Position numbers and translations under genes: made by a program. Positions 1 through 64,000 of a stretch of 64,000 nucleotides of DNA are shown here, one piece after another. The first letter of the stretch is position 1, and each line of letters starts with the position of its first letter. The stretch is from NCBI RefSeq assembly GCF_008642235.1, contig NZ_SJEV01000001.1, positions 2,684,400 to 2,748,399 on the forward strand, read 5' to 3'. The notes below the pieces were generated by a model. That model was not told the DNA's origin, did no database searches, and worked only from the letters and a program-made list of their open reading frames with translations. Source of the DNA: Planctomonas psychrotolerans (GTDB lineage Bacteria; Actinomycetota; Actinomycetes; Actinomycetales; Microbacteriaceae).

Positions 1-13
1 GCGCGGATCCGCG

Positions 14-643
14 TCAGGCGTGCGCGCGGATGAACTCGAGCGCGTCCAGCTGCATCGCGGCGGACACCTCGTGGGACACGCCCGCGTACCGACGTTCGGT
101 GAGCGTCGTGTGGGCGTGCAGCCAGCGCGACGTGCTCGCCGCCACGGAACGGGGGATCACGTCGTCGAGATCGCCGTGCCCGGAGAAGAAGGGCGGTCGC
201 CGCGCCGAAAGCTCGGCGTCGCCCCGATGCCGCCACGGCTCGACGACGAAGCCCGACAGCTGCACCCCGTAGGCGAAGCGCTGGGGCGCGAGCCGCAACA
301 GCTGCATCACCATCGCGCCGCCCTGGGAGAAACCCAGCAGGCCGACCGATGGGAATCCGGGGTGGCCGTCGAGCCAGTCGAGGATCGCTCTCGCGGAGAC
401 GTTCGCCTGTCCCGCCCCGTGATGGTCCGCGTCCAGCCAGCCCCAGCGATCCCGTACCGGCAGCGAACCCCGCAGGGAGGCGGCGACCAGGGGCGCGGGC
501 AGCCGGTCGACCACGGCGTCGAGGTCTCGCTCCACTCCGCCATAGCCGTGCATCAGCAGGATCAGTGGTCGACCGGGACGGTGCTCCGGGGGAGCCGACC
601 ACAGCACGGCGTCTCCGTCTACCGGAGCGGGACGGACGGCCAT
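14..643 (-). CDS. alpha/beta hydrolase, phospholipase/carboxylesterase family
   Basis: Cytosolic serine hydrolase of about 209 residues, the usual size for the small carboxylesterase/phospholipase-like family. The oxyanion-side motif MHGYGG is at residues 31-36, the nucleophile elbow GFSQGG at 104-109 (Ser106), the acid in GDLDDVIP (Asp160/161) and the His in SHE (His191), so the triad is intact. There is no signal peptide. The substrate cannot be told from sequence; members of this family hydrolyse short acyl esters or lysophospholipids. It is read away from a set of 19-bp direct repeats just upstream of its start. Confidence 0.85.
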   Translation of the reverse strand: MAVRPAPVDGDAVLWSAPPEHRPGRPLILLMHGYGGVERDLDAVVDRLPAPLVAASLRGSLPVRDRWGWLDADHHGAGQANVSARAILDWLDGHPGFPSVGLLGFSQGGAMVMQLLRLAPQRFAYGVQLSGFVVEPWRHRGDAELSARRPPFFSGHGDLDDVIPRSVAASTSRWLHAHTTLTERRYAGVSHEVSAAMQLDALEFIRAHA

Positions 644-681
644 GCTGCGAGCCTACGTCCAAGGGGCGAGCGTCTGACGCG

Positions 682-757
682 CGGCGACGCGTCCACCCTG
701 CGGCGACGCGTCCACCCTGCGGCGACGCGTCTGACGCGAGGCGACGCGTCCACCCAA
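682..757. repeat. four tandem 19-bp units
   Basis: Two identical copies of CGGCGACGCGTCCACCCTG (682-700 and 701-719) are followed by two diverged copies (720-738 and 739-757). Each copy has the self-complementary core GACGCGTC. A related fragment precedes the array at about 664-681. The array fills the gap between two minus-strand genes. Confidence 0.75.
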
Positions 758-777
758 GGGGCCGAGCTTCTCACCGG

Positions 778-1029
778 TTAGACGCGGGCGGCGACCTCGG
801 CGAGCGAGGGGTTCGTGGCGCTCGACCCGTCCGCGAAGAGCACGGTGGGCACCGTCTGGTTCCCTCCGTTGATGGCCTCGACGAGCTCGGCCGTGCCGGG
901 GACGTTCTCGATGTTCACCTCGGTGTAGCCGATGCCGGCACGGTCGAGCTGGGACTTGAGTCGCTTGCAGTAGCCGCACCAGGACGTGGAGAACATCGTG
1001 ATGGTGCCGGCCGCGGGAATGTGATCCAT
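778..1029 (-). CDS. mycoredoxin-type glutaredoxin
   Basis: An 83-residue thioredoxin-fold protein. The redox motif CGYC is at residues 18-21, directly after the first beta strand. The cis-proline motif TVP is at 59-61, followed by a GG-like turn region. This length and motif match actinobacterial mycoredoxin-1, which in mycobacteria and corynebacteria reduces mycothiol-protein mixed disulfides. Assigning mycothiol as the partner is inference from the likely phylum. It stands alone between a hydrolase gene and the divergent nitrate transporter gene. A NrdH-type redoxin is a less likely alternative. Confidence 0.8.
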   Translation of the reverse strand: MDHIPAAGTITMFSTSWCGYCKRLKSQLDRAGIGYTEVNIENVPGTAELVEAINGGNQTVPTVLFADGSSATNPSLAEVAARV

Positions 1030-1094
1030 ACGCAGCCCAACACGGCGGCCGTCGCGGAGATTCCCACCACAACCGATCCCAACAGGAGAGCGCG

Positions 1095-1184
1095 GTAACG
1101 GTTCCGCCGGATCTCACAACGCGGATGCGCTCGTGTGATGCGGGCGGAACACGACGGTAACGAAAGCGCACGACTCCCGGAAAC
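1095..1184 (+). promoter_or_regulatory. candidate GlnR-like boxes upstream of narK
   Basis: GTAAC occurs at 1095-1099 and 1157-1161, and GAAAC at 1180-1184, within the 210-bp gap between mycoredoxin and narK. The second GTAAC is followed six bases later by GCACG, a weak match to the GTNAC-n6-GAAAC half-site pair bound by the actinobacterial nitrogen regulator GlnR. The stretch CCGGAAACAC followed by a CGTA-GTCGG-like stretch recurs upstream of nirD. Regulation is inferred from these similarities only. Confidence 0.4.
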
Positions 1185-1239
1185 ACGGCATCCGTAGCGT
1201 CGGGGTCACGTAAGCACCCCTGCTTGGCACGGAGGACTG

Positions 1240-2655
1240 ATGACCGATACAGCACTCGACACCGCGATGGCCGAACCGAGCTCGACGGGGCGCGCGCCCG
1301 TCGAGCTCGTGCACCGACCCGGCAGGTGGATCGACAACTGGGATGCCGAGAACGTGACGCTGTGGGAGCGGGCCGGCCGCACCATCGCCCGCCGCAACCT
1401 GCGCTGGTCGATCTTCGCCGAGTTCCTCGGTTTCGTGGTGTGGCAGCTGTGGAGCATCGTCGTGGTGCAACTGCCCGCCGCGGGCTTCTCCTTCGACACC
1501 GGGCAGATCTTCTGGCTGATCTCCATGCCGAGTCTCGTCGGCGCCACCCTGCGCTTTCCCTACACCTTTCTCGTGCCGAGGTTCGGCGGACGCAACTGGA
1601 CGATCATCTCCGCCGGGCTGCTGCTCATCCCGTCCATCGCCCTCGGCGTCGTGGTGACCCGGCCGGAGACGCCATTCGGAGTCATGTTGTTCATCGCCGC
1701 CCTCGCGGGCTTCGGCGGTGGCAACTTCGCCAGCTCGATGGCGAACATCACCTTCTTCTATCCGCAACGCGAGAAGGGCTGGGCTCTCGGGCTGAACGCC
1801 GCCGGGGGCAACCTCGGTGCCGCCGTCGCGCAACTCGCCGTGCCGATCGTCATCACGATCGGTGCCGCAGCCACGGCGAACCTCTCCCTCGCCGGCTGGG
1901 TCTGGGTCCCGTTCATCCTGCTGGCCATGTTCGGCGCCTACCGCTACATGGACAACCTCACGAGCGCGAAGGCCGACTTCTCGGCATCTGCCGCCGCCGT
2001 GCGGGAGCCGCATTTGTGGATCCTCGCGGTGCTCTACATCGGCACCTTCGGGTCGTTCATCGGCTTCGCCGGAGTGTTCCCCAAGCTGATCGCCGACCAG
2101 TTCCCCGACTTCTCCACCTTCGCGGTGGGATCCGCCTCGCTCTCCCTCGCGTTCCTCGGGGCGCTCGTCGGTTCGCTCGCCCGTCCCTACGGCGGCCGCC
2201 TCTCCGACCGCTTCGGCGGAGCCCGCGTCACCATGGCCGCCTTCGCCGTCATGGCCATGGGAGCGCTCAGTGTCGTGTGGACACTGCCGCTCGGCAACTT
2301 CTGGCTCTTCCTCGGCTGCTTCCTGCTGCTCTTCGTGGCGAGCGGCATGGGCAACGGCGCGACCTACCGCATGATCCCGACCGTGTTCGCCGCCCGATCC
2401 GGTGCACAGAACGCGCACACCGACAGCGGTTCCGTCGGCACGCAGCGCAAGACGGCGGCGGCGCTCGGCGTCATCTCGGCGATCGGGGCGTACGGCGGAT
2501 TCGTCATCCCGCAGGTTCTCGGACTCGCGAAGACCAGCACGGGAAGTTATGACGTGGCCTTCTACTGGTTCGTGGCGGCCTACCTGGTCATGCTGGCCAT
2601 GGTCGCCTTCTTCTACCTGCGCCGGGGATCCGCGGTCGCCGGACAGCGGATCTGA
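1240..2655 (+). CDS. narK: nitrate/nitrite transporter, NarK/NNP-type MFS protein
   Basis: A 471-residue integral membrane protein with about 12 hydrophobic segments. It has the nitrate-nitrite-porter signatures: the glycine-rich GGGNFASSMANITFFYP stretch and its following GLNAAGGNLG around residues 160-195, and GNGATYRMIP in the second half. It imports nitrate (and may export nitrite) across the cytoplasmic membrane. GGAGG at 1231-1235 supports the ATG at 1240. The stop is 10 bases before the nitrate reductase gene, so the two are probably cotranscribed. The N-terminal ~60 residues before the first helix are cytoplasmic. Confidence 0.93.
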   Translation: MTDTALDTAMAEPSSTGRAPVELVHRPGRWIDNWDAENVTLWERAGRTIARRNLRWSIFAEFLGFVVWQLWSIVVVQLPAAGFSFDTGQIFWLISMPSLVGATLRFPYTFLVPRFGGRNWTIISAGLLLIPSIALGVVVTRPETPFGVMLFIAALAGFGGGNFASSMANITFFYPQREKGWALGLNAAGGNLGAAVAQLAVPIVITIGAAATANLSLAGWVWVPFILLAMFGAYRYMDNLTSAKADFSASAAAVREPHLWILAVLYIGTFGSFIGFAGVFPKLIADQFPDFSTFAVGSASLSLAFLGALVGSLARPYGGRLSDRFGGARVTMAAFAVMAMGALSVVWTLPLGNFWLFLGCFLLLFVASGMGNGATYRMIPTVFAARSGAQNAHTDSGSVGTQRKTAAALGVISAIGAYGGFVIPQVLGLAKTSTGSYDVAFYWFVAAYLVMLAMVAFFYLRRGSAVAGQRI

Positions 2656-2665
2656 CCGGCACCCC

Positions 2666-4900
2666 ATGACGCTCCTCCCCGCTACCACCCCCGCCCCGGA
2701 TGCGACGGCTGCTCCGACCGACACCCACTGCCCGTACTGCGCCCTGCAGTGCGCCATGACCCTCACGCCGTCCGGTGCTGAGCCGGCGACGGCCGCGGCG
2801 GACGCGGGGCCGTCACGGCGGGCGGCGCCGGAGGCCGGGCCGCGTCCGGCTCTGCCGCTCACGGTGTCGGGTCGGACGTTCCCCACGAACCGCGGCGGGC
2901 TGTGCAAGAAGGGCTGGACCTCCGCCGCGCTGCTCGGCTCTCCCGACCGCATCCTCGAACCGATGGCGCGGACGGAGGACGGCACGTTCGCTCCGGTGAG
3001 CTGGGATGCCGCGCTCGACCGCATTGCGGACACGCTGCGACGCACGCGGCAGCGGCACGGGGCCGACGCGGTGGGCGTATTCGGCGGCGGCGGTCTCACG
3101 AACGAGAAGGCCTACCAGCTGGGGAAGTTCGCGAGGGTGGCCCTCGGCACCTCCCGGATCGACTACAACGGGCGCTTCTGCATGTCCTCCGCCGCCGCGG
3201 CCGGCACCCGCGCGTTCGGGGTCGACCGGGGTCTGCCGTTCCCGGTCGAGCACCTCGGCCGGGCATCGACCATCCTGATGCTCGGTTCGAACGTGGCCGA
3301 GACCATGCCGCCCTTCATCGGTCACCTGGAGGGCGCCCGAGCCGCGGGCGGACTGTTCGTGGTCGACCCGCGACGATCCGCGACGGCACGACTCACCGAC
3401 GACGGCGCGGGAATGCACCTGCAGGCCACGCCCGGCAGCGACCTCGTGCTGCTGCTCGGTCTGCTGCACATCGTGATCGCCGAGAAGCTCGTCGATGCCG
3501 ACTACGTGGCCGAGCGCACCGTGGGGTTCGACGATGTGCGGCGGAGCGTGAGCACCTGGTGGCCGGAGCGCGTGCAATCGGTGACCGGTGTGCCGACGTG
3601 GCAGCTGCGCATGCTCGCCCGGCGCCTGGCCGATGGCCGCGGCTCCTACATCCTCACGGGGCGGGGAGTCGAACAGCACGTCGACGGCACCGACACGACC
3701 ACCGCGGCCATCAACCTCGCGCTCGTGCTCGGACTGGTCGGCACGGACGGCTCGGGCTACGGCACGCTGACCGGGCAGGGAAACGGGCAGGGCGGTCGGG
3801 AGCACGGTCAGAAGGCCGACCAGCTGCCCGGGTACCGCAAGATCACCGATCCGGCCGCTCGCGCGCACGTCGCCGGGGTGTGGGGGATCGATCCCGCCGA
3901 CCTGCCCGGAGCCGGTATCCCCGCGGTGGAGCTCCTGCACTCGCTGGGGCAGCCCGGCGGGGTGCGGTGCCTGCTCGTGCACGGGTCGAACCTCGTGGTG
4001 TCGGCGCCCAACGCCGATCGGGTGCGCGCCGCACTCGCCACCCTCGACCTGCTCGTGGTCTGCGACTTCTTCTTCTCGGAAACAGCGGCGATGGCCGACC
4101 TCGTGCTCCCCGTCACGCAGTGGGCCGAGGAGGAGGGCACGATGACCAACCTGGAGGGACGGGTGCTCCGTCGACGGCGTGCTCTCGACGCTCCGGACGG
4201 CGTGCGCAGCGAACTGTGGATCCTGTCCGAGCTGGCGCGTCGGCTGGAGTCGCCGTCCACGTTCAGCACCGATTCTCGCGAGGTGTTCGACGAGCTCGCT
4301 CGCGCCTCCGAGGGCGGGCTCGCCGACTACTCGGGCATCTCGCACGATCTGCTCGACACCGGCCGGCCGGTGTACTGGCCGTTCCCGTCGGGGTCGGCCG
4401 GCACCCCGCGGCTGTTCCACGACCGCTTCGCTCACGCCGACGGTCGCGCCCGCATCGTTCCGGTCACGCCTCGCCCCTCCGTTCACACGCCGACCGATGG
4501 GCACGTGCGGCACCGGGGCGACGAGCTGCACCGGACCGGCACGATGACGCTCATCACCGGCCGTCTGCTCGAGCACTATCAGTCCGGTGCGCAGACCCGC
4601 AGGGTCGACGAGCTGCTCGCAGCCCAACCGGAGGCGCGCGCGCAACTGCATCCGGCGACCGCGGTGCGCCTCGGCATCGCCGACGGAGCGGCGATCGAAG
4701 TCAGCAACGCACGCGGCATCGTGCGCTGCCGAGCGTCGGTCACGACGGGCATCCGTCCGGACACGGTGTTCCTGCCGTTCCACTTCCCTGCCGATCAACG
4801 GGCCAACCTCCTCACGTCGGACGCCACCGATCCCATCTCCGGCATGCCCGAGTTCAAGACGGCCGCCGTCACCGTGCGGCCGATGGAGGCATCAGCATGA
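2666..4900 (+). CDS. nasA: assimilatory nitrate reductase, molybdopterin catalytic subunit
   Basis: A 744-residue member of the molybdopterin oxidoreductase family that reduces nitrate to nitrite in the cytoplasm. An N-terminal [4Fe-4S] site is formed by Cys22, Cys25, Cys29 and Cys80 followed by Lys-Lys-Gly. The gap between the third and fourth cysteines is about 50 residues, longer than usual, and Ala/Gly/Pro rich. The molybdopterin domains follow, and the C-terminal dinucleotide-binding domain covers roughly the last 120 residues (LITGRLLEHYQSG onward). There is no twin-arginine signal, as expected for an assimilatory enzyme. I chose the ATG at 2666 because it follows the narK stop closely and sits just before the cysteine cluster. 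Its TGA overlaps the next ATG. Confidence 0.9.
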   Translation: MTLLPATTPAPDATAAPTDTHCPYCALQCAMTLTPSGAEPATAAADAGPSRRAAPEAGPRPALPLTVSGRTFPTNRGGLCKKGWTSAALLGSPDRILEPMARTEDGTFAPVSWDAALDRIADTLRRTRQRHGADAVGVFGGGGLTNEKAYQLGKFARVALGTSRIDYNGRFCMSSAAAAGTRAFGVDRGLPFPVEHLGRASTILMLGSNVAETMPPFIGHLEGARAAGGLFVVDPRRSATARLTDDGAGMHLQATPGSDLVLLLGLLHIVIAEKLVDADYVAERTVGFDDVRRSVSTWWPERVQSVTGVPTWQLRMLARRLADGRGSYILTGRGVEQHVDGTDTTTAAINLALVLGLVGTDGSGYGTLTGQGNGQGGREHGQKADQLPGYRKITDPAARAHVAGVWGIDPADLPGAGIPAVELLHSLGQPGGVRCLLVHGSNLVVSAPNADRVRAALATLDLLVVCDFFFSETAAMADLVLPVTQWAEEEGTMTNLEGRVLRRRRALDAPDGVRSELWILSELARRLESPSTFSTDSREVFDELARASEGGLADYSGISHDLLDTGRPVYWPFPSGSAGTPRLFHDRFAHADGRARIVPVTPRPSVHTPTDGHVRHRGDELHRTGTMTLITGRLLEHYQSGAQTRRVDELLAAQPEARAQLHPATAVRLGIADGAAIEVSNARGIVRCRASVTTGIRPDTVFLPFHFPADQRANLLTSDATDPISGMPEFKTAAVTVRPMEASA

Positions 4901-6534
4901 TCGCGACCATTGCCCTGCGCGTCGTGCTCGTCGGATTCGGTCCGGTCGGCGCACGCCTGGTCGAGGGGCTGCTGCCCGACGTGCGATCGGGCGCGGTGCG
5001 CCTCACCGTGGTCGGCGCGGAATCGGTCGAGGCGTACAACCGTGTGCTGGTGGCGGAGTACGCCGTGGGCCGGGCGGATCGCGACGGCATGGTCGTCACC
5101 GACGCCGCCGCGGCGGAAGCGGCCGGAGTTCGCCTCGCGCTGGGCGTCACCGTCACGGCGATCGACCGCGCACGGCAGACCGTCACGCTGAGCGACGGCA
5201 CCGTCGAAGCGTACGACCGGGTGGTGCTGGCCACCGGAGCCCGCGCGAACGTGCCCACCCTGTACGGGGTGGATCGCCCCACGCCGTCCCGGTCCGCACC
5301 GGCGCGGGCGGCGGAACTGCTGGACACCGGCACCACCCCGCTCCCCGCCGGTATCACGGTGCTGCGCGACCTCGCCGATGCCGAGCGCGTGCAGGAAGCG
5401 GTGCGGAAGCGCCGCCGTATCGTCGTGCTGGGTGCCGGTGTGCTCGGCCTCGAGCTGGCACTGGCCTCGGCGGCCGAGGGCGCCGACGTGTGCGTGGTGC
5501 ACCACGGCGAGATCCCCATGGCACGCAACCTCGACCGGGGCGGTGGACTCGTGCTCGCGCGTGCGTTGGCCCGGGCCGGTGTGTCGGTGGTGGCGCACAG
5601 CCGCGCCGAGGGCGTCGGTTTCCGGCTCACCGCCGAGGGGACACCGACGTTCGATGCCGTGCTCTGCGCCGACGGGAAGTCGATCGCCGGTGACCTGCTG
5701 GTGCTCTCCTGCGGCGTGAGCGCGCGCACCGAACTCGCGCACCTCGCGGGCCTGCCGGTGTCGACGGGCATCCTCGTCGACCGTCGCCTGCGCTCCTGGG
5801 GAGACGACGCGATCTCGGCCATCGGTGACTGCGCCCACGTGGTGGAGCGTCCGGACGCCGTCGGGTCCGGTGCGTTCGCCGTGCCTCCTGGAGCCCCGTC
5901 GGGGCTCATCGGTCCGGGCTGGCGGCAGGCCGACTGGCTCGCCCGCTCGATCTCCGCCGAGGCCGTGTCGGCGGCCGAACCCGAGCCATTGGCCGACGAG
6001 CGCGCCGGCGTGGTCATGCTGAAGGCGGAGGATGTGGACGTCGTGGCCGTCGGATCCGCGTTTCCCGATCCGTGGGACGCCGAGCCCATCGATGTGCGCA
6101 ACGGACGGCCGGCCCGGCAGGTGTCGCAGTGGGCGGATCCGGAGCACGGCAGCTACGTCAAACTCGTTACGCGTGGGGGAGTGCTCGAGGGTCTGGTCTG
6201 CATCGGGATGCCGCGCACGGCCGCCGAGCTGACCCTGCTGTTCGAGCGGGGGAGCGAATTGCCCGCTGACCGGTCGGTGCTGCTCCGCCACGACGGACCG
6301 GACGCCACGCCCGCGTCGGCGAGCGCGGCCAGCGCGCCGGAGGCCACCGTGTGCTGGTGCAACGGGGTCACGGTCGGACACGTGCACGACTCGGTGCGGG
6401 ACGGGGCCGAGACCGTCGCCTGCGTGAGCGCGGCCACCCGGGCCGGTACCGGCTGCGGAGGCTGCAAGGGGCGCATCGCCGAGCTGCTCGACCTCTTCGC
6501 TTCGACCGACGGCACTCAGGAGGTCGTCGTCTAG
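4897..6534 (+). CDS. nasB: FAD-dependent oxidoreductase with C-terminal BFD [2Fe-2S] domain, nitrate reductase electron-transfer subunit
   Basis: A 545-residue protein that resembles the N-terminal half of NirB. It has an FAD-binding start (VVLVGFGPVGARL, residues 9-21), a second NAD(P)H-binding Rossmann motif (VVLGAGVLGLELA) near residue 180, and a C-terminal BFD-type cluster with CWC at 486-488 and CGGC at 520-523. The likely role is to pass electrons from NAD(P)H to the molybdenum enzyme encoded just upstream. The start overlaps the nasA stop (ATGA), so translation is probably coupled. The first motif is GFGPVG rather than GxGxxG-AA, a mild deviation. A stand-alone nitrite reductase component is less likely, as a full nirB lies nearby. 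Confidence 0.85.
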   Translation: MIATIALRVVLVGFGPVGARLVEGLLPDVRSGAVRLTVVGAESVEAYNRVLVAEYAVGRADRDGMVVTDAAAAEAAGVRLALGVTVTAIDRARQTVTLSDGTVEAYDRVVLATGARANVPTLYGVDRPTPSRSAPARAAELLDTGTTPLPAGITVLRDLADAERVQEAVRKRRRIVVLGAGVLGLELALASAAEGADVCVVHHGEIPMARNLDRGGGLVLARALARAGVSVVAHSRAEGVGFRLTAEGTPTFDAVLCADGKSIAGDLLVLSCGVSARTELAHLAGLPVSTGILVDRRLRSWGDDAISAIGDCAHVVERPDAVGSGAFAVPPGAPSGLIGPGWRQADWLARSISAEAVSAAEPEPLADERAGVVMLKAEDVDVVAVGSAFPDPWDAEPIDVRNGRPARQVSQWADPEHGSYVKLVTRGGVLEGLVCIGMPRTAAELTLLFERGSELPADRSVLLRHDGPDATPASASAASAPEATVCWCNGVTVGHVHDSVRDGAETVACVSAATRAGTGCGGCKGRIAELLDLFASTDGTQEVVV

Positions 6535-6565
6535 GCCCGTGCGGTCCCCGAGCCCGTCGCCTTCC

Positions 6566-6758
6566 GGTCCCTGAGCCTGTCGAAGGGACGTTGCGTTACG
6601 CCCCTTCGACGAGCTCAGGGACCGTGGGGAGTGTCCCTTCGACGAGCTCACGGACCGTGGGGAGTGTCCCTTCGACGAGCTCACGGACCGTGGGGAGTGT
6701 CCCTTCGACGAGCTCAGGGACCGTGGGGAGTGTCCCTTCGACGAGCTCAGGGACCGCG
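6566..6758. repeat. REP-like element: inverted copy plus five 33-bp direct repeats
   Basis: One copy beginning GGTCCCTGAGCC (6566-6587) faces five units beginning CCCTTCGACGAGCTCA at 6602, 6635, 6668, 6701 and 6734, spaced exactly 33 bp apart. The facing copies can form a strong hairpin. The array lies between the convergent nasB and hemD-like genes, where it could act as a bidirectional terminator. The motif resembles the short palindromic repeats I know to be dispersed in many high-GC actinobacterial genomes. Confidence 0.85.
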
Positions 6759-6767
6759 GGATCGGGA

Positions 6768-7988
6768 TCAGACGTCGAGGCGGTAACCGCGCTTCACCAC
6801 GGTGGCGACCACGCCCGATGCCGGCAGTGCCGAACGAAGGCGACTGATCGCCACGTCGATCGCGTGCTCGTCCTGCACCTCGGGCAGTGCGGCCAACAGC
6901 GCGGTGCGCGACACCACCCCGCCCTGGGACTCGACGAGCATGCGGAACAGGGCCAGCAGGTTCGGCGGGAGCGGGGCGCGCACACCGCCGATGTCCACGC
7001 ACCGGCCGCGCAGCACCATCTCACCGTGACGGGTGGTCACCCGTTGCACGCGCTCGTTCTCGAGGTGCTCGCACACGAGACGGATCAGCGCGCCCATGCG
7101 GAAGCGCTCGGGGATGAGGGGCGAGATCCCGACGTCGACGAGCGGCTTCGCGGTCACATGACCGACGGCCGCGGCGACCACCGGTCCGCGGAAGGCCGCG
7201 ATCACGTCATCGAGTCGTCCGGCACTGTCGGCCGCGCTGAAGAGGGCGTCGACGGCGGGCGCGCTGGTGAAGGTGACGGCGTCCATGCCCCCCGAGCAGA
7301 CGGCCTCGATCAGGCGGTGCACACGCTGCGGTCCTTCGGGGAGCACCCAGCGGTACGGCGCCACCGTGAGCACGGTCATGCCGGCCGCACGCAGCCGCTC
7401 GATCTGTGCACCGTCGGTGAACCCGTGCAGCTGCATGGCCACCGTGAGCCCGTGATGCGGACCGGCGAGAACCGCGTCGACCAGCGACGCGGTGGTCTCG
7501 CGGTCGCTCATGCCCGAGTCGTTCAGTCCGGCCGCCCGGATGCTGCCGCGCGCCTTCGGACCACGCACGAGGATGCGCGTCTCGGCGAGGACGGCCGTGA
7601 GCGCCTCGCCGAGACCGGACGCGTCTGCCACCTCGAACCAGCGGCGCATGCCGTACGAGGTCGTGGCGAGGAGGATGTCGGGCCGGGCCGCGACGATGGC
7701 GTTCGTGTCCTCGACGAGCGGCGCGTCGTCTTCCGTGGGAGCGATGCGGATGGTCGGCGCGTGCAGCACCTCGGCACCCCGGCGCTCGAGCGCGGTGATC
7801 AGGTCCTCCGAGCGTCGATCCGAGGTGACGCCCACCCGGAACCCCTCCAGCTGATCGGCCCGGAAGCCGGTCGACCCGGGCGTCGACAGCACCGCGGCGG
7901 ACGCACCTTCCGGTTCGGGGGGAGTGGGCGACATGGCATCCGATGGTAGCGCGACGGGCGACGCCACTGCTTCGTCCTGGATCACCAT
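6768..7988 (-). CDS. hemD: uroporphyrinogen-III synthase domain fused to a winged-helix DNA-binding domain
   Basis: About 406 residues. The N-terminal two-thirds (residues ~45-300) is a HemD fold, with [22 protein letters not shown] at its start and [12 protein letters not shown] in the second lobe. The last ~100 residues form an OmpR/PhoB-type winged helix ([27 protein letters not shown]... [10 protein letters not shown]... VKRGYRLDV). Similar fusions are known in actinobacteria beside nitrite reductase genes, where they may regulate rather than, or as well as, make uroporphyrinogen III. The ATG at 7988 overlaps the cobA stop; a second Met at residue 19 is an alternative start. It is last in the nirB-cobA-hemD order. 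An autonomous DNA-binding function is inference. Confidence 0.82.
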
Positions 7989-9175
7989 GCTCGGCTGAGC
8001 GCGGTCGCCCCCTCGACACCGGCACTCTCGCCGACGCCGGCACGGTCGACGCTGGCATGTCCACCGGCGACACCGTCCACGCAGGCGAGCATTCGGGCGC
8101 GCGAGTCGTCATCGGTGGCGAGGCGCACGACCTCCCCGATCACGATGACCGCCGGCGACGTGGCTCCGATGGCCATGGCGGTGGACACGATCGAGTCGAG
8201 CGTCGCGACCGTGGTGCGCTGGGCACTCGAGTAGCCCTGTTCGATGATCGCCATCGGCATGTCGGCGCCCATCCCGTGCCGCGCGAGACCGGCCGAGAGA
8301 TGGGGGAGCGTGGCTACGCCCATGAGCACGACGATCGTTCCGCCGAGACCCGCGAGCGAGGCGAGCTCGCGCTCGGTGAGGGGTGCGTGTCCCGAGATCA
8401 CGGTGAACGCGTGACTCACCTCCCGCTGGGTGACCGGGATGCCGGCGGCGGCGGGTACCGAGATCGCACTCGTGACGCCGGGGATCACCCGCACGGGAAC
8501 ACCGGCGGCCCGGCACGCCACGACCTCCTCGCCGCCGCGCCCGAAGACGTAGGGGTCGCCCCCTTTCAGGCGGACCACGTCGGCACCGCCGAGAGCGCGC
8601 TCGACCATGAGCGCCTCGATGTCGCACTGCGCGACCGGGTGGTGGCCGGGGGTCTTGCCCACGTCGACCAGTTCGGCACCGGGCGCGAGCTCCGCCAGTT
8701 CGTCGTGCGGCGCCAGGCGATCGAAGAAGACGACGTCCGCGTCGCGCAGGGCGTCGAGAGCACCGACGGTGAGCAGGTCGCGCCGGCCGGGCCCACCCCC
8801 GACGAGGGTCACCGATCCGCGCGAGAACGCGGCAGGCGCCTCCACCGAGTGCCACAGGCGTCGTGCCCGGCAGGAGGCGGCGAGCCGTTCCGTGTCGGCG
8901 TCGGAGAGACCCACACTCACGACCAGCTCGGCGGCATCGAGCGCCGCCTCGAGATTCGTGTCGATGTGCGCAACGGTGTGCGCGGTATCAGCGTGCGCGG
9001 TGCTGATGTGCAGGCCGGAGTGCGCGGTGTCGGTGCACACGGTGTAGGTGTGCGGGGCGTCGATGTGCGCGATGTGCGCACCGAGGGTGCGGTACCGGCG
9101 CAGCACGCGACGCGCGGCGTGCGCGTCGCCGACCACCAGTACGGCGCGGCCGGAAACATCGAGGGTCAGCTCCAT
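7982..9175 (-). CDS. cobA: uroporphyrinogen-III C-methyltransferase with a shortened siroheme-synthase N-terminal domain
   Basis: A 397-residue cytosolic enzyme. The C-terminal ~275 residues are a standard [19 protein letters not shown] from residue 122, then [25 protein letters not shown] and the SGH loop. It methylates uroporphyrinogen III to precorrin-2 for siroheme. The first ~118 residues resemble only the Rossmann half of CysG/Met8. The nucleotide loop reads VVGDAHAA in place of GxGxxA, and the dimerisation part is absent. A His-rich repeat occupies residues 34-70 (eight His). It starts 2 bases after nirB ends and its stop overlaps the hemD-like start, so it is clearly an operon member. 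Dehydrogenase activity of the N-terminal part is doubtful. Confidence 0.88.
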
Positions 9176-9177
9176 GA

Positions 9178-11907
9178 TCAGGCCTTCCGTACCGGGATGC
9201 TGGGTCCCGACAGCAGCACGGGTCCCGCCAGTTCATCGGGTCGCGCCGGGCGGGGCTGGTCTCGCTCGAGCACCTGCACCACGCTCGGGTCGGGCGTGGT
9301 CGGCTCGTTCACGAACGACCGGAAGCGGCGCAGGCGGTCGGGATCGGCGAGCGTGGCCGCCCACTCGTCCTCGTAGTTGTCCACGTGCGCGGCCATCGCG
9401 CGCTCGAGGTCCTCGGCAATGCCGAGCGAGTCCTCCACCACGACCTCGCGCACGTGATCGAGCCCGCCGTCGAGTTCTTCCATCCACCGCGCCGTGCGCT
9501 GCAGACGGTCGCCGGTGCGGATGTAATACATGAGATACCGGTCGATGTACTTGACGAGCGTCTCATCGTCCAGATCCGACGCGAGCAACTGTGCGTGAGC
9601 CGGCTGGAATCCGCCGTTGCCGCCCACGTAGATGTTCCACCCGAGCTCGGTGGCGATGACGCCCACGTCCTTCGACCGGGCCTCCGCGCACTCCCGGGCG
9701 CAACCCGATACCCCGAACTTGAACTTGTGCGGAGCGCGCAGTCCGCGGTACCGCAGCTCGAGGGCGATGGCCATGCTGACGGCATCCTGCACGCCGAAAC
9801 GGCACCAGGTGGATCCGACGCAGGACTTCACCGTGCGGAGCGACTTGCCGTACGCCTGTCCGGACTCGAAACCGGCGTCGACCAGCCGGGTCCAGATGTC
9901 GGGCAACTGCTCGAGCCGGGCGCCGAAGAGGTCGATGCGCTGACCGCCGGTGATCTTCGTGTACAGGTTGAAGTCCGCGGCTACCTCGGCGATCACCTTG
10001 AGCTTCTGCGGGGTGATCTCCCCGCCGGGGATCCTCGGCACCACGGAGTACGTGCCGTCCTTCTGCATGTTGGCGAGGGCTCGGTCGTTGGTGTCCTGCA
10101 GCGCCCCGCGGCCCGCGTCGAGGATGTAGTCGCTGCGCTGAGTGGCGAGGATGGAGGCGACGGTGGGCTTGCACACGTCGCAGCCGAGGCCGGTACCGAA
10201 GCGGGCCAGAATGTCCTCGAACGACGTCAGTTCGAGGATGCGTACCGATTCGAACAGTTCGCTGCGCGAGAGCTCGAAGTGCTCGCACAGCGCCCGGGAG
10301 ACGGCGATTCCCGACTTCGTGAGCTCCGTTTCGAGCAGCTTCTTCACGAGCGGAACGCACGAGCCGCACTGGGTGCCGGCCCGCGTGCACGTCTTGAGTT
10401 CGCCCAGGTCGGTGCACGGGTCCGTGCCATCCGCACCCGCAATGGCGGCACGAACGGTGCCCGCGGTCACGTTGTTGCAGGAACACACCGCGACATCGTC
10501 GGGCAGGTCGCCGCTCACGGCGGCGTCCGCGCCCGCCGCCGCCAGATAGGCGCCCGGTTCGGAGGGCAGCTCGCGCCCGACCAGCGGACGGAGGGAGGAG
10601 TAGGGCGAAGCATCGCCCACGAACATGCCGCCGAGCAGTGTCCTGGCATCATCCGTCACCACGAGCTTCTGGTACAGCCCGCGGGCGGGATCGGCGTAGA
10701 CGACCTCGAGGGAATGCTCCGTGCGGGCGAAGGCGTCACCGAAGCTCGCCACCTCCACCCCGGACAGCTTGAGCTTCGTGGCATCGTCGATGCCGGGGAA
10801 CTCGGCGTCGCCGCCGTGCAACCGGTCGGCCACCACCTCCGCCATCGCGTTGGCCGGTGCCACGAGGCCCACGCACACGCCATCGATCGACGCCACCTCA
10901 CCGATGGCCCACACGTGCTCCGCCGACGTGCGGCAGTCCGCACCGATGACGACCCCGCCGCGATCGGCGATGGTGAGGCCCGCGTCCCTCGCCAACTCGT
11001 CACGGGGCGTGATCCCGATGGCGAACACCACGAGATCGGCCTCGAGCATCCGCCCGTTCGCCAGAACGACCCCGCCGACGACACCGGATGGGGACAGGCG
11101 GATCTCGCGGGGGCGGAATCCGGTGTGCACGGTGATGCCCTGAGCGGCGATCAGCCTGCCGAGCGCCTGACCGGCGCCCTGATCGAGTTGCGCGGACATG
11201 AGCCACCCGCCCGACTGCACGATGCTCGCGGATGCGCCGAGCTTCTGCAGGCCACCGGCCGCCTCCAGTCCGAGCAGACCGCCGCCGACCACCACGACCC
11301 TCGCGGGACGGCCGAGCGCGGTGGCCAGTCGGCCGACCTCGCCGCGAAGGAAGTCCACATCATCGACGGTGCGATACACGTAGCAGTGTTCGGCACCGGG
11401 GATGGCGGGTCGCGTGGCGTGGGAGCCCGTGGCCAGCACGAGCTCGTCGTACTCGAGGACCTCCGTCGCGTCGGTAGCAGCGCCGGCAGCAGTGCCGGTC
11501 GGGCTGACCGTGACGGTACGGGCGACGGGGTCGATGCCCGTCACCGTTGAACCCGAACGCAGGGCGACCGACGCCCCCACCCACAGGTCCGGGCTGCCCA
11601 GTGTGAGGTCGTCGGCGGCGAGCAGGCGACGGCTGAGAGCCACCCGATCGTAGGGCAGGTGCGTCTCTTCGCTCACGACGGTGACGTGCACGGGATCCGG
11701 ATGCCCCGGGTCGTCGAGGCTGCGAGCCTGCAGCGCCTCGGTCAGCCGGTGCGCTGCGGGACCACCGCCCACGATGACGACGCGGGTCGCACGGACGGCG
11801 GGCTCGGGCGTCGGGCCGATCTCGGCGACCTGGGCGACCGCGGCCGCCTGCGCCCCGGATCCGTGCGATGTCGGTTGCGAGAGGGGAGTGCTGGCTGGCC
11901 TCGGCAT
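9178..11907 (-). CDS. nirB: assimilatory nitrite reductase [NAD(P)H] large subunit
   Basis: A 909-residue siroheme flavoprotein that reduces nitrite to ammonium in the cytoplasm. The order is FAD motif VVIVGGGPAA (43-52), NAD(P)H motif VVVVGGGLLGLEAAGG (204-219), BFD-type [2Fe-2S] cluster (Cys475, Cys477, Cys514, Cys517), the conserved GLGCDVCKP element (573-581), and the siroheme/[4Fe-4S] ligands Cys696, Cys702, Cys736 and Cys740. A ~40-residue Ala/Pro-rich tail precedes the first strand. GAGGAG lies just upstream of the ATG. Its partner nirD is divergent rather than downstream; cobA follows after 2 bases. Confidence 0.95.
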   Translation of the reverse strand: MPRPASTPLSQPTSHGSGAQAAAVAQVAEIGPTPEPAVRATRVVIVGGGPAAHRLTEALQARSLDDPGHPDPVHVTVVSEETHLPYDRVALSRRLLAADDLTLGSPDLWVGASVALRSGSTVTGIDPVARTVTVSPTGTAAGAATDATEVLEYDELVLATGSHATRPAIPGAEHCYVYRTVDDVDFLRGEVGRLATALGRPARVVVVGGGLLGLEAAGGLQKLGASASIVQSGGWLMSAQLDQGAGQALGRLIAAQGITVHTGFRPREIRLSPSGVVGGVVLANGRMLEADLVVFAIGITPRDELARDAGLTIADRGGVVIGADCRTSAEHVWAIGEVASIDGVCVGLVAPANAMAEVVADRLHGGDAEFPGIDDATKLKLSGVEVASFGDAFARTEHSLEVVYADPARGLYQKLVVTDDARTLLGGMFVGDASPYSSLRPLVGRELPSEPGAYLAAAGADAAVSGDLPDDVAVCSCNNVTAGTVRAAIAGADGTDPCTDLGELKTCTRAGTQCGSCVPLVKKLLETELTKSGIAVSRALCEHFELSRSELFESVRILELTSFEDILARFGTGLGCDVCKPTVASILATQRSDYILDAGRGALQDTNDRALANMQKDGTYSVVPRIPGGEITPQKLKVIAEVAADFNLYTKITGGQRIDLFGARLEQLPDIWTRLVDAGFESGQAYGKSLRTVKSCVGSTWCRFGVQDAVSMAIALELRYRGLRAPHKFKFGVSGCARECAEARSKDVGVIATELGWNIYVGGNGGFQPAHAQLLASDLDDETLVKYIDRYLMYYIRTGDRLQRTARWMEELDGGLDHVREVVVEDSLGIAEDLERAMAAHVDNYEDEWAATLADPDRLRRFRSFVNEPTTPDPSVVQVLERDQPRPARPDELAGPVLLSGPSIPVRKA

Positions 11908-12129
11908 GGGTGCTCCTCGTGTCCGTTGCCTCCACCGTAGGGAGGGGGCATTTCCGCCCCGTATCGCGAACGTAACCCGTGGATCACACCGGTCTCACGG
12001 CGGCCGCCGGACGGTGAGAGGTGCGTGTTACCGGGACGACACAGGGGGCGAACGGTCCGGAAACACCCAATACGTACGCTCGGAGCATCGACCGCGCACC
12101 CGCGGTCGGCCACCGTTCGAGGAGTTGCC
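11908..12129. promoter_or_regulatory. nirB-nirD divergent promoter region with GlnR-like boxes
   Basis: This 222-bp gap separates the two divergent nitrite reductase genes. Toward nirB (minus strand) it reads GTTAC (11976-11972), n6, GATAC (11965-11961), n6, GAAAT (11954-11950). Toward nirD (plus strand) it reads GTTAC (12027-12031), n6, GACAC (12038-12042), then GAAAC at 12060-12064. The regular n6 spacing fits the GlnR pattern GTNAC-n6-GAAAC. Binding is inferred; no regulator gene is present here. Confidence 0.45.
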
Positions 12130-12501
12130 ATGACCCCCAGCACAGCCACCGCCGTGATCGGCACCGAGGCCGGTCCCACCTGGTATCGCGCCTGCGCCCT
12201 CGACGACCTCGAACCGCTCTGGGGTGAGGCCGCGCTGATCGGCGGCGAGCAGGTCGCACTCTTCCGGTTGTCCGACGGCCGGGTACTCGCCGTCACCCAT
12301 CGCGATCCCGCCACTGCCTCGTACGTGATGGCGCGGGGAATCGTCGGGTCGAGGGGCGATCGCCTCACCATCGCCTCGCCGCTGCACAAGCAGGTGTACG
12401 ACCTCGTCACCGGTGAGTGCCTCAGCTCGCCCGCCCTGCACCTCCGCACGTTCCCCGCCCGCGTCGTCGACGGTGCCGTCGAGATCGGAATTCCGGCATG
12501 A
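12130..12501 (+). CDS. nirD: nitrite reductase small subunit
   Basis: A 123-residue Rieske-fold protein that partners NirB. As in other NirD proteins the metal ligands are not conserved: the first site reads VTHRDP rather than CxH and the second has SPLHKQVYDL, so no cluster is expected. The start was moved to the ATG at 12130, which follows GAGGAG at a good distance. The last bases overlap the ATG of the downstream chelatase gene (ATGA). It is transcribed divergently from nirB, so stoichiometry depends on two promoters. Confidence 0.9.
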   Translation: MTPSTATAVIGTEAGPTWYRACALDDLEPLWGEAALIGGEQVALFRLSDGRVLAVTHRDPATASYVMARGIVGSRGDRLTIASPLHKQVYDLVTGECLSSPALHLRTFPARVVDGAVEIGIPA

Positions 12502-13427
12502 GCGCTCCGGCGAGGTCCGGGTCCATCGCGGCACCCGTGCTGCTCGCCTGCTCCCACGGCACCTCGTCGCCCGCCGGTCAGCGCTCGGTCGCCGCACTCG
12601 TCGAGGCCGTGGCGGCGCGCCGGCCCGACGTGCTGGTGCGCGGCGGTTTCGTCGACGTGCAGCAGCCCGACGTCGAGGCATCGCTCGACGCTCTGGAGCC
12701 CGCACGCCCCGTCACCATCGTGCCGCTACTGCTGTCCGCCGGGTATCACGTGCATGTGGATCTCGCCGAGGCGGCCGACGCTGCCGCTCCCCGACCGGTA
12801 GCGGTGACCGGTGCCCTCGGGCCCGACGTGCGCCTCGCGCGCATCCTCGCCGCCCGCCTCGACATCGCCGGTCTGCGTGCCACCGATGCGGTGGTCCTCG
12901 CGGCCGCGGGGTCCAGCGACGCGAACGCGGTGCGGGACTGCGAGCGAATGGGGCACCTGCTCGCCGCCGAGATCGGGAGGCCGGTGACGGTGGCCTTCGT
13001 CTCCGCGGCGAAGCCGCGCGTCCCGGTCGCGGTGCTCGCCGCCCGCGAGGCCGCGGGTTCCGACCGGGTGGTCGTCAGCACGTTCCTGCTGGCCCCCGGC
13101 TACTTCGCCGATCTCGCGCGCCAGATGGCGCTGTCGGCCGGCGCCGCGGTGGTGAGCGATCCGTTGCTCGTGGACGGCGACGCACCCCCGGCCGACCTCG
13201 TCGACATCGTCAGCGATCTCTACGACTCCGTGCCGGTGGCCCCGAGCGCTGCTCCGGCCAGGACCGCGGCCCCGCCGTCGAGAGCCGGTGTCCTAGCGGG
13301 CCTCGGCCACCTCGCGCGCCGACTCCGTCGCGGGAAGGGTGCACGTGAACACCGACCCCTCGCCCAGCACGCTGCGGCAGGTGAGGCTGCCCCCGTGCCG
13401 CTCGACGATGTCCTTGGCCAGCGCTAG
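12498..13427 (+). CDS. cbiX: sirohydrochlorin chelatase, CbiX type
   Basis: A 309-residue two-lobed chelatase. The N-terminal lobe starts with LLACSHGTSSPAGQ (metal-site His19) and has PLLLSAGYHVHVDL. The C-terminal lobe has AAAGSSDANAV and FLLAPGYFADLA. It would insert iron into sirohydrochlorin to finish siroheme for NirB. The start overlaps the nirD stop. The final ~40 residues, Arg/Ala rich and without a recognisable domain, are encoded opposite the end of the histidine kinase gene; this 135-bp antisense overlap is unusual. Cobaltochelatase activity is possible, but no cobalamin genes are present. Confidence 0.85.
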   Translation: MSAPARSGSIAAPVLLACSHGTSSPAGQRSVAALVEAVAARRPDVLVRGGFVDVQQPDVEASLDALEPARPVTIVPLLLSAGYHVHVDLAEAADAAAPRPVAVTGALGPDVRLARILAARLDIAGLRATDAVVLAAAGSSDANAVRDCERMGHLLAAEIGRPVTVAFVSAAKPRVPVAVLAAREAAGSDRVVVSTFLLAPGYFADLARQMALSAGAAVVSDPLLVDGDAPPADLVDIVSDLYDSVPVAPSAAPARTAAPPSRAGVLAGLGHLARRLRRGKGAREHRPLAQHAAAGEAAPVPLDDVLGQR

Positions 13428-14975
13428 CCCGAGCCCGAGCCCCGGGATCACGCTGCGGCGGGCTTCCGAACTGCGGAAGAACCGGGTGAACACGTCCCTC
13501 GCGTCCTGGTCGCTCATCCCCATGCCGGTGTCGGTCACCGAGAACATCACGCCGTCGTCCGTCGCACCGGCGTGCACCGTGACCGCGCCGCCCTGCGGCG
13601 AGTACTTGATGGCATTCGAGATGAGGTTGTCGAGCACCTGCGTCATCCGCGCCGCATCGCAGGACACCGGCAGGGACTCGGGGGTGTCGGCCTGCAGGGC
13701 GATGCCGGCCGCCGCGGCGCGGGGGAGGCCTGCGTTCACGGCCGAACGCACCAGCGCAGCCAGGTCGTTCGGCGCGACCCGGATCTCGGTGGCCCCGGAG
13801 GCGGCGCCGAGCAGGTCGCTCACGAGCCCCAGCAACTGGGTGGAGTTGCGCGTGATGACCTCGAGGCCCCACTCCACCTCGGAGGGGAGGTTCTCCGACA
13901 TGCCGATCAGTTCGGCGTACCCGTGGATGGAGGTCAGCGGCGTCCGCAGTTCGTGCGAGACGTGGGACACGAAGTCGTCCTTCGCAGCCAGGGCGGCCAC
14001 GAACTCCGTGACGTCGGAGTACGCGATCACGCTGCCCTCCATGCGTCCGTCGGCGTCACGAATGGTTCGAGCCGACGTCGACAGCACGCGCTGATTGCCC
14101 GGCTCGCCGATCCACACCAGGTAGTCGGAGAAGGTCTCGCCCGCCGCCGCCCGCCGTTCCGGCCGCTCCTCCGCCGCGAGGGGCACGGTCCCGCCCTCGC
14201 CGAAGAGCAGCAGGTCGTCCTCCCTGGCATCGAGAACTCCCCGCGGCATGCCGTACTCGTGCAGCGCCTGCTGCGTGCTGTTCATCATCAGGCGCCGACC
14301 GTCCTCGCCGATCGCCAGCACGCCCACGCCCACCGCGTTCACGATCGCGTTGAGCAGGCGCTCCCGCCGCGCGGTGTCGTCGAGGAGGGCCCGCAGTTCC
14401 ACGTCCTTCGACTCCACCACCCGCTGCTGCTCGGTCATGCTCGACGTCATCACGCTCACGGTGACCGCGATCGCGAACATCATGAACGGCAGGAGAAGGG
14501 GCTGGGTCAACGACTCGAGCGTGACGCGTGCGTCTCCGATGAAGAGCGGCACCCACACGACGCCGAGGGTCGCCAGCGCGCTCGCGAAGATCGAGAACCT
14601 CGGCAGCTGTCCGGACGCGGCGAGCCAGATGACGGGGAAGGCGGCGAGGAGGCCGAGCCCGGTGACGGTGTCGGCGGCCGACTCGCGCAGCAGCCCGATC
14701 GGTACGAAGTCGAGCAGCGGGACGGCGAGGAACGACGGGTAGGGAAGCCTCTCCCACGGCACCACCACGCACGCCGCGAACAGAGCAACGGTGAGGACGA
14801 CGGAAGCCCGGAGTCGCGAGTCGTCGAAGAGGGCCGCGTCGGTCAGCGCGATCCACAGGAACAACAGGAGCATGGTCGCCGACAGCGGGATCTGGCTGAG
14901 GAGCACACGCCCGCGGAGCGACAGTGCGTGAAAGCGCACCCGGTTCAGGGTGAGAAGGTTCAGCAGTTTCTCCAC
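13293..14975 (-). CDS. membrane sensor histidine kinase with PAS domain
   Basis: A 560-residue kinase. Several hydrophobic helices cover residues ~25-180, a short coiled linker follows, and a PAS-like domain covers ~205-325. The HisKA box SHELRTPLTSIHGYAEL has His340. The HATPase domain has the N box DNLISNAIKYS and glycine boxes VTDTGMGM and GLGLGLALAKDI, so it looks active. There is no obvious extracellular sensor; the membrane part itself may sense. The start is GTG. It is divergent from the response-regulator/phosphatase gene 74 bp away, its likely partner. The 3' end overlaps cbiX by 135 bp. Confidence 0.9.
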   Translation of the reverse strand: MEKLLNLLTLNRVRFHALSLRGRVLLSQIPLSATMLLLFLWIALTDAALFDDSRLRASVVLTVALFAACVVVPWERLPYPSFLAVPLLDFVPIGLLRESAADTVTGLGLLAAFPVIWLAASGQLPRFSIFASALATLGVVWVPLFIGDARVTLESLTQPLLLPFMMFAIAVTVSVMTSSMTEQQRVVESKDVELRALLDDTARRERLLNAIVNAVGVGVLAIGEDGRRLMMNSTQQALHEYGMPRGVLDAREDDLLLFGEGGTVPLAAEERPERRAAAGETFSDYLVWIGEPGNQRVLSTSARTIRDADGRMEGSVIAYSDVTEFVAALAAKDDFVSHVSHELRTPLTSIHGYAELIGMSENLPSEVEWGLEVITRNSTQLLGLVSDLLGAASGATEIRVAPNDLAALVRSAVNAGLPRAAAAGIALQADTPESLPVSCDAARMTQVLDNLISNAIKYSPQGGAVTVHAGATDDGVMFSVTDTGMGMSDQDARDVFTRFFRSSEARRSVIPGLGLGLALAKDIVERHGGSLTCRSVLGEGSVFTCTLPATESAREVAEAR

Positions 14976-15049
14976 GACGTGGACGCTCCGGTTCGATTGA
15001 GGTGGCTGGCCGATATGACAAATGGTGCCAAGACCGCCTTAATAAGAAC

Positions 15050-16150
15050 ATGTCCGAAGCCGAGAACGTGCGCCGCGCCGTAATCGTCGAAGATAACGAC
15101 GACATCCGGCGACTCCTCGTCCAGATCGTCGCGGCGCAGGGGTTCACCGTGGACGAAGCGGCGACCGGCTCGGCCGGGCTGGAGTTGATCCGCAGCCGCG
15201 GGGCCGATCTCGTCACGCTCGACCTGAACCTGCCCGACCTCGACGGAGTGGAGGTGTGCAGGCGGTTGCGGGAGTTCTCCGACGCCTACGTGCTGATGAT
15301 CACGGCACGCGCCGACGAGATCGACCGCCTGTCCGGGCTCGACGTCGGTGCGGACGACTATCTCAGCAAGCCATTCAGCCCCCGCGAACTCGCGGCGCGG
15401 ATCACCGCACTCTTCCGCCGGCCGCGATCGGCGAGTGCGGCTGACGCCCCGGGCGCGGAGGAGCAGCGGCGCGCCGCCGAGGTGCAGCGCAGCCTGCTGC
15501 CCCAGCAGGACCTGCGGGTCGACGGTTACGAGATCGCCGGCCGGTGTCGTCCGGCGCGCAGCGTGGGCGGAGACTTCTTCGACTGGTACGCCACCCGCGA
15601 GGGGCTCGGGGTCACCGTGGCCGACGCGATGGGCAAGGGCATGGGTGCCGCGCTCCTCGCCGCCACCGTGCGCGGGGTGCTGCGGTCCACGGCCGGGCAG
15701 TCGGACCTCGATCTGGCGTTCGGGGTGGCGGGGGCCATGCTGCACACCGACCTCGAACAGTCCGGCTCCTTCGTCACGGTCTTCCACGCCCGGCTCGACG
15801 CCGCGTCCGGCCTGCTCAGCTACGTGGACGCCGGCCACGGCCTCGCTCTGCACGTGAGCGGTGCCGGGCTCACCCGCCTTCCGTCGAGTGGTCCGCCCGT
15901 CGGTGCCGTCGCCGATTCCCTCTGGGCGTCGGAGCGACTCGCGCTGGCGCCGGGCGACGCACTGCTCGTCGTGAGCGACGGCGTGCTCGACTCGTTCGAC
16001 ACCGTCGACGCCGCCATGTCCGCCGTCGGCACGGCGGTGTCCGCCAGCCTGTCGGTGGAGGACGCGTGCGATCGAATACTGGAGTTGGCATCCGGACCGG
16101 AAGTGACGGATGATGTGACTGCAGTCATGCTGAGGCGCGGGGATGGATAG
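15050..16150 (+). CDS. response regulator with C-terminal PP2C/SpoIIE phosphatase domain
   Basis: A 366-residue protein. The receiver domain (1-125) has acidic residues Asp15/17/18, phosphoacceptor Asp58 (TLDLNLPD), Thr85 and Lys107. A short linker precedes a PP2C domain (~140-366) with VGGDFFDWY, VADAMGKGMGAAL, DAGHGLALH, SDGVLDS and TDDVTAVML, all expected metal-binding aspartates present. RsbU/RsbP-type phosphatases dephosphorylate STAS antagonists, and one is encoded two genes downstream. I chose the ATG at 15050, which lies just before the receiver; an in-frame GTG at 15002 would add 16 residues. Neither has a strong ribosome-binding site. Confidence 0.9.
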   Translation: MSEAENVRRAVIVEDNDDIRRLLVQIVAAQGFTVDEAATGSAGLELIRSRGADLVTLDLNLPDLDGVEVCRRLREFSDAYVLMITARADEIDRLSGLDVGADDYLSKPFSPRELAARITALFRRPRSASAADAPGAEEQRRAAEVQRSLLPQQDLRVDGYEIAGRCRPARSVGGDFFDWYATREGLGVTVADAMGKGMGAALLAATVRGVLRSTAGQSDLDLAFGVAGAMLHTDLEQSGSFVTVFHARLDAASGLLSYVDAGHGLALHVSGAGLTRLPSSGPPVGAVADSLWASERLALAPGDALLVVSDGVLDSFDTVDAAMSAVGTAVSASLSVEDACDRILELASGPEVTDDVTAVMLRRGDG

Positions 16151-16178
16151 CGGCTCGTAGAACTCCCGGGGGGGAAAA

Positions 16179-18134
16179 GTGAGGGACTTCGCCGTCCGCG
16201 CGATCATCGTGCTGACCGTCCTGCTCGGCGTCAACTACGTGGTGTGGCGGTGGTGGGAGTCGCTCAACTGGTCGGCGTGGTGGATCGCGGTGCCCCTCGT
16301 GCTGGCCGAAACCTACAGCCTCATCGATGTCGCACTGTTCGGCATGACCGTGTGGCGGCGCAAGCAGCGGGGCGAGCCTCCCGTTCCTGCCGGCGATGCC
16401 ACCGTCGACGTGTTCGTGACGACGTACAACGAGCCCCTCGATCTCGTGCTCACGACGGCTCTCGCAGCGGAGCGCATCACCTACCCGCACGACACGTGGA
16501 TCCTCGACGACGGCGCTCGTCCCGAGTTGCGGGAACTCGCGATGCAGCACGGGATCGGCTACCTCACCCGTAGCGATGACTGGGTCGATCGGCCGCGGCA
16601 CGCCAAGGCGGGCAATCTCAACAACGCGCTCATGATGACGTCGGGTGAGTTCCTGCTGATCCTCGACGCCGATCAGGTGCCCGACGCCGCCATCCTCGAC
16701 CGCACCCTCGGGTACTTCGACGACGATCGGGTGGCGCTCGTGCAGACCCCGCAGTACTTCGCGAACGTGCCCGCCGACGATCCGTTGGGCAGCCAGGCGC
16801 CGCTCTTCTACGGCCCGATCCAGCAGGGCAAGGACGGCTGGAACGCCGCATTCTTCTGCGGGTCGAACGCGATCCTCCGTCGGGAAGCGCTCATGCAGCT
16901 CGGGCTCACCGGATACGTGCGCGAGGTGGACCGGAGCGTGCGGCGGGCGCTCACCGTGTCCGGATCCGTGCTGCGCAAGGCCCGCCGGTCTCCGGAGGGC
17001 GCGGATGCGCTCGTCGCCTCCCTCCTCGACGAGGTGGAGTCGTCGACCGCACGCGCCCGGGTCGAGCTCGATGCCGGTGCCTCGTTGAGCGAATTGACCT
17101 ACCGCGTGCAGACCCGCGTTCAGGGCGCGGTGCAAACGCTCGTCGCGTCGGACTTCTCCGCGGTGGAGACCGACCTCGCCGAGATCGCGGCGATGGAGCG
17201 GGACGCGGCGGAAGCGCCGACCTCGTCGGACACGCTCGACCTCGCCGTCGAGCGCATGTCGCGGCGCGACTGGTCGCCGCTCGGCGCACTCACGTCCGTG
17301 CAATCCCTGCTCGACGCGGTGTCCATCGAGCGGTCCTCGGAGGCGCAGCCGGTGATGCCGCTGGCGACGATCTCGGTGACGGAGGACATGGCGACCTCGA
17401 TGCGGTTGCACGGGATGGGGTGGCGGAGCGTCTACCACCACGAGGTGCTCGCGCACGGGCTCGCCCCCGAGGACCTGCAGACGATGATGACCCAGCGGCT
17501 CCGCTGGGCGCAGGGCACCATCCAGGTGATGCTCCGCGAGAACCCGCTCGTGCAGCGCGGACTCAGCATCGGTCAGCGCCTCATGTACTTCGCCACGATG
17601 TGGAGCTACCTCAGCGGCTTCGCGGCCCTCGCCTACATCGCGGCCCCGGTGCTGTACCTCACCACCGGCATCCTGCCGGTCAACAGTCTGAGCTACGAGT
17701 TCTTCGTGCGCTTCATCCCGTTCATGGTCGTCAACCAGCTGCTGTTCCTGGTGATCGGGCATGGGATGAGCACCTGGCGGGGGCAGCAGTACAGCCTCGC
17801 GCTCTTCCCGACCTGGATCAAGGCCTGCACGTCCGCCGCGCGGAACGTGTGGTTCGGTCGGCCGTTGCAGTTCGCGGTCACGCCGAAGAGCCGGCAGGTC
17901 GGCGGCCCCACCGTGCGGCTGATCCTGCCGCAGCTGATCGCCATGGCCCTCCTGGGCATCGCGCTCGTCGCCGGGCTGATCCGCCTCGCCATGGGCCTCA
18001 ACGAACCGATCGGTACGCTGGTCAACGTCGCCTGGGTCGCCTTCGACCTGGTGGTGCTTGGCGTGCTGATCACGGCAGCACGATACAGGGGATACGTCCC
18101 CGAGGGGAGCACAGCGGATGCAGTTCACGGTTGA
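16179..18134 (+). CDS. cellulose-synthase-like processive glycosyltransferase (GT2)
   Basis: A 651-residue membrane enzyme. Two helices (about 8-23 and 33-52) precede the GT2 domain: nucleotide loop VTTYNEP (80-86), DDG (110-112), DAD (163-165), FFCGSN (225-230), TED (401-403) and QRLRW (439-443). At least four further helices follow after residue 460. These are the catalytic and product-binding motifs of BcsA-type synthases. Two departures stand out: about 150 extra residues between FFCGSN and TED (235-390), helical and charged, and no PilZ domain at the C-terminus. GTG start after GGGGGGAAAA. The sugar polymer is unknown; cellulose or a related beta-glucan is plausible. Confidence 0.85.
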   Translation: MRDFAVRAIIVLTVLLGVNYVVWRWWESLNWSAWWIAVPLVLAETYSLIDVALFGMTVWRRKQRGEPPVPAGDATVDVFVTTYNEPLDLVLTTALAAERITYPHDTWILDDGARPELRELAMQHGIGYLTRSDDWVDRPRHAKAGNLNNALMMTSGEFLLILDADQVPDAAILDRTLGYFDDDRVALVQTPQYFANVPADDPLGSQAPLFYGPIQQGKDGWNAAFFCGSNAILRREALMQLGLTGYVREVDRSVRRALTVSGSVLRKARRSPEGADALVASLLDEVESSTARARVELDAGASLSELTYRVQTRVQGAVQTLVASDFSAVETDLAEIAAMERDAAEAPTSSDTLDLAVERMSRRDWSPLGALTSVQSLLDAVSIERSSEAQPVMPLATISVTEDMATSMRLHGMGWRSVYHHEVLAHGLAPEDLQTMMTQRLRWAQGTIQVMLRENPLVQRGLSIGQRLMYFATMWSYLSGFAALAYIAAPVLYLTTGILPVNSLSYEFFVRFIPFMVVNQLLFLVIGHGMSTWRGQQYSLALFPTWIKACTSAARNVWFGRPLQFAVTPKSRQVGGPTVRLILPQLIAMALLGIALVAGLIRLAMGLNEPIGTLVNVAWVAFDLVVLGVLITAARYRGYVPEGSTADAVHG

Positions 18135-18465
18135 GAATCGGCCCGACTTCGCGGAGGTGCAGGGCGTCGGTCGGTTGAACATGGTCTCGGCGCCGAAGCT
18201 GCGCGAGGTGATCGCCGGAGTGGTGGCGGGGGGCAGGACGCACGTGGTGGTGAATCTCGGCGGCACCGACTTCATGGACTCCTCGGGACTCGGGGCGCTC
18301 ATCGGCTGCCTCAAGCTCGCCCGACAGGCCGGGGGAGACCTGCGCATCGCCAACGTTCAGCCGCAGGTGCGCATGGTGCTCGAGCTCACCAACATGAACC
18401 GCGTGCTCACGCCCTACGACAGTGCCGAGGCGGCGTTCTCCCCTCGCGGCGACTCCCGTGACTGA
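18118..18465 (+). CDS. STAS-domain anti-sigma factor antagonist
   Basis: A 115-residue single STAS domain. The phosphorylation loop DFMDSSGLGAL places the acceptor at Ser55, as in SpoIIAA/RsbV. It starts inside the glycosyltransferase gene (17-bp overlap) and ends over the start of the kinase gene, so the three are likely translated together. In known systems such a protein, when dephosphorylated by a PP2C enzyme, binds the kinase and frees its target. The target here may be a sigma factor elsewhere or the glycosyltransferase itself; the sequence does not decide. Confidence 0.9.
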   Translation: MQFTVENRPDFAEVQGVGRLNMVSAPKLREVIAGVVAGGRTHVVVNLGGTDFMDSSGLGALIGCLKLARQAGGDLRIANVQPQVRMVLELTNMNRVLTPYDSAEAAFSPRGDSRD

Positions 18466-18889
18466 CGTCCTGGCGGAGGTGTCGCGTTCGGGTCCCGCCA
18501 CCGCGGAGACCGTGGACGCGTTGCATGACGACCTCGACCGGCTGTGGGCCGCCGCGGACTTCGTTCCGGACCTCGACCGGATGGCCTTCGCCACCGCGGT
18601 GATCGAGGCCGCGTCGAACGTCGTCCAGCACGCGGTGCCGTCCCGGGAATCCGTGCAGCTGGGCGTCGACATCTCGGTGCGCCCGCACCGCCTGCACGCC
18701 CGCATCCTGGAGATCGGCGCCGCGCCGGCGTCGGTGGAACTGGCCGGTGAGCACGGCGACGACGAGGAGGCCGAGAGCGGCCGGGGCCTCGCCCTCATCC
18801 GCGCCCTGGTCAGCACCGTCACGTTCGAACGGAGGGGGGCCGACAACGTGTGGGTGCTGTGGCGGGACGCACCCGGCGCGACGTCCTGA
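18458..18889 (+). CDS. RsbW-like serine kinase/anti-sigma factor (HATPase_c_2)
   Basis: A 143-residue GHKL-fold protein. The N box is AVIEAASNVVQHA, with the Glu and Asn in place. The G2 box is ESGRGLALI. The G1 box, normally DxGxG, reads EIGAAPA, so ATP binding may be weakened. I place the start at GTG 18458, overlapping the STAS stop by 8 bases; an ATG at 18422 would add 12 residues inside the STAS gene. Its expected role is to phosphorylate the STAS protein and hold a target. The G1 change makes kinase activity less certain than binding. Confidence 0.82.
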   Translation: MTDVLAEVSRSGPATAETVDALHDDLDRLWAAADFVPDLDRMAFATAVIEAASNVVQHAVPSRESVQLGVDISVRPHRLHARILEIGAAPASVELAGEHGDDEEAESGRGLALIRALVSTVTFERRGADNVWVLWRDAPGATS

Positions 18890-18937
18890 CCGCTCGGGGT
18901 CGAGCGGGTGCATCCGGGCGTCGCCCGGGCCGCCCGG

Positions 18938-20329
18938 TCAGGCGCGCGCGGCCAGTCGTCGCACGGCGGTGGTGGGGATGCTGAGCCAGTCCGGACGGTT
19001 CCGGCTCTCGTAGATCGCCTCGTACACGGCCTTGTCGATCTCGAAGGCGTCGAGCACCGCACGGTTGGCGCGGACGTCGTTGCCGGAGTGCTCGATGTAG
19101 CCGTCGAGGAAGGCGCGTCGCGCCGCGTGAGCCCACTCCGCCGACGCGTCGGCGTTCTCCGGGCGGGCCAGGGCGATGGATCCGGCCACGTAGTCGAAGG
19201 ACCGCAGCATGCCCGCCACGTCCCGCAGCGTCACGTCGGGCTCGGAGCGCTCGTGCATCGGTCGGAGAGGTTCACCCTCGAAGTCGAGCAGCACCCAGCC
19301 GCGTCCGGGCACGGCGAGCACCTGGCCCAGGTGGTAGTCGGCGTGGATGCGCTGGAGGCTCGGCCACGTGCTCGACTCCGCTCGCGCGTAGACGCGTTCG
19401 ATCGCCGCCCGCTCCTCCGCCAGCTCCGGCACCTCGGAGACGGCGGTCGCGAGACGCTCCCGGAAGCTGCGGAGAATCTCGCCCACGACGGCGGGCGAGG
19501 CGGGCACGGTGGGCAGCACGGCAGCGAGCGTGGCGTGCACGTCGGCGGTGGCCTGCCCGAGCGAGTGCGCCTCCGCGGTGAACGGCACGCCCTCCTCGGC
19601 CGCACGCACGGCGACGCGCCAGGCGTCCTGCACGCCGGGCAGGAACTCCTGTGCGAACGCGAGGTGACCGGTGGCGACGGCGTCGTCCCGACCCGGATCG
19701 CGCCAGGTGCCCACGACGTTGCCGATGGAGAGCGGCACGTTGACCGACCCGGCTCCGGCCAGCGCGGACTGCAGCACCACGTCCGGGTTCTCCCCGTGGT
19801 GCACCGCGCGGAACACCTTGCAGATGATCGGGTTGGTGGCCTCGCCGTTGTCGTCGACGAGGTCGTAAATGATCGACGTGTTGGACTGCTCGCCGCTCAG
19901 CACGCGGGACCCGACCACGGTGGAGATCTGGGCGCCCGGCTGCCGGTGACCCTGCGCGGTCGCCTCGTCGGACTTCTCGTCGAGCTGGGCGGACCCCTCG
20001 TCGAGAATGAGCCGGAGGAGGGCCCACGAGTAGGCGGGGTCCTGCGGACCGTCGTACACGAAGAAGGTTTCCCCGTCCTGCTCGACCGTGCCGATCAGAG
20101 CGGACTCGTGACCCTCGAGCGGTTCGCTCCGCAGCGTGATGGGCACCTGGTAGAGCGCCGGCGTTCCACCGGAGAAGTCCACCAGCAGGTGCGTCTCGAT
20201 CCGGGCGAACCAGCCCTCATCGCGGAACGACCAGACACCGCGGCTCTCGAGGACGGGAATGCGCCCCTTGCCGCCGTACCAGCGCTGTTCGGCTATCCAT
20301 TCGGGCAGGATCTCGTGGACATCGCTCAT
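18938..20329 (-). CDS. mak: maltokinase
   Basis: A 463-residue cytosolic kinase of the aminoglycoside-phosphotransferase fold. It begins with the typical IAEQRWYGGKG stretch. The catalytic loop HADYHLGQVL and the metal-binding LLDFEGEP are near residues 330-360. It uses ATP to phosphorylate maltose to maltose-1-phosphate, the donor for GlgE in the trehalose-to-alpha-glucan pathway. The usual partners treS, glgE and glgB are not next to it here. The 38-bp gap to the flavoenzyme gene upstream leaves cotranscription possible. Confidence 0.88.
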   Translation of the reverse strand: MSDVHEILPEWIAEQRWYGGKGRIPVLESRGVWSFRDEGWFARIETHLLVDFSGGTPALYQVPITLRSEPLEGHESALIGTVEQDGETFFVYDGPQDPAYSWALLRLILDEGSAQLDEKSDEATAQGHRQPGAQISTVVGSRVLSGEQSNTSIIYDLVDDNGEATNPIICKVFRAVHHGENPDVVLQSALAGAGSVNVPLSIGNVVGTWRDPGRDDAVATGHLAFAQEFLPGVQDAWRVAVRAAEEGVPFTAEAHSLGQATADVHATLAAVLPTVPASPAVVGEILRSFRERLATAVSEVPELAEERAAIERVYARAESSTWPSLQRIHADYHLGQVLAVPGRGWVLLDFEGEPLRPMHERSEPDVTLRDVAGMLRSFDYVAGSIALARPENADASAEWAHAARRAFLDGYIEHSGNDVRANRAVLDAFEIDKAVYEAIYESRNRPDWLSIPTTAVRRLAARA

Positions 20330-20367
20330 GCCCGAACCCTACCGGGTTCGGCGGGAGTGAGCCGCGA

Positions 20368-21636
20368 TCAGGCGCCGAGCACGTGCCGTTCCAGCCATTC
20401 GTTGCGGAAGGCGCCACGCGCATCGAGCTTCTGCACGAGACCGGTGAACTCCGTCAGACGAGGGTAGAGCGGGGCGATGTCGGCCGCTCCCGCGGTGAAC
20501 ACCTTGCCCCAGTGCGGACGTGCGTCGAACGGCCGCAGGGCCTCCTCGATCGACGCCGCGACGCGCTCCACCGCGGCCTGATCCTTCACCCAGGTGAAGT
20601 GCAGGCCGACGCTCTCCCGTCCGTACTGCGGGCTCATCCACAGGTCGTCTCCCGCCATGGTGCGCACCTCGCACACCTGCAGGAGAGGCACGACCTCGTC
20701 GGCGAGCCCGCGCACGGCGGACAACGCGGCGGCGGCGTGCTCCTTCGGCACGATGAACTCGGACTGGATCTCATCGCCGTTGCTCGGGGTGAAGCCCATC
20801 ACGAAGTGGGGGAGGCGCTCCCACCAGGGGCCGGGTTCGCCGAGTTGGGGGGTGCAGCGCTCGGCGGAGAGCCCCGGAATCGGGTGCCGGTTGGCATCGG
20901 CGGCGGTCGCACCGTAGAACTCGTCGACGATGACCTCGTCCTCCGCGGTGACCCGGGTCTTCAGCCAAACCATGTCGACGTTCTCGTCGAAGCGGGTGAA
21001 CATGCTCACGCTGTACCCGCTGCCGGTGATCGCCTCGAAGTTCTCGTAGAGCGACTCCCACGGCAGGTTGTCGAACACGCGCTGACGAACCTCGTACGCG
21101 GGCTCCACGTCCAGCGTGATGCTGGCGACCACTCCGAGGGCGCCGAGGTTCACGACGAGTCCGTCGAAGTCGGCGTCACCGCGCGTCGCCTCGAGCAGGC
21201 CGCCATCCGAGGTGACGAGCGTGAGGCCGGCGACGGAGGTGGCGAGGTTGCCGTTGCGGTTGCCCGACCCGTGCGTCGCGGTGGCGACGGCGCCACCCAC
21301 CGAGATGTGCGGCAGCGACGCGAGGTTCGCCAGGGCGAGGCCCTCCGACTCGAGCACCGGGGCCAGCTGCCCGTACCTGAGGCCGGCGTTGAAGGTGACC
21401 GTACCGGCCGAGCGGTCGACCCGGATGTCCTCGGGGAGACCGCCCAGTTCGACGAGCCGACCGGAGTCGGCGATGTCGTTGAAGGAGTGCCGCGAGCCGA
21501 GCACACGCACCCGGGGGGCGGTGGACACGATGTCGCGCAGCTCCTCCAGGGACGACGGCCGGGAGATGCTCTCCGCCCGATACGTGTAGTTGTCCGACCA
21601 ATTGTGCTGGCGTGTGCCGACCGTCGTGTCCGTCAT
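20368..21636 (-). CDS. FAD-linked alditol (xylitol/sorbitol) oxidase
   Basis: A 422-residue flavoprotein of the VAO/PCMH family. RVRVLGSRHSFND places the likely covalent-FAD histidine at His50. The pattern ATATHGSGNRNGNLA is characteristic of the alditol oxidase branch. A C-terminal HWGKVF element matches the AldO/lactone-oxidase families. It would oxidise a polyol at C1 with O2, forming H2O2. It has no signal peptide. D-arabinono-1,4-lactone oxidase is the alternative annotation often given. It sits between maltokinase and beta-galactosidase on the same strand. Confidence 0.82.
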   Translation of the reverse strand: MTDTTVGTRQHNWSDNYTYRAESISRPSSLEELRDIVSTAPRVRVLGSRHSFNDIADSGRLVELGGLPEDIRVDRSAGTVTFNAGLRYGQLAPVLESEGLALANLASLPHISVGGAVATATHGSGNRNGNLATSVAGLTLVTSDGGLLEATRGDADFDGLVVNLGALGVVASITLDVEPAYEVRQRVFDNLPWESLYENFEAITGSGYSVSMFTRFDENVDMVWLKTRVTAEDEVIVDEFYGATAADANRHPIPGLSAERCTPQLGEPGPWWERLPHFVMGFTPSNGDEIQSEFIVPKEHAAAALSAVRGLADEVVPLLQVCEVRTMAGDDLWMSPQYGRESVGLHFTWVKDQAAVERVAASIEEALRPFDARPHWGKVFTAGAADIAPLYPRLTEFTGLVQKLDARGAFRNEWLERHVLGA

Positions 21637-21670
21637 CCGCTAAGGCTACCTTTCCCGGGCTGGGGACACG

Positions 21671-24832
<3,162 letters not shown>

Positions 24833-24928
24833 CTAACCATTCGCTGGTGGTGCGGTGGATCGACTCGCGGCGCACGGAGGCCGCGCCGAAAGGATACGTG
24901 GCGAATGCCACCGAGGAGAAACGACGCG

Positions 24929-25882
24929 CTAACCCTTGACAGCGCCGTCGGTCAGGCCACCGCGCCAGTACCGCTGCAGCACGATCATCGCCACGATCAA
25001 GGGGATGATCGAGACGAGCACCCCGCCGGTGGTGAGCTGGTAGAACTCGGGCAGTCGGTCGACCTGGCTGCGCCAGTTGTTCAGCCCCAGAGTGATGGGG
25101 TAGAGCTTGCTGTCGGCCAGCATGATGAGGGGCAGGAAGAAGTTGTTCCAGATGCCGACGAGCTGGAACAGGAACACGGTGACGAGGGCGGGGGTCATGG
25201 CCCGGAGCCCCAGAGTGTGGAAGATCCGCAGCTCGCCTGCTCCGTCGATCCGTCCGGACTCGATCACCGAGTTGTCGACCGATGCCTGCGCGTAGATGCG
25301 GCAGAGGAAGAGGCCGAACGGCGAGACCAGCGAGGGAATCAGCACGCTCCAGTAGGTGTTCGAGATCCCCATCTGGCTGAACAGCAGGAACAGGGGGAGC
25401 GCGGTCGCGGTTCCGGGCACGAGCACCCCGCCGAGCACGGTGCCGTAGACGATGTTCTTGCCGCGGAATTCGTACTTCGCCAGCGCGTACCCGCCGGCGG
25501 CGGCGAAGTAGGTGGCGAGGAGCGCCCCGACACCCGCGTAGAGCACGCTGTTCATGAACCAGCGCACGAAGATGCCGCCGTCGTAGGTGAAGACCAGCCG
25601 CAGGTTCTCCCACAGGTTGAACGTGGGTGCGAGGAGGAACCCGTTGGTGGCGAAGAGGTCCTCGGTGGTCTTCGTCGCCGCGATGACCACGTAGTAGATG
25701 GGCACGAGGAAGTAGATCGCGACGACGACGAGGATACCGGTCACGATAATCGTCGACGTCCTGCTGCTGCCGACACCGACCGTGTTCCCCCTGTGCTTGG
25801 CGGGGGCGATGTCGACCGCCGGATCCGAGGCGGGGTTCGGGTTCGGCGTCGCGTCCGACGGCGGGCGAAGCGTTGTCGTCAT
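24929..25882 (-). CDS. sugar ABC transporter permease (MalG/LacG type)
   Basis: A 317-residue membrane protein with six predicted helices. The EAA loop is IESGRIDGAGELRIFHTLGLRAMTP, which contacts the ATPase. The start codon at 25882 is 2 bases downstream of the preceding permease stop. The N-terminal ~45 residues are polar, rich in Asn/Pro/Asp, before the first helix. Together with the upstream permease and lipoprotein it forms the membrane part of a sugar importer. No ATPase gene is present here, so a shared MsiK-type ATPase elsewhere is likely. Confidence 0.92.
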   Translation of the reverse strand: MTTTLRPPSDATPNPNPASDPAVDIAPAKHRGNTVGVGSSRTSTIIVTGILVVVAIYFLVPIYYVVIAATKTTEDLFATNGFLLAPTFNLWENLRLVFTYDGGIFVRWFMNSVLYAGVGALLATYFAAAGGYALAKYEFRGKNIVYGTVLGGVLVPGTATALPLFLLFSQMGISNTYWSVLIPSLVSPFGLFLCRIYAQASVDNSVIESGRIDGAGELRIFHTLGLRAMTPALVTVFLFQLVGIWNNFFLPLIMLADSKLYPITLGLNNWRSQVDRLPEFYQLTTGGVLVSIIPLIVAMIVLQRYWRGGLTDGAVKG

Positions 25883-25884
25883 GG

Positions 25885-26901
25885 TCAGGCGCCTTCCTTG
25901 TCCGCGCGGGACGTTCTGTTGACGATCGCGAGGAACGCGAACGACAGGACGAACGCCGCGAGCGCGATGATCACCGCCTGCGCGGATGCGATGCCGTAGT
26001 TGTTGAACGCGAAGGCGTTCGTGTAGGCGCTGAGGTTCGGCGTGTACTGGCTGTCGATCGCGGGCGACGAGGTCTGCAGCACGAGCGGCTCGGAGAAGAG
26101 CTGCAGCGTGCCGATGATCGAGAATACGGTCGCGAGGATCAGCGCGGGCCGGATGAGCGGAAGCTGAATGGACCAGGCGATCTTCCAGCTGCCCGCTCCG
26201 TCGACCCGGGCGGCCTCGTAGATCTCGCCGGGGATGGACTTCAGCTGCGCGATGATGATCAGCATGTTGTAGCCGGTGTAGGTCCAGGTCACGATGTTGG
26301 CGATCGACCAGAGCACGGTGTCGGGGCCGAGGAAGTCGATGTCGAGCCCCATGGCGCCCGCGATGTCGAGCACCGGGCTGAGGCCCGGGATGTAGAGGAA
26401 GCCCCACAGGATGGTCGCGATGACGCCGGGCACCCCGTACGGCATGAAGTACGCGGCCCGGAAGAATTGCGGCCAGCGGGCGCTCGCCGACTCGAGCAGC
26501 AGTGCGAGCACGGTGCACAGCACGATCATGACCGGCACCTGCACGATGCCGAACAGCAGCACCCTGCCGATCGACGCGGTGAAGCTCGAGTCGGAGAGGG
26601 CCTGCGCGTAATTGTCGAATCCTGCGAAGGAGTTCGTGATGCCGTCCTCGCCGAACAGTCCCTGGCGTTGCACGCTGGTGAAGCTCGTGGCGACGGCGGA
26701 CAGGATCGGGAGGATGAAGGTGAGGATGAACAGGGCGAGGAAGGGGGCGAGGAGGATCCACGGCGCCCTCTGCATCGATCCGTTCCGCCCACCCGGACGG
26801 GACCGTGGGCCCTGCGGACCGGTCGTGACCGCCGGGCGCGGGGCGGTGACGGTGCTCGCGCTGCGGCCGGCCGACGAGCCGGACGCGCGGTCGGCGCTCA
26901 C
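25885..26901 (-). CDS. sugar ABC transporter permease (MalF/LacF type)
   Basis: A 338-residue membrane protein with about six helices and the EAA loop YEAARVDGAGSWKIAWSIQLPLIRP. I place the start at GTG 26901, whose TG overlaps the TGA of the binding-protein gene (GTGA). An upstream in-frame start would add ~53 Arg-rich residues that read as antisense noise. The first ~45 residues are Ser/Arg/Pro rich and cytoplasmic. It partners the permease gene 2 bases downstream. Confidence 0.92.
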   Translation of the reverse strand: MSADRASGSSAGRSASTVTAPRPAVTTGPQGPRSRPGGRNGSMQRAPWILLAPFLALFILTFILPILSAVATSFTSVQRQGLFGEDGITNSFAGFDNYAQALSDSSFTASIGRVLLFGIVQVPVMIVLCTVLALLLESASARWPQFFRAAYFMPYGVPGVIATILWGFLYIPGLSPVLDIAGAMGLDIDFLGPDTVLWSIANIVTWTYTGYNMLIIIAQLKSIPGEIYEAARVDGAGSWKIAWSIQLPLIRPALILATVFSIIGTLQLFSEPLVLQTSSPAIDSQYTPNLSAYTNAFAFNNYGIASAQAVIIALAAFVLSFAFLAIVNRTSRADKEGA

Positions 26902-28262
26902 TGGCCCGCCACCCGAACGGTGAGCCCCTTGTTGCGGAACGCGGCCGCCACGTCGCGCTGAACGATGGACAGCGTGTCGACGAGGGTCTGTCCGCTGGTC
27001 AGCTTCTTTCGGAACCCGTCCCCCAGCGCGTTCAACGTGTACTGCGTGAGGGGCGACCACACCCAGTCGAGATTCTGCTGCTGCGCCATGGGCACGAACA
27101 CCTCCTCGTTGTAGTTCTGTCCGCTGAAGAACTCGCTGGGCTGCTGCCTCAGTTCACCGATGTAGTCGGTGGCGGGCGACCAGCCGATGCCCGAATTCGC
27201 GATCATGGCGTCAATCCCCTCCGGCGAGGTGGTCATCCACACGATGAAGTCGAGTGCCTCCTTCGGGTGCGGACTGTTGGCGAGCACCGCGGCGGTCGAT
27301 CCGCCGAGGTACGTCGACCCGAAGCCGGTGTCGCCCCAGGTCTGCATCGGGGCCACCCGCCATTTGCCCTCCCCGCCGCTCACGCTCTGCACCAGTGCAT
27401 CGCCCCAGGAGGCGCTCGTGACGGCGAGGATCTTCCCGTCCGAGGCGGCCGCGTACCACGGCGGCGAATAGGCGCCGAACGACGTGTTGACGATGTCCTC
27501 GTCGATCGCCCGGTCGAAGAACTCGGCGACCATCACCGTCGCGTCGTCGGTCATGTCGATGATCCACTCGTCGCCCTCGGTGTCGAACCACACGGCTCCC
27601 GCCTGAGTGGCGTAGGCGGTGAAGACCGACGCGTCGGCGACCGGGAACGTGTCGAGATAGGTGTCGGGTCCGAGGGTGCGGACCTCGGCCGAGAGCGCCG
27701 CCCATTCGTCCCAGGTGGCGGGAGGAGTGGCGCCGATCTGCTCCAGGGGCTCGGTCTGGTAGTAGAACGCCATCGGTCCGGAGTCCTGAGGTATGCCGAA
27801 GACACCGTCGTTGAACTGCACCTGGCTCCACAGTCCCGCGTCGTAGCGGTCGGCGTACTCCTCGGCGCCGTACCGGCTCAGGTCGACGAGACCGTTCTGC
27901 AGCAGGAACTCCGGAACCTGCCGGAGCTCCACCTGCCCGATGTCGGGGCCTCCTCCGGCGGCGAGTGCGGAATACATCTTCTGGTATCCACCGCTGTTAC
28001 CACCCTGGATCCACACCGCCTCCACCTGGATCCGCGGGTTCTGCGCGTTCCAGACGTCGGCCACGTTCTGCAGGTCCTTGAGCCACGACCAGTAGGTGAG
28101 AGTGACGGTCTCGCCCTCGGCGATCGCGGGGATGACGTCGAGGGAGTTCACCGAAACCGCACCGGGAGTCGCACAGGACGAGAGCGCCGCGGTCGCCGCA
28201 GCGCCGGCGCCGAGGCCGAACAATTGACGCCGGCTCAGTGAACGTTGTCGTATCGGTTCCAT
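26898..28262 (-). CDS. sugar ABC transporter substrate-binding lipoprotein
   Basis: A 454-residue family-1 extracellular binding protein. The N-terminus has SRRQLFGLGAG (twin-arginine-like), a hydrophobic stretch and the lipobox LSSC, so it is exported and lipid-anchored. It captures an oligosaccharide, probably a galactoside given the adjacent beta-galactosidase. I favour the ATG at 28262 (GGGACGG upstream); an in-frame ATG at 28283 is possible. It is the first gene of the transporter-lacZ operon, and its promoter region carries a perfect palindrome. Confidence 0.92.
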   Translation of the reverse strand: MEPIRQRSLSRRQLFGLGAGAAATAALSSCATPGAVSVNSLDVIPAIAEGETVTLTYWSWLKDLQNVADVWNAQNPRIQVEAVWIQGGNSGGYQKMYSALAAGGGPDIGQVELRQVPEFLLQNGLVDLSRYGAEEYADRYDAGLWSQVQFNDGVFGIPQDSGPMAFYYQTEPLEQIGATPPATWDEWAALSAEVRTLGPDTYLDTFPVADASVFTAYATQAGAVWFDTEGDEWIIDMTDDATVMVAEFFDRAIDEDIVNTSFGAYSPPWYAAASDGKILAVTSASWGDALVQSVSGGEGKWRVAPMQTWGDTGFGSTYLGGSTAAVLANSPHPKEALDFIVWMTTSPEGIDAMIANSGIGWSPATDYIGELRQQPSEFFSGQNYNEEVFVPMAQQQNLDWVWSPLTQYTLNALGDGFRKKLTSGQTLVDTLSIVQRDVAAAFRNKGLTVRVAGQ

Positions 28263-28317
28263 GTCGGACCGTCCCATCCCCATCGATGTCGCTTCACGGT
28301 GTCACCCGCCAGTGCCC

Positions 28318-28359
28318 AGCCTAGAACTCATCCGCCATGACGCAAGGAAATATTTCCTT
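28318..28359 (-). promoter_or_regulatory. promoter with overlapping 16-bp palindromic operator for the sugar transporter operon
   Basis: AAGGAAATATTTCCTT (28344-28359) is a perfect palindrome in an AT-rich patch of very GC-rich DNA. On the minus strand its last two bases form the start of a possible -35 box TTGCGT (28345-28340). After a 16-base spacer comes TAGGCT (28323-28318), close to the actinobacterial TAGRNT -10 type. A repressor bound there would block transcription. The cognate regulator is not in the window. Confidence 0.55.
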
Positions 28360-28443
28360 CCGTGCGGAGGTGCCGTCCGCGAGCGCGGCGCCGACGGTCG
28401 ACGGACCGCGGCGATCGCCGGCGCGTCGGCGTAGCGTGGCGCC

Positions 28444-28785
28444 ATGGCTGAATACGCGAAGGGGCTCGACGACGTCTGGGACGATTGGTCGGAGGCCGTG
28501 AACATGACCCGCAGCGAACTGCAGAAGTGGCTCGACACCGAGGAGTCGACATCGGTGGGCGACACCGGCGGGGAGGGCGAGTCCACGGGACACAAGTCCG
28601 GGCGCCGCATCGTCGACATCCTCGACAAGAAGAAGGGCGAGCTCACCGAGTCGGACGTGGAGTGGATGCGCAAGGTCGTCGGTTACGTGCACCGCCACCG
28701 CGCGCAGGGTCCCGCCCACGACGTGGAGCACTCCAAGTGGCGCTACTCGCTGATGAACTGGGGGAACGACCCGCTCAAGGACTGA
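28444..28785 (+). CDS. DUF3140 family protein
   Basis: A 113-residue soluble protein. The pattern LDDVWDDWSEAVNMTRSELQKWLDTEES followed by GRRIVDILDKKKGELTESDVEWMRKVVGYVHRH and WRYSLMNWGNDP matches the uncharacterised DUF3140 family. It is highly charged and helical, with no membrane segment. Homologues are often found near stress or DNA-related small genes; the function is unknown. It is divergent from the sugar transporter operon. Confidence 0.8.
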   Translation: MAEYAKGLDDVWDDWSEAVNMTRSELQKWLDTEESTSVGDTGGEGESTGHKSGRRIVDILDKKKGELTESDVEWMRKVVGYVHRHRAQGPAHDVEHSKWRYSLMNWGNDPLKD

Positions 28786-28826
28786 CCGGCACGGGAACGG
28801 ACCCCGCCCGCGCCGCCTTACTCCAC

Positions 28827-29168
28827 TTACTCCGCGGGTCGTTCAACCCGGCCGAGCATCCGCCACACCGCCGTGGACAGCGGCGGGAAGTCGAGCGCGA
28901 TCTGGCGCAGCACGCGGTACTCGAAGTCCCGGGCGTGCTGTGCCGACGCGGTCGGATGGTGAGCTCGGGCGCGTTCCAGCTGGAGTTCGCCCTCGGCCAG
29001 TGCGTCCGCGCGAAGGGTGGCCACCACCTGCTCGTCCACGGTGGGAAGCTGCCACATGAAGTCCCAGGGGTCATCACCCTGGCGGCACCGGATGTCGATG
29101 ACGACCTGCAGTTCGTCGCGGGCCTCCTGGCGCAGCAGCTCGAGGCTGATCAAACGACGCGTCGTCAC
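28827..29168 (-). CDS. hypothetical protein, helical
   Basis: A 113-residue protein I do not recognise. It is mostly helical and rich in Arg, Glu and Leu (LELLRQEARDELQVVIDIRC), with no signal or membrane segment. GGAAGGAGG lies six bases before GTG 29168, which I prefer over the ATG at 29174 that directly abuts it. It has acceptable high-GC codon bias, and its well-placed ribosome-binding site supports it as real over overlapping frames. Confidence 0.6.
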   Translation of the reverse strand: MTTRRLISLELLRQEARDELQVVIDIRCRQGDDPWDFMWQLPTVDEQVVATLRADALAEGELQLERARAHHPTASAQHARDFEYRVLRQIALDFPPLSTAVWRMLGRVERPAE

Positions 29169-29224
29169 TGGCATCCTCCTTCCGGTCGCGCGTTCCCTCC
29201 ACGGTACGCCCCGCCGGGGGAGGG

Positions 29225-30115
29225 TCAGGTCACCCGCGCCAGGAGGTGGGCGTTGATGTCGCCCGTGAGCGCCGTATCGATGTCGCGGGCGACGCCGTCG
29301 AGCTCGCGGATCGGCGCGGCATGCCGCACGCTCGACACCAGCCAGGCGGCATCCGAGGTCGCGAGGTCGCGAGGGGTGAGCGGCTTCACCGCGGTGGCCA
29401 ACCCCACCGACTCGGCGTACTCGAAGATGCTGGCCTGGGTTGTGCCCGGGAGGATGCCGAAGTCCGTAGGCGGAGTGACCAGTTCCCGTCCGGCCCGCAG
29501 AACCAGCGTCGAGGTGGGGCCCTCGAGCACATATCCGTCGGTCGTCGTGAAGATCACGTCATCCGCTCCCCGGCGTGCCGCCTCCCGGAGCGCCGCCCGG
29601 TTCACCGCGTAGGAGAGGGTCTTCGCGCCCTGCAGCAACCACGGTGCGCTCTGCTGCACGGTGCTCGGGTAGCCGCGGTCCAGGGTCACCACGCGGATGC
29701 CCTCGGCGCGCGCCGCCCGGAAGTCGGCGCTCTGCTCGAGGTACACCCACCCGGTCGGTGCCGACGCCCCCTCGACGCCGCGGGTGAGGACGGTCTTCAG
29801 CATGGCCTCCGGAACCGGGTCGTGCTGGTCGATGGCGGCGAGGATGGCCGCGCGCCAGGCGTCGAGGTCGGGTGCGGGCAGCTCGAGCATCGTCGCGGAC
29901 CGTGCGAACCGCGCGAGATGCGGCTCCAGCGCCTGGGGTCGACCGGATGCCACGCTGATCGTCTCGAAGATCCCGTCGCCGCGCGTCACCCCCAGATCGA
30001 GCACGTTCACGGACGGCGACCGCGGGTCGAGGCTCGCGTGGGGAGGTGCCGCGGCGTCCAGCGGGTCGGCGTCGAGCGACGGACGATTGAGCAGCATGAG
30101 CACGGGTGCGGGCAT
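29225..30115 (-). CDS. pabC: aminodeoxychorismate lyase (class IV PLP aminotransferase fold)
   Basis: A 296-residue PLP enzyme. Features include VTRGDGIFETI near residue 43, the PLP-lysine Lys165 in LLQGAKTLSYAVNRAALREA, and the cofactor-binding stretch DDVIFTTTDGYVLEGPTSTLVL. It would split 4-amino-4-deoxychorismate into p-aminobenzoate and pyruvate for folate. A branched-chain or D-amino acid aminotransferase is the alternative in this fold family. The ALEPHLARFARSA stretch suits PabC. Confidence 0.8.
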   Translation of the reverse strand: MPAPVLMLLNRPSLDADPLDAAAPPHASLDPRSPSVNVLDLGVTRGDGIFETISVASGRPQALEPHLARFARSATMLELPAPDLDAWRAAILAAIDQHDPVPEAMLKTVLTRGVEGASAPTGWVYLEQSADFRAARAEGIRVVTLDRGYPSTVQQSAPWLLQGAKTLSYAVNRAALREAARRGADDVIFTTTDGYVLEGPTSTLVLRAGRELVTPPTDFGILPGTTQASIFEYAESVGLATAVKPLTPRDLATSDAAWLVSSVRHAAPIRELDGVARDIDTALTGDINAHLLARVT

Positions 30116-30191
30116 TCCCTCACGCTACCCGTCCTCGCACCGCGACCCGCCGCCGGATGCGCGGCGACCGCGGCCGGACCGGTTGAATGGG

Positions 30192-31808
30192 GTGGTGATC
30201 GCTCCAGGAACGAATACGAACGCCCGGACCGCCGACATCGAACGCCTCGCCGCGGATCTCGACCGGGCGGGATTCACCGTCGACGCGGTGACCAGCCTCT
30301 GGGGTCCCGCCGCCGCCGCGGCGCTCGGCCGGGGCAGGGTCGAACCCGCGCTCCGGGCCCTGCAGGCTCAGCACCCTTCGGCACCGGCACTCGTCACGCT
30401 GGCCCGCCTGTTCGTGCTCAACGCGCCGGTCCCTTCGGACGAGCTCGACACCGCCCTGCCGACTCTGGGACGGGAGGGCGCCGAGCGTCTCGGCCTCGTC
30501 GGTGGCGTTGCCGGGACGGGTGCCGGCGCCGCCCCGAACGGTGACGCCGACCTCGTGCATCCGGCCGCCGACCTCCGGCCCTACAGCTTCGTCGACGCGC
30601 ACGGCGTCGGCGCCTGGTGGGTCGTCTCCGACCTCGGTGAGATCGCGCGAGATGGCGCCCTGGACGAGGATCACGTGCTCGGCATCGGGGGCGCGTCCAC
30701 CACCCTCAGTGGATTGATGATGAGCCGACCGGTTGCCAGCGCACTCGACCTCGGCACGGGCTGCGGCATCCAGGCGCTGCACGCATCGCGGCATGCGGTA
30801 CGCGTGGTGGCCACGGACATCTCGGAACGCGCCCTCCGCATCGCCGACCTGAACACCCGCCTCAACGGCGTCCGGACCGTCGAACTGCGGACGGGCAGCC
30901 TGTATGCACCCGTGGCGGGGGAGCGCTTCGACCACATCGTGTCCAACCCGCCGTTCGTCATCACCCCGCGCGCCGCCGACGTTCCCTCGTACGAATACCG
31001 CGACGGAGGCATGATCGGCGACGATCTCGTGCGCGAGGTGGTACGCGGCGCCGCCGACCACCTCACCGAGGGTGGTGTCGCTCAGATTCTCGGCAATTGG
31101 GAGTACTCCGGCACCGGCGACGCGTTCGACCGCCTTTCCGAATGGCTGGACGGCACGGGCCTGGATGCGTGGATCATCGAACGTGACGTGCAGGACGCGC
31201 CGCTCTACGCCGAGACCTGGATCCGCGACGGCGGAACGAAACCCGGGACACCGGAATTCGCCCGTCTGTACACGGCCTGGCTCGACGACTTCGAGCAGCG
31301 CGGGGTGACCTCCGTCGGATTCGGCTACATCACGCTGCGGCGACCGTGGGCGGACGCCGCCCCGACGATCCGGGTGTTCGAGCGCCTCGCGGGAGGACTC
31401 GGCCACAACCCGTCCGGGCTCGGGGACCACATCGCGGAGTGTCTCGCCGCCCGGGACTGGTTGGCGGCCCGCGACGACGACGCCCTGTCCCACGAGCGCG
31501 TGACCGTGGCCCCCGACGTCACGGAGGAACGGCACTACTGGCCGGGTGAGGAGGATCCGACCGTGCTGACCCTCCATCAGGGTGCGGGCTTCGGCCGCTC
31601 CCTGCGGGTCGACACCGCCCTCGCCGCGGTCGTCGGCGCCTGCGACGGCGAACTGACGATCGGCGCCATCCTCGGCGCCGTCGCCAGCATTCTCGACGTG
31701 GATGCCGACGCGCTACGGGATGAGGTGCTGCCGCAACTTCGGGACCTGATCGCCACGGCGATGCTGCTGCCCGAACGGCTGGATATGAGCGGCGACTCCG
31801 CGGGCTGA
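30192..31808 (+). CDS. class I SAM-dependent methyltransferase with N- and C-terminal extensions
   Basis: A 538-residue protein. Residues ~1-150 form a helical N-terminal domain with a LYAPV/FVDAHGVGAWWVVSDLGE segment. The methyltransferase core has ALDLGTGCGIQALHAS (motif I) and the catalytic SNPPFVITP, the NPP(F/Y) signature of HemK/N-type amide or adenine methylation. The last ~180 residues contain VERLAGGLGHNP-like and WPGEEDP elements of no known function. Starts are GTG 30192 or 30195, without a clear ribosome-binding site. The substrate cannot be read from sequence; glutamine in a protein or an rRNA base is possible. Confidence 0.78.
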   Translation: MVIAPGTNTNARTADIERLAADLDRAGFTVDAVTSLWGPAAAAALGRGRVEPALRALQAQHPSAPALVTLARLFVLNAPVPSDELDTALPTLGREGAERLGLVGGVAGTGAGAAPNGDADLVHPAADLRPYSFVDAHGVGAWWVVSDLGEIARDGALDEDHVLGIGGASTTLSGLMMSRPVASALDLGTGCGIQALHASRHAVRVVATDISERALRIADLNTRLNGVRTVELRTGSLYAPVAGERFDHIVSNPPFVITPRAADVPSYEYRDGGMIGDDLVREVVRGAADHLTEGGVAQILGNWEYSGTGDAFDRLSEWLDGTGLDAWIIERDVQDAPLYAETWIRDGGTKPGTPEFARLYTAWLDDFEQRGVTSVGFGYITLRRPWADAAPTIRVFERLAGGLGHNPSGLGDHIAECLAARDWLAARDDDALSHERVTVAPDVTEERHYWPGEEDPTVLTLHQGAGFGRSLRVDTALAAVVGACDGELTIGAILGAVASILDVDADALRDEVLPQLRDLIATAMLLPERLDMSGDSAG

Positions 31809-31824
31809 GCCGCGTCGCCTTCCG

Positions 31825-32070
31825 CTAGGGCTCCTCGTCGCCGAGGTCCACGTCTTCCGGAGACAGGTCGCCGTCCGCGTACGTGGGCTGCGCCTCGCCC
31901 GGCATGCCGCCGATCGGGCCGTCCTCTCCGTCCGCCTCGTTCGGGAGCACCGTCTCACCGGCCACGGCGTCGTTGGTCACCGTCTCCCTGGCTCGCGCAT
32001 CGTCGAGGATCGGGTCGTCATTCCCGTTGTCGTCCGCCGCATAGGGTGCGGCATTGTGCGAATCCGTCAT
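31825..32070 (-). CDS. short acidic, probably disordered protein
   Basis: An 81-residue protein with a very high Asp/Glu content, many Gly, Pro and Asn, and almost no hydrophobic core. It begins MTDSHNAAPYAADDN and ends DVDLGDEEP. There is no known domain. It belongs with at least five other short acidic proteins in this window that share a polar MT(D/N/S) start and Asp-rich tail. The composition is typical of intrinsically disordered proteins. Function unknown. Confidence 0.6.
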   Translation of the reverse strand: MTDSHNAAPYAADDNGNDDPILDDARARETVTNDAVAGETVLPNEADGEDGPIGGMPGEAQPTYADGDLSPEDVDLGDEEP

Positions 32071-32141
32071 CGTGTCAGCCTTCTCGTCGTCCGATGGATG
32101 GGAGGGGGTTCGGCGTGCGTCGCGCGCGGTCGGGCCGCTGC

Positions 32142-32411
32142 TCAGCGTCCGGCTTCGGGCTTCGGGTGTCCCGGGATGGAATCCCCGCTCATGTTGAGTT
32201 CGGACGGGTCGACCTCGACCTCGCCCACGTCGTCCGGGCCGCCGGTTCCGGGGAGGACCTGCACGTCCTCCGACTCGACCTCCGGGTCGTCCAGGGTCTC
32301 GCTGGTGCGGGGCTCGTCCTGCTTGCCCTCGGTGTCACGCTCGCTCGCCGGGTCGTACTCCGGAACGATCTCTGCGCCGAGGTCGGAATTGATGCGATCG
32401 TCGTTAGTCAT
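32142..32411 (-). CDS. short acidic, probably disordered protein
   Basis: An 89-residue protein, Asp/Glu/Pro rich, starting MTNDDRINSDLGAEIVPEYDP. The C-terminus carries ELNMSGDSIPGHPKPEAGR, reminiscent of the IPGE/IPGH pieces in the neighbouring protein at 32454. It has no hydrophobic segment or recognised domain. It is separated by about 70 bp from the acidic-protein gene downstream and 42 bp from the one upstream, all on the minus strand, so a small operon is possible. Confidence 0.6.
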   Translation of the reverse strand: MTNDDRINSDLGAEIVPEYDPASERDTEGKQDEPRTSETLDDPEVESEDVQVLPGTGGPDDVGEVEVDPSELNMSGDSIPGHPKPEAGR

Positions 32412-32453
32412 GGCTCGACGCTACGCCCGCGGCGGAGACCTGGCTATGGCGCG

Positions 32454-32738
32454 CTACGAGTGGCCCTGCGCCGCCTCGTCGGGGTCGAAGTCGTCGACGG
32501 CGCCGTCCTCGACGGAGACGTCGGTACCCGGAATCGTGTCGTCCCCCGACGCCGAGTCGCCTGCCGACGAGAGCCCGCTCTCGCCCGGGATATCGGTGTC
32601 GCCGAGTGTGTCGGTCGCGGTGCCGTCGGGCACCACTCCCGCGGCGCTGGGGCCCGCCGTGTCCTCGCCCGGCATGTGGGCCTGTACGCCCGGAGTCTGC
32701 CCGGTGCTCACCGTGTCGCTGTCACTGTTGTCCGTCAT
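32454..32738 (-). CDS. short acidic, probably disordered protein
   Basis: A 94-residue protein starting MTDNSDSDTVSTGQTPG. It is rich in Asp, Ser, Thr and Gly, with repeated (D/M)(I/T)PG(E/T) pieces (HMPGED, DIPGES, TIPGTD). I use the ATG at 32738 rather than a longer frame whose first 42 residues are Arg rich and noise-like. No domain is recognised. It is first of three same-strand acidic genes and divergent from the PNPOx-fold stress gene. Confidence 0.6.
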   Translation of the reverse strand: MTDNSDSDTVSTGQTPGVQAHMPGEDTAGPSAAGVVPDGTATDTLGDTDIPGESGLSSAGDSASGDDTIPGTDVSVEDGAVDDFDPDEAAQGHS

Positions 32739-32866
32739 GGTCGGAGGATACGCGCGAGCCGGAGCTTCCGCACCCCCGCCCCACGTGCGCGCGCTGTGAA
32801 CAACGCGGGTGAGTCGGCGTAGCGTCGAGGCATCCGGCAATTCACCCCACGATCGAAGGAGCACTC

Positions 32867-33346
32867 ATGGCACAGGACGACGGCGCGAAGAAGGTCGCGG
32901 CACTCGTGAAGGACATCCGAACGGCGATGCTGACGACCGTGGAGCCGGACGGCTCGCTCGTCAGCCGGCCCATGGCCGTGCAGGAGGTGGAGTTCGACGG
33001 CGATCTCTGGTTCTTCACCGACGCGAGCTCGCGCAAGGTGGCCGAGATCGGACGGGACACCAAGGTGAACGTGTCGTTCAGCTCATCGAGCGCCTGGGTG
33101 TCCATTTCCGGCAACGCGACCGTCGTCGACGATCTCGCGAAATCGAAGGAGCTGTGGAACACCGTGGTCGAGGCGTGGTTCCCGGATGGTCCCGAGACGC
33201 CCGGCCTGCGTCTGGTCAAGGTGACCTCGGAGACCGCCGAGTACTGGGACACTCCGGGCAAGCTCGCCACGGTGATCAGCTTCCTCAAGGCGAAGGCCAC
33301 GGGCGAGCCGTACTCCGGCGGCGACAACGAGACCGTCGCACTGTAG
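32867..33346 (+). CDS. pyridoxamine 5'-phosphate oxidase-fold general stress protein
   Basis: A 159-residue split-barrel flavin-binding protein of the general-stress type (GsiB/YdaG-like). Typical elements are VKDIRTAMLTTVEPDGSLVSRPMAV, GDLWFFTDASSRKVAEI, VNVSFSS and RLVKVTSETAEYWDTP. Members bind FMN, FAD or F420; the cofactor here is undetermined. GAAGGAG lies six bases before the ATG. A 15-bp perfect hairpin follows the stop. Its setting among acidic disordered proteins fits a stress role. Confidence 0.85.
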   Translation: MAQDDGAKKVAALVKDIRTAMLTTVEPDGSLVSRPMAVQEVEFDGDLWFFTDASSRKVAEIGRDTKVNVSFSSSSAWVSISGNATVVDDLAKSKELWNTVVEAWFPDGPETPGLRLVKVTSETAEYWDTPGKLATVISFLKAKATGEPYSGGDNETVAL

Positions 33347-33365
33347 CGGCTGCCACGCGAGAACT

Positions 33366-33399
33366 GGACACGGCCCCGCGTTTCCGCGGGGCCGTGTCC
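33366..33399. terminator. strong hairpin between convergent genes
   Basis: A perfect 15-bp GC-rich stem (arms 33366-33380 and 33385-33399) closes a TTTC loop. It follows the stress-protein stop by 20 bases and precedes the stop of the minus-strand gene at 33413, so it can serve both. There is no long U tract, as is common in actinobacteria. Confidence 0.8.
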
Positions 33400-33412
33400 T
33401 GTTCGTGCGGCG

Positions 33413-33769
33413 TCAGGCGGGGGTGGGGTCGTCGCCGTCCGCCTCGTCGCTGTCGCCTTCCAGGCCTTCGACGATGCCGTTGGTCTGATCGAAGGGGTGA
33501 GCGGGATCGCCGAGCGACCCGATGTTGTCCCCGTGGTCGGACCCGGCGGAGGAGCTCGTGTTCACGTCGTCGCTGACGGTCCGGGAGTCGGTAGTGGTGG
33601 TCGAGCCCGTCGTGCCGAGTCCGCTGTCGTCGGTGACAGTGAGGTCGTCGGCATTGATGGGCACCGCGTCCCCGGAGGCGCGGTGGGCGGCAGCACCGGT
33701 GGTTCCGGCAGTGCCGTCGGCGGACAGATCGTTGCTGGGGTTCCCGCGGAGCGGTTCATTGTTCGTCAT
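33413..33769 (-). CDS. short acidic, probably disordered protein
   Basis: A 118-residue protein starting MTNNEPLRGNPSNDLSADG. It is rich in Asp, Gly, Thr and Ser, with long low-complexity runs (TTGSTTTTDSRTVSDD). The only hydrophobic patch is FDQTNGIVEGLEGD near the end. It has the same composition and polar start as the acidic proteins at 31825-32738 and faces the PNPOx-fold gene across a strong hairpin. No function can be assigned. Confidence 0.6.
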   Translation of the reverse strand: MTNNEPLRGNPSNDLSADGTAGTTGAAAHRASGDAVPINADDLTVTDDSGLGTTGSTTTTDSRTVSDDVNTSSSAGSDHGDNIGSLGDPAHPFDQTNGIVEGLEGDSDEADGDDPTPA

Positions 33770-34004
33770 GCCCCGACACTACGCCCGGGAGCCATAACGC
33801 AACAGGGCCGCCGCGGCGAGCGCCTCGAGCAATCCGGGCGCCGGAGGTCCCGTGCCACCGGTGCAACGGGAACGCGCGCGCGCCTTCGTTCCGCGCCATA
33901 TCGCGCGGGATCGCCGGCGGACGCCCGGTCGCGTCGGGCAGCGTTTCATCGTTCGGTCTAGCGTTGCAGACAGGAATTCCCGCGACGCACCCGAGAGGTC
34001 GAGA

Positions 34005-34802
34005 ATGACTCACAGCCTGCTTTCCCGCTCCATCACGGGGCGACGCACCGGGCAGCCCGTGTTCACCCGCAACGTGGCCGAGGGCATTCACCGTCTGGAG
34101 CACGCGTACGTGAACGTGTATCTCGTCGAGGACGGGGCCGACATCACCATCGTGGACACCGGCTTTCCGGCGACCTGGCCGCTGGTGGAGCGGGCCCTCG
34201 CAGTGCTCGGCCGGACCACGTCCGATGTAGTTGCAATCGCGCTCACCCACGCTCACTTCGATCACCTCGGATTCGCCGCCCACGCCTCCGCCGATCTCGG
34301 CGTCCCGATCTGGACGCACGAGCGCGAGGAGTACATCGCGCGGCACCCCTATCGCTACGACCACGAGAAGAACCGCTTCCTGTATCCGCTTCTGCATCCG
34401 CGCTCCCTGCCGATCCTGGTGCGCATGGCCGGCGCCGGGGCGCTGTCGGTGCCGGGGGTGACCGGACTCCATCGCTGGCAGCCCGGCGACACCGTCGACA
34501 TCCCCGGCCGTCCCCACGTCGTCTTCAGCCCGGGCCACACCTTCGGCCACAGCGCACTGTTCTTCCCGGACCGGGACGCCCTGCTCACCGGAGACGCCCT
34601 CGTCACCCTGAATCCCTACACCGGCAGTCGCGGTCCCCAGATCGTGTCCGGAGCCGCCACCGCCGACAGCGCCGAGGCCCTGCGCTCGCTCCGGGCGCTC
34701 GCCGACACTGAGGCGGGAACGGTGCTGCCGGGTCACGGCGAGCCGTGGCGGGGCGGCATCGAGGCCGCGGTGGCCATGGCGGAGGATGCCGGACCGTCCT
34801 AG
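34005..34802 (+). CDS. metallo-beta-lactamase-fold hydrolase
   Basis: A 265-residue MBL-fold protein with the metal motif THAHFDHLG (HxHxDH), a further His in PGHTFGHSALF, Asp in LTGDAL and His in LPGHGEP, so both zinc sites look complete. It has no signal peptide. The spacing fits glyoxalase-II-like or lactonase-like members, but the substrate is unknown. GAGAGG lies about ten bases before the ATG. It stands alone before the carboxylesterase gene. Confidence 0.85.
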   Translation: MTHSLLSRSITGRRTGQPVFTRNVAEGIHRLEHAYVNVYLVEDGADITIVDTGFPATWPLVERALAVLGRTTSDVVAIALTHAHFDHLGFAAHASADLGVPIWTHEREEYIARHPYRYDHEKNRFLYPLLHPRSLPILVRMAGAGALSVPGVTGLHRWQPGDTVDIPGRPHVVFSPGHTFGHSALFFPDRDALLTGDALVTLNPYTGSRGPQIVSGAATADSAEALRSLRALADTEAGTVLPGHGEPWRGGIEAAVAMAEDAGPS

Positions 34803-34866
34803 TCCGGCCGGCCCGCGCTGCAGCCTCCCGCAGTCGGCACAGATCGAAGCCCGTTACCATCGGACG

Positions 34867-36456
34867 GTGACTACGACCGCCAGAAGCTATCGCCCGTCCG
34901 AACTGGACGTGACGGTCACGGGTGGCGTGGTGCGGGGTGTGCGCGAACGCGCGGTCGAGGCGTGGCGCGGCATCCCCTACGCGGCCCCGCCGACGGGCGA
35001 GCGCCGGTTCCGTGCTCCCGAGCCCGTCATCCCCTGGAAGGGTGCGCGCTTCGCCGAGCAGTTCGGCAAGGTGGCGCCGCAGTCGCGGTCGGGCGTGTTT
35101 CTCGGCGCCGACGACGGCACACCCATGGGGGAGGACTGCCTGACGATCAACGTGCTCGCCCCCGCGGGCGTCGCGCCCGTCGCCTCCGCTGCCACGCGAG
35201 CCGCGCAGCTGCGACCGGTCATGGTGTTCATCCACGGCGGGGCCTACAGCGTCGGATCGTCTCGCGAGTCTCCCCAGCAGGGCGAGGTGCTCGTTCGCGA
35301 AGGCGGCGTCCTGTACGTGAGCTTCAACTATCGCCTCGGTGCACTCGGCTATATCGACTTCCGTCGGTACTCCACGCCCGAGCGGCCGATCGAGGCGAAC
35401 CTCGGCCTCCGCGACCAGGTCGCCGCCCTCCGCTGGGTGCGGGAGAACATCCTCGCCTTCGGCGGCGACCCCGACAACGTGACGCTGTTCGGTGAATCGG
35501 CGGGCGGAAACGCCGTCACGACCCTCATGACCGTGCCCTCCGCGGCGGGACTGTTCGCCCGGGCCATCGCCCAGAGCCCGCCACCGAATGCCGTCTATCC
35601 GGCCGAGCTCACCATGCGGTGGGGCGAGGAGTTCGTCGCGACCCTGGCCCGCACCGTGCGGGGCCGGAGAAGTGCCGCCGAGATCACCCCCGAGGCGGGC
35701 GCGGAACTGATCACCACGACCGGCTGGTCCACGCTCGTCGCCGTGACGAACGACATCATGCTGCGCACTCCCGACGAGAACCCCGGCACGATCAGCCTGT
35801 GTCCCGTGATCGACGGCGACGTGCTGCCGGAGCGGCCGCTCGACGCCTTCAAGGCGGGCCGGGCCGCACGGGTTCCGCTGATCATCGGTACCAATGATCG
35901 TGAGGGGTCGCTGTTCACCCGGCGTCTCGACATCCTGGCCACGACGCCCGACCGGATCGCCGCGGTGTTCGCCAACACCGACGAGGTGGGGAAGGACGAG
36001 ATCGTCGCCCAGTATCCGAAGCTTCCCGCCAAGCGTGCCGCGCTGGACTTCGGCGGCGACTACTCGTTCTGGTATCCCACGGTGAAGGTGGCCGAGCGGC
36101 ACTCGCGGTTCGCTCCCGTGCACTTCTACCGGTTCGATGTGGCACCCCGCCTGCTGAAGATCCTGGGCCTCGACGCCACCCACGGGCTCGAGCTCTACGC
36201 GCTGTTCGACCGCATGGACAACTGGCTCGGCCGGGGGATGACGGTGCTCGGCGGGCGACGCGCGTTCCTCGCGGCCGGCGCCCGCATGCGACGGGTGTGG
36301 CTGTCGTTCGCTCGGGACGGCAGCGTCGACGAGTCCTGGCCGGAGTACGAGGAGGACACGCGCAGCACCCTCATCTTCGACTCGGTCGACCGGGTGGAGT
36401 CCGACCCGCGCGGCGACCGGAGGCTGGCGTGGCAGCACTTCGTTCCCCACGTGTGA
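34867..36456 (+). CDS. type B carboxylesterase
   Basis: A 529-residue esterase/lipase. WRGIPYAAPP near the start, EDCLTINV, the oxyanion hole FIHGGAY, the nucleophile GESAGGN and a His in DATHGLELYALF form the standard type B set. Unlike many secreted relatives it lacks a signal peptide with the GTG at 34867. Substrate unknown; para-nitrobenzyl esterase is the common label. It is followed 37 bp later by the NUDIX gene. Confidence 0.88.
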   Translation: MTTTARSYRPSELDVTVTGGVVRGVRERAVEAWRGIPYAAPPTGERRFRAPEPVIPWKGARFAEQFGKVAPQSRSGVFLGADDGTPMGEDCLTINVLAPAGVAPVASAATRAAQLRPVMVFIHGGAYSVGSSRESPQQGEVLVREGGVLYVSFNYRLGALGYIDFRRYSTPERPIEANLGLRDQVAALRWVRENILAFGGDPDNVTLFGESAGGNAVTTLMTVPSAAGLFARAIAQSPPPNAVYPAELTMRWGEEFVATLARTVRGRRSAAEITPEAGAELITTTGWSTLVAVTNDIMLRTPDENPGTISLCPVIDGDVLPERPLDAFKAGRAARVPLIIGTNDREGSLFTRRLDILATTPDRIAAVFANTDEVGKDEIVAQYPKLPAKRAALDFGGDYSFWYPTVKVAERHSRFAPVHFYRFDVAPRLLKILGLDATHGLELYALFDRMDNWLGRGMTVLGGRRAFLAAGARMRRVWLSFARDGSVDESWPEYEEDTRSTLIFDSVDRVESDPRGDRRLAWQHFVPHV

Positions 36457-36493
36457 TCGTGACCGCAACGGTCGCCCTCATCGAGGCAACCCC

Positions 36494-37027
36494 GTGACTC
36501 CGACCACCGAACCCGCGCGGAATCCCGAGCTCCCGCAGGTCTGCGTGTGCTATCTCGTGCGCCGCGGCACAGACGGATCAGCCGAGGTGCTGCTCGGCCG
36601 CAAGAAGAAGGGCCTCGGCGTCGGCAAGTACGTAGCGCCCGGAGGCAAGCTCGAGCCGGGGGAGAGCCCCCGCGAGGCGATGGTGCGCGAGGTGCAGGAG
36701 GAGGTCGGACTGCGGGTGGCGGCCGACGACCTGGTCCCCCTCGGACTCCTGACCTACCTCTTCCCCACGCGTCCCGCCTGGAGTCAGCAGTCGTCGGTGT
36801 ACACCACCACGAGATGGACCGGCACACCGACCGAATCCGACGAGCTCGCCCCCGAGTGGTTCCCGGTCGGAGCGCTGCCGCTCGAGTCGATGTGGGACGA
36901 CGCCAAACGCTGGCTGCCGGCCGCACTCGCCGGTGCCCGCGTCGAGCGCACGTTCACCTTCGGTGCCGACGAGTCCACCGTCGTCGAGCCGGAGATGAAC
37001 GCGCCGAAGGCGCCCGTCAGCGGGTGA
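36494..37027 (+). CDS. NUDIX hydrolase, MutT/8-oxo-dGTP diphosphatase-like
   Basis: A 177-residue protein with a canonical NUDIX box (GGKLEPGESPREAM then REVQEEVGL), which binds the catalytic metal. It is preceded by LLGRKKKGLGVGKYVAPGG, as in MTH1-type 8-oxo-dGTP or 2-hydroxy-dATP diphosphatases. A C-terminal extension of about 25 residues (TFTFGADESTVVEPE) follows. The start is GTG. The 3' end overlaps the opposing Lys-rich gene by 11 bp. Confidence 0.85.
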   Translation: MTPTTEPARNPELPQVCVCYLVRRGTDGSAEVLLGRKKKGLGVGKYVAPGGKLEPGESPREAMVREVQEEVGLRVAADDLVPLGLLTYLFPTRPAWSQQSSVYTTTRWTGTPTESDELAPEWFPVGALPLESMWDDAKRWLPAALAGARVERTFTFGADESTVVEPEMNAPKAPVSG

Positions 37028-37616
37028 GGATGCGCTCCAGGAGATCGGCCTTCCGCAGCCGGTAGTACCCGGTGAGACCGAGAGTGCGGGCGCGATCCCG
37101 CAGTTCGGTCACGGTCCACGTGTCGGTGGGCTGCGATCCGGAGCCCGCGGCCGTGCGGCTGTCAGCGGCGGACTTCCGCGATGTCGGCTTCACCGTGCTC
37201 TTCTTCGCCGAACTCTTCTTCGACCCGGACTTCGTCGACCCGGCGTTCTTCGAGACGTTATTCGCGGCGTTCTTCGAGCTTGCGTGCTTCGAGGAGGTCG
37301 ATGACGTCTTCGAGGCCGACTTCGCCTTCGTGGCCTTCGGGTCCGACTTCGCCTTCTTGTTCGATGTGGCCTTCCGGTCCGACTTCGTCTTCGTGTCCGA
37401 CTTCGCCTTCTGGTCCGACTTGGCCTTCTGGTCCGACTTCGCCTTCTTGTCCAACGTCGATTTCTTGCGCGACGTGGCCTTGGTGTCTGTCGTGTCGGAC
37501 TTCTTGCCCTTCGTGGCCGACTTCGACGCCTTCAGTACCGATGCCTTCACGCCGGTTCCCTTCTCCTCGTCGGAGGGAGACTTCTTCGCTGCCTTCTTCT
37601 TGCCGCCGGATGCCAT
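37017..37616 (-). CDS. Lys-rich histone-H1-like protein with C-terminal Rho_N/SAP-type domain
   Basis: A 199-residue basic protein. Residues 1-150 are almost only Lys, Ser, Ala, Thr and Asp, with a repeated (K/T)KSDQKA-type 6-mer in the middle, like actinobacterial HupB tails or eukaryotic H1. The last ~40 residues (TWTVTELRDRARTLGLTGYYRLRKADLLERIL) are a Rho N-terminal/SAP-like helical nucleic-acid-binding fold. I use the ATG at 37616, preceded by AAGGAG. A role in nucleoid compaction or protection is inferred from composition. It is divergent from the phosphate transporter gene. Confidence 0.8.
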   Translation of the reverse strand: MASGGKKKAAKKSPSDEEKGTGVKASVLKASKSATKGKKSDTTDTKATSRKKSTLDKKAKSDQKAKSDQKAKSDTKTKSDRKATSNKKAKSDPKATKAKSASKTSSTSSKHASSKNAANNVSKNAGSTKSGSKKSSAKKSTVKPTSRKSAADSRTAAGSGSQPTDTWTVTELRDRARTLGLTGYYRLRKADLLERILTR

Positions 37617-37746
37617 GGAACTCCTTCGATTGGGGGACCCCCAGTCTTCCACTCCCGGCGATCGCAGGCGGAGCCCCCGCGCGTTCATCGGGCGTTCACG
37701 TGCGGTTAGTATCGGGCACGATGTATTCCTACGCAGAGATCACGTG

Positions 37747-38925
37747 ATGGATTTCGCCCTCATCGTCGTGCTCGTGATCGCGCTCGCTCTCATCTTCGAC
37801 TTCACCAACGGTTTCCACGACACGGCCAACGCGATGGCCACGCCCATCGCCACGGGCGCCATGAAACCCCGCGTCGCGGTGGCCGTTGCCGCTCTCCTGA
37901 ACCTCGTCGGTGCGTTCCTCAGCACCGAGGTCGCCCGAACCATCTCCGGTGGTCTGATCCGGGAGGGTGAGGACGGCGTCCGCATCACGCCGGAGATGAT
38001 CTTCGCCGGCCTCATCGGTGCCATCACGTGGAACCTCATCACCTGGCTGCGCGGGCTCCCGTCCAGTTCGAGTCACGCCCTCTTCGGCGGCCTCATCGGA
38101 GCGGCCATCATCGGCGCCGGTCTCCAGTCGGTCGACTTCGGTGTCGTGCTGTCCAAGGTCATCCTCCCCGCGCTGCTCGCGCCCGCCATCGCGGGCTTCG
38201 TCGCCTACGCCGCCACGCGTCTCGCCTACTCGATCACTCGTCGGTCGTCCGGTCCGAACGAGCGCGGCGGGTTCCGCAAGGGCCAGATCTTCACGTCGTC
38301 GCTCGTCGCCCTCGCGCACGGGACCAACGACGCGCAGAAGACCATGGGCGTCATCACCCTGGTTCTCATCGCGGGCGGGTATCAGCTGGCCGACACCGGT
38401 CCGCAGTTCTGGGTCATCACGGTGTGCGCCATCGCCATCGCGCTCGGCACCTACATGGGCGGCTGGCGGATCATCCGCACCATGGGCTCCGGACTGACCG
38501 AGGTGAAGCCGGCGCAGGGCTTCTCGGCGGAGGCGTCCACGGCTGCCACGATTCTCGCGTCGACCAACCTCGGATTCGCCCTCTCGACCACGCAGGTGGC
38601 CTCCGGCTCCGTGATCGGCTCCGGGCTCGGGCGGCGTGGTGCATCGGTGCGCTGGAAGACCGTCGGCAGGATCGCCGTCGGCTGGTTGCTCACCCTCCCG
38701 GCTGCCGCGGCGGTCGGCGGCATCGCGGCCATCATCGCCCAGCTCGGCATGCTCGGCATCGCGATCGACGCCGTGCTCGGCACCCTCACCATCCTGGGCA
38801 TCTGGCTCTGGTCGCGCCGCCACCGCGTCGGTCCGGCGAACGCCATCGAGCTCGACGTCGCGGGCACCGCCATCCGTGGTCGCAAGGCGACCGCACGCAA
38901 GCGCAAAGAAAAGCTCGGCGCATGA
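37747..38925 (+). CDS. pit: low-affinity inorganic phosphate transporter, Pit family
   Basis: A 392-residue membrane protein with the two duplicated Pit signatures: FDFTNGFHDTANAMA near the N-terminus and ALAHGTNDAQKTMGV in the middle. It has about ten helices and a basic C-terminal tail (KATARKRKEKLG). It imports metal-phosphate complexes by proton symport. The ATG at 37747 starts directly at the first helix. The stop overlaps the ATG of a small membrane protein gene. Confidence 0.92.
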   Translation: MDFALIVVLVIALALIFDFTNGFHDTANAMATPIATGAMKPRVAVAVAALLNLVGAFLSTEVARTISGGLIREGEDGVRITPEMIFAGLIGAITWNLITWLRGLPSSSSHALFGGLIGAAIIGAGLQSVDFGVVLSKVILPALLAPAIAGFVAYAATRLAYSITRRSSGPNERGGFRKGQIFTSSLVALAHGTNDAQKTMGVITLVLIAGGYQLADTGPQFWVITVCAIAIALGTYMGGWRIIRTMGSGLTEVKPAQGFSAEASTAATILASTNLGFALSTTQVASGSVIGSGLGRRGASVRWKTVGRIAVGWLLTLPAAAAVGGIAAIIAQLGMLGIAIDAVLGTLTILGIWLWSRRHRVGPANAIELDVAGTAIRGRKATARKRKEKLGA

Positions 38926-39176
38926 TCGACTGGGCCGACTTCGCGATCGTGGCGATCGCGTCCCTGGTGGGCGCCGGCGTCGTGGTCGCCCTGTTCTCGC
39001 TCGGGGTGCGTCTCCACGCGGAAGGGACCGAGTACGACGATGACGGACAAAAAGTGTCCGTCACCGGGATCCGCTCGCGTGCGGCCACCGTCGGTGGCTA
39101 CTTCTGCTTCGCGCTGTGCGGTCTCGCCGCGCTGTACGGCGTGTACCTGATCGTCCCCGCGCTGCACGGCGGCTGA
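38922..39176 (+). CDS. small two-helix membrane protein cotranslated with Pit
   Basis: An 84-residue protein with hydrophobic segments at about 7-27 and 58-80, joined by a polar, acidic loop (LHAEGTEYDDDGQKVSVTG). It overlaps the pit stop by ATGA, which argues for translational coupling and a joint function, perhaps as a subunit or stability factor of the transporter. Comparable small proteins follow pit in other actinobacteria, as far as I recall. Function unproven. Confidence 0.75.
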   Translation: MIDWADFAIVAIASLVGAGVVVALFSLGVRLHAEGTEYDDDGQKVSVTGIRSRAATVGGYFCFALCGLAALYGVYLIVPALHGG

Positions 39177-39356
39177 CGCCGGTTCTCCGCCCGTCGATCC
39201 TCCCTCTAGGATGATCGACGGCCCATCCGGCGCCGCAGACCGCATCCACGCCCCCCCATCCCCCCGGGAGTCCCCATCTCTGGAGTCGAGCGGCCGCGCC
39301 GCACCCTGCACAGCGTCCTCGACCGACACTTCTCCATTGCGGCACGCGGTTCCACC

Positions 39357-40733
39357 GTGAGCCGCGAGGTGCGCGGTGGACTGGTGACGTTCGTCACCAT
39401 GGCGTACATCGTGATCCTGAACCCGCTCATCATCGGCGGATTCGGCCCGGAGTCCGCCGCCACCGACGTGGAGGGCGGCTATCTGGCGGCCGCGGCGGTC
39501 GGCGCGGTGACCGCACTGACGGCCGGTGTGATGACGATCCTGATCGGCGTCGTCTCTAACCTGCCATTCGGAATCGCGGCGGGACTCGGCATCAACTCCT
39601 TCCTCGCGGTCAGCGTCGTCGGTTCGGTCACCTGGTCGGAGGCGATGGGGTTGGTCGTGATCAACGGCCTCATCATCGTGCTGCTCGCGTCCACCGGGCT
39701 GCGGGCATTGATCTTCAATGCCGTGCCCCCGCAGTTGAAGACCGCCATCACGGTCGGAATCGGCCTCTTCATCGCCTTCATCGGCTTCGTCGACTCCGGC
39801 TTCGTGCGGTCGAGCGGAGCCGCGTCGCCGCCCGTGCAGCTCGGCGAAGGGGGATCCATCGCGACCCTGCCGACCGTGGTCTTCGTGATCGCGCTCGTGC
39901 TCATGGGCGTGCTCATGGCGCGGAACGTGAGGGGCGCACTGCTGATCGGCATCATCGCCAGCACGGTCATCGCCATCGTGGCGGAGGCGGTCTTCCGCGT
40001 CGGCCCGTCGCTCGGCACCAATCCGGACGGTTGGAACCTCAACGCCCCCGTGCTGCCGGAGGCGATCGTGTCGCTTCCCGACCTCTCCCTGATCGGCGCA
40101 TTCGACTTCGGCGCGTTCGAGCGCATCGGCGCCCTGTCGGCCTCGATGCTGATCTTCACCCTCGTGTTCACGAACTTCTTCGACGCGATGGGAACGATGA
40201 CCGGGCTCGCGAAGGGTGCGCACCTCGCCGACGCGAACGGCAACTTCCCTGGTCTCCGCTCCGGCCTCATCATCGAGGGCGTCGGCGCGGTGGCAGGCGG
40301 GGCGACGTCGTCGTCGTCCAACACGATCTTCATCGATTCCGCGGCGGGGATCGGTGAAGGCGCCCGCACGGGACTCGCCTCGGTCGTCACGGGAGTGCTG
40401 TTCCTCGCGGCCATGTTCTTCTCACCGCTCACGCAGGTGGTGCCGCTCGAGGTGGCGGCCGCCGCACTGGTCGTCGTCGGTGCGCTCATGGTGGCGCAGA
40501 TCCGCGACATCGACTGGACCGAGTTCTCGGTGTCGCTCCCGGTGTTCCTCACGATCATCGTCATGCCGCTCACGTTCTCGATCGCGAACGGCATCGGCGT
40601 CGGCTTCATCAGCTGGGTGCTCGTGCGCTCCCTGGCCGGTCGCGCCCGGGGCATCTCACCGCTGCTCTGGATCGTCGCCGCCGGTTTCCTCGTGTACTTC
40701 GCACGCGGGCCGATCGAGGGCCTGATCGGCTAG
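39357..40733 (+). CDS. NCS2-family (AzgA-like) purine permease
   Basis: At least 458 residues, about 12-14 helices. GGLVTFVTMAYIVILNP opens the first helix, FFDAMGTMTGLA lies in the middle and GATSSSSNTIFIDSAAGIGEGARTGLAS is the AzgA-type signature. It imports adenine, guanine or hypoxanthine with protons. The 5' end is uncertain: family similarity continues upstream of this GTG (LDRHFSIAARGSTV), but no ATG, GTG or TTG exists in frame back to a stop at 39207. CTG 39306 or ATC 39276 (after GGGAG) are possible starts. Confidence 0.88.
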   Translation: MSREVRGGLVTFVTMAYIVILNPLIIGGFGPESAATDVEGGYLAAAAVGAVTALTAGVMTILIGVVSNLPFGIAAGLGINSFLAVSVVGSVTWSEAMGLVVINGLIIVLLASTGLRALIFNAVPPQLKTAITVGIGLFIAFIGFVDSGFVRSSGAASPPVQLGEGGSIATLPTVVFVIALVLMGVLMARNVRGALLIGIIASTVIAIVAEAVFRVGPSLGTNPDGWNLNAPVLPEAIVSLPDLSLIGAFDFGAFERIGALSASMLIFTLVFTNFFDAMGTMTGLAKGAHLADANGNFPGLRSGLIIEGVGAVAGGATSSSSNTIFIDSAAGIGEGARTGLASVVTGVLFLAAMFFSPLTQVVPLEVAAAALVVVGALMVAQIRDIDWTEFSVSLPVFLTIIVMPLTFSIANGIGVGFISWVLVRSLAGRARGISPLLWIVAAGFLVYFARGPIEGLIG

Positions 40734-40756
40734 CCCTCGATCGGCACCGCTGCGCG

Positions 40757-41128
40757 TCAACCGCGGTACTGGTCGCCTTCGGCGCCGCTCGTCGTGCCAT
40801 CGGAGCCCACCGAGAACGGGGTACCGTCGGCGGTGACCGACGGACCGCCGTCGCTTGAGGAGTCGCTGTCGCCGGACGGGCCGCTGTCACTCGACGAGCC
40901 GCTGTCGCTGGATGCGTCACCGGGCGTCAGGACGGTCTCCGCGACGCTGTGCAGCAGCGGAGCCTTCGTCTCGACCGCACCGTCCACCTTGGTCACGAAG
41001 CGCTGCACGGCGGGCTTCTCCCAGGCGGTCTTGGCGGCGTCGGCGATCTTGCTGTACTGCTCGCGGCCGGCCTTGGCTCCGAGGATGTAACCGGTGCCGA
41101 GTCCTGCCAGGAAAATCAGCTTGCTCAT
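40757..41128 (-). CDS. small membrane-anchored protein with GYILGAKAG motif and acidic tail
   Basis: A 123-residue protein. A short N-terminal hydrophobic segment with FLAGLGTGYILGAKAGREQY is followed by a helical stretch to residue ~70. An Asp/Ser/Gly low-complexity tail (SSDSGPSGDSDSSS) completes it. The N-terminus is closely related to the protein at 43055, so the two are paralogues. This YtxH-like arrangement is common in actinobacteria; function unknown. It lies among small acidic genes. Confidence 0.7.
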   Translation of the reverse strand: MSKLIFLAGLGTGYILGAKAGREQYSKIADAAKTAWEKPAVQRFVTKVDGAVETKAPLLHSVAETVLTPGDASSDSGSSSDSGPSGDSDSSSDGGPSVTADGTPFSVGSDGTTSGAEGDQYRG

Positions 41129-41199
41129 GTGGTGCTCCGTTCGATGAGGGGCGGGTATGGAGCAACGCTACGCCGGGCGATCCCGGCCTCCTAGGGGTG

Positions 41200-41364
41200 T
41201 TACGCCGGAGTGTCCCGGTCGAGCGGAGCTTCGGGATCCACATCCGGCTCCTCTTCCACCCGTTCGTCGGAATCCACCGTCGGCAGCACGGTGGGGAACT
41301 CGTCCCCGTCAGCGAGGTCGACGAGGCGTTCTTCGTTGGCATCCGGTTCGAATTCGTTTCCCAT
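41200..41364 (-). CDS. very short acidic protein
   Basis: A 54-residue reading frame, MGNEFEPDANEERLVDLADGD to the end LDRDTPA, with about 20 Asp/Glu residues and no hydrophobic core. It is transcribed toward the GYILGAKAG gene, with its ATG 56 bp from the divergent aspartase start. The amino acid bias matches the other acidic small proteins of this window, which supports it as a real gene, though I see no strong ribosome-binding site. Confidence 0.5.
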   Translation of the reverse strand: MGNEFEPDANEERLVDLADGDEFPTVLPTVDSDERVEEEPDVDPEAPLDRDTPA

Positions 41365-41420
41365 GCGTCAAGGCTACGCGTGCCGAGGGAATTCGCCCCC
41401 TCCGGCGATAGCGTGAGGGG

Positions 41421-42947
41421 ATGACACCGCAGCGACGCGAGCGACCCTTGTCCGTTGACGTCCCAGGGGAGCCGGCCGGTTCCGGCGCAACGCGCATCGA
41501 GACCGACTCGCTCGGCAGCATGCAGGTCCCCGCGGGAGCGTACTGGGGGATCCACACCGCCCGCGCTCTCGAGAACTTCCCGATCAGCCGCCGACCGGTG
41601 AGCGTCTATCCCGATTTCGTGCGCGCCTTCGCGATGGTCAAGCAGGCCGCAGCTCGCGCCAATGCCGAGATCGGAGTTCTCGACGCAGCGAAAGCGCGGC
41701 TCATCGACGAGGTCTGCTCGGAGATTCTGGACGGACACCTGCACGACCAGTTCGTCGTGGGGGTCATTCAGGGCGGCGCGGGGACCAGCACGAACCTGAA
41801 CGCCAACGAGGTGATCGCGAACCGGGGGCTGGAGAAGTCCGGGCATGCGTTCGGGGCCTACTCCTTCCTGCATCCCCTGGACGACGTCAACCGCAGCCAG
41901 TCCACGAATGACACCTATCCCACGGCCCTCAAGATCGCGCTCAGCCTCTCACTGCTCGGACTCCTCGACGAACTCGAGGAACTCCGCGGATCGTTCCGCG
42001 CCAAGGCCGACGAGTTTGCCGGCGTGCTGAAGATCGGTCGTACCCAGCTCCAGGACGCGGTACCGATGACGCTGGGGCAGGAGTTCCACGGGTTCAGCAC
42101 AACTCTGGGGGAGGATCACGCGCGCCTGTCGGAAACGCTTCCGCTGCTCGCGGAGATCAACCTCGGCGCCACGGCCATCGGCACGGGCATCACCGCCGAT
42201 CCCCACTACGCGCCGGCGGTGTGCCGCCACCTCCGCGACATCAGCGGGCTGCCGCTCGTAACGGCATCGGACCTCATCGAGGCGACGAGCGACGCCGGCG
42301 TGTTCATGACCCTCAGCGGCACCCTCAAGCGGTCGGCCATCAAGCTGTCGAAGATCTGCAACGACCTTCGCCTGCTCTCCTCGGGTCCGCAGGCCGGGTT
42401 CGGCGAGATCAATCTCCCTGCGCGGCAGGCGGGCTCCAGCATCATGCCGGGCAAGGTGAACCCCGTGATACCGGAAGCCGTGAATCAGGTCGCCTTCGCG
42501 ATCGCCGGTGCGGACGTGACGGTGACGATGGCGGCGGAGGCCGGTCAACTGCAGCTGAACGCCTTCGAACCCGTCATCGCGCACTGTCTGCTGCAGTCGG
42601 TCGTGTGGCTGCGGAACGCGGCCCGCACCCTGCGGGTGCACTGCATCGACGGCATCACCGCCAACTCCGAGCGGCTTTCGGCGCAGGTCGACAGTTCGGT
42701 GGGGGTGGTGACCGCCCTCGCTCCGTACATCGGCTACGCCGAGGCGTCCCAGCTTGCGAAGACCGCACTCACCTCTTCCTCGACCATCGCCGAGTTGGTG
42801 GTGCAGAACGGTCTCATGACGCGGGAGCAGGTGCTGAAGCTGCTGTCGCGCGACCGTCTGGCCGGCATCGAGCCCGTCACCGCGGCGCTCGCCGTGATCA
42901 CCCCCGACATGCTGGGTGACCTGGGCGGTGACGCGCCGCACAGCTGA
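41421..42947 (+). CDS. aspA: aspartate ammonia-lyase
   Basis: A 508-residue fumarase/aspartase superfamily enzyme with the GSSIMPGKVNPVIPE signature loop, VIQGGAGTSTNLNANEVIAN and SQSTNDTYPTALKI. These features favour aspartase over class II fumarase (GTGTxTNM/ QSSNDxxP). It converts L-aspartate reversibly to fumarate and ammonium. The first ~25 residues are a polar extension before the conserved RIETDSLGSMQVP. A hairpin follows downstream at 43002-43035. Confidence 0.9.
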   Translation: MTPQRRERPLSVDVPGEPAGSGATRIETDSLGSMQVPAGAYWGIHTARALENFPISRRPVSVYPDFVRAFAMVKQAAARANAEIGVLDAAKARLIDEVCSEILDGHLHDQFVVGVIQGGAGTSTNLNANEVIANRGLEKSGHAFGAYSFLHPLDDVNRSQSTNDTYPTALKIALSLSLLGLLDELEELRGSFRAKADEFAGVLKIGRTQLQDAVPMTLGQEFHGFSTTLGEDHARLSETLPLLAEINLGATAIGTGITADPHYAPAVCRHLRDISGLPLVTASDLIEATSDAGVFMTLSGTLKRSAIKLSKICNDLRLLSSGPQAGFGEINLPARQAGSSIMPGKVNPVIPEAVNQVAFAIAGADVTVTMAAEAGQLQLNAFEPVIAHCLLQSVVWLRNAARTLRVHCIDGITANSERLSAQVDSSVGVVTALAPYIGYAEASQLAKTALTSSSTIAELVVQNGLMTREQVLKLLSRDRLAGIEPVTAALAVITPDMLGDLGGDAPHS

Positions 42948-43001
42948 CGGCCCGCGACGGAGCGGGGAGCAGGCGTGCGGCTACCGTGCGGGGTGAGATC
43001 G

Positions 43002-43035
43002 CGCGGGGTCGGACCGTGCACAGTCCGACCACGCG
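43002..43035. terminator. hairpin between aspA and a convergent gene
   Basis: GGTCGGAC (43007-43014) pairs with GTCCGACC (43023-43030) around an 8-base loop, and flanking CGCG/CGCG can extend the stem. It sits between the aspA stop and the stop of the opposing gene at 43055, fitting a shared terminator. Confidence 0.6.
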
Positions 43036-43054
43036 GGGGTCGGAGCGTTCGAGA

Positions 43055-43759
43055 TCAGACCGTGCGCGGGAAGTGCCCGGGGTCGTCCGTTCCGAGTTCG
43101 TCGGCTCCCATCGTGGTGGCCTCCTCGGCGTCGAGGTCGGAATCCTCGAAGTCGCTGTCGTCGAAGTCGGCGAGCGCGTTGTCACGCCGTTCACCGGCCG
43201 AGAAGACGGCTTTCGCGCCGGCCTCGCTGCCACGCTGGCGAATGTCGTCGGCCGTCTCGGTCACGCGGGTACGCGCCTCGGTGGCGGAACCCACCACCTT
43301 CTCGCGTACGTCCTCGGCGGTGTGGCTGACCGTGTCGGCGACGTGCTTGGCCGAGTCCGCCACCTGCCGTGCCGTGTCCACCATCTGCCGCGCGGTTCCC
43401 GAGAGGAGCGAGGAGACGTCGCGCGACGTCTTCGTCACCCGATCGGACACATCGTGCGCGGTACCGGTCACGCGCTCGGTCACCTCTTGCGCGGTGCCGG
43501 TCACCCTGTCGGAGACGTCCTTCACGGTCTCGCTGAGCTTGACCGACGCATCCTTCGCCGCGACCGTGACCTTCTCCTGAACCACGGGAGCATTTTCGGT
43601 CACGAACCGCTGGGCGTCGGCCACGGACTGCTGCACGCGCGGATTCTCCCAGAGCTCCTCCGCCGCGTGCACGATCTCCTCGTACCGGCGTCGACCGGCG
43701 CGAGCGCCGAGCACGTAGCCGAACGCGGCGCCGGTCAGGAACACAAACTTGGCGAACAT
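43055..43759 (-). CDS. membrane-anchored LEA-like protein with 11-residue repeats
   Basis: A 234-residue protein. The N-terminal segment FVFLTGAAFGYVLGARAGRRRY (a single anchor) matches the paralogue at 40757. Residues 82-180 divide into nine 11-residue units, for example VSDRVTGTAQE, VTERVTGTAHD and VSDRVTKTSRD, rich in Thr, Ala, Val and charged residues. This is the amphipathic 11-mer pattern of group 3 LEA and apolipophorin-like proteins. An acidic tail (FDDSDFEDSDLDAEE) follows. A role in desiccation or envelope stress is inferred from the repeat type. Confidence 0.75.
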   Translation of the reverse strand: MFAKFVFLTGAAFGYVLGARAGRRRYEEIVHAAEELWENPRVQQSVADAQRFVTENAPVVQEKVTVAAKDASVKLSETVKDVSDRVTGTAQEVTERVTGTAHDVSDRVTKTSRDVSSLLSGTARQMVDTARQVADSAKHVADTVSHTAEDVREKVVGSATEARTRVTETADDIRQRGSEAGAKAVFSAGERRDNALADFDDSDFEDSDLDAEEATTMGADELGTDDPGHFPRTV

Positions 43760-43800
43760 GACAACTCCTTCTCGGAAAAACGTTGTGTCGTTCCTCCAGC

Positions 43801-43947
43801 CTAGGAGGAGGTGCCGTCCCCATCGAGGTCGGCCGATCCGTGCTGATCGGCGGGGCCCGCCTCATCGGAGCCCGCAGCCTGGAAGTCGGCGTCGGCAGGC
43901 ACGGAGTGGTCGGTGATCGGATCGGCCTGGCGCTCGTCGGAAGTCAT
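43801..43947 (-). CDS. very short acidic protein
   Basis: A 48-residue reading frame starting MTSDERQADPITDHSVPADAD and ending DLDGDGTSS. It is Asp rich with no hydrophobic core, similar in style to the acidic proteins at 31825, 32142, 32454, 33413 and 41200. It ends 41 bases before the LEA-like gene start on the same strand. Support is composition and position only. Confidence 0.5.
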   Translation of the reverse strand: MTSDERQADPITDHSVPADADFQAAGSDEAGPADQHGSADLDGDGTSS

Positions 43948-43956
43948 GGACCGACC

Positions 43957-44841
43957 CTACGCCCGAGCGAAGCGCGTGTGGGTGGTGAGTTCTCCGATCC
44001 CCTCGACCGACACCGTCACCGTCGATCCGTCGACCAGGAACACCTGCGGGTCCCGCGAGTAGCCGGCCCCGCTGGTAGTGCCGGTCGAGATGAGGGTGCC
44101 GGGCATCAGGGTCGCCGAGCGCGAGAGGAAGGAGATCAGCTGCGCCACGGTGCGCACCATCTCGCTCGTGCTGCCATCCTGCAGCACCTCTCCGTCGACG
44201 ATGGCGCGGATGCGCAGATCCTGCGGATCCGCAACCTCGTCCCGGGTCACCACGACCGGCCCGGTCGGAGTGAAACCATCGAAGCTCTTGCACCGGCTCC
44301 ACTGCTGTTCCGAGAACTGCAGGTCTCTCGCCGTGATGTCGTTGACGACGGTGTACCCGAAGACGTGATCGAGCGCGTTCTCCACCGGCACGTCCCTCGC
44401 CGGGGTGCCGATGATCACACCCAGCTCCACTTCATAGTCGACCTGCTCGGTGAGGGACGGGGACCACGACGTCTCGCCGCCGTGCCCCGCGAGGGAGTTC
44501 GGCCACAGCGCGAACACGGTGGGGGCGGACGACGTGACGATGTTGAGCTCGTCGGCGTGCGCCCGATAATTCAGGCCCACGGCATAAATCGCGGGCGGTC
44601 GGAGGATCCCTGAATCGAACCGGGTGTCCGCCAGCGGGGTGGTGCTCACACCCGACGCGCGCGCGCGATCGAGGACCGCCGTCACACGGGAGACCTCGTC
44701 GGCGCCCCTCTCGATGAGGTCCTGCAGGTCCCGGGGAGCGTCGTCCAGGATCTCGTCGAGGAACAACGCCTCGCTGGTGTCGGCGAGCACGGCAAGGCGG
44801 GTGGTGGTGTCGCCGTCGGCGATCAGATGCGCGAATCTCAC
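43957..44841 (-). CDS. fumarylacetoacetate hydrolase family protein
   Basis: A 294-residue FAH-fold enzyme. It has IYAVGLNYRAHADE, DYEVELGVIIG (metal-binding Glu/Asp), NDITARDLQ, KSFDGFTPTGPVVV and LISTGTTSGAGYS. The active-site layout fits acylpyruvases or 2-hydroxyhepta-2,4-diene-1,7-dioate isomerase-type enzymes rather than true FAH. It is metal dependent and cytosolic. The exact substrate is unknown, and no aromatic degradation genes are nearby. Confidence 0.88.
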   Translation of the reverse strand: MRFAHLIADGDTTTRLAVLADTSEALFLDEILDDAPRDLQDLIERGADEVSRVTAVLDRARASGVSTTPLADTRFDSGILRPPAIYAVGLNYRAHADELNIVTSSAPTVFALWPNSLAGHGGETSWSPSLTEQVDYEVELGVIIGTPARDVPVENALDHVFGYTVVNDITARDLQFSEQQWSRCKSFDGFTPTGPVVVTRDEVADPQDLRIRAIVDGEVLQDGSTSEMVRTVAQLISFLSRSATLMPGTLISTGTTSGAGYSRDPQVFLVDGSTVTVSVEGIGELTTHTRFARA

Positions 44842-45211
44842 ACGTTCGAGGGTATCGCGGTCGCTTTACCGGGGGACCACTCGGACGGCCGGACCGGATG
44901 AGAGCACTCGCCGCTCACAACGGAGCCCGCCCGAACCTGGAGACCACGCGCGATCCGCTTCCCCGCGGTGCGATCGATCTCGGTACGGGCGGGCTCACTC
45001 CTTCCGGCGCCGGGGGCGGAAGTGCCAGCTGCTTCCTTCCCCCCGAGGCACGAGTGCGGGTACGCACCGCGGGCACTCTCCAATAGTGCTTTGGGCCACA
45101 TCCGCATCCGGACCTCGTTAGTCCAGAAGGGTACCCCCGGCCCGTATCCCCCACAAGGGGATGGAGCTCGCGGGGCCGCATCGGGCCGGTCGCGTGAATA
45201 GGCTTCCGATC
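44842..45211. other. 370-bp gap with a potential structured leader upstream of an amino acid permease
   Basis: No convincing gene lies here. GAGCCCGCCCG (44923-44933) is perfectly complementary to CGGGCGGGCTC (44986-44996), giving an 11-bp stem around 52 bases. A smaller hairpin, ATCCCC/GGGGAT, lies at about 45148-45165 close to the permease start. The layout resembles a 5' regulatory leader, but I could not match it to a known riboswitch. Confidence 0.4.
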
Positions 45212-46546
45212 ATGACCGCCCCGCAGGAATCTCCCACCAAGCTCAATCGCGCCATCACCGGACCCCTCCTGTATCTGTTCATCCTCGGCGACGTGCTCGG
45301 AGCGGGAATCTATGCGCTCGTCGGAGTCCTGTCCGGAGAGGTCGGCGGTGCACTCTGGGTGCCCCTCGTGGTGGCCCTCGCCCTCGCGCTCCTGACGGCA
45401 GGATCCTATGCGGAGCTCGTGACCAAGTACCCCCGCGCGGGCGGCGCCGCCGTGTTCGCCGAGCGCGCCTACGGAAAGCCGATCATCTCCTTCCTGGTCG
45501 GCTTCAGCATGCTCGCCGCCGGTGTCACCAGCGCCGCCGGACTGTCGCTCGCCTTCTCCGGGGCTTACCTCCGGCAGTTCATCGACGTGCCCGCCGTGCC
45601 GGCCGCGATCGTGTTCCTCGCCCTGATCGCCCTGCTGAACGCTCGGGGCATCAAGGAGTCGTTGCGCGGCAACGTCGTCATGACCATCATCGAGTTGACC
45701 GGTCTGGTCATCGTCGTCGTCGCGGTGGCGATCATGCTCGGTGCGGGCAACGCCGATCCGTCCCGCATCACCGAATTCCCTGCCGGGGCATCGCCCGCTC
45801 TCGCCACTCTCGGCGGGGCGATCATCGCCTACTACTCGTTCGTCGGCTTCGAGGTGTCGGCGAACGTCGCCGAGGAGGTGCGGAATCCGTCCCGCATCTA
45901 CCCTCGCGCGCTGTTCGGCGCACTGGCGACCGCCGGTGTCATGTACGTGCTGATCGGTCTTGCCGCGTCGATGGCCATGCCCGCCGACGAGCTCTCCGGG
46001 TCGACGAGCCCGCTGCTCGACGTGGTCGAAGCGACGGGCCTCGGCATTCCGCCGCAGCTGTTCAGCTTCATCGCCCTGGTCGCCGTGGCCAACGGCGCCC
46101 TGCTGACCATGATCATGGCCAGCAGGCTCACCTACGGCATGGCGGAGCAGCGCCTCCTGCCGTCGGTTCTCGGCCGCGTGCTCCCCAACCGCCGCACGCC
46201 GTGGGTCGCGATCCTCGCCACCACCGCCGTCGCCATGATCCTCACGGCGACCGGTGGTCTCGCCTCGCTCGCCGAGACGGTGGTGCTGCTTCTGCTCTTC
46301 GTGTTCATCAGCACCAACATCGCCGTGCTGGTGCTCCGGCGGGACAGGGTCGAGCACAAGCACTTCCGGGTGTGGACCTTCGTGCCCGTGCTCGGCGTCG
46401 CGTCCTGCATCCTGCTGCTCACCCAGCAGGATGGCGACGTCTGGGTGCGCGGACTCGTGCTCATCGGCGTGGGTGTCGTGCTCTACTTCCTCACGCTGCT
46501 GCGCCGCAAGACCACCAAGCCGGAACTCGACGACTACCGCCGCTAG
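45212..46546 (+). CDS. APC-family amino acid permease
   Basis: A 444-residue membrane protein with about 12 helices. LFILGDVLGAGIYALVG is the APC consensus in helix 1, then GSYAELVTKYPRAGGAAVFAERAYG and GFEVSANVAEEVRNPSRIYPRAL. It imports an unknown amino acid or polyamine with protons. I use the ATG at 45212; a longer frame from 45161 adds 17 unlikely residues. The stop overlaps the convergent ligD stop by 4 bases. Confidence 0.9.
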   Translation: MTAPQESPTKLNRAITGPLLYLFILGDVLGAGIYALVGVLSGEVGGALWVPLVVALALALLTAGSYAELVTKYPRAGGAAVFAERAYGKPIISFLVGFSMLAAGVTSAAGLSLAFSGAYLRQFIDVPAVPAAIVFLALIALLNARGIKESLRGNVVMTIIELTGLVIVVVAVAIMLGAGNADPSRITEFPAGASPALATLGGAIIAYYSFVGFEVSANVAEEVRNPSRIYPRALFGALATAGVMYVLIGLAASMAMPADELSGSTSPLLDVVEATGLGIPPQLFSFIALVAVANGALLTMIMASRLTYGMAEQRLLPSVLGRVLPNRRTPWVAILATTAVAMILTATGGLASLAETVVLLLLFVFISTNIAVLVLRRDRVEHKHFRVWTFVPVLGVASCILLLTQQDGDVWVRGLVLIGVGVVLYFLTLLRRKTTKPELDDYRR

Positions 46547-49032
46547 AGCTCGGGCGCGGTCACGTCCTCGGGCGCCTTGTCCGGGCGCCAGCCTCGCCAG
46601 CTCGGCTGACGGAGACGCCTCGTCGAGGTCCACTCCGCGAACTCGACCTCGCCGACCAGCGTGGGGCGGACCCAGTGCGCATCGGAGGCGTCGAGTCTCG
46701 GTACATCGATCATCGGGTTGGTCTTCCGCTCCAACGGGGCCAGCCGACGCGCGATAGCGTCGAGCTCGCTGTCCCGGAAGCCGGTGCCCACGCGCCCGAC
46801 ATAGCGGAGCCCGTCGGAGTCGGGCACCGCGAGCAGCAGCGAACCCACACCATTGGCCCGCCGGCCCTTACCGGGACGCCATCCTCCGATCACCACCTCC
46901 TGATGCAGGCTGTGCTTGATCTTGACCCACGCGCGCGAGCGCACGCCGCCGGAGTAGGTGCTGTCCCGCCGCTTGGCGAGAACCCCCTCGAGATTCAGGG
47001 CCCTGCTGCTGTCGATCGCATCGGCGAGGGCTCCATCGAAGGCCGGAGGAACCTGCACCACCCCGTTGCGGCGGTCGGTCACGATGTCGAGCAGGGCCGC
47101 GCGGCGTTCGTCGTAGGTCCGGCCGAGCAGCGACTCGCCGCCGATCTCCAGCGCGTCGAACAGCAGGAAGTGCACCGGCACGCGCGACCGGGCGCGCTGA
47201 ACGTCCGCGGCCTTGGTGAGGTTCATCCGCTCCTGCAGACGCCCGAAGTCCGGTCGCCCACCGGCGAGTGCGACGATCTCGCCGTCCAGGACGGCTGACC
47301 GCGCACCCACGACATCGACGAGTTCCTGCAGTTCGGGGTAGGTGCGGGTGAGGTCGTTGGTGTTCCGACTGAGCAGCCGGACGTCGCCGTCCTCCACGAA
47401 GGCGAGGGCCCGGATGCCGTCCCACTTCATCTCGAACGCCCAGTTCTCGACGTCCGGCAGGTCGGCGGGAGTCCCCGCGGTGGCGAGCATCGGGGCGAGG
47501 GTCCCTCGTGCGTCGCGAGTCGCGCTCCGTCCGGTGCTCGGGGTCGCGGTGGCGCGCTTCATCGAGCCGGATGCCGCCCGCACCTTCGGGGCCGTGCCGT
47601 CCATGAGGTGCATCAGCCAGTTATTGGCGGCGCGCCCGTTCCCTCCGGTGTGGATCAGCGCGTACCGTTTGGGGTCGCCCATGCCCGCCTCGCCCTTGCG
47701 ACCGTGCAGGGTGACGATGACCTCTTTGCCCTCCCGCCACTTCTCCTCCTCGTAATCGCCGTACTCCCAGATCGTCACCTCGCCCGCACCGTACTCACCG
47801 TGCGGGATGGTGCCCTCGAACTCCCCGTACTCCAGCGGGTGATCCTCGGTCTGCACGGCGAGGTGATTCTCCGTGGTGCTCGTCGGCAGCCCTTTCGGCA
47901 CCGCCCAGCTCACCAGGACGCCGTCGTGCTCGAGGCGGAAGTCGTAGTGCAGGCGTCGGGCGTGATGTTCCTGCACCACGAAGGACCTGCCCTCGGTGGT
48001 CGGAGGCGCCTCATCGGGCACCGGCTCGCTCGTCTTCGTCTTGTCGCGCATGCTGCGGTATTTCGCCAGCCGATCCCGAGTCGCGGGTGCGGCCTCGACG
48101 GCGTCCGAGTGCGACGGGGTCGGCTCCGGCGATGCCAGGTGTCCGGCGGTGAGCCCGGCGAGGGGATCCGCATCCCGCTCCATCCGGTCCATCACCTCGG
48201 AGTACTCGAGATGCCGCAACTCGGGCGACTCCAGCTCACGCCAGGTGCGCGGCAGGGCGACGGTGGGACGGGAGCGACCGCGCAGCGAGTACGGCGCGAT
48301 CGTGGTCTTGTTGCCGTTGTTCTGACTCCAGTCGACGAGCACCTTGCCCGTGCGCAGGGTCTTCTTCATGTCGCTGACCACGAGGTCGGGATGGTCCGCT
48401 TCGAGCGCTCGGGCGAGTTCGTGCGCGACGGCGGACACCTCGTCGGAGGTCAGGGACCCGTCGATGGCCGCGTAGAGGTGGATGCCCTTGCTGCCGCTGG
48501 TGACGGGCATCGGGTCGAGCCCCATGTCGGTCAGGATCGACCGCGCGAGCCGGGCGACGTCCACGCACTCCGCCAACCCGGCACCCTCGCCCGGGTCGAG
48601 GTCGAGCACCAGCCGGTCGGGGTTCCGGCGCTCACCGGTACGACCGAACTGCCACTGCGGCACGTGGATCTCGAGGGCGGCGATCTGCGCCAACCACATC
48701 AGCGTGGCAAGGTCGTTCAGTAGCGGGTACTCGTTCGACGAGGTGCGGTGCTCAATGCTGCGGCGGGCCACCCACCGCGGCGTGCCGGCATCGAGGTTCT
48801 TCTGGAAGAAGACCTCGCCGGGGTGCTCGGCGGTGCCGACGCCGTGCACCCAGCGCTTGCGGGTGACCGGACGATTGCGGACGTGCGGGAGGAGGTGGTC
48901 GGCGACGGCGGCGTAGTACGACAGCACGTCGCCCTTGGTCGTCCCGGTCTCCGGGTACAGGACCTTGTCGAGGTTGGTCAGCGTGAGCCGATGCCCGTCG
49001 ATTGTGACGACTTGCTCGTCTTTGGTCGCCAT
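46543..49032 (-). CDS. ligD: ATP-dependent DNA ligase LigD (polymerase-phosphoesterase-ligase)
   Basis: An 829-residue repair enzyme in the mycobacterial domain order. The polymerase domain (1-300) has the catalytic pair Asp144/Asp146 in LDLDPGEG and the SGSKGIHLYA stretch. The phosphoesterase domain (~350-480) has HHARRLHYDFRLEHDG and HGEYGAGEVTIW. The ligase domain (~512-829) has nucleotidyl Lys536 in EMKWDGIRAL. It seals double-strand breaks with Ku in non-homologous end joining. GGAG lies four bases before the ATG. Its start is only 20 bp from that of the divergent ku gene. Confidence 0.95.
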   Translation of the reverse strand: MATKDEQVVTIDGHRLTLTNLDKVLYPETGTTKGDVLSYYAAVADHLLPHVRNRPVTRKRWVHGVGTAEHPGEVFFQKNLDAGTPRWVARRSIEHRTSSNEYPLLNDLATLMWLAQIAALEIHVPQWQFGRTGERRNPDRLVLDLDPGEGAGLAECVDVARLARSILTDMGLDPMPVTSGSKGIHLYAAIDGSLTSDEVSAVAHELARALEADHPDLVVSDMKKTLRTGKVLVDWSQNNGNKTTIAPYSLRGRSRPTVALPRTWRELESPELRHLEYSEVMDRMERDADPLAGLTAGHLASPEPTPSHSDAVEAAPATRDRLAKYRSMRDKTKTSEPVPDEAPPTTEGRSFVVQEHHARRLHYDFRLEHDGVLVSWAVPKGLPTSTTENHLAVQTEDHPLEYGEFEGTIPHGEYGAGEVTIWEYGDYEEEKWREGKEVIVTLHGRKGEAGMGDPKRYALIHTGGNGRAANNWLMHLMDGTAPKVRAASGSMKRATATPSTGRSATRDARGTLAPMLATAGTPADLPDVENWAFEMKWDGIRALAFVEDGDVRLLSRNTNDLTRTYPELQELVDVVGARSAVLDGEIVALAGGRPDFGRLQERMNLTKAADVQRARSRVPVHFLLFDALEIGGESLLGRTYDERRAALLDIVTDRRNGVVQVPPAFDGALADAIDSSRALNLEGVLAKRRDSTYSGGVRSRAWVKIKHSLHQEVVIGGWRPGKGRRANGVGSLLLAVPDSDGLRYVGRVGTGFRDSELDAIARRLAPLERKTNPMIDVPRLDASDAHWVRPTLVGEVEFAEWTSTRRLRQPSWRGWRPDKAPEDVTAPEL

Positions 49033-49052
49033 AACACTCCATCATTGAACGT
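49033..49052. promoter_or_regulatory. 20-bp ligD-ku divergent intergenic segment
   Basis: Only 20 bases separate the two start codons. This is too short for two full promoters, so each promoter must extend into the other gene or the transcripts must be nearly leaderless. On the minus strand GGAG precedes ligD; on the plus strand no ribosome-binding site is visible before ku. Confidence 0.7.
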
Positions 49053-50117
49053 ATGAGATCCATCTGGAAGGGCGCGATCACGTTCGGCCTCGTGAACGTG
49101 CCGGTCAAGCTGTACAGCGCCACCGAAGATCATGACGTGTCGCTGCATCAGGTGCATGACGAGGATGGTGGACGCATCCGGTACCAACGCCGCTGCGAGA
49201 TCTGCGGCAACGTCGTGGACTACCAGCACATCGACAAGGCGTACGACGACGGCGAGCACACCGTGGTCATCACCCGTGAGGACCTGAAGTCCCTGCCCGA
49301 GGAGCGCAGCCGGGAGATCGATGTGGTGGAGTTCGTGCCCAGCGAGCAGGTCGACCCGATCATGTACGACCGCAGCTACTTCCTCGAACCCGACTCGGCG
49401 TCGCCGAAGGCGTATGCGTTGTTGCGGGAGACGCTCGAGAAGACGGATCGCACCGCCATCGTGCACTTCGCCCTGCGGCAGAAGACCCGCCTCGCCGCGC
49501 TCCGCGTGCGCGGCGATGTGCTGGTGCTGCAGACGCTGCTCTGGGACGACGAGGTGCGGGAGGCCACGTTCCCGGCGCTGGACGAGCGGGTGACTCTGTC
49601 GGCGAAGGAACTGCAGATGTCATCGCAGCTCGTGAAGAGTTTCGAGAGCGACTTCGAACCGGGCAAGTTCACCGACGACTACCAGGAGCAGTTGCGCGAG
49701 CTCATCGAGGCCAAGATCGAGCAGGGCGACACCTTCGACACCGCCGCCACCTTCGGCGAGGCCGAGGAGGGCGACGGCGGCGGCGAGGTGCTCGACCTCA
49801 TGGAGGCGCTGCGACGCAGCGTGGAGAAGAACCGGGCCTCGTCGGGTGGGAAAGCCACGAGCTCCGGTGCGAAGGACGCACCCGCGGCGTCGTCGGATTC
49901 GGACGACGACGACGACGAAAGCGCCGACGCGGACGCACCGCCGAAGCGGAAGCCCGCGGCGGGGAGGAAGGCCGCGCCGAAGGCGTCGGACGAGAAGCCG
50001 GCGCGCAAGACTCCGGCGAGGAAGAAGGCCCCGGCGACAACGGCGTCGGCGGACGCGGAGAACGAGTCCGACGGCGCCGAGCCCGAGAAGAAGAAGCCGA
50101 GGCGCAAGAGCGCCTGA
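49053..50117 (+). CDS. ku: non-homologous end-joining protein Ku
   Basis: A 354-residue Ku with the bacterial core (1-265): RSIWKGAITFGLVNVPVKLYSAT, QRRCEICGNVVDYQHIDKAYD and SYFLEPD. It forms a ring homodimer on DNA ends and recruits LigD. A Lys/Ala/Asp-rich tail of ~85 residues (KRKPAAGRKAAPKASDEKPARK) follows, typical of extended actinobacterial Ku tails, which aid DNA binding. It is divergent from ligD. Confidence 0.95.
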   Translation: MRSIWKGAITFGLVNVPVKLYSATEDHDVSLHQVHDEDGGRIRYQRRCEICGNVVDYQHIDKAYDDGEHTVVITREDLKSLPEERSREIDVVEFVPSEQVDPIMYDRSYFLEPDSASPKAYALLRETLEKTDRTAIVHFALRQKTRLAALRVRGDVLVLQTLLWDDEVREATFPALDERVTLSAKELQMSSQLVKSFESDFEPGKFTDDYQEQLRELIEAKIEQGDTFDTAATFGEAEEGDGGGEVLDLMEALRRSVEKNRASSGGKATSSGAKDAPAASSDSDDDDDESADADAPPKRKPAAGRKAAPKASDEKPARKTPARKKAPATTASADAENESDGAEPEKKKPRRKSA

Positions 50118-50152
50118 GCGACACGTCGCCCCCGGTACTAGACTGGTGGCGA

Positions 50153-50240
50153 ACACGGGAGTCCGGTGAGCCGGGCTGAGAGGAAGATCACCAATCTTCG
50201 ACCGTCGAACCTGATCTGGGTCATGCCAGCGCAGGGAGAT
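50153..50240 (+). promoter_or_regulatory. TPP riboswitch (THI element)
   Basis: The conserved pieces are in order: ACACGGGAGTCC (50153-50164), GGGCTGAGAGG (50173-50183), then CCTGATCTGGGTCATGCCAG (50210-50229) and GCGCAGGGA. Downstream, CACCGG/CCGGT-type pairing at 50257-50276 and GGTCGG/CCGACC at 50269-50284 are mutually exclusive hairpins that could form the expression platform. Thiamine pyrophosphate would turn off the transporter operon that follows. Confidence 0.93.
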
Positions 50241-50318
50241 GATTTCTCTGGGTAGCCACCGGCCAACCGGTCGGTGCCCCGACCCGTGCCTGTCTTTCTC
50301 ACGGAAGGGGCACGAATC

Positions 50319-50954
50319 GTGCACGAATCGACCACCACCGCAACTACCACACCGTCGGGCCGCCGCACCCGCCCGAACCCGCGCTGGCGGGTCGTGGACA
50401 TCGTCGTCGCCAGCGTGATCGGGGTCGCCTCCGGCCTCATCTTCGTGGCGTGGAACGTGGCCTACAACCCGCTCAGTGCACCGCTCGAGGTCCTGCTTCC
50501 CGGCCTGCAGGCGCTGCTCGGCGGCGGCTGGCTGTTCGCGGGCGTTCTCGCGGGGCTCATCATCCGTAAACCGGGCGCCGCGCTGTACGGCGAACTGGTC
50601 GCGGCCGCGGTGTCCGCCCTCGTGGGCAACCAGTGGGGGGCGTCGACGCTGCTCTCAGGGCTCGTGCAGGGACTCGGGGCCGAGCTGGTGTTCGCCCTCT
50701 TCCTCTACGCGAACTGGCGCGCGTACGTGGCCGTGCTGGCGGGCGCCGGTGCGGGCGTGGCGCTGGCCGTCAACGACCTCATCAACTACTACGCGGGAGC
50801 GTCGCTGACCTTCGCGATCATCTACACCGTGTGCGCCGTCGTGTCCGGAGCCGTTCTCGCGGGGCTGCTGTCGTACCTCGCCGCCCGCGGGCTCGCTCGC
50901 ACCGGCGCCCTCGACCGGTTCGCCTCGGGCCGCGAGGTCCGGGCGCGCGTCTGA
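50319..50954 (+). CDS. ykoE: ECF transporter substrate-binding component, YkoE type (HMP/thiamine)
   Basis: A 211-residue membrane protein with six helices, starting RWRVVDIVVASVIGVASGLIFVAWN and containing GNQWGASTLLSGLVQGLGAELVFAL, which mark YkoE. It captures hydroxymethylpyrimidine or thiamine. The GTG at 50319 follows GGAAGGGG. It sits directly behind the TPP riboswitch and is followed by the ATPase and EcfT genes, giving a complete YkoEDC-type importer. Confidence 0.9.
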   Translation: MHESTTTATTTPSGRRTRPNPRWRVVDIVVASVIGVASGLIFVAWNVAYNPLSAPLEVLLPGLQALLGGGWLFAGVLAGLIIRKPGAALYGELVAAAVSALVGNQWGASTLLSGLVQGLGAELVFALFLYANWRAYVAVLAGAGAGVALAVNDLINYYAGASLTFAIIYTVCAVVSGAVLAGLLSYLAARGLARTGALDRFASGREVRARV

Positions 50955-50977
50955 TCCGTCCTATTCCCGCACCGATC

Positions 50978-52474
50978 ATGCCCTCCTTCCCGTCCCGGTC
51001 CGGTGGCGCCGCCGTGCGCGCCCGCGGTTGGGGGTGGCGGCACGCGAGCCGCCGGGCATGGTCGGTGTCCGACCTCGACCTCGCCATCCAGCCGGGGGAG
51101 CGCGTCCTCCTCCTCGGCGCGAGCGGCGCCGGGAAATCGACCGTGCTCTCCGCACTCGCGGGCGTGCTCGGGGACGCCGACGAGGGCGAGACGCGCGGTG
51201 AACTCACCGTGGACGGATCGACACCCGACGCGGCGCGGGGCCGGGTCGGGCTGCTCCTGCAGGACCCGGACTCGCAGGTGATCCTCGCGCGGGTGGGCGA
51301 CGATGTGGCCTTCGGATGCGAGAACCTCCGAGTACCGCGGGACGAGATCTGGCGCCGGGTGACCGCCTCACTCGACGCGGTCGGGCTCGACGTTCCCCTC
51401 GACGCATCGACGTCCGACCTGTCGGGAGGCCAGAAGCAGCGGCTCGCCCTCGCGGGGGTGCTCGCCATGCGTCCGGGGCTGCTGCTTCTCGACGAGCCGA
51501 CCGCGAATCTCGATCCGGACGGCGTGCGGGAGGTGCGGGACGCCGTGGCCCGGGTGCTGGCGCACAGCGAAGCGACCCTGATCGTGGTCGAGCACCGGGT
51601 GGACGTGTGGCGGGACCTCGTCGACCGCGTGGTGGTGCTCGCGCCGCGGGGCGGTGTGCTCGCCGATGGTACCCCGAACGACGTGCTCGGACGGCAGGGT
51701 GCCGCGCTCGCGGACTCGGGCGTGTGGGTGACCGAGCATGCGCCGGTGGCGCCCCGACGGGAGCGCGGAGCGGAACGCGGGGGACTCCTGCGCGCCGCGG
51801 ACCTGGCCGTCGGCCGCGCAGCGGGCCGGGCGATCGCGTCCGGTATCGCTCTCGACGTCGCCGCCGGAACGGCGACCGCGATCACCGGCCCCAACGGGGC
51901 CGGCAAGTCCACGCTGGGTCTCACCCTGGCGGGTCTGCTCCCGCCGGTGTCGGGTTCCCTGACCGCCACGCCGCTGCTCGCCGACGGTGTGCGCACCTCG
52001 CCGATCCGGTGGCGATCGCGCGACCTGCTCACCCGCATCGGCACGGTGTTCCAGGACCCGGAGCACCAGTTCCTCGCCTCCACCGTGCGCAGCGAACTCG
52101 AGGTCGGTCCCCGCGCCCTCGGACTGTCTTCCGCCGAAATGACCGCCCGTGTCGACGAGCTGCTGGCGCGGCTCCGCCTCGACGCGCTCGCCGACGCGAA
52201 TCCGTTCACCCTGTCGGGTGGCGAGAAGCGGCGGTTGAGCGTGGCGACCGTGCTGGCCACCCGTCCCCGTGTGCTCGTCCTCGACGAACCGACCTTCGGG
52301 CAGGACGCCCGCACCTGGCGGGAGCTCGTCCAGCTCCTCTCCGCCCTGGTGACCGACGGGTCGGCGGTGGTGTCGATCACCCATGACGAGCACTTCGTGC
52401 GCGCTCTCGCCGATCGCGAGTTCCGCATGATGCGGGGGAGCGGTGCCGTCGCGCGGCTCGAGGAGGTGCGATGA
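50978..52474 (+). CDS. ykoD: ECF transporter ATPase with two fused ABC domains (YkoD type)
   Basis: A 498-residue double ATPase. Domain 1 has Walker A GASGAGKST (~48-56), signature LSGGQKQR and Walker B LLLLDEPTANLD. Domain 2 has GPNGAGKST (~308-316), LSGGEKRR and VLVLDEPTFGQD. The two domains replace separate EcfA1 and EcfA2. It powers uptake through YkoE and EcfT. The start at 50978 lacks a clear ribosome-binding site. The stop overlaps the EcfT start (ATGA). Confidence 0.92.
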   Translation: MPSFPSRSGGAAVRARGWGWRHASRRAWSVSDLDLAIQPGERVLLLGASGAGKSTVLSALAGVLGDADEGETRGELTVDGSTPDAARGRVGLLLQDPDSQVILARVGDDVAFGCENLRVPRDEIWRRVTASLDAVGLDVPLDASTSDLSGGQKQRLALAGVLAMRPGLLLLDEPTANLDPDGVREVRDAVARVLAHSEATLIVVEHRVDVWRDLVDRVVVLAPRGGVLADGTPNDVLGRQGAALADSGVWVTEHAPVAPRRERGAERGGLLRAADLAVGRAAGRAIASGIALDVAAGTATAITGPNGAGKSTLGLTLAGLLPPVSGSLTATPLLADGVRTSPIRWRSRDLLTRIGTVFQDPEHQFLASTVRSELEVGPRALGLSSAEMTARVDELLARLRLDALADANPFTLSGGEKRRLSVATVLATRPRVLVLDEPTFGQDARTWRELVQLLSALVTDGSAVVSITHDEHFVRALADREFRMMRGSGAVARLEEVR

Positions 52475-53253
52475 GCGTATTCGAGGCCCCGGCGGTGCGC
52501 GCGGGCGTGGGGTCGGTCAATCCTGTCGCGAAGCTCGCGACGGCCCTGATCCTCTCTCTCGCCTTGATCCTCTCCCTCGACACCGTGTCCGCGTCCGTGG
52601 CGCTCCTGCTGGAGATCCCGCTGCTGCTGTGGGCGGGGTTGCCGCTCCGCACCTTCTTCCTGCGGACCCTGCCGGTGTGGATCGCCGCTCCCGGCGCCGC
52701 CCTCACCATCGCTCTGTACGGCCAGACCAGCGGGGACGTGTACTTCCGGTTCCTCCTAATCGTGGTGTCGGACGGCTCGCTGGAACTCGCCTTCGCCACG
52801 TTCCTGCGCATCCTCGCCGTGGGGCTCCCCGCCGTCGTCCTGTTCGTGACGGTGGATCCGACGGATCTCGCCGACGGGCTCGGTCAGGTGGTGCGGCTGC
52901 CGAGCCGTTTCGTGCTGGGTGCCTTGGCCGGTCTCCGCCTCGTCGGACTGTTCGTGGCGGACTGGCGGTCCCTCGAGCTCGCCCGTCGCGCGCGGGGCGT
53001 CGCCGACCGGGGACGGGTGAAGCGATTCGCCTCCCAGGCGTTCGCCCTCCTCGTGTTGTCCATCCGCCGGGGGAGCAAGTTGGCGACCGCCATGGAGGCG
53101 CGGGGGTTCGGTGCGTCGAACGACCGTACCTGGGCCAGGCCGTCGCCGTTCGGCGTTCGCGAGGTGCTGCTCATGCTGACCGGTGCGGCGATCGCGGGGA
53201 CCGCCATCACCGTCGCGGTGCTGGCCGGGACGTGGAACTTCATTGGTTCCTGA
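52471..53253 (+). CDS. ykoC: ECF transporter transmembrane component EcfT (YkoC type)
   Basis: A 260-residue membrane protein. NPVAKLATALILSLALIL opens the fold, and two coupling motifs, ELARRARGVADRG and AMEARGFG, contact the ATPase. Several helices flank these motifs. It links the S component YkoE to the ATPase. The start overlaps the ATPase gene; 31 bases separate it from the kinase-like gene. Confidence 0.92.
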   Translation: MSVFEAPAVRAGVGSVNPVAKLATALILSLALILSLDTVSASVALLLEIPLLLWAGLPLRTFFLRTLPVWIAAPGAALTIALYGQTSGDVYFRFLLIVVSDGSLELAFATFLRILAVGLPAVVLFVTVDPTDLADGLGQVVRLPSRFVLGALAGLRLVGLFVADWRSLELARRARGVADRGRVKRFASQAFALLVLSIRRGSKLATAMEARGFGASNDRTWARPSPFGVREVLLMLTGAAIAGTAITVAVLAGTWNFIGS

Positions 53254-53284
53254 TCCCCGAGAGCGGAACACGGCAGGCGAGGTC

Positions 53285-53785
53285 ATGGCGGCCGCGCTCG
53301 CCAGCGGCACCCGCCCGATCGTGCTCATCGACGGTGGTTCGGGTGCGGGCAAGTCCACGCTCGCCTCGGCCCTCCTCGATCGGTGGCCCGGTCGGGTCTC
53401 GCTCGTGCGTCTCGACGATGTGTATCCGGGCTGGGACGGACTCGACGCGGCCAGCGAGCACGTGCGGGATCACGTGCTCGACTCGGCGACGCCGAGGTGG
53501 CAACGCTGGGACTGGGCAGCGGGTGCTCCCGCGGAGTGGCATGCCCTCGACCCGACGGTGCCCCTGATCGTCGAGGGGTCGGGCAGTCTCACCCGCGCGA
53601 ACCGGGCCGCGGCGACGCTCGGGGTCTGGGTGCACACCCCTCCGGAGGTCCGCAAGCGGCGGGCCCTGTCCCGCGACGGGAACGGATACCGTCCGCACTG
53701 GGACCGATGGGCCGCCCAGGAACGCCGCTTCGCAGAGCGGGAGCGTCCGCAGGAGCGCGCGGACGTCATGTTCTCCGGCCTCTGA
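53285..53785 (+). CDS. P-loop nucleoside/uridine-kinase-like protein
   Basis: A 166-residue protein with Walker A LIDGGSGAGKST, then LVRLDDVYPGW (a DDxYxxW-like element seen in uridine-kinase-type folds), LIVEGSGS and a basic helix RKRRALSRDG (lid). It probably phosphorylates a small molecule. GAGG precedes the ATG. Its place at the end of the TPP-controlled operon raises the possibility of a thiamine-linked substrate, but similar proteins occur elsewhere without thiamine genes. Not a member of the ThiD fold. Confidence 0.65.
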   Translation: MAAALASGTRPIVLIDGGSGAGKSTLASALLDRWPGRVSLVRLDDVYPGWDGLDAASEHVRDHVLDSATPRWQRWDWAAGAPAEWHALDPTVPLIVEGSGSLTRANRAAATLGVWVHTPPEVRKRRALSRDGNGYRPHWDRWAAQERRFAERERPQERADVMFSGL

Positions 53786-53844
53786 TGCGGTTCACCGCGC
53801 CCCTGTCGAACGGGCCGGGAACCGACGCGGAGTACCGTGGACAC

Positions 53845-54117
53845 ATGACCGATAGAACAGACAAGAACACCCGATACCTCGCCATCTTCAGCGACGGACC
53901 GCTCGAGGGAACCACCGAGACCCGCCTGCTGGAGAACGGCGAGTACGATCATCGCATCGGAGCAGCCGCCCACGTCGACAACTCCGACGCACTCTTCTGG
54001 TACCGCGCCACGGGGGACCGTGAGGTCGCCGGCGAGAAGCACGTCACGTACGCCTTCGAGCCCGAGGACAGCGACCCGGTTTCCACGAACGGCGAGGTCG
54101 ACTCGCTCAGCTTCTAG
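53845..54117 (+). CDS. hypothetical protein
   Basis: A 90-residue soluble protein that I do not recognise. It begins MTDRTDKNTRYLAIFSDGPLEG and has a likely beta-rich core (ETRLLENGEYDHRIGAAAHVDNSDALFWYRATGDREVAGEKHVTYAFE). It is acidic, with no membrane segment or cysteine. Its ATG is 59 bases after the kinase-like gene, so cotranscription is possible. The two reading frames show the same codon bias, supporting it as a gene. Confidence 0.6.
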   Translation: MTDRTDKNTRYLAIFSDGPLEGTTETRLLENGEYDHRIGAAAHVDNSDALFWYRATGDREVAGEKHVTYAFEPEDSDPVSTNGEVDSLSF

Positions 54118-54170
54118 TTCGGAGGTCCCGGCGATCACCCGTCGGGGCCTGGGCGGCAGCCGTCGACTGT

Positions 54171-55433
54171 TCAGTCGCCGCGCTCCGACAGAAGGCTGCC
54201 GACCATGGGCCCCGGGGAGAGGAGCCGCCACCCGGGGCCCGGGTCGGTCAGAGCCGCTGAGGCGACCAGCACGACCTCCCGCGTCGTCCCGTCGACCTCG
54301 TAGCGCAGCGTCCCGACTCGGTCGCCCGCGCGTACCGTCCGCAGGTCGTCGACCTGCACGTCGCCGTTCGCGGCGGCCCCCGACAGAGACTGCACCTCCA
54401 GCCCGTCCCGGGTCACGGCGGTGGTGGTCTGACCCCAGGCGCTGCGGTACTCCGCCACGGCCACTCCGGCGCCCACCAGAGACACCGCCTCCGCTCTGGC
54501 GCGGATACCGGTGAGGAACTCGTCCATGTCGACTTCGAGCGAGTCGTAGGAGGGCTGGCGCAGGAACGCCCCGTACACCGTGCGGGACGGTTCGTTCCCG
54601 CCGAGCGGCACGGCGAACAACAGGCAGACCCCGGCTGCGTCACTGAAGCTGCGGCTGATCCCGCGCACCCCGTCCACGACCCGGAAGTCGGCCTGGTTCG
54701 AGATCTCGTAGCCGCGGGTCGTCGTGACGACCGGGCTCTCCAACAGCTCGCTCAGCACCACGTTCCCCGCGGCCAGTTCGGCGAGACGTGCCATGTCCTC
54801 TGCCGTGCCCGTGTTGCGGTCGGTGAGGCCGGTCGGGTCGACGATCGTGGTGCGCGTCAGCCCGTGCGCGCTCAGCCAGTCGCCGGCTGCCGAAGCGTAG
54901 GCGTCGAGCGAGCCGAAGGCCCACCGGACGAGCGTGTCGGCGTGATTGTTGCTCGACCCGAGGACGACGGCCTGCAGTACCTCACGCTGCGTCCACGTAT
55001 CCCCCTCGACCACGGGAATGTTCCGGCCACCGGCGTCGCGGTAGTCGAGATAGGAGGCGTAGTCGTCGGACGTGATCGGGATGCTGTCGCCGGATCGGCC
55101 CGCCGCGAGCGGACGTTCGTCGAGCACCACGAGGGCGGCGACGACCTTCGACGCGCCGCCGATCGGGACCGGATCGGCGCTACCCGAGGTCGCCAGGGGA
55201 TCCGTCGCTCCATCCGCGTACACGGCGCTGGCACCGGGAACGGGCAGGGGCACCTCGGATGCCGCGCCGATTCCGGACGAGGCGGGGAGGTCGAGCATCC
55301 GCACCGACGCGACGGGCAGTGGAGGGAGCAGCGTCACCGGGCCGTACAGGCCGGCGGCGAGGATGAGGATGGTGCCGAGCGCCACGACGAGCGCGCGGCG
55401 TACACGCCGGTCGTTCCGCCCCGTTCGCGACAT
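54171..55433 (-). CDS. S11 (D-Ala-D-Ala carboxypeptidase)-like membrane protein, probably catalytically inactive
   Basis: A 420-residue protein with a basic N-terminus and one anchor (~14-38), then an extracytoplasmic S11-like domain (~45-310) and a C-terminal beta domain. The SxxK box aligns as GASK (residues 93-96), so the nucleophile Ser is replaced by Gly93. The SxN box is present (GSSNNHAD). The KTG region reads DGVRGIS, without KTG. The fold and size match D-alanyl-D-alanine carboxypeptidases, but two of three catalytic motifs are lost. It may bind peptidoglycan or regulate an active enzyme. Confidence 0.72.
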   Translation of the reverse strand: MSRTGRNDRRVRRALVVALGTILILAAGLYGPVTLLPPLPVASVRMLDLPASSGIGAASEVPLPVPGASAVYADGATDPLATSGSADPVPIGGASKVVAALVVLDERPLAAGRSGDSIPITSDDYASYLDYRDAGGRNIPVVEGDTWTQREVLQAVVLGSSNNHADTLVRWAFGSLDAYASAAGDWLSAHGLTRTTIVDPTGLTDRNTGTAEDMARLAELAAGNVVLSELLESPVVTTTRGYEISNQADFRVVDGVRGISRSFSDAAGVCLLFAVPLGGNEPSRTVYGAFLRQPSYDSLEVDMDEFLTGIRARAEAVSLVGAGVAVAEYRSAWGQTTTAVTRDGLEVQSLSGAAANGDVQVDDLRTVRAGDRVGTLRYEVDGTTREVVLVASAALTDPGPGWRLLSPGPMVGSLLSERGD

Positions 55434-55457
55434 GCGGCAAGGCTAGTGCGGGTGTCG

Positions 55458-55805
55458 CTATGCCCAGCCGAGTTCGTGCAGCCTGTCGTCATCGATGCCG
55501 TAGAAGTGCGCGATCTCGTGCACGAGGGTGACGTGGATCTCGTCCCGCAGCTCGTCCTCGGACTCACTGATCGCCAGGAGCGGCTCGCGGTACAGGATGA
55601 TGCGGTCGGGCATCTCGCCGAATCCGTACGTACCCCGCTCGGTCAGGGCGGTGCCGTCGTAGAGACCGAGGGTGTCGAGCGTGCCGTCCTCCGGTCGGTC
55701 CTCCACGACGAACACCACGTTGTCCAGGCCGTCGACCATGTCGTCGGGCAATTCGTCGAGTTCGGCCACGACGAGCGCTTCGAAGGCATCTCTGTCGAGA
55801 TCCAC
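55458..55805 (-). CDS. zincin-like metallopeptidase family protein
   Basis: A 115-residue protein ending with HEIAHFYGIDDDRLHELGW, the HExxH zinc site plus a downstream Asp/His that characterise the small DUF1025-type zincins. YGFGEMPDRIILYREPL precedes it. Its activity has not been shown in most members. It follows the DUF2017 gene by 1 base on the same strand, suggesting one operon with clpS. Confidence 0.85.
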   Translation of the reverse strand: MDLDRDAFEALVVAELDELPDDMVDGLDNVVFVVEDRPEDGTLDTLGLYDGTALTERGTYGFGEMPDRIILYREPLLAISESEDELRDEIHVTLVHEIAHFYGIDDDRLHELGWA

Positions 55806-55806
55806 C

Positions 55807-56304
55807 TCAGTCGTCCAGCGCGCGCACGAGGGAGTCCTGCACCCACCCGAGCCAGTTGTACACCTCGGTCAGTGGTTCCACCGCATCGACGGGAAGCCCG
55901 GGGTCGGGTTCGGCGCCGATGCCCACCCGGGCGGCGAGCATCAGCCGCATGTCGGTGAGACCGCGTACCCACGCCTGCACCTGCTGCTCGTCGAGGATGA
56001 CCGGCACCGGCTCGTCGGCCGTCAACGCCGGAGCGAGGCTCTCCGCGATGGCCGCGGCGTTGTGCGTCTTCCGGCTCCGCAGATCCGGCGTCGTGAAACG
56101 ACGGAACTCCGCGGACGCGTCGGAGTCGGTCGGGTAGGCCTCGGGGAAGAATCGGTCGAGCACGGGATCGATCGGGCGAAGATCGCCGTCGGCATACTCC
56201 AGCACGGCGTGCACCTCGTCGACCAGCGAGAGGAAGAGCCCGGCCTCGGGACCGTCCACGCTGGTGCTCACCGTGCCGTCGGCACGGCGGTGGAACTGCT
56301 TCAC
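55807..56304 (-). CDS. DUF2017 family protein
   Basis: A 165-residue soluble protein. FLSLVDEVHAVLEY, DPVLDRFFPEAYPTD and RRFTTPDLRSRKTHNAAAI match the actinobacterial DUF2017 family, which is usually found beside clpS. I place the start at GTG 56304, overlapping the clpS stop (GTGA); a longer frame is antisense-like. Function unknown, but the conserved pairing suggests a link to Clp-dependent proteolysis. Confidence 0.8.
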   Translation of the reverse strand: MKQFHRRADGTVSTSVDGPEAGLFLSLVDEVHAVLEYADGDLRPIDPVLDRFFPEAYPTDSDASAEFRRFTTPDLRSRKTHNAAAIAESLAPALTADEPVPVILDEQQVQAWVRGLTDMRLMLAARVGIGAEPDPGLPVDAVEPLTEVYNWLGWVQDSLVRALDD

Positions 56305-56585
56305 GATTCCGACCGCGAGAGCGTCGCCCACAGGCCGAAGTCGTGCATGGCCTCCACGTGCCGCTCCATCTCCTCGCGCCCACCGGACGCCACGATGGCG
56401 CGCCCGTCGTTGTGCACCATCAGCATGCGGCGTTCCGCCTCCTCGGCAGGGAAACCGAAGTAACTGCGGAACACCCACGCCACGTAGGACATGAGGTTCA
56501 CCGGATCGTTCCAGACGATGGTCACCCACGGGGAATCGAGGGACACCCGTTCGATGGTGTCGATCGCTTCGTCAAGCCGGGGCAT
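56301..56585 (-). CDS. clpS: ATP-dependent Clp protease adaptor ClpS
   Basis: A 94-residue adaptor with VTIVWNDPVNLMSYVAWVFRSYFGF and MLMVHNDGRAIVASG, which form the N-degron pocket (Asn/Asp/His). It hands N-end-rule substrates to ClpC or ClpA with ClpP. It precedes DUF2017 and the zincin gene in the same direction. The ATG follows closely behind the sulfurtransferase stop region. Confidence 0.93.
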   Translation of the reverse strand: MPRLDEAIDTIERVSLDSPWVTIVWNDPVNLMSYVAWVFRSYFGFPAEEAERRMLMVHNDGRAIVASGGREEMERHVEAMHDFGLWATLSRSES

Positions 56586-56597
56586 TCCTTCAGCCTG

Positions 56598-57464
56598 TCA
56601 CACCGGGAAGGTCGGCGAGAGCGCCGAGGGCGCAGCGGAGACGGCGACCGGCAGGTCGGGGAGGCTGGAGTACTGCGACCACCCGCCGACGAAGAGCCTG
56701 CCGACGCCGAGCCCGAGGTGTTCGAGGGCGAGGAGGTTGTGGCAGGCGGTGACGCCCGAACCGCAGTAGGCGACGACGTTTCTGCCGTCCGCCGCCGTCA
56801 CGACTCCGGCGGCCGCGAACGCGGCGGTCAACTCCGCGGTCGATCTGAGGCGGCCGTCTGATTCGAGATTCTCGCGGCAGGGCACATTGCGTGCACCGGG
56901 AACGTGGCCGGAGCGGGGGTCCACCGGATCGGGCGCCGCCCCGTCGAATCTCTCGCGGTTGCGGGCGTCGACGACGATGACGGCCGGGTCGGCGACGTCG
57001 TCGAGGGTCGCCAATCGCGACTGCGGCCATGGTGCGGCGGTGAACACATCCGGCGGGAGTTCGACCGGAACGGTCTCGAGCTCGCCATCGACGTTCTGCA
57101 CCCCGCCGTCCAGCAACGCCGCGCGGTGGCCCGTCGCCCGCAGCATCCACACGAGACGTGCGGCGATCACCCCGCCCGCGTCGTCGTAGGCCACCACGGT
57201 GCTGCTCTCACCGATGCCGAGTGCGGACATCCCGGCCGCGAACGTCTCGGGGGACGGCAGCGGGTGTCGCCCGGTCCCGGCGCCGCCGGGCCCCGACAAC
57301 CAGCGCTCGAGATCGACGAACACGGCGCCCGGGAGGTGCCCGGCGTCGTAGGCGTCGCGCCCGGATCGACCGTCGAGATACCACCGGACGTCGGCGAGCA
57401 CCACGTCGTCCCGGTTCGCCTGCAACCAGGCGGCGTCGACGAACGGGGGGAGTTCTTCAGCCAT
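56598..57464 (-). CDS. sseA: thiosulfate/3-mercaptopyruvate sulfurtransferase (double rhodanese)
   Basis: A 288-residue protein with two rhodanese domains. The N-terminal domain (to ~125) is inactive, with no Cys in its loop. The C-terminal domain has VVVDARNRERFDG, SGHVPGARNVPCREN and the active loop CGSGVTA. This loop is typical of mercaptopyruvate sulfurtransferases. It moves sulfane sulfur to cyanide or thiols. It ends 13 bases before the clpS start. Confidence 0.9.
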   Translation of the reverse strand: MAEELPPFVDAAWLQANRDDVVLADVRWYLDGRSGRDAYDAGHLPGAVFVDLERWLSGPGGAGTGRHPLPSPETFAAGMSALGIGESSTVVAYDDAGGVIAARLVWMLRATGHRAALLDGGVQNVDGELETVPVELPPDVFTAAPWPQSRLATLDDVADPAVIVVDARNRERFDGAAPDPVDPRSGHVPGARNVPCRENLESDGRLRSTAELTAAFAAAGVVTAADGRNVVAYCGSGVTACHNLLALEHLGLGVGRLFVGGWSQYSSLPDLPVAVSAAPSALSPTFPV

Positions 57465-57576
57465 CGTCCCAGTCTAGGAAAGCCCGGGCATCCGCTCGCG
57501 CGACGCTATCGATGCCGTGCGCGACCCGCTCGCAGCGGCCCCCCGCCCGGAGAACGGAGGACCTGCCGGAAAACGA

Positions 57577-57606
57577 CGAATGGTCCCGCCGGAGCGGGAC
57601 CATTCG
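57577..57606 (-). terminator. terminator after tRNA-His
   Basis: CGAATGGTCCCG (57577-57588) and CGGGACCATTCG (57595-57606) form a perfect 12-bp stem around a 6-base loop. Read on the minus strand it follows the tRNA gene and is followed by CGTTTTCC, giving a short U tract. Confidence 0.85.
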
Positions 57607-57615
57607 TGCGGGGTT

Positions 57616-57692
57616 TGGGGTGAACGACGGGGCTCGAACCCGCGACATCCGGCTCCACAAGCCAGCGCTCTACCAACTGAGCTACGCCCACC
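57616..57692 (-). tRNA. tRNA-His (anticodon GTG)
   Basis: The cloverleaf folds on the minus strand. The acceptor stem is GTGGGCG/CGTTCAC with the extra G-1 typical of tRNA-His. TAGCTCAGTTGGTAGAGC forms the D arm, CTTGTGG gives anticodon GTG, and GGGTTCGAGCCC is the T arm. The 3' CCA appears to be encoded. Confidence 0.96.
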
Positions 57693-57738
57693 ATGTGCGA
57701 TCCGGAACGAATTCCGTACCGCGGCATCGAAGAGTCTA

Positions 57739-58359
57739 TTACAAGCGAGAGCTCCACTTGTCCACTATGGACGCGGAAACGGCCTGGACGTCTTCGGTAG
57801 CCGGACCGGGGAAGGCGACGAAGGCGGCCGAGCGGTAGTAGTCGAGCTCGCGGATGGACTCGAGGATGTCGGCGAGGGCACGGTGCCCGCCGTTCTTCGC
57901 GGGTGCGTTGAAGTACACGCGCGGGAACCAGCGACGGGCGAGTTCCTTCACGGAGGACACATCGATGTTGCGGTAGTGCAGGTGGTTGTCGACCCGGGGC
58001 ATGTACTTGGCGAGGAACGCCCGGTCGGTGCCGATCGTGTTGCCGGCGAGCGGTGCCGAGTTCGAGACGGGAACGTGCCTGTTGATGTACTCGAGTACCG
58101 CGTACTCGGCGTCACCGAGGCTCACGCCGTTCGGGATCTCCTCGAGGAGCCCGGAGGACTGGTGCATCGCGGTCACGAAGTCGCCCATGTTGTCGAGAGC
58201 GGACTGGTCGGCGCGGATGACGATGCTGAGGCCCTCGTCCACCGGCTCGAGTTCGAAGTCGGTGACGATCACGGCGACCTCGACCAGTTCATCGATCTCG
58301 ATGTCGAGACCGGTCATCTCGCAGTCGATCCAGACGAGGCGATCAGCGTTGCTACCCAT
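57739..58359 (-). CDS. orn: oligoribonuclease
   Basis: A 206-residue DEDDh 3'-5' exonuclease. The first motif is VWIDCEMTGLD (Asp12, Glu14), followed by NTIGTDRAFLAKYMP, HYRNIDVSSVKELARRW and HRALADILESI with the catalytic His and Asp. It degrades 2-5 nucleotide RNAs and pGpG. It is essential in many actinobacteria. It lies between the two tRNA genes. Confidence 0.95.
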   Translation of the reverse strand: MGSNADRLVWIDCEMTGLDIEIDELVEVAVIVTDFELEPVDEGLSIVIRADQSALDNMGDFVTAMHQSSGLLEEIPNGVSLGDAEYAVLEYINRHVPVSNSAPLAGNTIGTDRAFLAKYMPRVDNHLHYRNIDVSSVKELARRWFPRVYFNAPAKNGGHRALADILESIRELDYYRSAAFVAFPGPATEDVQAVSASIVDKWSSRL

Positions 58360-58412
58360 CCCGCGAGTCTATCCGCGGCGGAACGGGCGGCGACCGTTCG
58401 TACACTGAACGG

Positions 58413-58640
58413 GTGATCCCGACTCTCGCCGTACTGCTCCTCGTCAACGCCGCATGGAACTTCATCGTCTGGCCCGCGTTCCTCCGCCGGGTGAGCAAGG
58501 ACGCTCGCGCGCGCACGGCGACCGGCGCGCCCACTCGATTCCTCCAGGTGCACCGTGTGCTGGTCGGAATCTCGCTCGCCCTGGCGACCGCGCTGCTCGT
58601 CTTCGGCATTCTCCTGTTGACGACCGGGATCGCCGCCTGA
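58413..58640 (+). CDS. small membrane protein, SCO4848-like
   Basis: A 75-residue protein with two hydrophobic segments (about 4-22 and 50-72) and a basic loop (RRVSKDARARTATG). LLLVNAAWNFIVWPAFLRR resembles the small SCO4848-type membrane proteins of actinobacteria. GTG start. Function unknown. It is followed by tRNA-Arg 45 bases later. Confidence 0.7.
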   Translation: MIPTLAVLLLVNAAWNFIVWPAFLRRVSKDARARTATGAPTRFLQVHRVLVGISLALATALLVFGILLLTTGIAA

Positions 58641-58685
58641 CGACCACGCGTAATCCGGGGCGGTATCGTGATACGCGGAGGAGAC

Positions 58686-58758
58686 GCCCTCGTAGCTCAG
58701 CGGATAGAGCAGGAGCCTTCTAATCTCTTGGTCGCAGGTTCGATTCCTGCCGAGGGCA
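58686..58758 (+). tRNA. tRNA-Arg (anticodon TCT)
   Basis: The acceptor stem is GCCCTCG/CGAGGGC, the D arm TAGCTCAGCGGATAGAGC, the anticodon loop CCTTCTAAT with TCT, and the T arm CAGGTTCGATTCCTG. The discriminator base is A at 58758 and CCA is not encoded (CA follows). The nadE start codon begins two bases later. Confidence 0.96.
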
Positions 58759-58759
58759 C

Positions 58760-59590
58760 ATGACGAGCACACGACCCCTGCAACAGAAGATCATCGCCGA
58801 ACTCCACGTGTCGGCATCCATCGATCCGGCCGGTGAGATTCGCGCGCGCGTGGACTTCCTGAAGGACTACCTCACCCGCACGGGCGCACGCGGCTTCGTC
58901 CTCGGCATCAGCGGCGGGCAGGACTCGTCTCTTGCGGGTCGCCTCGCTCAGCTCGCGGTCGATGAGCTCGCCGCCGAGGGGACGCAGGCGATCTTCATCG
59001 CCGTGCGCCTTCCGTACGGCGTGCAGGCGGACGAGGCGGACGCGCAGCTGGCGCTGTCGTTCATTCAGCCGCAGCGTACCGTGGTGTTCAATATCCAGCG
59101 CGGGGTCGACGGGTTCGAAGCGGAGTACGGAGACGCGATGGGCACGAAGATGATCGACTTCACCAAGGGCAATGTGAAGGCGCGGGCGCGCATGATCGCG
59201 CAGTACGCGATCGCGGGGCAGGAGGGCCTCCTCGTGCTCGGCACCGACCACGCGGCCGAGGCGGTGACCGGATTCTTCACCAAGTTCGGTGACGGCGGTG
59301 CCGACCTTCTCCCGCTCACGGGACTCAGCAAGCGGCAGGGTCGTGCGCTGCTGCAGCACCTCGACGCTCCGGAGCGCCTCTACCTCAAGCCGCCCACCGC
59401 GGACCTGCTCGATGACACTCCGGGTCAGACCGACGAGGCGAATCTCGGCCTCGCGTACGAGGACATCGACGACTACCTGGAGGGCAAGGCGGTGGACGAC
59501 GCCGCGGCGACCGCCATCGAGACCAGGTACCTCGCCACGGAGCACAAGCGTCAGGTGCCGGCGTCGAGGTTCGACGAGTGGTGGCGCTGA
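58760..59590 (+). CDS. nadE: NH3-dependent NAD+ synthetase
   Basis: A 276-residue ATP-pyrophosphatase-fold enzyme with [21 protein letters not shown] (P-loop), [32 protein letters not shown] and [22 protein letters not shown]. It amidates nicotinic acid adenine dinucleotide with ammonia; there is no glutaminase domain. The ATG begins two bases after the tRNA-Arg discriminator base, and GAGGG of the tRNA acceptor stem lies at ribosome-binding distance, an unusual arrangement. Confidence 0.95.
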
Positions 59591-59652
59591 CGGCCGGATC
59601 GCGCTGCAGCGAGCCGGTCGGCGGGCGCTGAAGTGCTTCCGGCGCGCGCCCG

Positions 59653-60486
59653 TCAGTTGTCGGGTGCACCCGGGCGGCGACTGCCCGGCATGGCGAAGTC
59701 ATCCGGAGCTTCCACCTCGCGAGAGCCCGAGGCCGCGTGCGGGAGCACACCCCCGCGCATGGGTCCCGTTCCCCCGGAACCCGGTGATCCGGCATCCGCG
59801 GGGAGGTAACTCGGCCCGTCCGCGGTGCTGGCGAAGCCGGCTGACACTGGTCGGGCAGTACCGGTCTGCGCTGGCCGGTCGGCCTGCGCCGAGGCGCGGG
59901 CAGCATCCGATCCGGCCGCCGAGAATCGCGATGAGTGCTGCTCCGCCGTCCAGGCGTCCTGCTCGGCTCTCGCCTGCTTCTCCGCGTCGGTGAGTTCGAC
60001 GTCCCAGCGAGCGATGTCGCTGGCGAAGATCTTCCGCGCCCGTGCCGGGTGACGCTGCCAGTCGATCAACCGGTTCCGGAACTCGACGAGCAGGGTATCG
60101 AACTGGAACCCGAACGTGGCGCTTCCGCGCTTGAACTCCAGGATCTCGTGCGCCGCCCAGTCGGCGGCTACCCCTGCTCCGCGAAGAGGGAGCAAGCGCA
60201 CCCGCACATCCGCCTCTCCCGCGGCTCGGTCGCTCAACAGCTGCTCCTGCGGAGTGAGGGAATCCCACACCGCCGCCTGCCTCGCCGCGTCGATCAATGC
60301 GCCGATCGCGGCGGTCTTCTGTTCCCGGTCGTGACGGGCGAGCACTCGCTTCATCGTATTGCGGGCGATGAGTGCGGCGACGAGCCCGGCCGTCAGGATG
60401 GCGAGGAAAGGGATCGCGGCCTCGGTGACGACCCGCCACCCCGCGTCGGAAGTGAGCCAACGAACGAAGTTATTCCACCACTGCAT
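59653..60486 (-). CDS. hypothetical protein with N-terminal membrane anchor
   Basis: A 277-residue protein I do not recognise. A membrane helix at about 22-42 (AAIPFLAILTAGLVAALIA) is followed by a basic, helical cytoplasmic region to ~185 with AAVWDSLTPQEQLLSDRAAGEADVRVRLLP and WQRHPARARKIFASDIA. The last ~90 residues are Ala/Ser/Gly/Pro-rich and disordered. Homologues may be restricted to close relatives. No enzymatic motif is visible. Confidence 0.7.
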   Translation of the reverse strand: MQWWNNFVRWLTSDAGWRVVTEAAIPFLAILTAGLVAALIARNTMKRVLARHDREQKTAAIGALIDAARQAAVWDSLTPQEQLLSDRAAGEADVRVRLLPLRGAGVAADWAAHEILEFKRGSATFGFQFDTLLVEFRNRLIDWQRHPARARKIFASDIARWDVELTDAEKQARAEQDAWTAEQHSSRFSAAGSDAARASAQADRPAQTGTARPVSAGFASTADGPSYLPADAGSPGSGGTGPMRGGVLPHAASGSREVEAPDDFAMPGSRRPGAPDN

Positions 60487-60536
60487 GGCTCGCAGATTAC
60501 GCGTCGGGATCCGCGTTGTGGGGCAGGCCGTGCGGA

Positions 60537-60577
60537 GTGGCGGGCTCGGTCACGCTGGCGTGGCGGGCTCGGTCACG
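60537..60577. repeat. two 18-bp direct repeats
   Basis: GTGGCGGGCTCGGTCACG occurs at 60537-60554 and again at 60560-60577, with 5 bases between. They lie in the short gap between the anchored hypothetical gene and the small TTG-start gene. Origin and role are unclear. Confidence 0.6.
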
Positions 60578-60592
60578 GCTGGTGTGGACCAC

Positions 60593-60832
60593 TCAACCGA
60601 AACGAAGGCTGTCCACGGCGTCTTGGAGCTGCCAGAACTCGCCCAGCCCGATGAAGGAGCGCTTGTTCGCGGTGAGCCGCTTCGCGCGGAAACGCTCGCC
60701 ACGCGGATCAGGAAAGCTCTCGACATATCCGAGCACGGCACCGGACGAGCGGACGACTCGCCACAGGCCGTTGTGCAGCTGAACGAGTGAGATGCCCGAT
60801 GAGACTCGGGGTGGCAGTGTGAGCGTGGTCAA
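60593..60832 (-). CDS. small hypothetical protein
   Basis: A 79-residue protein starting with TTG at 60832, four bases after a strong GGAGG. It is beta-rich and basic, with LVQLHNGLWRVVRSSGAVLGYVE and FRAKRLTANKRSFIGLGEFWQLQDAVDSLR. The pattern suggests a small single-domain fold, similar to short actinobacterial proteins of unknown function. No membrane segment. Confidence 0.65.
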   Translation of the reverse strand: MTTLTLPPRVSSGISLVQLHNGLWRVVRSSGAVLGYVESFPDPRGERFRAKRLTANKRSFIGLGEFWQLQDAVDSLRFG

Positions 60833-60885
60833 GGGTCCTCCATCCGTGCCGCCGGCCCGGCGATCGCGTTGTCGATGGGATCAGA

Positions 60886-61896
60886 CTATGAACGACCACC
60901 GACATTCCCGCCGACGGATTCGGTAGTGGCGCGCGTGGCGGGCACGCGCTCCCCGACCACGTCCGGACCGTCCCGGAACGCGAGATCGGGATCCAGCACC
61001 TTCTCCGCACGGGCGGTCTGTGCGAGCACGATTCCGGCCAGAACGAGAGCCGCCCCGACGAGCTGCACCGGGTTGAGTCCTTCACCGAGCCACACCCACG
61101 CGACGAGGAATGCGAAGATCACCTCCGACGACGCAATGACCCCAGCGGCCGTGGCGGTGAGGCGTTTGAGTGCGAGGTAGGAGAAGAAGAACGGGGCGAA
61201 CGAGCCGAGAAGGACGTTCCAGAGCAGCGGGAGCAGAAGGGGCACGGATACCGCCTCGAGGTTTCCGCTCAGCGAGACGGCCGTCGGGAAGACGCTCGGG
61301 TCGATCGTCCACCAGCCGCTGAGCATCGCCCAGAGGAGCGCCGCGAAGAGCATCGACCAGAAGGCGACGGCCATGGCGCTCGAGGCCGTGAGCAGTCGCT
61401 CACCGACGAGGAAGTAGACCGTCAGCGCGACGGCCGCGAGCAGGGCGAAGACCACCCCGAGGAGGTTGAGCGATCCGGTCCAGATCTGCGCCACGACGGC
61501 GAGACCCCCGAGCACGAGGCCGATGGAGACCCACAGCCGGGGCTTCACGCGCTCGGAGAAGAAGAAGAAGGCGATCACGGCGACCATGAGAACGGCCGTG
61601 TATTCGAGGAGCAGCGTGATCCCGACGGGAAGCAGGCTGAGGGCGGTCGCGTAGAAGAACTGCAGGCCGGCCACACCGAACACGCCGAGGATCGCCATCA
61701 CCCCCAGCTGGTGCCGGGTGAGCCGGAACGCCGCCCGGTCGGTGACGAGCAGGACCAGCCCGGAGACGACGACGGTGCCCGTGACGCGGAAGAACGTGAG
61801 CTGGGCGGGGTCGAGGCCCGCACCCACGATCACCTTGGTGACGCTCCCGTTGATGCCGAAGAGGAGGGCGGCGATCAGCGCGTAGAGGTAACCCAC
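60886..61896 (-). CDS. EamA-family drug/metabolite transporter
   Basis: A ~336-residue membrane protein with ten helices in two EamA repeats. LYALIAALLFGINGSVTKVIVGAGLDPAQLTFFRV opens the first, and YLALKRLTATAAGVIASSEVIFAFLVAWVWLGEGLNPVQLVGAALVLAGIVL closes the second. It exports or imports an unknown metabolite. The start is uncertain: GTG 61896 or TTG 61905, neither with a ribosome-binding site. A ~35-residue polar tail ends the protein. Confidence 0.85.
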   Translation of the reverse strand: MGYLYALIAALLFGINGSVTKVIVGAGLDPAQLTFFRVTGTVVVSGLVLLVTDRAAFRLTRHQLGVMAILGVFGVAGLQFFYATALSLLPVGITLLLEYTAVLMVAVIAFFFFSERVKPRLWVSIGLVLGGLAVVAQIWTGSLNLLGVVFALLAAVALTVYFLVGERLLTASSAMAVAFWSMLFAALLWAMLSGWWTIDPSVFPTAVSLSGNLEAVSVPLLLPLLWNVLLGSFAPFFFSYLALKRLTATAAGVIASSEVIFAFLVAWVWLGEGLNPVQLVGAALVLAGIVLAQTARAEKVLDPDLAFRDGPDVVGERVPATRATTESVGGNVGGRS

Positions 61897-61960
61897 GAGC
61901 CGCAAGCCTATGCCGTTGCCGCACCGGCGACCGGGGAGTGCCGGTGCAGCGGCGTGGGGA

Positions 61961-62965
61961 TTACAGCGTGGTGCCGTCGACGGCGTGCGGCTCGATGGCC
62001 GCGAGTTCCGCATCCGTGAGCGCGGGCGCCTCGAGGGCGGCCAGGTTCTGCTCGAGCTGCTCCACGCTCGATGCGCCGATGAGCGCGCTGGTCACCTGCG
62101 GGTGCCGGAGCACCCAGGAGAGAGCGAGCTGCGCCAGCGTCTGTCCACGGTCCTGCGCGATGGCGGAGAGGGCCTTCGCCTTCTCGAGGTACTGCTCGGT
62201 GATCGAATCACCGGAGAGGAAGCGGTTCTGGGCGGCGCGGGAGTCCGCCGGCACCGATCCGTCGAGGTAACGATCGGTGAGCAGGCCCTGAGCGAGCGGT
62301 GAGAACACGATGCTTCCCATGCCCGTCTCGTCGAACACGTCGAGGAGACCGCGCTCCACGTGTCGATCGAACATGCTGTAGCGCGGCTGGTGGATGAGGA
62401 TCGGCACGTTGTGCACGGCAATGGCTTCCACCGCGGCCCGGGTCTGCTCGGGGTTGTAGTTCGAGATGCCGGCGTAGAGGGCCTTGCCCGAGGTGACGGC
62501 GGTCGCCAGAGCGCCGACGGTCTCCTCGATCGGCGTCTCGGGATCGGGTCGGTGGGAGTAGAAGATGTCCACGTAGTCGAGGCCGAGCCGGGTGAGGCTC
62601 TGGTCGAGCGAGGACAGCATGTACTTGCGGGATCCCCACTCGCCGTAGGGACCCTCCCACATGGTGTAGCCGGCCTTCGTCGACACGATCATCTCGTCAC
62701 GGTACGGCCGGAAGTCCTCCGCGAAGATGCGGCCGAAGGCCGTCTCCGCCGATCCGGCGGGCGGGCCGTAGTTGTTCGCCAGGTCGAAGTGGGTGACGCC
62801 GCGGTCGAACGCGCGGCGGAGGATCGCCCGCTGGGTGTCGAGCGAGCGGTCGGATCCGAAGTTGTGCCACAGTCCGAGGGAGATCTCGGGGAGCTTCAGG
62901 CCGCTGCGTCCGGTGCGGCGGTAGGTCATCGAGTCGTAACGGTCGTCGGCGGCGAGGAAAGTCAT
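61961..62965 (-). CDS. gpr: aldo-keto reductase, L-glyceraldehyde 3-phosphate reductase type
   Basis: A 334-residue TIM-barrel NADPH reductase. YRRTGRSGLKLPEISLGLWHNFG is typical of the YghZ/Gpr branch. THFDLANNYGPPAGSAE carries the catalytic Asp/Tyr, STKAGYTMWEGPYG the Lys, and YSHRPDP the His. The C-terminal SALIGASSVEQLEQNL binds the cofactor. It probably reduces methylglyoxal or L-glyceraldehyde 3-phosphate. A Met at residue 13 is an alternative start. Confidence 0.9.
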   Translation of the reverse strand: MTFLAADDRYDSMTYRRTGRSGLKLPEISLGLWHNFGSDRSLDTQRAILRRAFDRGVTHFDLANNYGPPAGSAETAFGRIFAEDFRPYRDEMIVSTKAGYTMWEGPYGEWGSRKYMLSSLDQSLTRLGLDYVDIFYSHRPDPETPIEETVGALATAVTSGKALYAGISNYNPEQTRAAVEAIAVHNVPILIHQPRYSMFDRHVERGLLDVFDETGMGSIVFSPLAQGLLTDRYLDGSVPADSRAAQNRFLSGDSITEQYLEKAKALSAIAQDRGQTLAQLALSWVLRHPQVTSALIGASSVEQLEQNLAALEAPALTDAELAAIEPHAVDGTTL

Positions 62966-63199
62966 ATGCCGGAGCCTATTCGCGGCCGGGCGGTTCTGTT
63001 CGTCAGTTTCGCTGTTGCCATCATTCGGCGGCCTCGCAGTCCGGCGGCGTTCCTGCTCGGATACGTTTCCGCTCGACAGCGCCGCGGCTCGCCGAGGCCG
63101 GGTGTCATCCCGACCACTCCGGAATGCGGGCACGCCATGGACGGTTGCAGGATGTGGCGCGAGGAGGACTCCGCCAGATTCGGGAAGTAGGTTGACCTT

Positions 63200-63727
63200 A
63201 TGCAGACTTTTGTACTCGCCGGTGGATGTTTCTGGTGTCTCGATGCGGTGTATCGCACCCTCGATGGCGTCTCCGATGTGATCTCCGGCTACACGGGTGG
63301 CGCAAGTGCCCATCCGTCCTACGAAGAGGTGTGCACCGGCGCGACCGGTCATGCTGAGGCCGTCAAGGTCGTGTTCGACGAGACGGTCATCCCGGCCGAC
63401 GTCATCCTCGACGTGTTCTTCACCCTGCACGACCCCCGTCAGCTGAACCGCCAGGGTGCGGACATCGGCACCCAGTACCGTTCGGCGATGTTCTACGTCG
63501 ACGACGAGCAGAAGCACCTGTTCTCACGGGCGATCGACAAGGCCTCCGAACTGTGGGACGGATCCGTCGTCACCACTCTCGAGCCGCTCGGCACCTGGTA
63601 CGACGCGGAGGAGTACCACCAGGACTTCTTCGCCAAGAACCCCGGGCAGGGATACTGCCTCGCCGTGGCACGACCCAAGGTGAACAAGGTGCGCAAGTCG
63701 TTCGCGCAGTACGTTCTCGCGTCCTGA
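63200..63727 (+). CDS. msrA: peptide methionine-S-sulfoxide reductase
   Basis: A 175-residue MsrA with the catalytic GGCFWC motif (Cys10 nucleophile), GYTGG, YEEVCTGATGHAEAV and HDPRQLNRQGADIGTQYRSAMFY. It restores oxidised methionine in proteins. The recycling cysteine is probably Cys167-like in GYCLAVARPKV. The ATG is directly at the start of the fold. Confidence 0.95.
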   Translation: MQTFVLAGGCFWCLDAVYRTLDGVSDVISGYTGGASAHPSYEEVCTGATGHAEAVKVVFDETVIPADVILDVFFTLHDPRQLNRQGADIGTQYRSAMFYVDDEQKHLFSRAIDKASELWDGSVVTTLEPLGTWYDAEEYHQDFFAKNPGQGYCLAVARPKVNKVRKSFAQYVLAS

Positions 63728-63814
63728 CCCTCGCGCCGACGATGGGCGTGCTCGGGGCTTCATCTCGAGCGCGCCCGGGCGTACTCTCGGGGCACGGAGA
63801 AAGGTAGGCATGAC

Positions 63815-64000
63815 ATGGCTCACGACACCTCGACAGACTCGCACGTGGTCGGCAAGACCTGGGTCGCCTTCGGCAGCGAGGGCGCTATCGGGTCGATCCA
63901 CTCGCAGGAGGACGGCTACGCCGTGCGACTGCTGAAGCGCGAGGAGCAGCACGGCGTCTATCCGTCGCTGGCGATCGCGAAGAACGCGCTGCAGGGCGCG
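63815..64000 (+). CDS. hypothetical protein, cut by the window end
   Basis: An open frame of 62 codons to the edge. It reads MAHDTSTDSHVVGKTWVAFG, then SEGAIGSIHSQEDGYAVRLLKREEQHGVYPSLAIAKNALQGA. The small beta-strand pattern and YPSLAIAKNAL look like the short actinobacterial methyltransferase-type or hypothetical proteins, but I cannot name it. GGAGAAAGG lies upstream. The second half is missing. Confidence 0.6.
   Translation, partial: MAHDTSTDSHVVGKTWVAFGSEGAIGSIHSQEDGYAVRLLKREEQHGVYPSLAIAKNALQGA

Follow-up and report, generated by a model that had tools for sequence, protein, structure and literature searches.

The partner-switching systems RsbU/RsbV/RsbW and SpoIIAA/SpoIIAB act on a sigma factor, and the polysaccharide synthases BcsA and BgsA are activated by c-di-GMP at their C-terminal domain. 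In the syp locus of Vibrio fischeri, as presented in the sections cited here, the response-regulated kinase/phosphatase SypE acts on Ser56 of the single-domain STAS protein SypA, the unphosphorylated form being the active one, and a biofilm polysaccharide results (PMC8256260, PMC4517449); the same portion of a 2021 review calls the target of SypA unknown (PMC8256260). SiaABCD and HsbA/HsbD of Pseudomonas aeruginosa and BgrV/BgrR of Sinorhizobium meliloti are described, in the part of the text cited, as partner switches in which a STAS or STAS-like partner controls an enzyme and the phosphorylation state is essential (PMC8457831), and the binding of SiaC is given there as prevented by phosphorylation (PMC8457831, PMC7647112). 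BgsA, a GT2 beta-glucan synthase, also appears without a PilZ domain in the passage cited (PMC5567048), and all4160 of Anabaena is mentioned as combining STAS and glycosyltransferase in one protein (PMC8256260).

Here we analyze a locus of Planctomonas psychrotolerans (contig NZ_SJEV01000001.1; genome G000 in our numbering), contained in a stretch of 64,000 nt that will be referred to as the window. Judging from sequence comparison, there is a somewhat better than even chance that it encodes a partner-switching module whose output is a polysaccharide synthase itself, and the switch likely controls this synthase directly, by contact rather than through gene expression.

Gene Organization in the Window

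A preliminary description of the window had placed five genes in this region: a membrane histidine kinase (HK) divergent from a receiver-PP2C phosphatase, which is followed by a glycosyltransferase (GT), a STAS protein and an RsbW-like kinase with overlapping starts, so that the synthase gene lies inside the regulatory set. Profile searches and open reading frames confirmed all five, their order and their orientation (Table 1), with two start codons refined. For the phosphatase, ATG 15050 (MSEAENVRRAVIVEDN) appears more likely than GTG 15002, the intergenic distance to the HK being 74 or 26 bp accordingly; for RsbW, GTG 18458 (product MTDVLAEV...) is taken as more likely than GTG 18422, because it lies near the point where homology begins. 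GT and STAS share 17 nt, STAS and RsbW overlap as well, and the numbering of Ser55 was also correct, the protein reading D54-S55-S56-G-L-G. A simple consensus scan from 13000 to 19100 found no intrinsic terminators, and its sole promoter-like site falls inside the phosphatase gene.

Table 1. Coordinates of the genes and protein features of the locus (positions in the window).
Feature	Position	Strand	Basis and remarks
Membrane histidine kinase (HK)	13293..14975	-	PAS_4, HisKA, HATPase_c; N-terminal part hydrophobic in translation
Receiver + SpoIIE/PP2C phosphatase	15050..16150	+	PF00072 99.4 bits, PF07228 100.5 bits; alternative GTG start 15002
Processive GT2 / BcsA-fold polysaccharide synthase	16179..18134	+	DDG, DAD, TED, QRLRW, FAVTPK gating-loop-like motif
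All-helical insert in GT, ~150 residues	16899..17357	+	GT residues ~241-393, between FCGSN..LRREAL and TED
STAS anti-anti-sigma-type protein	18118..18465	+	PF01740 66.9 bits, TIGR00377 76.9 bits (cut-off 53.45)
Asp54-Ser55-Ser56 codons of STAS	18277..18285	+	Ser55 = predicted phospho-acceptor
RsbW-like serine kinase / HATPase_c_2	18458..18889	+	PF13581 48.5 bits; alternative GTG start 18422

At gene level the HisKA/HATPase_c kinase and the adjoining receiver protein form a two-component pair, for which phosphotransfer is predicted, and the partner-switching families PF07228, PF01740 and PF13581 are encoded together, all above cut-off. The phosphatase carries the motifs GGDFFDW, ADAMGKG, VSDG and TDD, whose roles we take to be those of SpoIIE-type enzymes, and a domain profile search found no DNA-binding domain in the receiver-phosphatase protein. 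The RsbW-like kinase scores 18.8 bits against NF003144 (RsbW equivalog), below its cut-off of 145. Judged by frame length, the RsbW and STAS of this operon are the only stand-alone ones in the genome.

Conservation of the Locus Among Relatives

The module recurs in many relatives, where it is co-inherited with the synthase. Among 115 insert-bearing GT2 loci, taken with their flanks, STAS was present within 6.5 kb of the GT in 110, the RsbW-like kinase in 111 and a SpoIIE-type phosphatase in 105, all three together in 104; on the same strand and at most 2.5 kb away, STAS and RsbW each lie downstream in 106/115, and the PP2C gene upstream in 85/115. The arrangement of GT followed by STAS and RsbW recurs in contigs of Arthrobacter, Kocuria, Jonesia and Nocardioides besides genomes of the window's own family, and 10 further full-type loci (L178-L187), which may repeat named ones (L179 is the same Jonesia contig as L106), have STAS, RsbW and PP2C in 10/10. 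Chance clustering is ruled out by this recurrence and by the control, in which neither STAS nor RsbW was found in the stretches around 20 GT2 paralogues of this family that have no insert. Conserved synteny, proposed in the preliminary description as a check, is strong for GT, STAS, RsbW and phosphatase and weaker for the HK, a divergent homologue of which (47-60% over at least 547 residues) is encoded upstream at 11 of the 80 named loci.

The phosphatase input domains are variable and the GT-STAS-RsbW core is constant; at L148 and L168, kinase and phosphatase share one frame. Across the phylum, at least 2 of 396 genomes were recovered with the insert profile (at most 9 candidates scored per genome), and at least 2 of 396 with the whole GT (3 candidates scored per genome). 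Two loci, L060 and L177, have an insert-bearing GT for which no partner gene was found; L177 may be a decayed copy, since its GT match skips the stretch with QRLRW.

The Synthase and Its Helical Insert

The CelA profile matches the GT in two stretches, separated by an insert of about 150 residues that the preliminary description did not contain. Its length is 144-154 residues in 110 aligned sequences, the window's own included, and in insert-less paralogues the alignment to the GT runs to residue 242 and picks up again near 395, almost without a gap. The residues of DDG, DAD, TED and QRLRW are fully or almost fully conserved across 41 aligned GT sequences, and the score against the BcsA equivalog TIGR03030, again in two stretches, is 343.7 bits, below the cut-off of 699.1. 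An AF2 model of the full GT (mean pLDDT 63.2, poor around the insert junctions), used for fold assignment only, has BcsA structures as its best Foldseek matches (9b8v, E 6.9e-21; 4p00, E 2.6e-18). No PilZ domain, C-terminal or other, was matched in the GT at E<=0.01. The polymer is probably a beta-linked glycan, and GH26/OpgC genes near the locus in relatives hint that it may be acylated.

The insert itself is modeled as all-helical (mean pLDDT 73.6) and has no convincing match to any Pfam family or solved structure: sequence matches in the PDB are weak (best E 0.039), Foldseek returned nothing under E 0.35, and VIA-align rows reach Z 8.8 with mostly designed or generic helical bundles. Of 8 members searched with Pfam, 4 matched TraB/PrgY/gumN (best E 8.9e-05), though not the window's copy; this assignment was attributed to helix composition and rejected, and other Pfam matches in these 8 members are weaker and scattered. 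We know of no such insert in BcsA or BgsA. The stretch from FCGSN to TED measures 136-143 residues in a clade devoid of RsbW, described below, vs. mostly 170-192 in the full type, where, of 159 frames, 3 measured 130 and another 2 could not be matched.

Phospho-Site and Kinase

Of 118 aligned STAS sequences, that of the window among them, 113 have D-S-S or D-S-T and with it the putative phospho-acceptor Ser, and the remaining five all come from the clade with no kinase nearby. Phospho-site and neighboring kinase do not always go together, since at L138 and L169 the STAS keeps Asp-Ser with no RsbW next door. In the RsbW-like proteins, the N-box Glu/Asn and the GxG of the G2 box are conserved in 116/116; ATP use by the kinase is nevertheless uncertain, because the G1-box Asp is often replaced (77/116: Ala in 61 and Glu, as in the window, in 16, with Asp in 39).

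Three genomes of one genus (L156-L158) have GT followed by RsbW with no adjacent STAS, a STAS-RsbW pair being located elsewhere, which suits an RsbW-GT contact at least as well. Covariation over 116 paired loci (effective number 65) places 47 of the top 100 GT-STAS pairs and 53 of the top 100 GT-RsbW pairs in the insert, which makes up 137 of 401 variable GT columns; since this gives no preference for either STAS or RsbW as partner of the insert, it was kept out of the support for STAS.

A Sister Clade and GT-STAS Fusions

In a sister clade, all nine loci have retained GT and STAS along with a shorter insert, with neither RsbW nor PP2C in the stretch (0/9) and no phospho-accepting Asp-Ser in the STAS (0/9); a search with the window's RsbW, run on five genomes of this clade, found no homologue at E<=0.01. 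In two of these loci, L132 and L133, GT and STAS occupy one open frame (7444-9933 in L132), Pfam STAS matching above cut-off at residues 694-794 of the L132 fusion, and the 185 loci with a GT match hold these 2 GT-STAS fusions and 0 GT-RsbW fusions. In a tree read as bipartitions, for want of a clean outgroup, the clade forms a single branch with support 0.995, next to the full type with 0.878; the kinase-less state may be ancestral or derived. One sequence of this tree, L151_14109, is an insert-less paralogue, also present in L121. That GT and STAS are retained where RsbW and PP2C are not found nearby and Asp-Ser is missing, together with the two fusions, favors STAS acting on the synthase itself. 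The kinase-less state would be a constitutive version, easier to reconcile with an activator or obligate subunit than with an inhibitor.

Proposed Mechanism and Alternatives

We propose that the membrane HK would sense a signal and set the phosphorylation of the receiver domain, a step suggested by the protein families; the state of the receiver would in turn set the activity of the attached PP2C. The PP2C would strip the phosphate from Ser55 of STAS and the RsbW-like kinase would add it, as the co-occurrence of phospho-site and kinase suggests. Unphosphorylated STAS would be the active form, docking on the GT2 from its cytosolic side and turning the synthase on, a contact to which fusions and co-inheritance point; the docking site is probably, as a guess, the helical insert before the TED/finger region, and STAS that is phosphorylated or held by RsbW would not dock. 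For this GT, which gave no PilZ match, the module would replace the role that c-di-GMP and PilZ play in BcsA, and in the sister clade STAS would be committed to the synthase, as a fused domain or from an adjacent gene, with no phospho-site and with neither kinase nor phosphatase nearby. That STAS is a regulatory subunit of this PilZ-less, insert-bearing cellulose-synthase-like family, with Ser phosphorylation gating polymer synthesis directly, we hold at slightly short of an even chance.

The preliminary description had left two routes, via a sigma factor or by direct contact. RsbW could be an anti-sigma factor and STAS its antagonist, the operon being autoregulated or other genes being controlled through an alternative sigma factor, with the GT as a regulated operon gene; the RsbU/RsbV/RsbW family provides the precedent, as reviewed in the sections cited (PMC8256260). 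In the window's genome, the best match to TIGR02980 (SigBFG) scores 130.7 bits, the level of most family genomes, vs. 200-231 bits in those with a clearer factor of this kind and 164 bits, in between, in G003; as all matches stay below the curated cut-off of 234 bits, the line was drawn by this score gap, by which neither the window's genome nor 29 of the 45 family genomes whose GT is of the full type showed a SigB/F/G-level sigma factor. The other 16/45 have one, and there a sigma route is possible. Such factors are enriched in GT-positive genomes (6/15 vs. 3/85 among the first 100 family genomes), and since in a profile search covering about 4 kb around their genes 0/15 had an RsbW, STAS or PP2C gene, the operon RsbW could serve them where they are present. 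However, fusions and kinase-less clade find no place in this model, and the switch is absent around the insert-less paralogues. This route is thus demoted as the main reading for the window's genome, where we regard it as unlikely, and direct contact is favored by the fusions, the kinase-less clade and the missing sigma match.

Contact could also run through the kinase, RsbW binding the helical insert as a stand-in for sigma and STAS freeing the GT by drawing RsbW off. This would preserve the topology of classical partner switching, and the loci L156-L158, the slightly higher covariation of RsbW with the insert and the shorter FCGSN-to-TED stretch where RsbW is missing agree with it; but both fusions among the 185 loci join the GT to STAS and none joins it to RsbW, and nine loci have insert and STAS with no RsbW nearby. 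We consider it quite unlikely. Among the weak or generic helical-bundle matches of the insert model, no sigma-like fold stood out. An indirect route, in which a diguanylate cyclase would be the target of STAS or RsbW and the GT would answer c-di-GMP, has precedents in BgrV/BgrR of S. meliloti (PMC8457831) and the PilZ-less synthase BgsA (PMC5567048), as far as the cited passages go. The window's genome has 8 GGDEF matches, and c-di-GMP binding may occur even without PilZ; yet no GGDEF is encoded among the five genes, no PilZ was found in the GT, and a fusion of GT and STAS would leave any cyclase out of the pathway, which makes this route appear very improbable.

Comparison With Known Systems

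If direct control by STAS is true, partner switching would turn a processive GT2 on and off independently of c-di-GMP; this control would be widespread among Micrococcaceae and their relatives, and fusion would have hard-wired it in the sister clade. A cellulose-synthase-fold enzyme would be gated free of any second messenger, and the helical insert would be assigned a role. It would also give a handle on the polymer of common soil actinobacteria, on which no paper was found in the literature searched. The switch proteins of the window belong to the same families as RsbU/RsbV/RsbW and SpoIIAA/SpoIIAB and share their phospho-site; unlike in those systems, with their sigma target, the window's genome has no SigBFG-level sigma match. 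The GT shares fold and motifs with BcsA.

Direct control of a GT2 enzyme was suggested as new in the preliminary description; as far as the literature searched goes, direct control of an enzyme by a partner switch is new only for a GT2 synthase, regulation of diguanylate cyclases through STAS or STAS-like partners being published in the cited text (PMC8457831). In SiaABCD, HsbA/HsbD and BgrV/BgrR, as described there, the switch controls a diguanylate cyclase, whose action precedes polymer synthesis; in the present locus the synthase would be the target. The STAS of all4160, likened by its description only, is N-terminal, whereas in L132 and L133 it is C-terminal on a BcsA-like GT. SypE/SypA, in the sections cited, is alike in its regulated single-domain STAS, with Ser56 as the equivalent serine, and in its polysaccharide output. 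SypE unites kinase and phosphatase in one protein, while the window has separate genes and L148 and L168 the combined frame. In contrast to SypA, the STAS gene is here tied to one synthase gene, and since its domain is fused to the synthase in two genomes, the locus offers a concrete, testable target candidate for a polysaccharide-linked STAS protein.

The Module and Its Synthase

The five-gene module of the preliminary description (13293-18889) was confirmed, with all its genes in place. The phosphatase start was placed at ATG 15050 and that of the kinase at GTG 18458 from the sequence, longer starts being possible for both. The immediate neighbours scanned showed no evident tie to a secreted polymer.

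Genes of the module, its scanned immediate neighbours in the window, and fused frames at two loci of other genomes
Feature	Position	Strand	Remark
Histidine kinase (HK)	13293-14975	-	Pfam domains above cut-off
Receiver-PP2C phosphatase	ends 16150	+	Pfam domains above cut-off
GT2 synthase (GT)	16179-18134	+	Pfam domains above cut-off
STAS	18118-18465	+	Pfam domains above cut-off
RsbW-like kinase	ends 18889	+	Pfam domains above cut-off
CbiX-like and Rieske-type genes			neighbours, one side
Maltokinase-like gene			neighbour, other side
L132, BcsA-like GT with C-terminal STAS	7444-9933	+	one open frame
L133, BcsA-like GT with C-terminal STAS	6513-8927	-	one open frame

Against the CelA and BcsA models, GT scored below the cut-offs and its match was split into two stretches, because about 150 residues sit between the FCGSN...LRREAL segment and TED, with which the finger helix of BcsA begins. 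Across 110 aligned sequences, among them that of the window, this insert spans 144-154 residues; it is less conserved than the GT core (mean commonest-residue frequency 0.67 vs. 0.86-0.87) and is predicted as all-helical (pLDDT 73.6). For GT as a whole, the AF2 model was weak (pLDDT 63); its best PDB matches were nonetheless BcsA chains. GT also contains an FAVTPK motif resembling the BcsA gating loop, FxVTPK, and no PilZ domain was found in it.

Spread and Conservation

GT matches at E ≤ 1e-20 occurred in at least 88 of 299 sampled genomes of the window's family, presumably Microbacteriaceae (at least 45 with the full-length insert, or full type, and at least five with a short one), at E ≤ 1e-70 in at least 15 of 297 genomes of the order, and in at least 2 of 396 genomes of the phylum; the genome of the window is part of every count, and all are lower bounds because only three to four candidates per genome were scored. 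The best 80 of 486 related stretches in genome_contigs belong to Arthrobacter and relatives, Kocuria, Jonesia and Nocardioides. Neighbours were surveyed with profile HMMs from the operon's own families at 115 insert-GT loci (these 80 and 35 others), chosen by similarity and non-random, and STAS was found at 110, RsbW at 111 and PP2C at 105. A search for conserved synteny of the five genes had been proposed in the preliminary description, and for GT and these three partners it holds: all three accompany GT at 104 of the 115 loci. Among the other eleven, L060 has no partner found beside GT, L105 is cut by a contig end, PP2C is missing at L068, L104, L137 and L154, and the sole partner is STAS at L138 and L169 and RsbW at L156-L158. 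The STAS-RsbW pair lies 3-5 kb off on the opposite strand at L068, L073 and L087, and upstream of GT at L146. Same-family pairs also occur at second loci without GT (L188, L189, L190). The trio was present at all ten further full-type loci (L178-L187, with at least one repeat, L179 being on the contig of L106). The insert-type GT of L177, whose match omits residues 421-444 (QRLRW among them), has no partner genes, and a full operon lies elsewhere in that genome (L185).

Twenty insert-less GT2 paralogues (29-45% identity to GT in matched pieces) served as controls; neither STAS nor RsbW was found in any of their stretches of 11-17 kb, using profiles trained on this operon's families, which very distant homologues may escape. 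A PP2C and a GT do appear in one control stretch (L121); both are part of an insert-type operon that this genome also carries, and the STAS and RsbW of that operon (L151) fall just outside the stretch, at ~6 kb from the paralogue. The switch accompanies the insert, not GT2 genes at large.

A Clade Without a Neighbouring Kinase

Nine loci (L131-L135 and L173-L176) combine STAS with a GT whose insert is shorter and diverged (FCGSN to TED, 136-143 residues vs. mostly 170-192 in the full type), and neither RsbW nor PP2C was found in these stretches. The STAS domains of the fused frames at L132 and L133 lack the phospho-serine; that of L132 was confirmed by Pfam (26.3 bits, cut-off 22.6). Across the clade, the Asp54-Ser55 positions read TA or TP in five aligned sequences and GA or SP in four, aligned by eye. 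With the window's RsbW as query, the five genomes of the clade that were tested gave no match at E ≤ 0.01; PF13581 matches in them fell solely in frames above 300 aa, as with ordinary histidine kinases, although frame length is an imperfect guide (at L156, RsbW sits in a 461-aa frame). In the remaining four genomes a kinase is or may be present away from these loci: a full-type operon and an RsbW occur in G763 and G879, and PF13581 was matched elsewhere in G902 (288-aa frame) and G943 (162-aa frame).

In the GT tree, built from 111 of 157 sequences after thinning of Micrococcaceae, the nine loci form a single branch (0.995) next to the full type (0.878), both being set off from the insert-less paralogues with support 1.0; the order of the kinase-less and full states is not given by the tree. 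GT, insert and STAS form the core common to both clades; all of kinase, phosphatase and phospho-serine are missing at the short-insert loci but nearly always there in the full type.

Direct Control or a Sigma Factor

The preliminary description suggested that the switch controls the polymer, through a sigma factor or directly; we consider the direct route, through STAS contact with the synthase, rather probable, and weighed the sigma route against it. The strongest point against direct control is the enrichment of SigBFG-like factors in full-type genomes together with the lack of partners of their own. Among the first 100 family genomes, such a factor occurs in 6 of 15 full-type vs. 3 of 85 others, and no RsbW, STAS or PP2C was detected by our own profiles within ~4 kb of any of 15 such genes (L191-L205; 12 from full-type genomes, three from genomes without GT). 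Cross-talk with the module is possible where both occur. At the level of 200-231 bits to TIGR02980 reached in some genomes, 16 of 45 full-type genomes have the factor and 29 do not; the best match in the window's genome (130.7 bits) is at the level of most family genomes. There, the operon's RsbW is the only stand-alone one by frame length, and the sole other STAS match sits in a 539-aa frame.

Direct control through contact of the kinase instead appears unlikely. Other facts do speak against STAS contact. At L156-L158, RsbW follows GT with no STAS between; a STAS-RsbW pair exists elsewhere in all four genomes searched of that genus (read out in two, L188 and L190), and a fifth (L155) has the normal set. 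Further such cases are G026, with GT and STAS at L138 and with RsbW, STAS and PP2C at a separate place (L189), and L169, whose STAS keeps Asp-Ser in a genome without a match to the window's RsbW. In addition, 77 of 116 kinases have Ala or Glu in place of the G1-box Asp, although the STAS of such loci keep the phospho-site Ser. Covariation of GT with STAS and RsbW (116 paired loci) gave no informative signal.

Inputs, Linked Genes and Origin

Of eight phosphatases scanned, two carried GAF, one a receiver and one was a kinase-GAF-phosphatase fusion; two had membrane-type matches below cut-off (PilS-like, MASE1) and two had none. One protein cluster lies near GT at 16 of 40 selected loci (15 on the GT strand, median ~2.5 kb downstream), with an OpgC/acyltransferase domain in six and GH26 in two of eight members scanned; a second (5 of 40 loci) had GH26 in both members scanned. 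These proteins, found beside GT at L068, L108, L139, L143, L155 and L178 (OpgC/acyltransferase) and at L135, L175, L099 and L180 (GH26), are possible polymer-modifying partners; neither type is among the window's immediate neighbours. Among the best 80 of 486 stretches, the nearest relatives of the window's operon are from Micrococcaceae (GT 69-77%, STAS up to 83%), and its GT groups with three Kocuria sequences in the tree (0.907), while the GTs of two congeneric genomes reach 62% identity. The operon was probably acquired horizontally, because it is nearer to these copies than to those of its own genus.

Comparison With Known Systems

According to the preliminary description, direct control of a GT2 synthase by a partner switch would be new, and no paper on such control by a STAS/RsbW pair was found in the open-access literature; this absence is weak evidence, subscription journals being little covered. 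Among the papers found, the closest published systems are SypA/SypE, where the SypA target is called unknown (PMC8256260, PMC4517449), SiaC-SiaD, HsbA-HsbD and BgrV-BgrR (PMC8457831, PMC7647112), and BgsA (PMC5567048).
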